Assembly (NCBI GenBank): GCA_016200145.1
Contig: JACQFH010000319.1
Location: 1 to 38,553, forward strand
Length of the DNA stretch: 38,553 nucleotides
Origin: Planctomycetia bacterium
GTDB taxonomy: Bacteria; Planctomycetota; Planctomycetia; Planctomycetales; Planctomycetaceae
Direction of reading: 5' to 3'
The notes beneath the pieces were generated by a model that saw only the letters and a program-made list of their open reading frames with translations, had not been told where the DNA came from and did not search any database. A program made the position numbers and the translations under genes. Of the stretch, positions 1-38,553 are shown piece by piece. Within the stretch, counting starts at the first letter, position 1; each line of letters begins with the position of its first letter.

Positions 1-152
1 CGCGGCTCTGCGAATGTTGCGTGGGCGACCCTGCTTGGCCAGGTCCTGCCCGGCAGACAGAACCTACCTATGGCTTGCGGCGGGTTCTGCAGCGTGCCAG
101 ACTGGGAATGCGGCCATTCGCGCGCTCACTCTCTAATCCTCCGGCAATCACA

Positions 153-2621
153 ATGACTCTGCAGGCGGACGACCCACAGTCGGCGGGACCGGTCTCGGAA
201 CGGACCTTGCCCTGGCTGATCCTACTGTTCGTGGGGAGCGGCTGCGCGGCGCTGATCTACGAGATCATCTGGTTTCAACTGCTGACTCTGGTGATCGGCT
301 CGTCGGCCGTGTCGCTGGGCGCCTTGCTCGGAACGTTCATGGGGGGCATGTGCCTGGGGAGTCTGCTCTTGCCGCGCGTCGTGTCGGCACGCCGCAATCC
401 GCTGCGCGTCTACGCCGCGCTCGAGCTCGGCATTGGCGTCATCGGCGTCGCCGTGCTGTTCGGCATGCCGCTGGTGGGTTCGACGTATTCCCAATTGATG
501 GGGCACGGCGAGCGAGGCATCCTGCTGCGGGGGTTCGTCGCGGCGGTGTGCCTGTTGCCACCGACATTCCTGATGGGAGCCACGCTGCCGGCCATCGCCC
601 GCTCGATCGAGACGACGCGCGAAGGCGTGTCGTGGCTGGGGTTCTTCTACGGCGGGAACATTGCCGGGGCCGTGTTCGGCTGTCTCTTGGCGGGGTTTTA
701 CCTGCTGCGGGTGTATGACCTCGAAATCGCGACCTATGTCGCGGCGGCGATCAACGGCGGCGTGGCCGTCTTCGCATTCTTGCTGGCCAGGTGGGCGCCG
801 CAGCGCGGCCCTGTACCTGAGCCCGACGCCGCGACGGTTCGAACGCCGGCAACAGCCTGGACGGCGTATCTGGCGATCGGACTCTCGGGCCTGTGCGCTC
901 TGGGCGCCGAGGTCGTCTGGACGCGCCTGTTGTCGCTGCTGCTGGGAGGCACGGTCTACACATTTTCGATCATTCTGGCGGTGTTCCTCGTGGGGCTCGG
1001 GATTGGCAGCAGTCTGGGTTCGTGGTTCGGGCGAACGAGCGCGCGGCCGGCGCTGGCATTGGGCGTGTGCCAATTGCTGCTCGGCGCGGCGATTGCCTGG
1101 ACGGCGTGGCAGCTTGCCGAATCGCTGCCCTACTGGCCGATCCGGCCATCGCTTTCGACCAGCCCGTGGTACAACCTGCAGCTCGATCTCTTGCGGTGCC
1201 TGTGGGCCGTGCTGCCCGCGGCCTGCCTTTGGGGCGCGAGCTTTCCGTTGGCGCTGGCATCAGCCGCGTCGCCGGGGCAAGATCCCGGGCGCCTCGTCGG
1301 CCGGGTGTACGCCGCCAACACCGTGGGCGCGATCATCGGCGCCGTTGCCTTCAGCATCGTGCTGATTGTGAGGGTCGGCACGCAAGATTCACAGCGCTTG
1401 CTGATGGGGCTGTCGGCCCTGTCGGGGGCGGTGGTCCTGATGCCGGTCGTCTGGGTACGATCGCGCGGAACCGGGCTTAACTTCGCGCGGTGGTTCGCGC
1501 GATCTGTCGCGGGGACCGTTGCCATCGCCGCGGCTGTGGCGCTCGCCGCCTGGGGCGCACAAAAAATCCCGGAAATTCCCTGGGAGCTGATCGCCTACGG
1601 GCGCAATTTGCCCACCGAACTGGGACGCGGCATGATGGTTTACCGCGGTGAAGGCAGGAATTCGTCGGTCGCCGTATCGGTCCTCTGGGACGGCGTTCGC
1701 AATTTTCACGTCAGTGGCAAGATCGAAGCGTCGAGCGAGCCGCAGGACATGCGTCTGCAGCGGATGCTGGGGCACATTCCGGCGATCGTGCATCCTCACC
1801 CCAAAACGGTGCTGGTCGTCGGCTGCGGGGCAGGCGTGACCGCCGGGTCGTTTCTGGTACACCCCGAAGTCGAGCGGGTCGTCATCTGCGAGATCGAGCC
1901 GCTGATCCCGAAATACGTCGTGCAGTACTTCAAAGACGAGAACTACAACGTCGTTAACGACCCTCGCGTGCAGGTGGTTTACGACGACGCGCGGCATTTC
2001 ATTCTGACCACGCGCGAGAAATTCGACATCATCACGTCGGATCCGATCCATCCCTGGATGAAAGGGGCCGCGACGCTTTACACAGAAGAGTATTTCGAGC
2101 TCTGCAAGCAGCATTTGAATCCGGGGGGCATCCTCACGCAGTGGGTGCCGCTCTACGAGAGCAATCCGGACGCCGTCAAGAGCGAGCTGGCAACGCTGTT
2201 CAAGGTCTTCCCCGAGGGCACGATCTGGGGCAACGACGCGCGGGGACAGGGGTACGACGTCGTGCTCCTCGCACAGAATGAGCCGTTGCGCGTCGACGTC
2301 GACCGGCTGATCGAGCGGCTCAACCAGAACGACCACGCCCGCGTAGCGCGATCGCTGAACGACGTCGGGTTCCTCTCGGTGTTCGACCTGCTCGGCACGT
2401 ACGCCGGGGGCGCCGCCGACCTCACCCCCTGGCTGAAAGACGCACAGATCAACCACGACCGGAACCTGCGGCTGCAATACCTCGCCGGGATGGGGCTCAA
2501 TTCGATCCGGGAAGGGGCGATCTACGAAGACATGCTGAAGCACCGCACGTTCCCCGAGAGACTGTTCGTCGCCTCGGAACGCAGCCGGGCCGAGTTGAAA
2601 CGCCGCCTCGGGGCGAAGTGA
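153..2621 (+). CDS. Membrane-fused spermidine-synthase-like protein
   Basis: This 822-residue protein has two parts. Residues about 15-500 are a run of hydrophobic helices of the kind found in fused MFS/spermidine synthase proteins, with the glycine-rich segment GGNIAGAVFG. Residues about 530-800 form a Rossmann methyltransferase-like polyamine synthase domain: VLVVGCGAGVTAG near 553 is the nucleotide-binding glycine loop, and SDPIHPW near 628 carries the acidic residue expected at the aminopropyl-transfer site. The family is named for spermidine synthase, but the substrate of the membrane-fused forms is generally not known, so polyamine chemistry is an inference. A GTG at 21 is in frame upstream. 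I prefer ATG 153 because the extra 44 residues are not family-like and begin inside a repeat fragment. The stop overlaps the next gene, so the two are probably cotranslated. Family assignment is secure; function is not. Confidence 0.85.
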   Translation: MTLQADDPQSAGPVSERTLPWLILLFVGSGCAALIYEIIWFQLLTLVIGSSAVSLGALLGTFMGGMCLGSLLLPRVVSARRNPLRVYAALELGIGVIGVAVLFGMPLVGSTYSQLMGHGERGILLRGFVAAVCLLPPTFLMGATLPAIARSIETTREGVSWLGFFYGGNIAGAVFGCLLAGFYLLRVYDLEIATYVAAAINGGVAVFAFLLARWAPQRGPVPEPDAATVRTPATAWTAYLAIGLSGLCALGAEVVWTRLLSLLLGGTVYTFSIILAVFLVGLGIGSSLGSWFGRTSARPALALGVCQLLLGAAIAWTAWQLAESLPYWPIRPSLSTSPWYNLQLDLLRCLWAVLPAACLWGASFPLALASAASPGQDPGRLVGRVYAANTVGAIIGAVAFSIVLIVRVGTQDSQRLLMGLSALSGAVVLMPVVWVRSRGTGLNFARWFARSVAGTVAIAAAVALAAWGAQKIPEIPWELIAYGRNLPTELGRGMMVYRGEGRNSSVAVSVLWDGVRNFHVSGKIEASSEPQDMRLQRMLGHIPAIVHPHPKTVLVVGCGAGVTAGSFLVHPEVERVVICEIEPLIPKYVVQYFKDENYNVVNDPRVQVVYDDARHFILTTREKFDIITSDPIHPWMKGAATLYTEEYFELCKQHLNPGGILTQWVPLYESNPDAVKSELATLFKVFPEGTIWGNDARGQGYDVVLLAQNEPLRVDVDRLIERLNQNDHARVARSLNDVGFLSVFDLLGTYAGGAADLTPWLKDAQINHDRNLRLQYLAGMGLNSIREGAIYEDMLKHRTFPERLFVASERSRAELKRRLGAK

Positions 2622-3382
2622 TGCGCGCGCTCATGCGACTGCCCTCCCCGCGGATGGGCGATTGCCAATTGACGTTCGTGTCGCGCTCGGCCATCGACGG
2701 GGCCCGCGCCCTGGCGCAGCACGCCGCCTACCGGCAAGTGCTCGAAGAGTGCGGCGCCCGGGTCGAGACGCTGGAGGCCGACCCCGACCTGCCCGACTGC
2801 GTCTTCATTGAAGACACCGTCGTTGTCCTCGACGAAGTGGCGATCGTCTGCCAGCCCGGAGCAGAATCGCGACGCGCGGAAACGACCGCCGTCGAATCCG
2901 CACTGCGAAACGATCGCCCGATCGAACGCATCGAAGCGCCGGCGACGCTCGAAGGAGGTGACGTCCTGCGCGTGGGGCGCACGCTGCTCGTGGGCCTCTC
3001 GTCGCGCACAAACGCCGCGGGTGTCGAACGGCTGGCCGAGATCGCCGGGCGACGCGGCTACACAGTGCGAGGAGTCCCGGTCACAGGCTGCCTGCACTTC
3101 AAGACCGCCTGCACCGCGCTCCCCGACGGCCGGCTGCTGATGAACCCGGCATGGATCGACGTCGCCGCCGTTCGCGAGTTTCACCGCGTTGCTGTTCCGT
3201 ATGCCGAACCGTGGGGCGCCAACATCGCATGCCTCGAAGACCAGGTGCTCGCCGCCGCGGCTCACGTCGAAACCGCCGACCTCATTCGCCGCCTGGGCTT
3301 CCCACTCCGCACCGTCGACCTCGACGAATTCGCCAAAGCCGAAGGCGGGGTCACGTGCCTGAGTATTCTACTGCGCCCGTAG
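2621..3382 (+). CDS. DDAH-type amidinohydrolase (dimethylargininase family)
   Basis: The 253-residue protein matches the dimethylarginine dimethylaminohydrolase branch of the guanidino-group-modifying superfamily, which hydrolyses methylated arginines (or related guanidines) to citrulline plus an amine. Visible active-site elements, in order, are the acidic pair in FIEDTVVV (E64, D65), the EGGD motif (111-114), the general-base histidine in GCLHFKTAC (H159) and the nucleophile in EGGVTCLS (C246). Length is close to the usual 250-285. The ATG shares bases with the previous TGA, which suggests translational coupling to the spermidine-synthase-like gene; a GTG at 2618 is an alternative start. 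The pairing hints at arginine/polyamine nitrogen metabolism, but this is inferred from position only. The TAG stop runs directly into a palindrome. Arginine deiminase is less likely given the short length. Confidence 0.87.
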   Translation: MRALMRLPSPRMGDCQLTFVSRSAIDGARALAQHAAYRQVLEECGARVETLEADPDLPDCVFIEDTVVVLDEVAIVCQPGAESRRAETTAVESALRNDRPIERIEAPATLEGGDVLRVGRTLLVGLSSRTNAAGVERLAEIAGRRGYTVRGVPVTGCLHFKTACTALPDGRLLMNPAWIDVAAVREFHRVAVPYAEPWGANIACLEDQVLAAAAHVETADLIRRLGFPLRTVDLDEFAKAEGGVTCLSILLRP

Positions 3383-3408
3383 GGCAGGTTTTCCAACCTG
3401 CCGGTCGC

Positions 3409-3542
3409 TGGAGTTCAGGCTTCAGCCTGCGCTCTTGCCGGGTCGATTGCAGCATTTCAACCTTGGCAGGCTGGGGGAGCGCTCAACGGTTGCAATCGTA
3501 CGATCCACCTCCAGTTGCGCAGGCTGAAGCCTGAACTCCAAC
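3409..3542. repeat. Repeat A, copy 1: inverted-repeat element with 24-bp arms
   Basis: The arms at 3409-3432 and 3517-3540 are perfect reverse complements over 24 bp, beginning TGGAGTTCAGGCTTCAGCCT. The left arm is followed by CTCTTGCCGGGTCGA, which also follows the left arm of the second copy at 9810-9943. The unit carries no coding capacity. It looks like a small non-autonomous or REP-like element. Confidence 0.85.
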
Positions 3543-3561
3543 ATGCATCAGAGACGTTCGA

Positions 3562-3595
3562 TACGCGCTCCCCTATCGGGTCGCGGTTAAACAAT
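3562..3595 (+). repeat. Repeat B, copy 1
   Basis: The sequence ACGCGCTCCCCT followed by TCGGGTCGCGGTTAAACAA recurs at 8991-9073 in the same orientation, where it is split by an insert, and at 8888-8922 in inverted orientation. Confidence 0.75.
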
Positions 3596-3640
3596 GTAAG
3601 TTGCACTGTCATTCTGGACGATCATTCTCTGGACCCTCCG

Positions 3641-4504
3641 ATGCCTCCCGCCCCCGCAGCCAAACCCGATCTCAGCCGCGCGGCCATCTTGCAGCGCCTG
3701 CGGGCCAAGGTCGCGCAGGGGCTGCCGATCGTGGGCGGGGGCGCGGGGACCGGTATCTCGGCGAAATGCGAGGAAGCCGGCGGCATCGACCTGATCGTGA
3801 TCTATAACTCCGGCCGCTTCCGCATGGCGGGGCGCGGGTCGCTGGCCGGCATGCTCCCCTACGGCAACGCCAACGAGATCGTCCGCGAGATGGCGCATGA
3901 AGTGCTCACCGCGGTAAGGCACACGCCCGTGCTGGCGGGGGTGTGCGGCACCGATCCGTTCCTGCTGCGGGAACCGTTTCTGCGCGAGATCAAGCAGATG
4001 GGTTTTTCCGGCATCCAGAATTTCCCCACCGTGGGTCTCTTCGAAGGGGCGTTTCGCGCCAACCTCGAAGAAACCGGCATGGGCTACGAAATGGAAGTCG
4101 AATGTGTCGCGCTGGCCCGCGAGCTCGATCTGCTCACGTCCCCTTACGCCTTCACCGTCGACGAGGCGCAGCGCATGACCCGCGCGGGGGCCGACATCGT
4201 CGTGGCCCACATGGGGCTCACCACGAGCGGCACGATTGGCGCGCGAACGGCCAAGACGCTCGATCAATCAGTCGGCGAAGTGCAGGCCATTACCGACGCC
4301 TGCAAGGCGGAACGGGCCGACTGCCTCGTTTTGTGCCACGGCGGCCCGATCGCCAACCCCGACGATGCCCAGTACATCCTCGACCGCTGCCGCGGCGTCG
4401 ATGGCTTCTACGGCGCCAGCTCCATGGAACGCCTCCCCACCGAAATCGCCATCACCGAACAGGTGAAAAAGTTCGAGCGTTTGCGGCTGAAGAACCCGGG
4501 TTAA
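3641..4504 (+). CDS. TIM-barrel PEP-hydrolase-like protein
   Basis: This 287-residue protein is recognisable as the TIM-barrel family annotated as phosphoenolpyruvate hydrolase-like or TIM-barrel signal transduction protein. Conserved segments are [20 protein letters not shown] near the N terminus, [54 protein letters not shown] and the C-terminal CHGGPI and [12 protein letters not shown], where phosphate-binding loops are expected in this fold. I chose ATG 3641, which gives [12 protein letters not shown], because the longer frame from 3515 reads through repeats A and B. In other genomes the family often accompanies UPF0261 (Tm-1-like) proteins; none is present here. The physiological reaction is not firmly known to me. 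It is followed by a convergent intergenic region rich in stem-loops. Confidence 0.85.
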
Positions 4505-4661
4505 TTGGACAGCACCCCGAATGGGGTGCCAGATATTCGCCGGTGTTTGTCGCGCAGCGACCGCTCACGTGGCATAGGCTACCAGCCTGTGAATCCTTGC
4601 GAAATTATGACAGGCTGGAAGCCTATCCCACAGATCTCAAACTGCCGTCAGACCCGTGGCG
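4505..4661. repeat. Convergent intergenic region with two palindromes
   Basis: The 157-bp gap between two converging genes holds a perfect hairpin GCACCCCGAATGGGGTGC at 4512-4529. It also holds a larger inverted repeat with 17-bp arms at 4574-4590 (ATAGGCTACCAGCCTGT) and 4610-4626, matching at 16 of 17 positions. Either could act as a bidirectional terminator, but no T-tract follows. The first hairpin recurs as its exact reverse complement at 21343-21360. Confidence 0.7.
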
Positions 4662-7600
4662 TCACTTTCCCTTGCGAGCCGTTCGCACGACGCGGAAGCC
4701 GCTTTCGGGGTAGCCGAGTCCTTCGGGCCATCTTCGGCGGACCGACGAACGGTAATCGCCGTTGGGAACGCTCCAGAAGCAGCCGCCGCGCAGCGGACGA
4801 AATGTGACGTTGCCTTCGCTCTGCGGATCGACGACGGCCGTTGCTGAATAGGGCACGAACCGCGCGTCGCACCATTCCCAGGCGTTGCCGTGCATGTCAT
4901 AGAGGCCCCACGGGTTCGGTTTTTTCGTGGCCACCGGGTGGGGCAGGTCCTGGCTGTTGCCCCGGATCCAGGCGTAGTCCGACAGGTAACTCACGTTGTC
5001 GCCGAAACTGAAGGCCGTGTTTGTCCCGCCGCGGCAGGCGAATTCCCACTCGGCTTCGGTCGGCAGGCGATACGTCTCCCCTTCACGTTCCGCCAGCTTC
5101 CGGCAGAATCTCTCGGCGTCGAACCAGCTCACGTAGGTGGCAGGCCAGGTCTCATCATCGACCGCCATTTTCTTGCCCCGCCAGGGGGTCGTGCCCATCA
5201 CTTCTTTCCACTGCTTCTGCGTCACCTCGGTCATGCCGATCGCGAAAGGCTTCGTCAGCGTTACGTCGTGCCGGGGCAGGTCGTCTTGAGCCAGGTTTTC
5301 GAGGCGGACCACTTCGTCGTCGCGCGGCGATCGCCCCATGACGAATTCACCCGGCGGGATGAGCCGGAATTTCATCCCAATCGAATTCTCGGATTCGACC
5401 GGCGCCTCGAGGTGCGCGCTCCACGCTTCCTGATGCTGGCGGGCCCGCGCAGCATCGAACGGGACGATCGCCGGCTGCGGCGCATGGGAAGGCCAGCCAT
5501 GCCAGCCGGCTGCGGTTGCGGCGGGCACGACGAGCTCGACCTTGTGAAAGATCACCGGGTCGTACGTCGACCCCAGCCCGATCGTTCCCTCGCCGATCAA
5601 CCACGGGCGCGGAATGCCCAGGTCCGTCCCGTTTGTCGCATGCCGGACCACCAGCTTGCCGTCGATCGTGGCGGCGATGAAGTCGCGGCGGACCTGAACG
5701 ACCGACGTGTGGCGCTGTCCGCGGCGGACGGACGTCGGGCCGCCAATGATGTTTTTCCCATCGCTGTTCAGCGGATGATCTGCGACTGTGTCAAATCCGT
5801 CGAATTTGCCCCCCCAGGCCCCCATCAGGAACGTGCAGCTTCGGCCGCCTGCCGTGAACAATTGCAGGATGTCGTTCCCGCCCTGCGCGGTGAACTCGAT
5901 GCGGAAGTCGTACTCGGCCGGCGGAGTGTAGGGCAGCTTGACGCGGGCATACGACGCCTTCCCGTCCACGGCCAGGCCGCTGGCAGACTTCGTCCAGATT
6001 CCATGCACTGCGTCGCGCTCGACCTCCACCAGCTTCAGCAGATCGACGACCTGGTCGGGCTCATTTGGCGCTGACGGCTCAGCGATGTTTTTGGCCGTCT
6101 GCCGCACGGCCTCGACCGACAGCGCGATGCGGAATCCCCAGCCGTCAGTTTTCGTGCGCGGTGCAAAGCCGGCTTTGTTTGCTGAGCCCGCCGACGAATC
6201 GAACCATCCGGAGCCGCGAGCCACGCGAAGCTGGCTTCCTGCCTGCGCACCGTGCGGATCAATCGCCGGCGTATTTGCGAATTGTTCGTAATACGTCTGT
6301 TCCCAGCGGTCGTGGACCCATTCCCAGACGTTGCCGTACAGGTCATAGAGGCCGAACGGGTTCGCGGGGAGTTCTCCTACCGCATGCGTTCGGTCGCCGG
6401 AGTTCCATTTCATCCACGCCACGGCGGTCAACCCGCCGATGTTTTCTCCGGTCCACCACTCGGTGGTCGTTCCCGCGCGGCAGGCGAATTCCCATTCGGC
6501 TTCGGACGGCAGCCGGTAGCTATTCCCCTTTAACTCGCTCACCGTTTCTGCGTCGCGCGCGTATGACGGCTTTAGATTCTCAATCTCGCAGAGTTTTACG
6601 CAGAATTCCGCCGCGTCATTCCAGCTCACGTTCTCCACCGGAAGGGAGCGCGTGTCGAGCCCGGCCACTTTTTCGGCCCGATCTTTCACGGATCCCGTGG
6701 CGGCAAAAGCTGACGGGTTCCGGCCAAGGACCGTCTCGTAATCATGCTGCGTCACTTCGTGCATGCCGATGTAAACCGGCTGCGTCAGAATCACCTGATG
6801 CCGGGGTCCTTCACTTTTGGAATTGGGTTGCCAACTTTCCCATTTCGGACCCAGCTTTTCCAAAATCGCCTGCACTTCTTCAGGGCTTCTTCCCATTAAA
6901 AACTCGCCCGGCGGGATCAGGCGGAACTTCATCCCGATGGAATTCTTGTACTCGACGGGTACGCCGAGATGCTCGGCCCAGGCCTTCTGATGCTGCTGCG
7001 CCTGCTCGGCGGTGAAGGGAGCGATTGCAGGAGGAGGCGCGTCGGCAGGCCAACCGTGCCACACAGCCGATTCAGGCGGTTCCTTCGTCTCCACTTGCGC
7101 CACGTCTGCGCGAGGCACCAGCTTCACTTCGATCGGCGGGTTATTTCCCTTCCGCAATGTAAATTTCTGCGTGAACGTCTCGAACCCGCCTTTGGTAACT
7201 TTGAGCAGGTGCTCTTTCTCATCAGCCGAGACTTTGATCGGTTCGTCGCCGACGCCCGTGCGGATCGTGATCTTCTTCTGGCCGTCGACCGTCACTTCCG
7301 CGCCGGCGATTTCCGGCTGATCCATCGTCAGCACGATCGTCCCCGCCGGCGTCTTGATCAGCAGCACGATCCCGTAGACGAGCAAGAGCGCCGCCAGGCC
7401 GCCCGCGGCGATCTTCACGCGCCGGTCGCGCCACCAATTCCCTCGCGCCGCCAGCGGTCTCCCATGCCTGGCCGTATCCGTCTCGACGAGCGCCGACGAT
7501 AGATTCACCCGGGTCGTTGCATCGGGAGGCAGCGGCGCATCGCGCCGGTGTGGAACCGCGGGCGGATGAGAAACCGCCCGGGCGCTCAGGCGCGCCAGAT

Positions 7601-8732
7601 CGCAGCCGGAAGCGAACGGCGCCAGCGCCGCGGCGACTTCCGCTGGCGTCGCATACCGGTTCGCCGGCGCCTTCGCCAGCAGCCTGTCGACAACGGCCGC
7701 AAGGCCGGCCGGAAGGTCGGCCCGTCGGCCGGCGATCGCCGGCGGCGTCCGCTGCACGTGGGCCATGATCTTCTTGAGTGGAGTATCGAACTCTTTGCCG
7801 CTGAAGGGCGCAGTTCCCGTCAGCAGCTTGTAGAGCGTGCAGCCCAGCGAATACAGGTCGGCCCGGATATCCACGCCGTGCGTATTTTCCGCCTGCTCGG
7901 GGGAGACATAATCCGCCGTCCCCATGAGCTGGCTGGTGGCCGTCAACTCGGCCCCGGCGGGTTGTTGTGGATCGTGCAGCAGGGCCAGACCCAGATCGAG
8001 GATCTTCACCTGGCCGCCCGTCGTCAACATCAGGTTCGACGGCTTGATGTCCCGGTGCACAAGCCCGTGTTCATGCACGTGCTCGAGGCCCAGGGCCGCC
8101 TGACGGATCAGCTCGCAGGCATCGGGGACGGGGAGCGGCCCGAGACGCGAGACGAGCGCGCCCAGGTCCAAGCCTTCAACGTATTCCATGACGAGAAAAT
8201 GCGTCCCGTCCGCTTCTCCGGCATCATGGGCGCTGACGATGTTCGGGTGTTGCAGCTTGCCGACCGCTTTCATCTCGCGCTGAAATCGCGACACTCCCTG
8301 CGAATCGCGAAGCCGGTCGGGCGTCAGCACCTTGATCGCCACGGTCCGCTCCAGCCGCTCGTGAATCGCCTTGTAGACCGCTCCCATGCCTCCTTCGCCC
8401 CGCTTTTCGAGAATCCGGTAGTCCCGGATGCGGACGATGGCCGGGAGATTCAGGTTCGTCTCGGCGACCGCCGAAGAGGAATCATCGAGCAGCTTTTCTG
8501 CCGCCGCCATGGCGCGTTCGCAGGCGGCCGGGATGGCCAGCGGCTGGCCCGCGGCCGGAATTCGCAACTGTGAGGCGAGCGTGTCCCCCTTCACGTCCAG
8601 CGTTTCGACAACTTCCCGGCACGGCGCGCAGTGTTCCAGATGATCGGCGACACGTTCGATCGCCGGTTCATTGAGTCGCCCGGCCAGAAACGCCGACAAC
8701 TCATCGCGGGATGGACATTTCGCTCCTGGCAT
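4662..8732 (-). CDS. Zinc-finger Ser/Thr kinase with two FGE-sulfatase domains
   Basis: This is a 1,356-residue multidomain membrane kinase. Order: an anti-sigma-type zinc finger (C6, then H31-x3-C35-x2-C38); a Hanks-type kinase about 103-375 with K134, HRDIKPSN (HRD 226-228), DLG in place of DFG (246-248) and SPE; a transmembrane helix about 440-460; a PEGA-like beta domain about 462-540; FGE-sulfatase domain 1 about 596-875; a LamG/DUF1080-like beta-sandwich about 895-1070; and FGE-sulfatase domain 2 about 1115-1350. Each FGE domain is preceded by a similar WHGWP leader (W558 and W1077), pointing to internal duplication. Both lack the active-site cysteine pair of true formylglycine-generating enzymes, so they probably act as extracytoplasmic binding domains. 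ATG 8732 has GGGAG seven bases upstream; an upstream extension to 8858 reads non-family sequence. The ECF sigma gene upstream is the obvious partner. Confidence 0.92.
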   Translation of the reverse strand: MPGAKCPSRDELSAFLAGRLNEPAIERVADHLEHCAPCREVVETLDVKGDTLASQLRIPAAGQPLAIPAACERAMAAAEKLLDDSSSAVAETNLNLPAIVRIRDYRILEKRGEGGMGAVYKAIHERLERTVAIKVLTPDRLRDSQGVSRFQREMKAVGKLQHPNIVSAHDAGEADGTHFLVMEYVEGLDLGALVSRLGPLPVPDACELIRQAALGLEHVHEHGLVHRDIKPSNLMLTTGGQVKILDLGLALLHDPQQPAGAELTATSQLMGTADYVSPEQAENTHGVDIRADLYSLGCTLYKLLTGTAPFSGKEFDTPLKKIMAHVQRTPPAIAGRRADLPAGLAAVVDRLLAKAPANRYATPAEVAAALAPFASGCDLARLSARAVSHPPAVPHRRDAPLPPDATTRVNLSSALVETDTARHGRPLAARGNWWRDRRVKIAAGGLAALLLVYGIVLLIKTPAGTIVLTMDQPEIAGAEVTVDGQKKITIRTGVGDEPIKVSADEKEHLLKVTKGGFETFTQKFTLRKGNNPPIEVKLVPRADVAQVETKEPPESAVWHGWPADAPPPAIAPFTAEQAQQHQKAWAEHLGVPVEYKNSIGMKFRLIPPGEFLMGRSPEEVQAILEKLGPKWESWQPNSKSEGPRHQVILTQPVYIGMHEVTQHDYETVLGRNPSAFAATGSVKDRAEKVAGLDTRSLPVENVSWNDAAEFCVKLCEIENLKPSYARDAETVSELKGNSYRLPSEAEWEFACRAGTTTEWWTGENIGGLTAVAWMKWNSGDRTHAVGELPANPFGLYDLYGNVWEWVHDRWEQTYYEQFANTPAIDPHGAQAGSQLRVARGSGWFDSSAGSANKAGFAPRTKTDGWGFRIALSVEAVRQTAKNIAEPSAPNEPDQVVDLLKLVEVERDAVHGIWTKSASGLAVDGKASYARVKLPYTPPAEYDFRIEFTAQGGNDILQLFTAGGRSCTFLMGAWGGKFDGFDTVADHPLNSDGKNIIGGPTSVRRGQRHTSVVQVRRDFIAATIDGKLVVRHATNGTDLGIPRPWLIGEGTIGLGSTYDPVIFHKVELVVPAATAAGWHGWPSHAPQPAIVPFDAARARQHQEAWSAHLEAPVESENSIGMKFRLIPPGEFVMGRSPRDDEVVRLENLAQDDLPRHDVTLTKPFAIGMTEVTQKQWKEVMGTTPWRGKKMAVDDETWPATYVSWFDAERFCRKLAEREGETYRLPTEAEWEFACRGGTNTAFSFGDNVSYLSDYAWIRGNSQDLPHPVATKKPNPWGLYDMHGNAWEWCDARFVPYSATAVVDPQSEGNVTFRPLRGGCFWSVPNGDYRSSVRRRWPEGLGYPESGFRVVRTARKGK

Positions 8733-9108
8733 ACGACCGCTCCCAAAGGTTCGCCGGGTAAGACGATGGCGGCGAACCTGTATGATCCCTGAACGCGAAC
8801 GTGTGACAGGTAATTTCGTGTGCGAGGAACTTCTACAGGTACACGTGTTCAGAAACACATCGCTTAACTGCGTCCGGAGTGGGCAAATCGTTTAACCGCG
8901 CCGCGAAGGGAAGCGCGTATCGCAGACTGAAGTCGCATGCTTGGGTTTGCGCCCCGCAGGACAATTCGCGTCAGTTTTCACGGCCGATTGACACGCGCTC
9001 CCCTCCGAACATTCCTGGCAAAGCCGGCCTCCGCCGGCTTTCAGGATTGTCCTTCGGGTCGCGGTTAAACAACCCGAATGTGATCCAGTTGACAAATCAT
9101 AATTGTGG
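8733..9108. other. Intergenic spacer between kinase and sigma factor, with inverted repeat B
   Basis: The 376 bp hold no convincing gene. An inverted copy of repeat B lies at 8888-8922 and a forward copy at 8991-9073. Together they form an inverted-repeat frame of about 185 bp around unannotated sequence. The leader of the kinase mRNA must cross this if the sigma factor and kinase are cotranscribed. Confidence 0.65.
8888..9073. repeat. Repeat B, inverted pair with a nested palindrome
   Basis: The left copy (8888-8922) reads GTTTAACCGCG then AAGGGAAGCGCGTA, close to the reverse complement of the 3562-3595 copy. The right copy starts ACGCGCTCCCCT near 8992 and resumes TCGGGTCGCGGTTAAACAA at 9055-9073. 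Between those halves about 50 extra bases contain the palindrome AAGCCGGC-CTCC-GCCGGCTT. This looks like one short repeat inserted into another. Confidence 0.7.
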
Positions 9109-9717
9109 TTACATCGCCTCCGGCGGATCGGCCAGGGCTTCCCGCAGTCGCCGGAAGACGCGCGATCGGGCTTTGCGGACCGCGGTGGATGTCATTCCCA
9201 GAGCGGCCGCGACGTCTGCGGTTGATTGGTCTTCGACGGCAGAGCGCCAGAAGGCCTGCCAGGTGCGCTCTTCGAATTCGAGTCGAATGAGATCGAGCGC
9301 CCGGCGCAGCACGGCCCCTCGGGACTCGCGCGAATCGTCGTCCGACATAGGGTCGGTGGCGACCGGGATTTCATTGAGCAGGTCATGATGTTCCGAGCCG
9401 CCGACGGCGACTGGTTCGCCGGCGCGCCGGCGGTTCAGGTCATGGACCTTATTGCGCGTAATCACGCGCAGCCAGCCGCGAAACGTGTCCCCCGGCCGAT
9501 CGCGCCGGAAGTCGCCAATCGAGATGGCGACCGAGCGAAACACCTCCTGAACGACGTCGGCCGCGTCTTCGCTTTGCAGCCCCGCTCGCGCGCACCACGA
9601 ATACACCAGGGGCGCATACAAGCGCACGAGCTGCCGCCAGGCTTCGACATCTTTGAAGCGAACCCGGTCGAGCAGGCTCGAAGAAGTCGAATCAAACGTC
9701 TCCGGCGATTGTGACAT
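9109..9717 (-). CDS. ECF-type RNA polymerase sigma factor
   Basis: The 202-residue protein has the two-domain layout of ECF sigma-70 factors. Region 2 spans about 20-95, with the core-binding segment DAADVVQEVFRSV and the -10 recognition segment TFRGWLRVITRNKVHDLNRR. Region 4 spans about 140-195, with a helix-turn-helix in STADVAAALGMTSTAVRKARSRVFRRLREAL. Region 3 is absent, as expected. The start MSQSPETFDS is typical for planctomycete members. It lies on the same strand as, and 376 bp upstream of, the zinc-finger kinase. Sigma factors paired with Ser/Thr kinases are known in Planctomycetota, so the kinase's N-terminal zinc finger may hold this sigma factor. That partnership is inferred from adjacency and domain content. 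Confidence 0.93.
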   Translation of the reverse strand: MSQSPETFDSTSSSLLDRVRFKDVEAWRQLVRLYAPLVYSWCARAGLQSEDAADVVQEVFRSVAISIGDFRRDRPGDTFRGWLRVITRNKVHDLNRRRAGEPVAVGGSEHHDLLNEIPVATDPMSDDDSRESRGAVLRRALDLIRLEFEERTWQAFWRSAVEDQSTADVAAALGMTSTAVRKARSRVFRRLREALADPPEAM

Positions 9718-9809
9718 CGATCAACCGGCCCAGCCTCGATGTGGAAATTCCCTTCCGCCAGGAATCAGCGGATTTCATTCTGCCCCAATCGATGCCGCGG
9801 CACAATCGT

Positions 9810-9943
9810 TGGAGTTCAGGCTTCAGCCTGCGCTCTTGCCGGGTCGAGAGCACGATTGCAGCCGTGGGGAGTCGATGCTGCGCACCACGGATGCAATTGT
9901 GTGATCGGTTTCCAGTTGCGCAGACTGAAGCCTGAACTCCAAC
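9810..9943. repeat. Repeat A, copy 2, adjoining the hydrolase stop codon
   Basis: The arms at 9810-9833 and 9918-9941 are inverted repeats with one mismatch in 24. The sequence CTCTTGCCGGGTCGA follows the left arm as in copy 1. The right end lies one base from the CTA that is the TAG stop (minus strand) of the hydrolase gene, so the element forms its immediate 3' end. The rest of the gap to the sigma gene (9718-9809) shows nothing else clear. Confidence 0.85.
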
Positions 9944-9944
9944 G

Positions 9945-11270
9945 CTACTCCGTCGCCGTCCGCTTTTCTTCGGGAGCGGCGTGGGGGCTGGCCGGCGGAG
10001 TCACCGAAACCGGGGTCGGCACGGGCGTAATGGCCGGCGCCGCGCCGGCGGGGTGCGGGTCTTCCTGAAAGTAGACGTACGGGAGCATCGCGGTGGCCAG
10101 CTCGGGCCGCTGATGGAAATCAGAAAATGAATGGTGCCAGGTCGTGAACTCGGCCGAGTTCAATTCGACGACTTTCGCGCCCAAGGGCCCCAGCGCCAGG
10201 CGGTCGTCCTGCCCCAGGCCGTCTTTACCAAGGGCCCGTTCACCGGACCACTTCCGGGCTGGGTACATCGTGAGCCACGAGTCGCGCGAGTTCCGCATCA
10301 GCAAGACGCGCTCGGGGACCACCAGCGCCTGGCCGTAACGCTGGCCCGGGTTCAGCCAGTCGTAGTCGATCGCGGCGGCGATCAGCACGGCCCGCAGGCG
10401 CGGCGGACAGGTGCATCCGACAGGCAGCACCAGGCCTTCTTCGAGTGCGCCCCCGCCCAGAAGATGCAACGCCGCAACGGCCGCCCGCGCTCCGTGGCTG
10501 TGCCCCACGATGCACACCTGCTGCGTCGGCGGCAATTGTGTCGCCAATTTCGCCAGGTACACGCCGTGTGCTCCGCTGCGCCGACCCAGAATGGCAATCT
10601 CTACCGGCAGCAGTATGGGCATGTTGCCGTCGCTCGGCCACGTGAAGAACACCACCTGCAACGGGTTGCCACGGTTCGCGCAGCGCAGCCAGTGGTGAAT
10701 CTTCCGGCTTTCGGCGACGACGTCGCGCCAGCGGTTGTAGCTGCCGTGCACCACGAAGCACACCGGCCGGTCGGGCCGGACCGACGCCAGAAACGCCTGG
10801 CCCGGCTCGCGCACCAGGTTTTGCTCCGACGTGCGATGGAAGAACGACAGGCAACTGCACGCATCCGCCGGCACGGTGGCACCGTCGCAGCCGCGGCTGC
10901 TGACGATCCAGTAGTCGCAGTCGCAGTCTCCGTGGCCAACCGGGATTACGGCCTGAGCCGCGGGCACGGTCGGGGTCGCGGGCGAAACGACGACCGTCTT
11001 CGGAGTATTCGACTCGACGCTCGAAGACGGGCCGTCGCTGGAGGCGGTCGACGCTGGCGCGGCCGCCGTTTTCGTCGCCGGCGCGGGTTCCCCTTTCGCG
11101 GCGGCCGGGCGGGGCTGCGCCTGCAATTTCCACTTGCCTGTCGGTTTCCAGCTCCGGTGTAAGCTCGCCTGCGGTTTTTCGGCCGGTTTCGCTGCTGAGG
11201 CCGGCGGGTCTTGTGCGCAGACCGTCATCGCGTGCACGGCAAGTGCAATCGCGACGATCGGGATGCGCAT
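9945..11270 (-). CDS. Secreted alpha/beta hydrolase
   Basis: The 441-residue protein begins with a signal peptide (MRIPIVAIALAVHAMTVCAQ, about 1-20). A low-complexity Ala/Pro/Lys linker (about 21-110) follows, then a short cysteine-rich patch (DCDCDYW at 115-121, then C128, C138, C140). The alpha/beta-hydrolase domain spans about 165-410. It has the oxyanion-side VVHGSYNRW near 173 and the nucleophile elbow GHSHGA with S258, as in the DUF900-like/serine-esterase group. A conserved FTTWHHSFSDFH near the C terminus is a candidate for the catalytic histidine region. The tail is Pro/Thr-rich. I chose ATG 11270 because it starts the signal peptide; the extension to 11342 is unlike coding sequence. 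Substrate unknown; an exported esterase or lipase is the best reading. Confidence 0.8.
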   Translation of the reverse strand: MRIPIVAIALAVHAMTVCAQDPPASAAKPAEKPQASLHRSWKPTGKWKLQAQPRPAAAKGEPAPATKTAAAPASTASSDGPSSSVESNTPKTVVVSPATPTVPAAQAVIPVGHGDCDCDYWIVSSRGCDGATVPADACSCLSFFHRTSEQNLVREPGQAFLASVRPDRPVCFVVHGSYNRWRDVVAESRKIHHWLRCANRGNPLQVVFFTWPSDGNMPILLPVEIAILGRRSGAHGVYLAKLATQLPPTQQVCIVGHSHGARAAVAALHLLGGGALEEGLVLPVGCTCPPRLRAVLIAAAIDYDWLNPGQRYGQALVVPERVLLMRNSRDSWLTMYPARKWSGERALGKDGLGQDDRLALGPLGAKVVELNSAEFTTWHHSFSDFHQRPELATAMLPYVYFQEDPHPAGAAPAITPVPTPVSVTPPASPHAAPEEKRTATE

Positions 11271-11795
11271 CAGTTTCGACAAGTCAATCGCACCGATCCG
11301 GGAGGCAGGGGCGGCCGCGGCAGGGATTTCCGGGCGACACAACCACGCAGGGCCCGAACTCGAAGAACCCTAGCACACGAGACAATCGGGGAAAGGCCCG
11401 CGGCGTCTTTGGTCGCGACAAACGGCGAATCTCTGCACCTGTCGTGACGGACTGTGTCGCCACAGAAACCTTGCCGCCTGGCAAAACTTTGCCGCGCAGA
11501 AAAACCCTGCCGGTTCTGTCATGCGGATGATCGACCTGGACTGCCGACCGGAGCAAAATTGCAAACGGATGTCCACAATCGGACGGAACGAGAATGCGGC
11601 CACGGATGAAACACGGATCGAACACGGATACGGACGGCCTGTCGTTGATGCGTGTTTCATCTGTGGAAATCTGTGAAATCTGCGGATCGAGTTTTCGTCA
11701 GGCTCCCGACGATTTTCGAATCCGTGTTTCATCCGTGTTTCATCCGTGGCTAAACTGATTTCTTCCGGCCGCATTCGATCCGACCGACAAAGCTT
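11271..11795. other. Intergenic region with short word-like repeats
   Basis: No gene is supported in these 525 bp, which separate divergent genes and should hold both promoters. At 11464-11517 there are three imperfect tandem 18-bp units built on CCTTGCCGC/CTTTGCCGC/CCCTGCCGG. At about 11592-11755 the words CCACGGATGAAACACGG, GTGTTTCATC and AATCTGTGAAATCTGCGGA occur repeatedly in both orientations. Similar wording is seen at 30957-30990. Reading frames across this stretch are translations of the repeats. Confidence 0.6.
11464..11517. repeat. Three imperfect tandem 18-bp repeats
   Basis: Units AGAAACCTTGCCGCCTGG, CAAAACTTTGCCGCGCAG and AAAAACCCTGCCGGTTCT follow each other without spacers. They lie in the divergent promoter region between the hydrolase and epmA. 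Confidence 0.5.
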
Positions 11796-12806
11796 ATGAC
11801 GTCCCCTGCACCCGATTATCGTCCCACGGCGTCGCTGGCCATGCTGCAATTGCGGGCGCGACTGCTGGCGAGTGCGCGGCGCTTTTTCGATTTGCGTGGA
11901 TATTTCGAGGTCGATACGCCCCTGTTGTCGCACGACCGGGTTGTCGATCCGCATCTTGAGCCGTTCCGCGTCGAACAGGGTTCCACAGCGCTGTATTTAC
12001 AGACGTCTCCTGAATTCGGGATGAAGCGGTTGCTGACGGCGGGCGCTCAGGCGATCTACCAGATCGGCCACGTGTTTCGCGCTGGCGAATCGGGTCGGCT
12101 GCACAATCCCGAATTCACGATGATCGAGTGGTATCGCGCAGGAGACACGCATCTCGATCAGATGCAGGTCGTCGAAGACCTGGTCGTCGAGTTGTTCAAG
12201 TCCGCGGCCGGGGAGCCCTGGACCGGCGCGGCGACACGTCAGCCGCAGGCCCCTTTCGTGCGAACGACGTATCGTGAGGCGTTCCAAAAACATTCCGGCT
12301 GCGACATCAACTCGCTCGACGGCGCCGGCCTGGCCGCGCTGGCCCGGTCGAAAAGCGTTTCGTCCCCGGCGAGCCTCGACACGAGCGACCGCGATGGGTG
12401 GCTCAATCTGCTGCTGGCGGAACTGGTCGAGCCGCACCTCGGTCGCAAGCGGCCCGAGTTTCTGATCGACTATCCCGCGTCGCAGGCGGCCATCGCCCGG
12501 ATTCGCAACGACGATCCACCGGTCGCCGAGCGGTTCGAGCTGTACCAGGGCGGGATTGAACTCTGCAACGGCTATCGCGAGCTGACCGATGCCACGGAGC
12601 TGCGGCGGCGGATGGCAGCCGAATCGCGCCGCCTGGCGGCCGCCGGTCAGCCGCCCCTGGCGATGACGAGCCGGCTGCTGCAGGCGATGGAGGCGGGCCT
12701 GCCGCCGTGCGCCGGGGTCGCGCTGGGCTTCGACCGCCTGCTGGTGCTGGCCGCCGGGGCCGGTTCGCTCGACGAAGTCATCCCGTTTCCGTTTTCGCGC
12801 GCGTGA
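11796..12806 (+). CDS. epmA: Elongation factor P--(R)-beta-lysine ligase EpmA
   Basis: This 336-residue protein is a stand-alone class II lysyl-tRNA-synthetase-like enzyme without the anticodon-binding domain. EpmA ligates (R)-beta-lysine to a conserved lysine of elongation factor P, which helps ribosomes through proline stretches. Class II motifs are visible: motif 1 in FFDLRGYFEVDTPLLS (about 29-44), motif 2 in FRAGESGRLHNPEFTMIEWY (about 94-113) and motif 3 in GVALGFDRLLVLAAG near 310. The amino-acid pocket segment ELCNGYRELTD (about 250-260) matches the family. Length is close to E. coli EpmA (325). Neither efp nor the aminomutase epmB is in the window, so the partners must be elsewhere. 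A full lysS is unlikely because there is no N-terminal OB-fold. Confidence 0.93.
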   Translation: MTSPAPDYRPTASLAMLQLRARLLASARRFFDLRGYFEVDTPLLSHDRVVDPHLEPFRVEQGSTALYLQTSPEFGMKRLLTAGAQAIYQIGHVFRAGESGRLHNPEFTMIEWYRAGDTHLDQMQVVEDLVVELFKSAAGEPWTGAATRQPQAPFVRTTYREAFQKHSGCDINSLDGAGLAALARSKSVSSPASLDTSDRDGWLNLLLAELVEPHLGRKRPEFLIDYPASQAAIARIRNDDPPVAERFELYQGGIELCNGYRELTDATELRRRMAAESRRLAAAGQPPLAMTSRLLQAMEAGLPPCAGVALGFDRLLVLAAGAGSLDEVIPFPFSRA

Positions 12807-12927
12807 TATCGGACTCGGCAGGACGCCTGAATGCTTGAGATCGAACCCGCCTCGACCGGCACGAACGGCCAGGCAATTGCGTCGCGCTCGGCAAGCCTTC
12901 CGGTGGATTCCCCCAGGAGAAACCCGC

Positions 12928-14049
12928 ATGCCTGAAACCCAGCTCACACACAAAGGTCCCTGGACGCACCGGTTTCTGGTGCACTTGTTTACCGTTGTTC
13001 TGACGGTGCTCGTCTACTGGCTGCTGGGATTTATCGTCGACGACATCGGGAGCTGGCCCGGCCCGCAATACACAGACGTCGAACAGCGGCTGCTCGACCA
13101 GACCCTGGTAGCCAAATCGCAGGAACTGCACACGACAATTGCCGATATCGAGCGCCGTGTCAGCAATCAAAAGTCCCGCCAAAGCATCCTCGGTGACAGC
13201 ACTGCCAGTTCACAGAAGACCATGAACCAGTTATTGGAGATCCAGCGGCTGGCTTTGCAGAAAGATGTGACCCCAACGCCGGAGGAAGCGAAAGCTCTGG
13301 CTGACAGCGAAGAACTGTTTCTGTCGAATCAGAAACAGTACCAGTTGCTGAACGCTGAAATCGCCGATCTCAATGCCCAGTTGCAGGACGTCGAGCAGCA
13401 GCGCCGCGACCTCGACAAGACGCTGGAGGGTCAACGCGAGCCCATCCGGCGTGAATATGAGGCCCTGCTCCGGGTACACGACCTGAGGATGGCGGCGATC
13501 AAACTGGGGGCACTTGTTCCGCTGCTGGTCGTCGCCCTGATCCTGTTCCTGAAACGGCGCGGCAGCCTGTACGCACCGCTTGTCTACGCATTCGGCATCG
13601 CGCTGATGCTGAAAGTTGCTCTGGTGATGCACGAGTATTTCCCGTCGCGGTACTTCAAATACATTTTGATCGTGATTTGTCTGATCGTCGTCACACGGAT
13701 GCTCGTGTCCCTGTTGAGAATGATTGCCTTTCCGAAGCGAGACTGGCTGCTCAAGCAGTACCGCGAAGCGTACGAGGTATTTCTTTGTCCGGTCTGCGAC
13801 TACCCGATCCGCCGCGGCCCGCTGAAGTATCTGTTTTGGACACGGCGCACCATCAAGAAACTGCACGTTCCACACGATCCATCCCTCCCGGGGTCTGCCA
13901 GCGATGAATCCTACACGTGTCCGATGTGCGGGACGAAGCTCTTCGAAGAATGTCCCTCGTGCCACGCCAACCGTCATTCGCTGTTGCCGGCCTGTGAGAA
14001 GTGCGGCGCCGAAAAAGTCGTGGCCCCCAGTCAGGTCGTTCGGCACTGA
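12928..14049 (+). CDS. Coiled-coil membrane protein with four CxxC knuckles
   Basis: I do not recognise the family of this 373-residue protein. It has a transmembrane helix about 13-35 and a long, probably extracytoplasmic, polar helical stretch about 50-185, rich in Gln, Glu and Leu and likely coiled coil. Three further hydrophobic segments follow at about 192-208, 214-233 and 243-263. A cytoplasmic tail carries CPVC (287-290), CPMC (331-334), CPSC (342-345) and CEKC (356-359), consistent with two zinc-ribbon sites. AGGAGA at 12915-12920, seven bases before ATG 12928, decides the start; a longer frame from 12835 has no such support. It follows epmA by 121 bp on the same strand. A membrane-anchored zinc-ribbon adaptor is possible, but no function can be claimed. 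Confidence 0.8.
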   Translation: MPETQLTHKGPWTHRFLVHLFTVVLTVLVYWLLGFIVDDIGSWPGPQYTDVEQRLLDQTLVAKSQELHTTIADIERRVSNQKSRQSILGDSTASSQKTMNQLLEIQRLALQKDVTPTPEEAKALADSEELFLSNQKQYQLLNAEIADLNAQLQDVEQQRRDLDKTLEGQREPIRREYEALLRVHDLRMAAIKLGALVPLLVVALILFLKRRGSLYAPLVYAFGIALMLKVALVMHEYFPSRYFKYILIVICLIVVTRMLVSLLRMIAFPKRDWLLKQYREAYEVFLCPVCDYPIRRGPLKYLFWTRRTIKKLHVPHDPSLPGSASDESYTCPMCGTKLFEECPSCHANRHSLLPACEKCGAEKVVAPSQVVRH

Positions 14050-14219
14050 ACCACCCGGTCTTCGACTGTCGGCTTGGTCTCACGTGCGGCGTGCTTAGTG
14101 CGTCAGGCTGAAATCTCGGGTAGAATCGGCCCGCACGCCGGGGAGATTCGGGTGGTCCAGTTGGCTCCCCGAAATCCAACAAGACCACCGGCAGGCCTGT
14201 ACGACTCTGGGCCACGCGG

Positions 14220-17200
14220 ATGCCCGTCCCCCTCGAACAATTCGTCAAACAGCTTCAAGACAGTGGGATCCTCGCCGGCGAGACCCTGCGGGACTTTCTA
14301 CCCCCAAAGAGCGACCCCCAGGATGCCGAAGGGCTGCTCCGCGATCTGCTCGAACACGAGAAGCTGACCAGGTTCCAGGCCGAGCAGGTCTGGCAGGGAC
14401 AGGGGAAGTCGCTTGTTCTCGATAATTACCTGCTGCTCGAAAAAATTGGCGCAGGGGGCATGGGCATTGTTTTCAAGGCCCGTCACCGCCGCATCAATCG
14501 CGTCGTGGCGATCAAGGTGCTGCCCGCCAACGTCATGAAGACGCCGGCAATTGTCGCCCGCTTCGAGCGGGAGGTGCAGGCCGTCGCCCGCATCAGCCAT
14601 CCCAACATCGTCGCAGCCTTCGACGCCGGCCGCGCGGACGGGGTGCATTTCCTGGTCATGGAGTACGTCGCGGGGAGCGACCTGGCCGTCACGGTCAAGA
14701 AGCATGGGCCACTGCCGGTCGAGACAGCGTTGAACTACATCCTGCAAACGGCACGCGGACTGGAATCTGCTCACCGGCACGGGATCGTGCATCGCGACAT
14801 CAAACCGGCCAATCTGCTGCTGGACCAGGCGGGAACGGTCAAGATCCTGGACATGGGCCTTGCCCGGTTGAGTACGGAGGGCGAGTCGGGACAGCCGGCC
14901 GATTTGACGAACACCGGGAACGTGATGGGGACGGTCGATTACATGTCGCCCGAGCAGGCCCTGGATACGAAATCGGCCGACGCGCGGGCCGACATCTACA
15001 GTCTGGGGTGCACGCTGTACTACTTGCTGACCGGGAAGGCGACGTATGACGGCGATACATTGATGAAAAAGCTGCTGGCCCACCGTGAGCATCCCATTCC
15101 CTCGCTGCGGACCCAGCGCCCGGAAGTGTCGGATCAGGTCGAAGCCGTCTTTTTCAGGATGGTGGCGAAGAACGTGGAGGACCGCTACCAGACGATGGCC
15201 GAAGTGATCGCCGATCTGGAAGCGTGCGGCGGCCGGCACCAGGGGCCATTCGGTGGGTCGCCGTCATCGGGATTAGCGACCCATGCCGGCGTGTCGACAT
15301 TTTTGCAGGAGATCGGCGCGGCGACGCCCAAGGCGTCACAGCCGAACAAACCGGCGTCCCGGTTCGGCAAACGGCAGAACGCGGTGTGGATCGGCGGCGG
15401 CGCAGCGCTGGTCGTTCTGGCTGTCATGATTATCACGCTCAGCAGGAACGACAAAAGTGTCCCACTCGCCAAATCCGCCGGCAGGAATTCGATCTCCGCG
15501 AAGCCGGCGGATGACAAGGCGACTGCGGGCCTGGCGAACGAGGTCGTCGAAACGTGGCGGACACCGGCTTTCGAGAAATGGATGAAAGGCGTGGCAGCCC
15601 TGCCAGCCGGGGAACAAGTCACCGCCGTCGCCAGTAAATTGAAAGAACTCAATCCTGGTTTTGATGGAAAACTCACACACGCGGGTGGCGTCTGGGATGT
15701 CAGGGACTTGAAGATCGTCACCGACAATATTTCGGACATTTCTCCGGTTCGGGCGTTGGCGCGATTGAAAACGTTTACGTGTACTGGCAGCGGACCGGCC
15801 AAGGGAATACTCGCGGATCTGTCGCCGTTGAAAGGGATGCCTCTGGCGTCCTTGAGCTGCGTCTACTCGCAAGTATCCGACCTTTCGCCGCTGAAAGGCA
15901 TGCCTCTGACAGAGCTGGAAATCTGGGCATCGCCGGTTTCCGACTGGTCACCGCTGACAGAGCTGCCTCTGACTTCGTTCAACTGCGGCGGCTCGCCAAT
16001 AACCGATTTGTCGTTCTTGCAGGGGATGCCGTTGACGTTCCTGAATTGCTGCCAGACACGGTTATCCGACCTCTCTCCCATCCGTGGGATGAACTTGACG
16101 GAACTCGTCGCCCATAGCACGCAGGTGTCAGACCTTGCGCCGCTGAAAGGCATGAATCTCACGAACCTGAACATTTCAAATACGCCGGTTTCCGACTTGT
16201 CGCCATTGCAAGGAATGCCCCTGACAATCGTGCACGTTAACAACACGCCGGTTTCTGACCTGTCGCCGTTAAAGGAAATGCCGCTCAAGCACCTCAAATG
16301 CGACTTCAACCTGCACCGCGATTCGGACATCCTCCGCTCGATCAAGACCTTGGAAACGATCAACGACAAACCGGCGGCCGAGTTCTGGAAGAATGTTGAT
16401 GCCCAGCAGGCTGCGTTCGACACCTGGGCACGGGACGTCGCCGTGTTGTCGCCGGAAAAACAGGTCCAGGCGGTCGCTGGCAAATTGCGTGAATTGAATC
16501 CCGCATTCGACGGGGGAGTCGCACATCAGATCGAAGAGGGAACGGTGACCGGTTTGCAGTTCGTCACCGATCACGTGGCCGACATTTCACCGGTGAGAGC
16601 ATTGACGGGACTGAAGTCGCTGACATGCGACGGCTCGGCAAGTGGTGTCGGAAAACTCGCGAACCTCTCGCCGCTGAAGGGGATGCAAATCACAGCGTTC
16701 GCCTGCAATCACACGCGGGTTTCGGACCTGTCACCTCTGCGAGAATTACCCCTCACGGTTCTTTCCTGCAGCGGCACCAGAGTCACCGACCTGTCGCCGC
16801 TCGCGGGGATGCGACTGACGAGTCTCGACTGCGACCGCACGGCAATCGCCGATCTCTCGCCCCTGAAAGACCTGCGGCTCGAGAATCTGCGCGTTCAGGG
16901 GACGAACGTGACCGACCTGTCACCGCTTCAGGATCTGCCTCTCAAAGAACTGTGGTGCCGGTTCGATCCCGAGCGCGACCTGGCGATTCTCCGCTCGATC
17001 AAGACGCTGGAGCAGTTCAATGGCCAACCGGCGGCCAAGTTCCTGGATGACGCCGCGGCCCGGCAGGCCGCCTTCGCCGCGTGGATGCAGCAGGTCGCCG
17101 AGTTGCCCGCCGAAGAACAAGTGAAAGCCGTCGCAAAAAAGTTGCAGGAGCTCAATCCGGGTTTTGACGGGAAAGAAAAGCACGAAATTGTCGCCGGTAC

Positions 17201-17852
17201 GGTGATCCAATTGGATTTTCGCACCGATCATGTGACGGATATTTCACCGGTGAGAGCACTGGTTGGACTCAAAGTGCTGATTTGCAGCGGCAGCAAGGCC
17301 GGCGCAGGCCAACTCGCCGACCTGTCGCCCCTGCGCGGAATGGCCTTGGCGACCGTATTCTGCAATGACACACAGGTTGCCGACTTGTCGCCCCTGATCG
17401 GAATGCCGCTGACGAGCCTGCAATGTCAGCGCACGTCTGTGTCCGATCTGTTGCCGCTGACAGGTCTGTCCCTCGAGGACCTCGCTATCGCCCTTACGCC
17501 GGTCCGGGATCTGTCACCGCTGCGGGGAATGCCGTTGCAGACGCTCCAGTGCTTTGACACGCCAGTTTCCGACCTGTCCCCCCTGGCCGGAATGCCGCTG
17601 AGAATGCTGAATTTCGAGCGCACGAAAGTGTCCAGCATTTCGCCGTTGAAAGGGATGCCGTTAACCTCTCTCGCATTTTCCGGAACGTACGTTTCCGACT
17701 TGTCGCCGGTTAAGGGCATGCCCCTCACGATTCTGTGGTGCGACATCACGTCGAAACGCCACGTGGACGTGCTCCGCTCCCTCAAGTCCCTGGAAACGAT
17801 CAACGGCAAACCGGCGGCTGAATTCTGGAAGGTGATGGACATCGGCAAGTAG
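14220..17852 (+). CDS. Ser/Thr kinase with three tandem LRR sensor modules
   Basis: The 1,210-residue protein begins with a helical region ending in [20 protein letters not shown] (about 1-70), common in planctomycete kinases. The Hanks-type kinase (about 70-335) has GAGGMG, K99, [10 protein letters not shown] (H191-D193), DMG for DFG (D211) and SPEQA. A transmembrane helix lies at about 387-408. Outside the membrane there are three modules (about 451-732, 733-951 and 952-1210). Each starts with a cap, F-x2-W-x3-V-A-x-L-P-x2-E-Q-V-x-A-V-x2-K-L-x-E-L-N-P, then 21-residue leucine-rich repeats of the form [16 protein letters not shown], and ends in ILRSIKTLE-x-[IF]-N-x-[KQ]-P-A-A-[EK]-F. ATG 14220 follows GCGG exactly as in its paralogue at 31437. 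It probably senses a ligand or partner protein outside the cytoplasmic membrane and phosphorylates targets inside; neither is known. Confidence 0.92.
15570..17830 (+). repeat. Three coding module repeats of the LRR kinase
   Basis: Module starts are near 15570, 16416 and 17073, and lengths are roughly 840, 650 and 760 bp. Modules differ mainly in the number of internal 21-residue repeats (roughly eight, five and seven). The paralogue at 31437 has two such modules, near 32770 and 33640. Confidence 0.75.
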
Positions 17853-18172
17853 CAGGCACACGCCGTGTGCCGTCTGTCTTGCGTAGGGGGGACTTCAGTC
17901 CCCGCGTGACAGTTTTTCATGTGGACTGACGTCCACCCTACAAAATAAACAGCCTGCGACTATCGACGAAGTTGCCCCGGCCGCTGACGGGCGGCCGGGG
18001 CACTGCTCGCGCAATTTTCGTCCCTTCGCTCGTTCCCAGGCTCTGCCTGGGAACGCCGTGCCACAGAGGCTCTGCCTCGACCGATTGCGGCGACGCGAGG
18101 CAGAGCCTCCCGGCAGTGCGGTACCAGGCAGAGCCTGGGACCGAGGTAAAAGCGGCTCTGCTGCAGATCGAC
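17853..18172. other. Convergent intergenic region with five hairpins
   Basis: No gene is seen. In order there is GGCACACGCCGTGTGCC (about 17855-17871), two bases after the kinase TAG stop. A GGGGGACTTCAGTCCCC hairpin (about 17886-17902) and a GTGGACTGACGTCCAC hairpin (about 17921-17936) are flanked by GTAGG and CCTAC. A strong GCCCCGGCCGC stem lies at 17974-18001, and a CGTTCCCAGG/CCTGGGAACG stem at 18031-18055 is followed by further GCAGAGCC repeats to about 18150. These probably end transcription from both sides. Confidence 0.65.
17974..18001. terminator. Bidirectional terminator-like hairpin, GCCCCGGCCGC family
   Basis: A perfect 11-bp stem (GCCCCGGCCGC at 17974-17984, GCGGCCGGGGC at 17991-18001) closes a six-base loop between two converging genes. 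There is no T-tract, so intrinsic termination is not certain. The same stem recurs at 37014-37040. Confidence 0.5.
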
Positions 18173-20431
18173 TTACTGGCGCTGCTTCTCCGGAACAGGA
18201 ATCGGCTCCAGCGTATTTTCGCTCGATGGACGCGTCACGGATTTCTCGGGCCCGGGGAGTTCAGCCGGCCTCGCGCCCGGCGCACGTCCGGGCGCCGGCA
18301 GATTGTCGCTCGGCGGCGGCGTGGCGGACTTTTCGTTTCGTGCCGGGTCGACGGGAGATGTGAATTTCACCGAGTCGGAATTGGTCACCGGAACAGGACC
18401 GGTACGGGGCGCCGCACCCGGAAATCCGTTTGGTCCGGCAGGCGTCGCGCCGGGAAACGCATCCAGCCTGGTGCTGGTTCTCCTGGGAGTGGCCGTGCCA
18501 CGCGGATGCAGCAGGCGCAGAAATTGTGCAACAACTGCCTGGTCTTCTTCGGACGCGGTGACCTGCAATACGTGGTTGGTGGCATCGTAGCGGACAAGTA
18601 CGTCGCCGGTCACATTGCCGCCGAGAAAATCTGCAATCTGCTTAGCTTTGTGGTCAGCAAACCCTGGGTAAGTGGCTCGGATGAGCGCCACAGTAACGGG
18701 CTCACCCTCCTGCTGGTCGGGCGGTCTCTTGCCCTTGGCGACCCTCTCGACGTGATCGGGATGATAAACGTAGTTCTGAACCGCACCGGGATTCGCCTTG
18801 TCGGCCGGGACCGCTTTGTGCTCGGCTACTGCGGCTGGCGCGGGTTTTTTCGACCAGGTGATTCCCGCCGGAGCCTCTTTCACACCCTTCGCCCGAGTAG
18901 GCGAGGGGCCCGACTTCAGCTCGCGCAGCTCCGAAAGCAACGCATCAAACTTGTCTTCCAAGCGCTTCAGGCGATCTTCATTCGACGGTGGCGCGGCCTC
19001 GGTCGGCGGGAACGCGACCTCCACGGTAAACCGCTCCCCGGCACCCGGCTGCACCACGAATTCAGCCGCAGGTTCTCCAGCCGCCGGAACGGGCTTCGCT
19101 TCAATCGTATCGACGACGACAGCCGGTTCGTCGACCGCAATCACTGCGACAGGCGCCGTCTCGTCGCCGGCGAGGCTCGCCGAGCAGCCGACCAGCGCCA
19201 CCAATCCCAGAAGTCCGATTCCGACCAGTCCCACCGTCCCCAGTTGATATCGCACTCGGTCACCCAGAATCATGACGAGTCTCCTTTCGAAAAGTTTGCG
19301 CGACCCTCGGCCGACGCCCAGCGCCGGCACGGCCGCCATTGGAAACGATTCCTGTTCCGCCAGGGCCACCAGGGCCCGGGCGTAGTCTCCCTTCCCGGCG
19401 GGAAACAGACCGGCCGCCCAGGCGTCGCACGCCAGCTCGGCGTTTTCGTGCAGTTGATGACGCACGTACCAGAACAGCGGATTCCACCACCAGGCGCAGC
19501 CCGCCACGAGCTCGAGCCAGCCGATCCAGTGATCGCGGCGCGCCAGATGGGCCAGCTCGTGAACGATAATCGCCCGGCGTGCGGCTCCGCGCAGCGAGTC
19601 GAGCCCCGAAGCCGGCCAGATCAACACGGCCTTCCCCAGCGCGCACACGATCGGGGAACGGATCTCGCGGGAAACTCGGACTGCCGGTGGACGGAATCGC
19701 ATTCTGTCAGCCAGCTCGGCTGCCAGCGCGGTCAATTCGCCAGAGGCCGGAACCGTGCGCTGTAAGAGCCGCCACAGACGGATCAGACGCGAGGCCTGCA
19801 GCAGCACACACACGCAGGTCCCCGCAAGCAGGAACCATCCGCCGATTTGTACGGCAGTTTGTCCCAGGCGCACAACGGGTGACAACGTGTCTCCGCGGTT
19901 GATCGACGACGTGTCTGAATTGTCCGCCGCGATCAAAGTCTGGGCTATCCGACCCGGTAATTCGGCGTCGGCCATTACGGTCGGAGGATCAGCGGTCGTC
20001 GTCGAATAATGATCAGTTGCCGCGTTGTCGATGTGCGACGCGCTCGGCGCCGGGTCGTCATTCGACGCGGGCGCCGGCCCACTCACCCTCGACCCCTCTC
20101 CCGCGGGGGGAGAGGGGGGAACTGAAGATTCAGCAGGCGATGGCAGGCGATCTTGTGAAGCGAGCCCCGTGTCGCGATCGGCGCGGTTGCCTTGCCCGTT
20201 GTGTTCGTCCGCATCGGTGCTGTCGCCAGTCCGTTCGACTCGCGCGAATTCGCGCCACGCGGCCGGGATCGGCAGCGCCACCGAAAAAATCGGCGGCGTG
20301 ATCAGCTTCAACAGGACCACCAGCCACAGACCGTGCCGGATGACCGGCGCGAGGCGTGCCGTGCGAGAAACCAGCGCCACGATCAGCGCCAGAAGCGCGG
20401 CCAGCAGTGTGTTTTCGACAATCCAGAGCAT
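18173..20431 (-). CDS. M56 (BlaR1/MecR1-like) membrane metallopeptidase
   Basis: The 752-residue protein starts MLWIVENTLLAALLALIVAL with membrane helices at about 5-25 and 33-55. A long polar linker (about 60-185) is followed by another helix about 195-212. The zinc protease core has HELAH (291-295), the downstream E332 in HENAELACDAWAAG, and the hydrophobic CAWWWNPLFWYVRHQL between. A further helix lies at about 395-415. The extracytoplasmic C-terminal half is Pro/Ala-rich, has a short coiled coil (EDRLKRLEDKFDALLSELREL), and ends in a beta-alpha fold with YPGFADHKAKQIADFLGG and VVAQFLRLL. There is no penicillin-binding domain, so the signal is probably not a beta-lactam. The repressor gene lies 75 bp upstream on the same strand, as in BlaI-BlaR pairs, so cleavage of that repressor is the likely output. 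Residues about 107-118 are encoded by an inserted palindrome. Confidence 0.88.
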   Translation of the reverse strand: MLWIVENTLLAALLALIVALVSRTARLAPVIRHGLWLVVLLKLITPPIFSVALPIPAAWREFARVERTGDSTDADEHNGQGNRADRDTGLASQDRLPSPAESSVPPSPPAGEGSRVSGPAPASNDDPAPSASHIDNAATDHYSTTTADPPTVMADAELPGRIAQTLIAADNSDTSSINRGDTLSPVVRLGQTAVQIGGWFLLAGTCVCVLLQASRLIRLWRLLQRTVPASGELTALAAELADRMRFRPPAVRVSREIRSPIVCALGKAVLIWPASGLDSLRGAARRAIIVHELAHLARRDHWIGWLELVAGCAWWWNPLFWYVRHQLHENAELACDAWAAGLFPAGKGDYARALVALAEQESFPMAAVPALGVGRGSRKLFERRLVMILGDRVRYQLGTVGLVGIGLLGLVALVGCSASLAGDETAPVAVIAVDEPAVVVDTIEAKPVPAAGEPAAEFVVQPGAGERFTVEVAFPPTEAAPPSNEDRLKRLEDKFDALLSELRELKSGPSPTRAKGVKEAPAGITWSKKPAPAAVAEHKAVPADKANPGAVQNYVYHPDHVERVAKGKRPPDQQEGEPVTVALIRATYPGFADHKAKQIADFLGGNVTGDVLVRYDATNHVLQVTASEEDQAVVAQFLRLLHPRGTATPRRTSTRLDAFPGATPAGPNGFPGAAPRTGPVPVTNSDSVKFTSPVDPARNEKSATPPPSDNLPAPGRAPGARPAELPGPEKSVTRPSSENTLEPIPVPEKQRQ
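20081..20122. repeat. Palindromic intergenic-type repeat inside the M56 coding region
   Basis: The sequence CTCACCCTCGACCCCTCTCC followed by CGCGGGGGGAGAGGGG forms a CCCCTCTCC/GGAGAGGGG hairpin of the type normally seen between genes. Here it stays in frame and encodes the SPPAGEGSRVSG stretch of the peptidase linker. Confidence 0.7.
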
Positions 20432-20506
20432 GGGCAAAGGACATGAATGACGAACGAACTCCGAAACACCAAACACCAAAAATCAAAAGGGATCTGCGCG
20501 GGTGCC

Positions 20507-20929
20507 TTATTTTCTTCGCTTCTTCTTTTTCGCAGGTTCGCTTTCCGCTTCTGATTCAAGCTGATCGAGCAGGCGGCGGAGGTGGGCGATGTCGTCGGTC
20601 GAGAGGCGGTTGCCGCGCACGAGGGCCTGCACGATCGGCGAGGCGGTCCCTTCGCAGACTTCGTCGACGAGCTTCGTCAACCGCTGGGTGAGCAGGCCGT
20701 CGCGCGAAACCGTCGGGCGGAACACGTGGGCCAGCTCAGTCTTGTTGCTGGCCACGTAGCCCTTGGATTCGAGCCGCGCGAGAAACGTGAGCACTGTCGT
20801 ATACGCCCGCCTGGGCCCGCGGCGGTTCAGGGCCTCGCACACTTCCCGCACCGTCCCCGACCCCAGCTCCCACAGCGTCTTCAGCACTTCCTGCTCGGTC
20901 TCGCTCAGCTCCTCACGTTTGTGCGCCAT
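20507..20929 (-). CDS. BlaI/MecI/CopY-family transcriptional repressor
   Basis: The 140-residue protein is a winged-helix repressor of the BlaI/MecI family. MAHKREELSETEQEVLKTLW is the first helix, TVREVCEALN and AYTTVLTFLARLESKGYV form the recognition helix-turn-helix (about 26-60), and a DNA-contacting wing follows. The C-terminal dimerisation helices (about 75-125) end in a lysine-rich tail. Such repressors bind dyads with TAC/GTA ends as dimers and are inactivated by proteolysis triggered by the partner M56 sensor. The downstream gene is such a sensor. A dyad over its own promoter (20984-21002) indicates autorepression. Target genes beyond this operon cannot be seen. Confidence 0.93.
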   Translation of the reverse strand: MAHKREELSETEQEVLKTLWELGSGTVREVCEALNRRGPRRAYTTVLTFLARLESKGYVASNKTELAHVFRPTVSRDGLLTQRLTKLVDEVCEGTASPIVQALVRGNRLSTDDIAHLRRLLDQLESEAESEPAKKKKRRK

Positions 20930-20980
20930 CCTGTTCGCCTCCCCCTCTTGAATCCGATCCTACTACAAATCGTCTGACTC

Positions 20981-21010
20981 AATCTACTACGCCGTGTCGT
21001 AGGACGTCAA
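20981..21010 (-). promoter_or_regulatory. Promoter and BlaI-type operator of the repressor-peptidase operon
   Basis: Read on the minus strand, TTGACG (21010-21005) and TAGATT (20986-20981) are separated by 18 bp, a reasonable -35/-10 pair. The near-palindrome CTACTACGCCGTGTCGTAG (plus-strand reading, 20984-21002) fills the spacer and overlaps the -10. A second CTACTAC half-site lies at 20960-20966, 24 bp away on the same helix face or nearly so. The layout fits autorepression by the BlaI-like protein. Confidence 0.6.
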
Positions 21011-21367
21011 GAGGAATCTCCGGAATTTTTTCAGGCATCATCCGTCTCGGCACAATGGTGCTGTGCGCCATTCTGATCGACCCCGTGAGGGGTCGCAGCC
21101 ATTAGCCGGGGGTCGAGCGAAGCGACACCCCCGGAACGACGCGTGGAAATCAATTCGACCCCGGAGGGGTCGCAGACTCGCTCCGCGCTTGCACGGCGCG
21201 GTCGCACGATGAGTGGCTGTTTTCAAAGACGCCTGAAATCTGATGCGGGATTGCGCCGCTCTGGCACCCCTTCAGGGTGCGGGATCTCCTGCGCTCGAGA
21301 TCCGGCGGTGGTCGCTGCGCGACAACCCCCGGCTAATCGCTGGCACCCCATTCGGGGTGCTGGCCGC
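21011..21367. other. Composite block of at least five palindromic repeats
   Basis: No gene is seen in about 357 bp. GACCCCGTGAGGGGTCGCAG (21079-21098) and GACCCCGGAGGGGTCGCAG (21157-21175) are near-identical hairpins. ATTAGCCGGGGGTCGAGCGA (from about 21101) has an inverted counterpart near 21311-21337. Hairpins of the GCACCCC type lie at 21263-21280 and 21343-21360. The last ends eight bases from the DUF1501 stop codon. Confidence 0.7.
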
Positions 21368-22786
21368 TCAGCCGATCAATTCCGGCACCACGCGGCCGTG
21401 CACGTCGGTGAGGCGGAAATCGCGGCCGGCGTGGCGATAGACGAGCCGCTCGTGGTCGAAACCCAACAGGTAGAGCAGCGTCGCGTGCAGGTCGTGAACG
21501 TGCACCTTGTTCTCCACCGCGGCGAATCCGAACTCGTCGGTCGCACCGTGCACATAGCCTCCCCGCGCGCCCCCCCCGGCCAGCCACATCGAAAAGCCGT
21601 AGTGATTGTGGTCGCGCCCCGATAGCTCCGGCAGCTCGGCGACCGGCGTGCGCCCGAACTCGCCCCCCCACATCACCAGCGTCGTGTCGAACAGCCCCCG
21701 CTGCTTGAGATCCGTCAGGAACGAGGCGATCGGTCCGTCCCATTCCCCTGCCAGCCGGCGATGGTCCTTTTCGAGATTGGAGTGATTGTCCCACGGCTGA
21801 AAGTTGCCGCTGTAGAGCTGAATGAACCGCACGCCCCGCTCCAGCAGCCGCCGGGTCATCAGCAGTTGCCGGCCGATCGGGCCTGAACCGTACGCGTCTC
21901 GAATCGCCTGGGGCTCGCGCGACGTGTCGAACACGTCGGCGGCCTCGGTCTGCATCCGATAGGCCAGCTCGAAGGACTGAATGCGGGCTTCGAGCTGCGG
22001 GTCTTCGCCGCGCTCAGCCAGGTGTCTGTCGTTGAGCTTGCGGACGAGGTCCAACTGCCGGCGCTGCTGTTCGAGCGTCGCCGACGGGCTGCGCACGTTC
22101 TCCACCAGCTTCGCCACGTCGGTGTGTTGGCTGTCGATGTACGTCCCCTGGTAGGCCCCCGGCAGAAAGGCGCTGCGCCAGTTGAGCGCGCCGGTCACGG
22201 GCAGCCCCGCCGGGCACATCACGATGAACCCGGGCAGGTTCTGGTTTTCCGAGCCGAGCCCGTACGTGAGCCACGACCCGAAGCTGGGGCGCGGCATGCG
22301 GCCGTCGCCGCAGTTCATCAGCCACAGCGACGGCTCGTGATTGGGCACGTCGGCGTGCATCGAGCGGATGATGCACATGTCGTCGATGTGGGCGCGGGCC
22401 GTTTTCGCGTACAACTCGCTGACTTCAATCCCGCTCTGGCCGTACTTCTCGAACTTGAAGGGGGACTTGAACGCGCCGCTGGTCTTCCGCTCGGTGCGCA
22501 GATTGGGGTTAGGCAGCGGCTTTCCGTGATACTTTTCGAGCGCCGGCTTGGGGTCGAACGTATCGACCTGCGAGGGACCGCCGTTCATGAACAGGTGCAC
22601 CACCTGCTTCGCGCGCGGCGCGAAATGAGGGTGGCGCGGGGCGAGGGGCGCCGTGCCGGTCTCTGCACCGACGACTGCACCTCTGGCCAGTCGCTTGTCA
22701 TCCGCCAGGATTCCGGCCAGTCCCACGAGGCCGAACCCCATACCGGTCTGGCGGAGCAGGCCGCGCCGCGTCAGCAGTTCATTCAT
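21368..22786 (-). CDS. DUF1501 protein, Tat-exported sulfatase-like fold
   Basis: The 472-residue protein is a typical DUF1501 member, a family related to alkaline-phosphatase/sulfatase folds and very abundant in Planctomycetota. The N terminus MNELLTRRGLLRQTGMGFGL has the twin arginines and hydrophobic stretch of a Tat signal. Family segments include HLFMNGGPSQVDTFDPKP (about 63-80), NHEPSLWLMNCG, RGVRFIQLYSG, GLFDTTLVMWGGEFGRTPV and GRDHNHYGFSMWLAGGG (near 400), where the metal-binding Asp/His residues are expected, and the C-terminal HATLLYLLGFDHERLVYRHAGRDFRLTDV. Length is normal. These genes usually sit beside a DUF1549/DUF1553 cytochrome-like gene; none is here, so this is a solo copy. 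Catalytic activity of the family is not established. Confidence 0.94.
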   Translation of the reverse strand: MNELLTRRGLLRQTGMGFGLVGLAGILADDKRLARGAVVGAETGTAPLAPRHPHFAPRAKQVVHLFMNGGPSQVDTFDPKPALEKYHGKPLPNPNLRTERKTSGAFKSPFKFEKYGQSGIEVSELYAKTARAHIDDMCIIRSMHADVPNHEPSLWLMNCGDGRMPRPSFGSWLTYGLGSENQNLPGFIVMCPAGLPVTGALNWRSAFLPGAYQGTYIDSQHTDVAKLVENVRSPSATLEQQRRQLDLVRKLNDRHLAERGEDPQLEARIQSFELAYRMQTEAADVFDTSREPQAIRDAYGSGPIGRQLLMTRRLLERGVRFIQLYSGNFQPWDNHSNLEKDHRRLAGEWDGPIASFLTDLKQRGLFDTTLVMWGGEFGRTPVAELPELSGRDHNHYGFSMWLAGGGARGGYVHGATDEFGFAAVENKVHVHDLHATLLYLLGFDHERLVYRHAGRDFRLTDVHGRVVPELIG

Positions 22787-23182
22787 GAGCAGAACAATTT
22801 ACAAGCTGCAGGCATGAGGTTTGCTTGGCATTCCATGCCAACGATCATATCGGGTCGGCGGCAGACTTTGCCAGTTATTCCGAAGAAGCCGGGCGATCCA
22901 GAAAGTCCGCCTGTAACGCGGCGGAAAATTCGATTCACGCCGGCAATGCATTGCAAACCACCGATTCGAAGTGAAGATCGAAGTGAAGATCCCGTTAAGA
23001 TTTGCCAGTTCTGAGCGGTGGATGGGCTCAGCCGCAATTGAATCGGTAGAAGCCGCATTGCTGCATCTTTTGACTGAATCGCGATTTCTGGATTTTCCGA
23101 ACCCTTACGGGAGGAATCGGCGCGCTGCCGGATCGGCCGGGCGCGGCGAAGACCAGGCGCGGTCACCCAAGGATCAGCATTC
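22787..23182. other. Divergent intergenic region, probable promoters
   Basis: No gene or known element is seen in 396 bp between divergent operons. A 12-bp direct repeat GAAGTGAAGATC occurs twice in a row at about 22970-22993. No promoter matches well enough to call. Confidence 0.5.
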
Positions 23183-23905
23183 ATGTCATTGATCGTTCGC
23201 GAACCACGCGCTCAAACCGGAACCCGCCAGCGCCGCGTCGGCACGGCTGTTGCGCCTTCGACCGGTCCGCGCAGAACACTTCTGCAGAAGGTCTCGAATC
23301 GGCTCACTCCGCAGGAATGGCGGAGGCGACTGGTGCACATGACGCCGGGACTACTGGCCGCCGTCCTCCCCATGCTGCCGCACACCGATCCGCTGGCCTG
23401 GTACTCGCAGTGGTTTCTGGTCGTCGTCATCAGCGCCACGGCGCTGTATTCGATCACCCGCGCCAGGAAGTTCGAGCGCCTCGGACAGAATGGCTGGCCT
23501 GTCTCGGTCCTCAGCTATGCGACCATCACCCTGGGACTGCTGCTCGCGTTTCCCGCGCAGACCGAAATCGGGATCGCCGTGACGATGATCATTGCGTTCG
23601 GCGACGGGTCGGCGACGATGGCCGGCATGATTGTCCGCGGGCGCAAGCTCCCCTGGAACCGCGACAAGTCGTGGGCGGGCCTGGCCGCGTTTGTGCTTTG
23701 CGCAGCGCCCCTGGCGACCTTCGTGTACTGGGCCGAAGCGCATCCGGGCGTTTCTGTGCCCGTCGCACTGGGCTGCGTCGTCCCCGCGGTGGTGGCAGCG
23801 GCCCTGGCCGAATCGCTTCCGTTGCGGCTGAACGACAACATCCGGGTGGGTGTTTCGGCGGGGCTGACAATTCTGCTGACGCATGCTATGTTCGTCGGCT
23901 ATTGA
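23183..23905 (+). CDS. Phytol/dolichol kinase-like CTP-dependent membrane protein
   Basis: The 240-residue membrane protein resembles the phosphatidate cytidylyltransferase/dolichol kinase/phytol kinase superfamily, which transfers phosphate or a nucleotide from CTP to isoprenoid alcohols or lipids. Characteristic segments are RRRLVHMTPGLLAAVLP (about 47-63), at the position of the family's R-K-x2-H-x4 start, and AFGDGSATMAGMIVRG (about 138-153) followed by KLPWNRDKSWAG (155-166), the acidic/Lys-Ser nucleotide site. About six hydrophobic segments follow an unusually long polar N-terminal tail of some 40 residues. It is the first gene of a tight run with an ABC transporter and hpnR, 34 bp before the ATPase, so an isoprenoid-lipid substrate is plausible. 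Exact substrate is unknown. Confidence 0.75.
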   Translation: MSLIVREPRAQTGTRQRRVGTAVAPSTGPRRTLLQKVSNRLTPQEWRRRLVHMTPGLLAAVLPMLPHTDPLAWYSQWFLVVVISATALYSITRARKFERLGQNGWPVSVLSYATITLGLLLAFPAQTEIGIAVTMIIAFGDGSATMAGMIVRGRKLPWNRDKSWAGLAAFVLCAAPLATFVYWAEAHPGVSVPVALGCVVPAVVAAALAESLPLRLNDNIRVGVSAGLTILLTHAMFVGY

Positions 23906-23939
23906 TCCCGATAGCCGGGCCAGGCATGGATGCACGCTG

Positions 23940-24729
23940 ATGAGTCTGCTGAAAGTCGTCGACCTGCGCAAAAGCTACGGCGACCACGTTGCCGTAAACG
24001 GGCTTTCGTTCGAAATCGAAGCAGGCGAAGTGTTCGGTCTGCTGGGGCCGAACGGGGCCGGCAAATCGACGACGATGACGATGATCGCCGGTCTCAAACG
24101 GTCCGACTCGGGTTCGATCACGCTCGACGGCCATTCGATGGCCACCGATTTCGACAAGGTCAAGAACCTGCTGGGGCTCGTCCCGCAGGACCTGGCGATC
24201 TACCCCGACCTCACCGCGCGCGAGAACCTGAACTTTTTCGGTCGCCTGTACGGCATCGGCCGCAGGACGCTGCGGGAACGCATCGATCAGGTGCTCGATC
24301 AGGTCGGCCTGGCACAGAACGCGAACGGCTTTGCACGCACGTTTTCACGCCAGCCACTACATGGAGGAAGTCGAAGCCATCTGCCGGCGGGTGGCAATCG
24401 TCGACCATGGCAAGTTGCTCACCTCCGGGACAATCGAAGGCCTGCTCAACACCAGCCGGGCCGATCTGCAGCTCAAGGTTCGGGGAGACCAGGCGCGCCT
24501 CGGGCCGCGCCTCGTGGGCCTGGCTGACGTGGAACCGACATCCGACGACGAGGTCAAAGTTGTGGTGCACCGCGCGCGCCGCGATTCGGCGTTCGCCATC
24601 AACGACCGCCTGACGCTGGTTCTCGAAATCCTGAAGCAGGCTGGCACCGAGCTGCTGGCGATCGACACGCAGGAACACAACCTCGAGCGGCTGTTTCTGG
24701 AACTGACCGGGCGCCGCCTGCGAGACTGA
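23940..24729 (+). pseudogene. ABC transporter ATPase with internal deletion and frameshift
   Basis: The first part (23940 to about 24347) encodes a normal N terminus of an ABC-2-type exporter ATPase: Walker A GPNGAGKST (36-44), the Q-loop glutamine in GLVPQDLAIYPDL (Q83) and the helical region up to FARTFS (about 136). The sequence then jumps, in the next frame, to ASHYMEEVEAICRRVAIVDH, the H-loop and C-terminal part, which runs to 24729. The missing piece, usually about 55 residues, holds the LSGG signature, Walker B and D-loop, all needed for ATP hydrolysis. The first frame would otherwise run on to 24527 through nonsense. So the gene is dead, or the assembly lost roughly 165 bp. The permease and hpnR downstream remain intact, and the three-base gap to the permease supports a former functional unit. 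Confidence 0.88.
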
Positions 24730-24732
24730 CCG

Positions 24733-25962
24733 ATGAACTCCGCCCAGATCACCAAAAAAGACCTGCTGCTGCTGTCGCGAGACCGCCGCACGCTGTTCGT
24801 TCTCGTGGCGCTGCCGCTGGCGTTCATCGCCATCATCGGCTCGTCGACCGGCCAGCTCTTCAGCCAGGCGGAGAATGCCCGCAAATACAAGCTGGGCGTC
24901 GTGGATGCCGACAAAAGCAACTTGTCGACAAGCCTCATCGACGAACTGCATGAACTCAAGGCGCTGGAAGTCGAGAAATTCGAAGACAGGAAGTCAGGGA
25001 AGGCGGCGCTGGCCGAGGATCGGATTCACGTCCTGCTCCAGATCGGCCCGAAGTACCACGAGCTTGTCGAAGAGCTGGAGGTCTACGACATCCTGCATTC
25101 CAAAGAGGGACGATTACAGGGAACCGCGAAGTCTCTCGATGTCACGGTGGAAGCGGGTTCGTTCCTGGCGAATGCGTCGGAACTGCTGGAAAAGGTGGTC
25201 TTCAGCTTCGCGCTGCAGACCATCGGGACGACAGTGATCAAAAAGGACCCAAAGCTGGAAGCGCAGATAAAAAAATCCGTCCTTCGGTCGAAGCCGAAGC
25301 ACGACGAAGACCAGCTCGCAAATCTGCCCCCGCCGCCCGAGAGCCAGGCGCCCAGCATGAACACGATCGTCTACCAGACGGTCGTCCCGGGCTACACCGT
25401 GATGTTCGTGTTCTTCATCGTCAACTTCATGGCCCGCTCGTTCATCGGCGAACACGACATGGGGACTCTGAATCGGCTGCGCCTGGCCCCCATCACCCGC
25501 TCGGGGATGATGATCGGCAAGACCGTGCCTTTCCTGATCATCTCGCTGGTCCAGACGTCTCTGCTGTTTCTGGCGGGCAAGGTGCTGTTCGGCATGGATT
25601 GGGGCACGCATCCGCTGTTGCTCTTCCCCGTGATGCTGTGCACGTCGATGTCGGCCACGTCCCTGGGCCTGATGGTCGCCACGCTCGTCCGCACCGAGGC
25701 GCAGGTTTCGGCATACGGCAACTTCCTGGTGCTGACGATGGCCGGCATTTCGGGGTGCATGATGCCCCGGAGCTGGCAGCCCGAACTGATGCAGAAACTG
25801 GGATTGATCACGCCGCACTCCTGGGCGCTGATCGCCTACGATCAGATCCTGAACCGGACCGATCCCGAGATGACGGTCGTCATCCGCTGCTGTCTGACGC
25901 TGCTGGCTTTTGCCGGGGGCTTCTTTGCTGTAGGCTGGTGGCGCTCGCGCGACATGGAATAG
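24733..25962 (+). CDS. ABC-2-type transporter permease
   Basis: The 409-residue protein has the ABC-2 exporter layout. One N-terminal transmembrane helix lies at about 20-40 (LFVLVALPLAFIAIIGSS). A large extracytoplasmic domain spans about 45-215, and a cluster of five helices spans about 220-405. FIGEHDMGTLNRLRLAPITR (about 238-257) is the conserved stretch after the second helix, and PHSWALIAYDQIL (about 357-369) is another family segment. It would pair with the ATPase encoded just upstream to export a lipid, polyketide or drug-like molecule. It is three bases from the broken ATPase gene and 18 bp from hpnR. It is intact, so it could work with another ATPase. Confidence 0.9.
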   Translation: MNSAQITKKDLLLLSRDRRTLFVLVALPLAFIAIIGSSTGQLFSQAENARKYKLGVVDADKSNLSTSLIDELHELKALEVEKFEDRKSGKAALAEDRIHVLLQIGPKYHELVEELEVYDILHSKEGRLQGTAKSLDVTVEAGSFLANASELLEKVVFSFALQTIGTTVIKKDPKLEAQIKKSVLRSKPKHDEDQLANLPPPPESQAPSMNTIVYQTVVPGYTVMFVFFIVNFMARSFIGEHDMGTLNRLRLAPITRSGMMIGKTVPFLIISLVQTSLLFLAGKVLFGMDWGTHPLLLFPVMLCTSMSATSLGLMVATLVRTEAQVSAYGNFLVLTMAGISGCMMPRSWQPELMQKLGLITPHSWALIAYDQILNRTDPEMTVVIRCCLTLLAFAGGFFAVGWWRSRDME

Positions 25963-25968
25963 CCCTGC

Positions 25969-25975
25969 AAAGGAG
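25969..25975 (+). promoter_or_regulatory. Ribosome binding site of hpnR
   Basis: AAAGGAG lies five bases before ATG 25981, the clearest Shine-Dalgarno match in the window. It fixes the hpnR start. Confidence 0.7.
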
Positions 25976-25980
25976 TCGGC

Positions 25981-27471
25981 ATGAAAGTGCTCCTGGTTCA
26001 CCCGGGCAGTCTCATGTATTCCGAGCTCTATCTGCGGCTCGAGCCGCTGGGGCTCGAGCTGGTGGCCCAGGGCTGCCGGCAGGCCGGCCACGACGTGCGG
26101 ATCATCGACCTGCAAGTGTTCCGGCCCGCCGATTATTTTCGCGCGGTCGACGAATGGCGTCCCGACGCGATCGGCTATTCCCTGAATTACCTGGCCAACA
26201 TTCCACAGGTGGTCGACCTGGCCCGCGAGACGAGGCAGAAGCTGCCCCGCGCGCTGATCTTTGCCGGCGGGCACAGCGCCAGCTTTGTGGCCCGCGAGAT
26301 CCTCGAGCACGCCGGGGGCGCGATTGACTGCATCGTCCGCGGCGAAGGCGAAGAAGTCGTCCCGCGCCTGCTGGAAGCGTCGCAGGACTCGCGCGCGCCT
26401 CTCGAAACGCTGCCCGGCGTCGTGACCCTTGAGGGCGAAGGCCCGCCTCCGCAGCTCATCAAAAGCCTCGACGACGTCCTCCCCGCACGCGACCTGATCG
26501 CCCGCCGCAAAAAATACTTCATCGGCTCGCTCGACCCGTGCGCATCGATCGAATTCTCGCGCGGCTGCCCCTGGGACTGCGTGTTCTGCAGCGCCTGGAC
26601 GTTCTATGGCCGCAGCTACCGCAAAGTCAGTCCCGAGCGGGCTGCCGACGATATGGCACGTATTCGTGAGCCGGGCGTGTTCATCGTCGACGACGTGGCG
26701 TTCATCCATCCCGAGCATGGCCACGCGATCGCCCACGAAATCGAACGCCGCCGGATCCGCAAGCAGTATTACCTCGAGACCCGCGGCGACGTGCTGCTGC
26801 GCAACAAAGACGTCTTCATCCGCTGGCGGAAGCTGGGCCTGGAGTACATGTTTCTGGGGCTGGAGGCGGTCGACGACGAGGGGCTCAAGAAGTTCCGCAA
26901 GCGGGTCTCGCTGGGAACGAATTTCGAGGCGCTCGAGTTCGCACGCTCGCTGGGGATCGTCGTCGCGGTGAACATCATCGCCGATCCGTCGTGGGACGAG
27001 CAGCGCTTCGCCGTCGTGCGCGACTGGGCCCTGTCGATCCCCGAGATCGTGCACATCACGGTGAACACCCCCTACCCCGGCACCGAAACCTGGATGACCG
27101 AGTCTCGCAATTTCACGACGCGCGACTACCGGTTGTTCGACGTGCAGCACGCCGTGTTGCCGACGACGCTGCCCCTGGCGAAGTTCTACGAAGAGCTGGT
27201 GAAGACACAGCAGATTCTGAACCGCAAGCACCTGGGGTTTGCGGCGCTGCGCGACACGTTCTGGCTGTCGGCGAAGCTCCTGGCGCAGGGGCAGACGAAT
27301 TTCGTGCGGATGCTGTGGAAGTTCAACTCGGTCTACAGCCCCGGCCGCCAGTTGGGCGATCACCACCAGCCCGTCAAATACGAAATCGGCCTCCCCCGTC
27401 ACACCCCCGAACCCCTCGCCAAAACCTCCCTCTACGTCCACCACCCGCAACCCCTGGTCGCCGCCAAGTAG
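25981..27471 (+). CDS. hpnR: Hopanoid C-3 methylase HpnR (B12-binding radical SAM)
   Basis: The 496-residue protein matches HpnR, the radical SAM enzyme that methylates hopanoids at C-3 of ring A to give 3-methylhopanoids in membranes. The N-terminal half (about 1-165) is a cobalamin-binding-type Rossmann domain starting MKVLLVHPGSLMY. The radical SAM core (about 185-400) carries the 4Fe-4S motif CPWDCVFC (C196, C200, C203) in a context, EFSRGCPWDCVFCSAWTFYG, that I recognise from HpnR. Other HpnR-like segments are FIVDDVAFI, QYYLETRGDVLLRN, LEYMFLGLEA, NTPYPGTETW and LNRKHLGFAALRD. It is the last gene of the operon with the polyprenol-kinase-like protein and ABC exporter. No squalene-hopene cyclase is in the window. 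The TAG stop shares its G with a palindrome. A methylase acting on another isoprenoid is the main alternative. Confidence 0.88.
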   Translation: MKVLLVHPGSLMYSELYLRLEPLGLELVAQGCRQAGHDVRIIDLQVFRPADYFRAVDEWRPDAIGYSLNYLANIPQVVDLARETRQKLPRALIFAGGHSASFVAREILEHAGGAIDCIVRGEGEEVVPRLLEASQDSRAPLETLPGVVTLEGEGPPPQLIKSLDDVLPARDLIARRKKYFIGSLDPCASIEFSRGCPWDCVFCSAWTFYGRSYRKVSPERAADDMARIREPGVFIVDDVAFIHPEHGHAIAHEIERRRIRKQYYLETRGDVLLRNKDVFIRWRKLGLEYMFLGLEAVDDEGLKKFRKRVSLGTNFEALEFARSLGIVVAVNIIADPSWDEQRFAVVRDWALSIPEIVHITVNTPYPGTETWMTESRNFTTRDYRLFDVQHAVLPTTLPLAKFYEELVKTQQILNRKHLGFAALRDTFWLSAKLLAQGQTNFVRMLWKFNSVYSPGRQLGDHHQPVKYEIGLPRHTPEPLAKTSLYVHHPQPLVAAK

Positions 27472-27602
27472 GTCCCGCCTGCCGGGCGGGACCTTGCAAC
27501 CGGCGATACCGACCATAATCCGAGCTTCACTCACGCAATCGAATGCGGATCTGAGTGGTGCGCGTTCATTGCAGAAGTAAGTCCCGCCTGCCGGGCGGGA
27601 CC
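27471..27602. repeat. Repeat D, two hairpins after hpnR
   Basis: A GGTCCCGCC/GGCGGGACC hairpin with a short TGCC centre lies at 27471-27493, beginning on the last base of the hpnR stop codon. A second, nearly identical, lies at 27581-27601. A variant follows another TAG stop at 35364-35386. The remaining bases up to 27645 show nothing recognisable. Confidence 0.8.
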
Positions 27603-27645
27603 TCGTTTGCAATTCACGGAAGCGAATCGCAGTTGATCGCACAGA

Positions 27646-28086
27646 CTATTGTTTCCGACAGTAAAGCCTTCCGCCCAGCCAGGCACATGGCAATGTCGTC
27701 ACGGTGAGAGAGACTGGATACCACATCGGACCGAGATTCATGCTCGTCGCCGCGACGATGCCGCCAATACTGAGGACAAAGCCGATCATTGCCCCGATCC
27801 AAACGTGCAGCATCGGCGAATGGGGCGCGAGGCGCGCCGTGATGTAACTTCCCAGGACCCCAATCACGCAACGATACGACAGCGCGAGCAGGTTATCGCC
27901 GATTTCATTCATCGGCTCGCCCCACGGCGGATAGACGCCCAGGGAATGCATGAGCTGGTCAATCGCCAGCGACAAAACGACGACGACGACGAAGCCGGCG
28001 ACGATGGAACCGACGCTGCGCCAAATCGATCGTCGCGGGAGACTGGATTGGCCGTCCGTGTTCGTGGCATACGTTCCGTTTCCCAT
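27646..28086 (-). CDS. Small membrane protein of unknown function
   Basis: This 146-residue protein is not recognised. It has four hydrophobic segments (about 25-43, 62-82, 92-112 and 118-138) after a polar N terminus MGNGTYATNTDGQSSLPRRS. Short family-like features are SLAIDQLMHSLGVYPPWGEPM after the first helix and a conserved-looking YITARLAPHSPMLHVWIGAMIG. The start at 28086 is preferred because the longer frame from 28350 reads through repeat C. It stands alone, divergent from the DUF1559 gene and facing hpnR. Bacterial homologues of such four-helix proteins are usually annotated only as hypothetical. Confidence 0.7.
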   Translation of the reverse strand: MGNGTYATNTDGQSSLPRRSIWRSVGSIVAGFVVVVVLSLAIDQLMHSLGVYPPWGEPMNEIGDNLLALSYRCVIGVLGSYITARLAPHSPMLHVWIGAMIGFVLSIGGIVAATSMNLGPMWYPVSLTVTTLPCAWLGGRLYCRKQ

Positions 28087-28189
28087 TGACGCCTCGCGAT
28101 GATGAGAGTCGGGGCAGACAGCCCGCGATCGTACCCTCCGTGACGCGGCTTCTTCAACGCTCGTGCGCTTTTCCGGACCGGCGGTCGTC

Positions 28190-28325
28190 AAAGTAGAAGC
28201 GGCATCCTGCCGCGTCCGCCGTGGGCTCCAGATCCGAATTCTATCACCGCCGGCACCACGCTCGACCACGGCACAATCTGCAAGCAAAGTCCAACGCCGA
28301 TGCGGCAGGATGCCGCATCTACTTT
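28190..28325. repeat. Repeat C, copy 1
   Basis: The ends AAAGTAGAAGCGGCATCCTG... and ...GGATGCCGCATCTACTTT form a 24-bp inverted repeat with one mismatch. Internal words ATCACCGCCGGCAC and ACAATCTGCAAGC recur, slightly changed, in the copy at 31182-31314. It occupies most of the divergent gap 28087-28401, which otherwise shows only the ribosome site AGGTGA at 28393-28398. Confidence 0.8.
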
Positions 28326-28401
28326 GGCAAAATCGCCTGAACGGGAACAAATCCGCCGGTCCGCCGGATCTGTTAGAATGAAGCTCCGGAACAGGTGAGC
28401 G

Positions 28402-29169
28402 ATGACAAAGCGCCAGTCAAGACTTCTCGAGTACCTTGTGGTCGTTCTGATCATCGGTGTCGTGCTCGCGCTCCTCCGGCCCGTGGTTTCCGATCGCGAA
28501 CCATTCCACCGGGAGCACTGCCGAAGCCGGCTGACGCGTCTTGGTCTGGCACTGCAGAATTACCACGACGTATACGGCGCTTTTCCGCCCGCCTGGCTGG
28601 CCGATGCGAATGGTCAGCCGCTGCACAGTTGGCGCGTCCTCCTGTTGCCCTTTCTCGGACATCAGGACATTTACGATGCGTACCGCTTCGACGAACCGTG
28701 GAACGGTCCGAACAATGCTGAGCTTCAGGAAAAAGTCGCGAGAGAACTTGGCGACGTGTTGTCGTGCTCAAGTGACTGGAAAAATATGAAGCAGGCAGCG
28801 AGTTATCTCGCCGTCGTCGGACCGCACGCGGCCTGGGCCGGCGGGCAGAGCTTTAGGAAAGGCATCGATTTCTCGGACGGCCCGGCGAACACGATCCTCG
28901 TCGTCGAAGTCAACGATTCCGGGATTGCCTGGTTCGAGCCTCGTGACCTAGAAATCGACGGCATGTGCTTCGGGATCAATGACCCGTCCAACTGCGGCAT
29001 CCGAAGTCAGCATCGCCACAACACGTATTGGACGTACTCGATCAAGTCCAAATTCGCCCACGTGATTTACGCCGACGGCAGCGTCGCAGAACTTCCCGAC
29101 ACCACCCCGCCGCGCATCGTGCGAGCGTTGCTCACGCGCGACGGAGGAGAAGAGGTTCCGGGGCGCTGA
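28402..29169 (+). CDS. DUF1559 pseudopilin-like protein
   Basis: The 255-residue protein matches the planctomycete DUF1559 family, which looks like type IV pilins with a large C-terminal domain. The N-terminal helix [20 protein letters not shown] (about 6-25) sits where pilins have GFTLIELLVV, but the prepilin cleavage glycine and Phe-Thr are missing, so processing by prepilin peptidase is doubtful. Next come family segments [24 protein letters not shown] (about 40-63), [27 protein letters not shown] and, near the C terminus, [18 protein letters not shown]. The AGGTGA four bases before ATG supports the start. Its last 103 bp overlap the convergent epimerase gene. Function of these proteins is unknown; a minor surface or pseudopilus subunit is the usual guess. 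Confidence 0.85.
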
Positions 29170-30122
29170 GGTGCTGCGCGAAGCAGGTCATCCAGCGCCT
29201 CGCCAAGTTCCGGGAACTCGAACTCGAATTGCTCTTCCTGAAGCCGGGTCGACACAACGTACCGGCCGTAGAGTGCCAGTTCCGGATCGGTGCGCAGAAA
29301 CCAGCGGGCGCCGAAGCGAACCATCCACTCGGATGTCGGCAGCCCGATCGGCATTCCCACGGCGCGCCGCAGTTCGCGCATGAAGACTTTCGACGAAACG
29401 GGATTTGGAGACGAGGCGATGTAGACGCCGATCATGGCGGGTTCATCCAGGGCGCGTGCGAACAGGCGGTTCAGGTCCCGTTCATGGATCCAGCTCAATC
29501 CCTGCGTGCCCGGTCCGATCGTGCCGCCCAGCCCCAGCTTCGCCAGTTTGCCCAGCCGGGAGAGCGCACCGGCTCCGGCCCCCTGGTCGCGCCCCAAGAC
29601 AAAGCTCGTCCGCAGGATGACCGCGCGCTGTGAAGGCAGCACGCTCGCGTGAAATGCATCTTCCCAGGCACGCGCGACAAACGGAGCCAGACCGTATCCG
29701 AAGGCCGAGTCCTCCGTGCACATCACCTCTGGCGGATCGCCGTAGATATGTGCACTGCTCATCTGCACCCAGACGGGCGGCGGTGAATCGATTCCGCGAA
29801 GCGCAGCGCCGAGGGCACAGGTGGCCTCCACCCGGGAGCGCAGGATTTCATCCTGGTGGTCGGGCGTCTTGATGCAATCGACGTTACGCCCCGCCAGATT
29901 GACGACGCCCCAGGCGCCCTCCAGTTCCCGCCGCCATTCTCCCGCCGTGCGCGCGTCCCAGACGACATGCTTCCACGGGCCGCTCGGCCGCGGCGGACGG
30001 CGAGACAGCAGAGTCACGTCGTACCCGAGGGCCGCCAGGTGCCTCGCCAGCGACAATCCCAGAAACCCGCTCCCCCCGGCGATGACAACCCGCCGCGCAC
30101 CGGACCCCGAGAATTCAGCCAT
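29067..30122 (-). CDS. TIGR01777-family NAD-dependent epimerase
   Basis: The 351-residue protein belongs to the atypical SDR epimerase family TIGR01777 (YfcH-like). The cofactor loop GGSGFLG is at 16-22, followed by the family's [12 protein letters not shown] (about 78-89), the SSAHIYGD segment with the YxxxK-region equivalent, a [16 protein letters not shown] stretch and the C-terminal DUF1731-like part with [26 protein letters not shown]. The start ATG 30122 has GGGAGG eight bases upstream; a frame to 30185 adds 21 residues without support. The last 34 or so residues, after the usual family end near [12 protein letters not shown], are encoded antisense to the DUF1559 gene, which suggests loss of the original stop. 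The substrate is unknown; nucleotide sugars or isoprenoids are possible. Confidence 0.88.
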
Positions 30123-30352
30123 CGGACTTGCCTCCCTCTGCAGTTTCTTGAACAGACCGAGCGCTGAACCGTGAATCCGTCCCACGATTAACCGCGATCT
30201 GCCCGGCGTGTTGTTGACCGGGTTTCAATGTCCCTGCCGGCCGCGGTAAACTGGCGGAATCGAAACGGTCGTACCGCCGCCGCGACCAGGTCGTCCCCCT
30301 CGGCCCGATGCGCGGCAACGGCCATCAATGACGTTCCAACAGGTCCTAACCC

Positions 30353-30934
30353 ATGCGAAGCGGGGAGTGCGAATTCGACGAAAATTGCACGCTGACATCC
30401 TCGATTGCGCCGTCCACGGGAACGACAATCAAGCTGGCGTTCGATCGCCAGGTCCAGCACATCGATCATCCCGATTCACCGGGAAGGTTCTGGGACCTCA
30501 CACGGGGCGACTTTTGGCTCGTCGTTCCCCAGTACTTGACCGATTCGCATCAGGATCCAGTCGGCCGCATTCATGTCTGCGATGGATTCCATCTCGGCGA
30601 GATGTACGAGTTCGAAGCCAGGCTGGGCGCAATTCTTCGCGGCGACGGCTGGGACGCAAAGCTCGACGGTTATCAGTGGATTGTGTCGCTGGCAATCACG
30701 CCCGCACCTAAGCCGCCGAATTTCGTTCTGAATATCGTCATTTCCACACCGCCGCACGATTCGCCCACATGGGAATTGAACGTGCAGAAGAATCTGTTCG
30801 AGCGAAGTATCGCGCCCCCTTTCCAGGCGCGGTGCGCGGCGATTTTCACACCAACTGAACTGTCAGTGCTCCGCGAATACGTCGCGATCTATTTGAAGAC
30901 TGTCGACAGTTCCGAGGCTGCGAAGAAGCGGTAA
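30353..30934 (+). CDS. Hypothetical protein
   Basis: I do not recognise this 193-residue protein. It is soluble, with no signal peptide or membrane helix. It has an aromatic-rich middle (PGRFWDLTRGDFWLVVPQYL, about 43-62), a histidine-containing GRIHVCDGFHLGEMYEFEARLG segment (about 71-92) and a C-terminal helix with a lysine/arginine end. Composition and third-position bias look coding, and AGGT lies eight bases before the ATG. The 230 bp between it and the divergent epimerase gene probably hold both promoters. There is no evidence for a function. Confidence 0.6.
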   Translation: MRSGECEFDENCTLTSSIAPSTGTTIKLAFDRQVQHIDHPDSPGRFWDLTRGDFWLVVPQYLTDSHQDPVGRIHVCDGFHLGEMYEFEARLGAILRGDGWDAKLDGYQWIVSLAITPAPKPPNFVLNIVISTPPHDSPTWELNVQKNLFERSIAPPFQARCAAIFTPTELSVLREYVAIYLKTVDSSEAAKKR

Positions 30935-31436
30935 TCCTGGACGCAGCGAACGCTTCAATCTGTGAAAATCTGCGCAATCTGTGGATAGTCCCGGTCGCCG
31001 CCTCAATGTGATCCGTGGGATTGCCACGCCATCCGTGGGTTCATTCCGAAAGCACGGTGAGTCAGAAAATATCTTCACCAACCCCCCCCTTACGAAGGGG
31101 GGAGGGTGATCGTTGTCAGCGGGGCACGTGGTTGCCCCGGTTTGTCGGGCCGGCGATAGAACCGGCAGAATGCCGCCCAACGTAGATGCGGCAGGATGCC
31201 GCATCCGCAATGTGACTTTGGTCCGGACTTCATCACCACCGGCACAAGTTACATCGACCGAACAATCTGCAAGCCGAGTCCAACGCCGATGCGGCAGGAT
31301 GCCGCATCTACTTTCGGCGCCGCTGTGAATCGCCCGGATCCTGGATTAGAATGCCAAAATCGGGTCGGGCCCGTGGTCAACCAGTTTCGGCCAGCCGTCG
31401 CCCGCAAGCGCTCTTTCATTTCGCCGGGCTTTGCGG
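30935..31436. other. Intergenic region rich in repeat fragments
   Basis: No gene is seen in about 500 bp. The parts are an AATCTGTG-type word cluster (about 30957-30990) like that at 11670, ATCCGTGGG words (31010-31040), an AACCCCCCCTTACGAAGGGGGG palindrome preceded by AAATATCTTCACC (about 31063-31103) that recurs at the window's right end, a GGGGCACGTGGTTGCCCC hairpin, and repeat C copy 2. The promoter of the second LRR kinase must lie near 31320-31430. Confidence 0.65.
31182..31314. repeat. Repeat C, copy 2
   Basis: It begins GTAGATGCGGCAGGATGCCG and ends GGATGCCGCATCTACTTT. It shares the internal ATCACC..CCGGCAC, ACAATCTGCAAGC and GTCCAACGCCGATGCGG words with copy 1 (28190-28325). The terminal GATGCGGCA-GGA-TGCCGCATC is itself a hyphenated palindrome. 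Confidence 0.8.
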
Positions 31437-34202
31437 ATGGCCGTCCCTGTTCAACAGTTCGTCAAGCTGCTGGAAGACAGCGGCATCTTGTCCGGCGAGA
31501 CGCTCCGGGAATTCTTGCCTCCCCGGAGCCACCCGAAAGACGCCGACGAGCTGTTGCGGGAACTGGTCCGTTGCAACAAGTTGACCGGGTTCCAGGCCGA
31601 GCAGGTCTGGCAGGGGAAGGGGCAGGGCCTCGTTCTCGATAACTACGTCCTTCTGGAGAAGATCGGCGCCGGGGGGATGGGAATGGTGTTCAAAGCGCGG
31701 CACAAACGGATGGACCGTATCGTGGCGGTCAAGGTGCTCCCCGCGCACGTGATGAAAACCCCGGCGGTCGTGGCCCGGTTTGAGCGCGAGGTGCGCGCCG
31801 CCGCGCGCTTGAGCCATCCCAATATCGTCGCCGCGTTCGACGCGGGGAACGCGCGGGGCGTTTACTTCCTGGCGATGGAGTACGTGGCCGGGCACGACCT
31901 GGCCGTCACCGTCCGGCAGCGGGGCCCATTGCCGGTCGACCAGGCCCTGAACTACATCGTGCAGGCCGCCCGAGGTCTGCAAGCAGCCCATCAGCACGGC
32001 ATCGTCCATCGGGATATCAAGCCGGCCAACCTGCTGCTGGACCAGTCGGGGACGGTAAAAATCCTGGACATGGGGCTGGCCCGATTGAGCGCCGAAGGAG
32101 ACTCGGGCCAGCCAGCCGACCTGACCAACACGGGCAACGTCATGGGAACGGTCGATTACATGTCCCCCGAGCAGGCGCTCGACACCAAGTCCGCCGACGC
32201 GCGGGCCGACATCTACAGCCTGGGCTGCACGCTGCACTATCTGCTGACTGGCAAACCCGGGTACGACGGCGACTCGCTGGTCAAGAAGATCCTGGCGCAC
32301 CGGGAACATCCGATTCCCTCGTTGCGGGTCCAGCGCCCCGACGTCCCGGACCGGATCGGGGCGGTCTGCACCAGGAGGATGGCCAAGAACGTCGAAGACC
32401 GGTACCAGACGATCGGAGATCTGCTGGCCGATCTGGAAACAGGGGGCATGCCGTACGATCCCCAGGCCGGCGCCCGGCCGCTGCATTCGTATGTTTCGGA
32501 CGCGGGCGTCTCAAGCTTCCTCCAGGAGATCGGCGCGTCGCCGGTGGCGTCGCGCTCCTCGACTGCGTCGACGCACCAGCGCCGCACTCGGCTGTGGATC
32601 GCCGGAAGCGTGATCGGCGCCGCGGCAGTCATCGCCATCGCGTTCAGCATGCTTGGCAACAGGAACAAAGAAAGCTCGCGCACCCGCTCCGACGACCGGC
32701 AGGCCAATGCTGCGAAGCTGGGCGGCGCCGGCAACAAGCAAACCGGCGCAGCGCTCGAACGCTGGCAGACGCCCGAGTTCGAGAAGTGGATGAATTCGGT
32801 GGCCGAGCTGTCTCCTGAGAAGCAAGCGAGTGCCGTGGCGCGGAAGCTGAAGGAGCTGAATCCCGGGTTCGACGGCACGCCCAGATCCAAGTTGGAGCTG
32901 ACCGGGGTCTCCGAACTGCAATTCTACACCGACCAGGTACGGGATATCTCGCCGGTGCGGGCGCTGGCCGGGCTCAAAAAGCTGGAATGCTTCGGCAGCC
33001 GGCCCTTCGGTACACATGGCCCCGTCGGAATCCTGGCCAGTCTGAAGCCGCTCACCGGGATGCAGTTGACGTATCTGGATTGCGGGACGACGGAAGTCGC
33101 CGACTTGTCGCCGCTCACCGGGATGCCGCTCACGGAATTGCATATCCCCTATACGTTCGTTGTCAGTCTGGAACCATTGAGGGGCATGCGGTTGGCGCAC
33201 CTGAATTGTCCCTGGTCGCACGTGTCGGACTTGTCGCCGCTGCGCGGCATGTCGCTGACCGACCTGCAGTGCGGGCAGACTGAAATTGACAGCCTTGAGC
33301 CCCTGGCGGGGGCGCCACTCACCCAGTTGAACTGCGGCGTGACCCGTGTCGACGACCTGTCCCCCCTGGCAGGGATGGCGCTCGACAGCCTGTTGATTCA
33401 CGCGACATTTGTCAGAGACCTGTCGCCGCTGCGAGGCATGCCACTGGAGCGATTGTACTTCGATCAGTCGCAAGTCACTGACCTCGAGCCCCTTGCCGGA
33501 ATGCCCTTGAAAGACCTCCAATGGAAGGTCAATCCGCTCCGCGACGGGGACGTATTGCGCTCGATCACCACTCTCGAAACCATCAACGGAAAACCGGCGG
33601 CCGAGTTCTGGAAGGAGGTTGACGCGCGGCTCAAGATCTTCGACGTCTGGGCCGGGTACGTCGCGGAATTGCCAGCCGCGCGGCAAGTCGAAGCCGTCGC
33701 CAGAAAACTGCAGGAGTTGAATCCTGACTTCGACGGAAAGGTTGGGAGTGGCATCAAAGACGGCGTTGTCACTGCGGCAGGATTCGTCAGCGACACCGTG
33801 ACCGACCTTTCGCCGCTCCGGGCACTGACAGGACTCAAAGACCTCGATTGCTGCGGCAGCCTGCCCCCGAAAGGACTTTCCGATCTCTCCGGACTGAAAG
33901 GCCTGGCGCTGACTCGCCTGGACTGTCACTACACGCTGGTGTCGGATCTTTCGCCGCTGAAGGGAATGCCGCTGACCAGCCTCTCCCTGATCAACACGAA
34001 CGTATACACCCTGGCCCCCTTGAAAGGGATGCCGCTGACGGTGTTGCATGTTTCGGGGAAACTCGACTTGTCGGTCCTGGCTGACATGCCGCTGGTCACC
34101 CTGAGTTGCGACTTCAATCCACAGCGCGACACGAAAATTCTCCGGTCGATCAAGACCCTGGAAACAATCAACGGCAAACCGGCCGCCGAGTTCCTGAGGT
34201 AG
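31437..34202 (+). CDS. Ser/Thr kinase with two tandem LRR sensor modules
   Basis: This 921-residue protein is a close paralogue of the kinase at 14220-17852. Residues 1-335 align without gaps: the N-terminal [11 protein letters not shown] region, GAGGMG, K99, [10 protein letters not shown] (191-200), DMG (211-213) and [21 protein letters not shown] transmembrane helix lies at about 385-405. The outer part has two modules, starting FEKWMNSVAELSPEKQ (near 32770) and FDVWAGYVAELPAARQ (near 33640). Each has an N-terminal cap, 21-residue leucine-rich repeats and the [19 protein letters not shown] end; the protein stops right after the second end motif. ATG 31437 matches the paralogue's start context (GCGGATGGCCGTCCC); a TTG six bases earlier is less likely. 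The kinase domain is well conserved and the repeats diverged, as expected for receptors with different ligands. Confidence 0.92.
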   Translation: MAVPVQQFVKLLEDSGILSGETLREFLPPRSHPKDADELLRELVRCNKLTGFQAEQVWQGKGQGLVLDNYVLLEKIGAGGMGMVFKARHKRMDRIVAVKVLPAHVMKTPAVVARFEREVRAAARLSHPNIVAAFDAGNARGVYFLAMEYVAGHDLAVTVRQRGPLPVDQALNYIVQAARGLQAAHQHGIVHRDIKPANLLLDQSGTVKILDMGLARLSAEGDSGQPADLTNTGNVMGTVDYMSPEQALDTKSADARADIYSLGCTLHYLLTGKPGYDGDSLVKKILAHREHPIPSLRVQRPDVPDRIGAVCTRRMAKNVEDRYQTIGDLLADLETGGMPYDPQAGARPLHSYVSDAGVSSFLQEIGASPVASRSSTASTHQRRTRLWIAGSVIGAAAVIAIAFSMLGNRNKESSRTRSDDRQANAAKLGGAGNKQTGAALERWQTPEFEKWMNSVAELSPEKQASAVARKLKELNPGFDGTPRSKLELTGVSELQFYTDQVRDISPVRALAGLKKLECFGSRPFGTHGPVGILASLKPLTGMQLTYLDCGTTEVADLSPLTGMPLTELHIPYTFVVSLEPLRGMRLAHLNCPWSHVSDLSPLRGMSLTDLQCGQTEIDSLEPLAGAPLTQLNCGVTRVDDLSPLAGMALDSLLIHATFVRDLSPLRGMPLERLYFDQSQVTDLEPLAGMPLKDLQWKVNPLRDGDVLRSITTLETINGKPAAEFWKEVDARLKIFDVWAGYVAELPAARQVEAVARKLQELNPDFDGKVGSGIKDGVVTAAGFVSDTVTDLSPLRALTGLKDLDCCGSLPPKGLSDLSGLKGLALTRLDCHYTLVSDLSPLKGMPLTSLSLINTNVYTLAPLKGMPLTVLHVSGKLDLSVLADMPLVTLSCDFNPQRDTKILRSIKTLETINGKPAAEFLR

Positions 34203-34376
34203 AAGCCGCGCGATGCTGCGCCCGGGACGGATTCGCATCACTTCGGCATTCTGATCTCGACCGGCAGATCGGTCGGTATCGAGTCGAAGTCCGAATCTTG
34301 CGGAAGCTCGAACCGGTCAAAGCAATGCCCATCGTTCGCCTTCCCGCCCCAGCTCCACGGCGGGTATTATGCCGGC
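34203..34376. other. Short intergenic gap
   Basis: A small CGACCG/CGGTCG dyad at about 34258-34276 is the only structure noticed. No clear promoter is seen. Confidence 0.4.
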
Positions 34377-34667
34377 ATGGTCTACGTCATGCTCGCCCTG
34401 GCCGCCGCCTTCGCCTCGTTCTGCGTCTGGTTGACAGTTCGAACCGTGAACCGGCGGGAAAGGTGGGCAAAGCGGACGGCGGTGGCGGTCGTTGTCTGCC
34501 TACCGATGCTCTACGTGCTGAGTGTCGGACCCGTACGTCGGATGGGTGGACGCGGATATCTGACGCAATCAGAAAAGTCGAAAATCGCCTGGTTCTATTC
34601 GCCGCTGGAGCTGACGCCCAGCCCCATCTTTGACGCGATTGTCTGGTACGCACGCCTCTGGGATTGA
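34377..34667 (+). CDS. Small hypothetical membrane protein
   Basis: The 96-residue protein has two hydrophobic helices (about 2-22 and 34-52) separated by a basic loop (RTVNRRERWAKRT). A short polar tail contains a PLELTPSPIFDAIVWY segment. No family is recognised. Positive residues between the helices suggest a hairpin with the loop in the cytoplasm. It ends just before the next gene (8 bp), so the two may be cotranscribed. It could be a spurious frame, but the helical pattern and close spacing favour a real gene. Confidence 0.55.
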   Translation: MVYVMLALAAAFASFCVWLTVRTVNRRERWAKRTAVAVVVCLPMLYVLSVGPVRRMGGRGYLTQSEKSKIAWFYSPLELTPSPIFDAIVWYARLWD

Positions 34668-34674
34668 TGCCCCG

Positions 34675-35364
34675 ATGCTCTACCGCGAAACCTTCGACAA
34701 CGGCCCCGGCGGGTGGTTCGGCTGGGTCAGCAATGCCGCCGGGCCGAAGCCGCTTGAAGTACACGCCGGTTGCCTCGTCTCGCGCAGCCCCTGGTGGATC
34801 GACTACAATCACGCGCCCCCGGGCGCGGGATACCTGCACCTCCTGGCCATGCTCCTCACGCGCGGCCCCTTCGGCGAGCACCAGCGCGAGGTCGCCGGCG
34901 AAAATCGTTTCGTCAGCGGCGGCTTCGGCACCGACTTCACCAACGCGAAACTCACGTTGCGGCTCAAGGGCGAGCTGCACGCGCGCGGCGCAAAGTTCTG
35001 CCTGCTCGTACAGTCGCTGCAAAACGGAATTTGCTCGGGCTGGCTGCTGACCGGCCAGCCGTTTCGGGTCACGACCGACTGGTCGGAGCAGACCGTGTGT
35101 GCCGTGCCGGACGCCAGCCAGTGGACGTCGCTCGGCAGCCGTCACGACCGGTCCGACTTCTACGGCACGATCCCCCTGCCCGACGTGCTGGCCAACGTGA
35201 ACACGAACATCCTGCTGGTGCTCTTTCCGCTGGATGTGGTCCCCATGGGCCCGCCGCCCGGCGACCCGCATCGCCTGCGCCCGGAAAAAGACTACCCCGT
35301 CTGGCGCAGCCGCCTCCCCGAAGGCTACGTCTTGATTGACGAGGTGCGGATCGAATTCCCGTAG
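34675..35364 (+). CDS. Hypothetical protein, possible beta-sandwich
   Basis: The 229-residue protein starts MLYRETFDNGPGGWFGWVSN, a FDNG-x2-GW opening often seen in carbohydrate-binding or laminin-G-like beta-sandwich domains. Alternating hydrophobic strands follow, including FGTDFTNAKLTLRLKGEL (about 82-99) and CLLVQSLQNGICSGWLLTG, and it ends GYVLIDEVRIEFP, a typical final strand of such domains. There is no signal peptide. ATG 34675 is chosen because a frame from 34630 overlaps the preceding gene and adds non-family residues. It lies eight bases after the small membrane protein gene. The sandwich fold is inferred from pattern only, and no ligand is known. The TAG stop is directly fused to a repeat D hairpin. 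Confidence 0.7.
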   Translation: MLYRETFDNGPGGWFGWVSNAAGPKPLEVHAGCLVSRSPWWIDYNHAPPGAGYLHLLAMLLTRGPFGEHQREVAGENRFVSGGFGTDFTNAKLTLRLKGELHARGAKFCLLVQSLQNGICSGWLLTGQPFRVTTDWSEQTVCAVPDASQWTSLGSRHDRSDFYGTIPLPDVLANVNTNILLVLFPLDVVPMGPPPGDPHRLRPEKDYPVWRSRLPEGYVLIDEVRIEFP

Positions 35365-35420
35365 GTCGCGCCTGCCGAGCGGGACCTGGTCTCCTCGTTC
35401 CCACGCTCTGCATGGGAACG
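35364..35420. repeat. Repeat D variant followed by repeat E
   Basis: GGTCGCGCC/GAGCGGGACC at 35364-35386 is a diverged repeat D starting at the G of the TAG stop. CGTTCCCA...TGGGAACG at 35396-35420 is repeat E, the same hairpin as at 18031-18055. The rest of the gap to 35657 holds a GCTCTGCGTCACG repeat tail and a hairpin at 35590-35632 (AGTGCCC...GGGCACT around TCCGCCACTGGCGGA). AGGAG at 35646-35650 serves the next gene. Confidence 0.75.
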
Positions 35421-35657
35421 CCCGCACCGACGCTCTGCGTCACGTTCGGGCAAACAACGGCTCTGCGCCGCACGTCGCAAAGAGGCAAGCACACGGCAGC
35501 CGGAATCTGCACGGCAGGATGATTGGATTCCCATGTCGGTTGACCGGCGCGGCGCGGCGCGGCAGGATGGTCTGACCTTCCAGCAATCAAGTGCCCCGGC
35601 CGCTGAGGAGTCCGCCACTGGCGGAGGGCACTGCCGTGTACTCCCAGGAGCTTTGCG

Positions 35658-36989
35658 ATGCGTCTGCCGATCGGTATTCTCCGTTGTCTGCCGTACCTGT
35701 GCTGTATCGCGATTGGCGCCCTGTCGAGCGCGGCGCTGGCCGGCGAGCCGGTGCTGCCCGGCGGGTTTCGCGTGCTGTTCAACGGCGAGAATCTGGCTGG
35801 CTGGTACGGACACAATCCGCACGACACGGTAAAGGTCGAGCCGGCCAAGCGCGCGGAAGCGATCGCCGGTTTTCAGAGTGACTTTCTTGCGCACTGGCGC
35901 GTCGAGAACGGCGAGCTGGTGAACGACGGCAACGGCCCTTACGCCACCACCGCCGCGGAATTCGGCGACGTCGACCTGTACATCGACTACAAAACGGTCG
36001 CCAAGGCTGACAGCGGCATTTACCTGCGCGGCACGCCGCAGGTGCAGATCTGGGACTACACCAAGGAAGGGGGCAAATGGGACCGCCACGCCGACAAGGG
36101 CTCGGGGGGCCTCTTTAACAACAGCCCCAACACGCCCGGGCAGTTGCCGCTGGTGCTGGCCGACAAGGCGTTCGGCGAGTGGAACCGGTTCCGCATCTCG
36201 CAGCTCGGCGCGCGGACGACGGTGCATCTGAACGACAAGCTCGTCGTCGACGGCGCCCTGATGGAGAACTACTGGGACAGCACCCGCAAAAGCCCGCTGC
36301 CCGTGAAAGGGCCGATCCACCTGCAGACGCACGGCGGCGAAATCCGCTGGCGGAACATCTTCGCCCGCGACGTTCCGGCCGAAGAGGCCAACCGCCGGTT
36401 GCGCGGCGACGACACGGCGCAGGGTTTTACGTCGCTGTTCAACGGAAAAGACCTGACCGGCTGGACCGGCGCGATCGACCACTTCGAAGTCCGCGACGGC
36501 GCCATCGTCTGCAAACAGGGGAAGGGGGGCGAACTGTACACGAACGACGAGTTCGACAACTTCGTCGTGCGGGTTGAATTCAAGCTGCCCCCCGGCGGGA
36601 ATAACGGCCTGGCGATCCGCTATCCGGGGCAGGGGCAGCCGTACCTGACCGCGATGTGCGAGCTGCAGGTTCTGGACGACACGGCCGAGATGTACGCCAA
36701 GCTCGACCCGCGGCAATACCACGGATCGGCGTATGGCATGGTGCCGGCGCACCGCGGCTGCCTGCGCCCGGTGGGGCAGTGGAATTACGAAGAGGTGACG
36801 GTCGTCGGCCCGAAGATCAAGGTCGAGCTGAACGGATCGGTGATCCTCGACGCGGACCTCAGCACGGTCACCGAGTTCAAAGACAACACGCCGCACCCGG
36901 GCAAAGACCGCACGACCGGCCACTTCGGCTTCGCCGGGCACAACGACCCCGTCATGTTCCGCAACGTGGCGATCAAGCGGCTGAAGTAA
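35658..36989 (+). CDS. Secreted protein with two DUF1080 domains
   Basis: The 443-residue protein has a signal peptide (about 1-28, ending SSAALAGE) and two DUF1080 (3-keto-disaccharide hydrolase family) laminin-G-like domains. Domain 1 (about 35-240) opens FRVLFNGENLAGWYGH and includes DVDLYIDYKTVAKADSGIYL and VQIWDY. Domain 2 (about 255-443) opens GFTSLFNGKDLTGWTG and has VRVEFKLPPGGNNGLAIRYP, ELQVLDD, YHGSAYGM and the closing GHFGFAGHNDPVMFRNVAIK. Some members of the family hydrolyse 3-keto-glycosides; others are only binding proteins. AGGAG seven bases before the ATG supports the start. It probably acts in the periplasm or at the surface on sugars. No oxidoreductase or sugar transporter is adjacent, although an SDR gene lies about 500 bp downstream. 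Confidence 0.92.
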   Translation: MRLPIGILRCLPYLCCIAIGALSSAALAGEPVLPGGFRVLFNGENLAGWYGHNPHDTVKVEPAKRAEAIAGFQSDFLAHWRVENGELVNDGNGPYATTAAEFGDVDLYIDYKTVAKADSGIYLRGTPQVQIWDYTKEGGKWDRHADKGSGGLFNNSPNTPGQLPLVLADKAFGEWNRFRISQLGARTTVHLNDKLVVDGALMENYWDSTRKSPLPVKGPIHLQTHGGEIRWRNIFARDVPAEEANRRLRGDDTAQGFTSLFNGKDLTGWTGAIDHFEVRDGAIVCKQGKGGELYTNDEFDNFVVRVEFKLPPGGNNGLAIRYPGQGQPYLTAMCELQVLDDTAEMYAKLDPRQYHGSAYGMVPAHRGCLRPVGQWNYEEVTVVGPKIKVELNGSVILDADLSTVTEFKDNTPHPGKDRTTGHFGFAGHNDPVMFRNVAIKRLK

Positions 36990-37233
36990 GAGCGCCGCAG
37001 GTACCAGGGAAGTGCCCCGGCCGCGCGCCGCGGCCGGGGCCCGTCGCTCGCAAGACCGCGCGGGTGTCTCTGCGCAGCGACAGACTCGGGGATGTTCGCA
37101 GAGCCGCGCCCGTCGTGCGGATGTAACCGTACAGATTCACGCTGTAACCGCCGACGACCAGGTATTCAACTTCGTTCGAGTTCAACAATCTCAAGAACTC
37201 TTTGAACTCGGGCGGTAGCCGGATCGTAGCCAT
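36973..37233 (-). pseudogene. Truncated nucleotidyltransferase remnant
   Basis: The first 43 or so residues, MATIRLPPEFKEFLRLLNSN then EVEYLVVGGYSVNLYGYIRT, match the start of small nucleotidyltransferase-fold proteins (the GG-Y motif of MNT/DUF6036-type partners). The catalytic Asp-x-Asp expected right after the RTTGD position is absent. From about 37114 downwards the frame reads a repeat J fragment and a GCCCCGGCCGC hairpin, and ends inside the end of the DUF1080 gene. The enzyme is therefore very likely dead. It overlaps the upstream small gene by 68 bp, so the pair was probably one operon. Confidence 0.7.
37014..37040. terminator. Terminator-like hairpin, GCCCCGGCCGC family
   Basis: The 11-bp stem GCCCCGGCCGC/GCGGCCGGGGC with a five-base loop lies 25 bp after the DUF1080 stop codon. 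It uses the same stem sequence as 17974-18001. There is no T-tract. Confidence 0.5.
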
Positions 37234-37375
37234 AGATCGTCTGCCGGAGGAACTCGAGTGCTTCCAAACGCTCGCCTGCCGTTTTGGACAACCAAAACTC
37301 CGTATCGTTCCCTTCGTCGGAGAGTTGGCCGATCGTGACCGTTCGCTTCATCTTTTTTCGGCGCTTTTTCGCCAT
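37166..37375 (-). CDS. Small protein partner of a nucleotidyltransferase pair
   Basis: The 69-residue protein is recognisable by WLSKTAGERLEALEFLRQTI followed by YGYDP and the closing QRVLEIVELERS. This small family commonly lies directly upstream of a nucleotidyltransferase-fold gene and is annotated as hypothetical. It begins with a lysine-rich stretch MAKKRRKKMKR; a start at the second Met (37351) is possible. The downstream partner is truncated, so this may be a relic, although its own frame is intact. A toxin-antitoxin-like role has been suggested for similar pairs, but I cannot support a specific activity. Confidence 0.65.
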   Translation of the reverse strand: MAKKRRKKMKRTVTIGQLSDEGNDTEFWLSKTAGERLEALEFLRQTIYGYDPATARVQRVLEIVELERS

Positions 37376-37497
37376 GCACGATTTCCTCGATCAAACGCCC
37401 GGCGATTGGTGGATTTCCGTTGTGACTGCTATCTTATCGCATTGTATCGGCGATCGGCGAGTCGAATCCACAACAGGGAATTGAGCGGGAGAACGAC

Positions 37498-38280
37498 ATG
37501 AAATTTGAGGGGCGGAGCGCTCTGGTGACCGGGGCGTCGATGGGGATCGGGGCGGCGGCGGCGATCGAGCTGGCCAGGCAAGGCGCTAACGTCGCCATCA
37601 ACTTCCGGTCGCATCGCGACAAGGCCGAGGCCGTCAAGGGCGAGATCGAAAAGCTCGGGCGCAAGGCGATTTTGCTGCAGGCCGACGTTTCCGACCAGAA
37701 GGCGGTCGAAGAGATGGTCGCCGAGACGGTCCGCACGTTTGGCGGCCTCAATCACTTCGTTTCGAACGCCGTGTATAGCGACCGGCAACTGATGATCGAG
37801 GCCGACATGGCCGGCTTCCGCCGCACGATCGACGTTTCGATGTGGGGCGCCTTTTACGGATTGCGCGCCAGCAGCCAGCAGATGGTGAAGCAGGGGAAAG
37901 GGGGCTCGATCGCCATTGTCAGCTCGCCGCACGCTGTCATCCCCATTCCGACCTCGATGGCCTACAACATGGCGAAAGCCGCCATCGATCACATGGGGCG
38001 CACGGCGGCGATCGAGCTCGTCAACCACAAGATCCGCGTCAACATTTTTCATCCCGGCTGGATCGATACGCCGGGCGAGCGGAAGTTCTTCTCCGAAGAG
38101 CAGCTCAAAGTCGGCGGGCAGAAACTGCCTTGGGGCCGCATGGGCACCCCCGAAGAAATGGCCCGGGGCCTGGCGTTCATTCTGAGCGACGACTGCGATT
38201 ACATGACCGGCAGCACGTTCAGCATGGAGGGGGGCGTGAGCCTGCCCTGGTGGTCGAACCGCGGCAGCGGGGAAATGTAG
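37498..38280 (+). CDS. SDR-family NAD(P)-dependent oxidoreductase
   Basis: The 260-residue classical short-chain dehydrogenase has the cofactor loop TGASMGIG (10-17), INFRSHRDKA after beta-2, pointing to NADP preference, ADVS near 62, SNAVYS where NNAG is usual, and the catalytic SSP...YNMAK (Ser near 141, Tyr-x3-Lys near 157-161). HPGWIDTPGE follows, then the C-terminal MTGSTFSMEGGVSLPWW. Length and order are those of glucose/3-oxoacyl-type dehydrogenases. Codons start with ATGAAA after GGGAGAACGAC, a fair ribosome site. It is flanked by the broken nucleotidyltransferase pair on one side and repeats on the other, so the substrate cannot be inferred from neighbours. Confidence 0.92.
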   Translation: MKFEGRSALVTGASMGIGAAAAIELARQGANVAINFRSHRDKAEAVKGEIEKLGRKAILLQADVSDQKAVEEMVAETVRTFGGLNHFVSNAVYSDRQLMIEADMAGFRRTIDVSMWGAFYGLRASSQQMVKQGKGGSIAIVSSPHAVIPIPTSMAYNMAKAAIDHMGRTAAIELVNHKIRVNIFHPGWIDTPGERKFFSEEQLKVGGQKLPWGRMGTPEEMARGLAFILSDDCDYMTGSTFSMEGGVSLPWWSNRGSGEM

Positions 38281-38553
38281 TCAAATGCGGAGTGCGGAAT
38301 TCGGAGTGCGGAATAGACGCGCGCGAGCCGGTCGCGCCTCCCCCCCTTAGCAAGGGGGGGTTAGGGGGGGTCAGGTCAAATTGTGATGGCGCGGTCCTGC
38401 CAGAGAATTCTGCGTAGCGCGACGCTTTCGGAGCCGCGCCCGTCAGGAAGCGGTTGATCAGCGCCGCTTCCTGACGGGCGCGGCTCTGCGGCAGGGCGCC
38501 GCCGGCGCGATGCTTGCAATCGTCAGCGGTGAAATATCTTCACCCGACCCCCC
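38281..38553. other. Terminal repeat-rich region
   Basis: No gene is seen. There is a simple GCGGAGTGCGGAATTCGGAG tandem block (about 38286-38311), a CCCCCCCTTAGCAAGGGGGGG palindrome (about 38341-38361), repeat J (38431-38486) and, at the edge, AAATATCTTCACC followed by a C-tract, as at 31063. The window ends inside this last repeat. Confidence 0.65.
38431..38486. repeat. Repeat J, perfect 23-bp inverted repeat
   Basis: The arms start GAGCCGCGCCCGTCAGGAAG (38431-38453) and end GACGGGCGCGGCTC (38464-38486), with a ten-base loop. The outer arm sequence GACGGGCGCGGCTCTGCG (38473-38490) recurs as its exact reverse complement at 37097-37114 inside the nucleotidyltransferase remnant. Its 12-bp end CGCGGCTCTGCG is found at bases 1-12 of the window. 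Confidence 0.8.

Follow-up and report, generated by a model that had tools for sequence, protein, structure and literature searches.

The window, a stretch of 38,553 nt, corresponds to contig C592 in a planctomycete MAG of 8.28 Mb (742 contigs; contamination of 2.8%). Four coding regions follow one another on its plus strand, separated by intergenic gaps of 34, 3, and 18 bp, and the coordinates given in an earlier note on this DNA are reproduced here: kin (23183 to 23905), which encodes a multi-pass membrane protein of 240 aa with PF01148-like features; a DrrA-like ABC-2 exporter ATPase gene (23940 to 24729), which is broken as sequenced; an ABC-2 type permease gene (24733 to 25962), whose 409-aa product matches ABC2_membrane_3 (PF12698, E = 4.4e-35); and hpnR (25981 to 27471), which encodes a hopanoid C-3 methylase of 496 aa, recognized by TIGR04367, alignment, and trees. 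The block is bracketed by a pair of serine/threonine kinase genes that resemble each other and contain leucine-rich-type repeats (14220 to 17852 and 31431 to 34202), and GC-rich inverted repeats (type tcccgcctgccgggcgggac) are present in two copies just 3′ of hpnR (at about 27475 and 27580). Stretches of ~100 to 290 bp at 17835 to 18145 and 21074 to 21363 recur at 71 to 88% identity on many contigs of the source genome and, because of these copies, are probably dispersed repeats.

The identity of the fourth gene as HpnR, proposed in the earlier note, is confirmed by a full-length match to the TIGR04367 equivalog (871 bits, against a cut-off of 650). The protein contains a B12-binding domain (PF02310) and a radical SAM domain (PF04055), and the cysteines of its CxxxCxxC motif (C196/C200/C203) are invariant across the alignment. 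In quick trees, HpnR sequences, including that of the window, split from an outgroup of other B12 radical SAM proteins with a support of 98; one Methylococcaceae HpnR served as the reference in place of characterized ones, and the tree contained neither an assayed HpnR nor an HpnP. The squalene-hopene cyclase (SHC) gene that the earlier note had proposed seeking elsewhere in the genome was found (690 bits, cut-off 431), as was HpnH (535 bits, cut-off 225), both on contigs other than C592. The window protein thus resembles known HpnRs in its equivalog match, domains, and invariant cysteines, with SHC and HpnH in the same genome, but differs from them in its planctomycete host and in its position behind a kin–ABC–permease module. 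Because a true hpnR, SHC, and HpnH co-occur in one genome, a capacity for 3-methylhopanoid synthesis is a sound prediction from sequence; hpnR-bearing strains do not all make 3-methylhopanoids (PMC12583986). Hopanoid transport has been credited to the RND protein HpnN (reviewed in PMC12583986). A large MMPL/RND-type transporter is encoded ~4 kb from the SHC gene in the source genome (L043:15708-18728, on contig C600), and its match to HpnN is weak (63 bits, below the cut-off).

The first gene is harder to place. Direct scans of the window protein yielded no match to any Pfam or NCBIfam model, and a sequence-profile search of solved structures returned chance matches only; 7 of 20 homologues from the family match PF01148 (best, 6.3e-8), a match that the window protein itself lacks. 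The best Foldseek match of its AlphaFold model (pLDDT of 88) is CdsA (E = 0.11), and a second comparison returned CDP-archaeol synthase and CdsA at a Z of about 7, which is below the level that is safe for helical proteins. Conserved motifs of the form FGDGsAt...LPWN..K...G and DN.rV include invariant positions (the G-D of FGDG, LPWN, one K, and the DN near the C terminus), which we take to resemble motifs known from phytol and dolichol kinases. The earlier note had assigned this gene to a superfamily that uses CTP to act on isoprenoid alcohols or lipids; its membership in the dolichol/phytol kinase–CDP-DAG synthase superfamily stands as likely, on weak but converging evidence from sequence and the predicted model. 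With the PF01148 superfamily members SEC59, VTE5 (dolichol/phytol kinases), CdsA, and CarS, kin shares a multihelix membrane architecture and GDG/K/DN-type motifs; its predicted fold comes closest, at the scores given above, to those of CdsA and CarS, and some kin homologues match PF01148. Unlike all four, the window protein falls below Pfam detection and is encoded with an ABC-2 exporter. The source genome contains two further kin paralogues with no adjoining ABC exporter (C554:4119-4811 and C123:13505-14134; L089 and L090), whose neighbors are uninformative, and most kin-positive genomes of the family have a single copy.

The second gene, which the earlier note had taken for an intact ABC ATPase, is broken as assembled. 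In the frame that begins at the ATG at 23940, ABC homology ends at about residue 132 and gives way to unrelated residues before a stop at 24527, and the remainder of the gene sits in a different frame (24331 to 24729). Relative to its closest intact relative, the 325-aa orthologue in G001, the only other genome of the genus compared, the DNA displays a single clean gap of 158 bp (junction at approximately 24346 to 24352; alignment with L039:8035-9012), which takes out two motifs present in G001, the signature and Walker B, and shifts the frame. Both remaining parts align to the G001 gene without further indels, with dN/dS values of 0.13 and 0.11, indicative of purifying selection and similar to those of kin (0.18), the permease (0.17), and hpnR (0.10) in the same comparison; for this reason, the lesion is either an assembly error or a recent mutation. 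The missing segment was not found at the expected identity on any second contig of the source assembly. Of the components of an ABC-2 exporter, the four-gene block accordingly has the permease and lacks an ATPase combining Walker A, signature, and Walker B. The adjacency of an ATPase and an ABC2_membrane_3 permease recalls DrrAB-type ABC-2 exporters, from which the window differs in its broken ATPase and in matches that fall below the subfamily cut-offs. An intact paralogous ATPase lies at the end of another contig (L249:6414-7433, on C524; 54% identical to the G001 ATPase) and could serve as a backup.

The four-gene order is not unique to this strain: kin, the ABC ATPase gene, the permease gene, and hpnR occur in the same succession in G001, which represents a second species. 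The other genes on that G001 contig do not match the window, such that the block is kept while its flanks differ, and an identical order of the same four genes against different flanks shows that the arrangement is not due to chance. Retention of the block in two species is a hint that keeping hpnR and the module together is of some benefit. Spacing varies: permease and hpnR are separated by 205 bp, without a conserved spacer, in G001 versus 18 bp in the window.

Across the family, the distributions of the parts diverge. hpnR is present in 2 of 170 genomes, both of this genus, and kin in 92 of 170. Cross-tabulated with SHC, 63 genomes have both, 29 have kin only, 63 have SHC only, and 15 have neither; the resulting odds ratio of 0.52 (Fisher p = 0.08, uncorrected for relatedness) gives no positive association. 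Among 42 kin loci read, kin adjoins an ABC gene at 15 further loci in 12 genera, and the permease follows at 12 of these (9 genera). Two genomes of genus g29 (G029 and G488; 98% and 97% complete) contain the kin–ABC–permease trio and have no match to SHC. Conversely, the trio is absent beside hpnR in ~80 other named hpnR loci, drawn from many phyla, as well as in three other hpnR loci of the same class, and no gene recurring beside hpnR across phyla was found that would explain the trio. The genes therefore do not co-occur with hopanoid genes across genomes in the manner of a dedicated cassette. Since the trio is widespread in the family without hpnR, and is present even in relatives lacking SHC, a local attachment is a more probable account of the neighborhood than a pathway dedicated to hopanoids, and the kin–ABC–permease module is a planctomycete system separate from hpnR. 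In the literature searched, of which coverage was partial, we found no description of this module.

We consider it quite probable that the locus comprises two units placed end to end: an older, independent kin–ABC–permease module and, lodged behind it, an hpnR that has spread horizontally among bacteria. The first unit would be a long-standing module of the family that functions independently of hopanoids, in which kin, an integral membrane member of the CTP-dependent superfamily, most likely phosphorylates or activates a lipid alcohol of the membrane, (poly)isoprenoid or other, while the ABC-2 exporter may carry that lipid, or a conjugate of it, across the inner membrane. The second unit, hpnR, would encode a B12/radical SAM methylase for position C-3 on ring A of hopanoids, which acts on hopanoids derived from squalene via SHC and then extended through HpnH, both encoded elsewhere in the genome. 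Within the family, hpnR appears to have entered, presumably by transfer, or to have been kept in, this genus alone, and it came to lie directly downstream of the first unit, with which it is probably co-transcribed in the window species, as the 18-bp gap suggests. The 158-bp deletion disables the ATPase as assembled, and export by the first unit is perhaps lost here; HpnR should be unaffected.

The earlier note had instead joined all four genes into a single pathway for the synthesis, modification, and movement of one isoprenoid lipid: kin would activate a hopanoid-type lipid, HpnR would methylate it, and the exporter would move it. None of the three findings that the note had named as refuting its proposal was obtained, since the genome has SHC, the protein falls within HpnR, and the gene order extends to a second species; even so, the evidence does not support a cassette for one lipid. 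Conservation of the block in two species with different flanks, the common strand and tight spacing in the window, and the presence of SHC and HpnH in the genome all accord with such a cassette, yet the wide occurrence of the trio without hpnR and without SHC, the different neighbors of hpnR elsewhere (~80 loci without the trio), the 205-bp gap in G001, the broken ATPase of the window, and the attribution of hopanoid transport to HpnN (PMC12583986) render it improbable. A function shared by all four genes is possible, as a less likely reading than a separate module with an added hpnR. Another rival is secondary recruitment, whereby an ancestral lipid-alcohol export module switched to 3-methylhopanoids after hpnR joined it, in this genus alone; the trio is retained together with hpnR in both known species, but the dN/dS values of kin and the permease (0.17 to 0.18) are those of ordinary purifying selection, and we regard this course of events as quite improbable. 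It is very doubtful that, in this one genus, the ancestral lipid-alcohol kinase and ABC exporter were joined with hpnR such that a 3-methylated hopanoid alcohol is both phosphorylated and exported, in a route of hopanoid transport and modification distinct from HpnN.

An artefactual origin, through misassembly or misbinning of the contig, with either the gene order or the ABC lesion spurious, draws on the fragmentation of the MAG into 742 contigs, its 2.8% contamination, and the occurrence of a broken ABC gene in otherwise intact coding sequence. Set against this, the same order recurs in an independent MAG (G001), and the tetranucleotide profile of C592 fits those of other contigs of the source genome (r of ~0.98), making an artefact of this scope extremely unlikely. 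An assembly error confined to the ABC gene is possible and would be compatible with the two-unit explanation.

The planctomycete source that the earlier note had singled out as consequential is supported. 3-Methylhopanes preserved in rocks serve as markers for particular bacteria, and this genus of planctomycetes, which has SHC, HpnH, and a bona fide HpnR, represents a further candidate source of these compounds. The literature searched, again with partial coverage, mentions hpnR alongside planctomycetes only in passing, and never under the name “Planctomycetota.” The window HpnR groups with that of G001 (84% identity), and the pair next joins other planctomycete sequences with moderate support (85 to 92). 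Taken together, the HpnRs of planctomycetes are not a single clade: a tree constrained to keep 14 of them as one group is rejected (p-AU = 1e-39). This non-monophyly is consistent with several transfers, and as such, gene transfers have probably shaped the taxonomic spread of the 3-methylhopane marker. Individual planctomycete HpnRs (L040, L041, L042, L049, L051, L048, L127, and others) are scattered in the tree, with some situated near Myxococcota or Nitrospirota.
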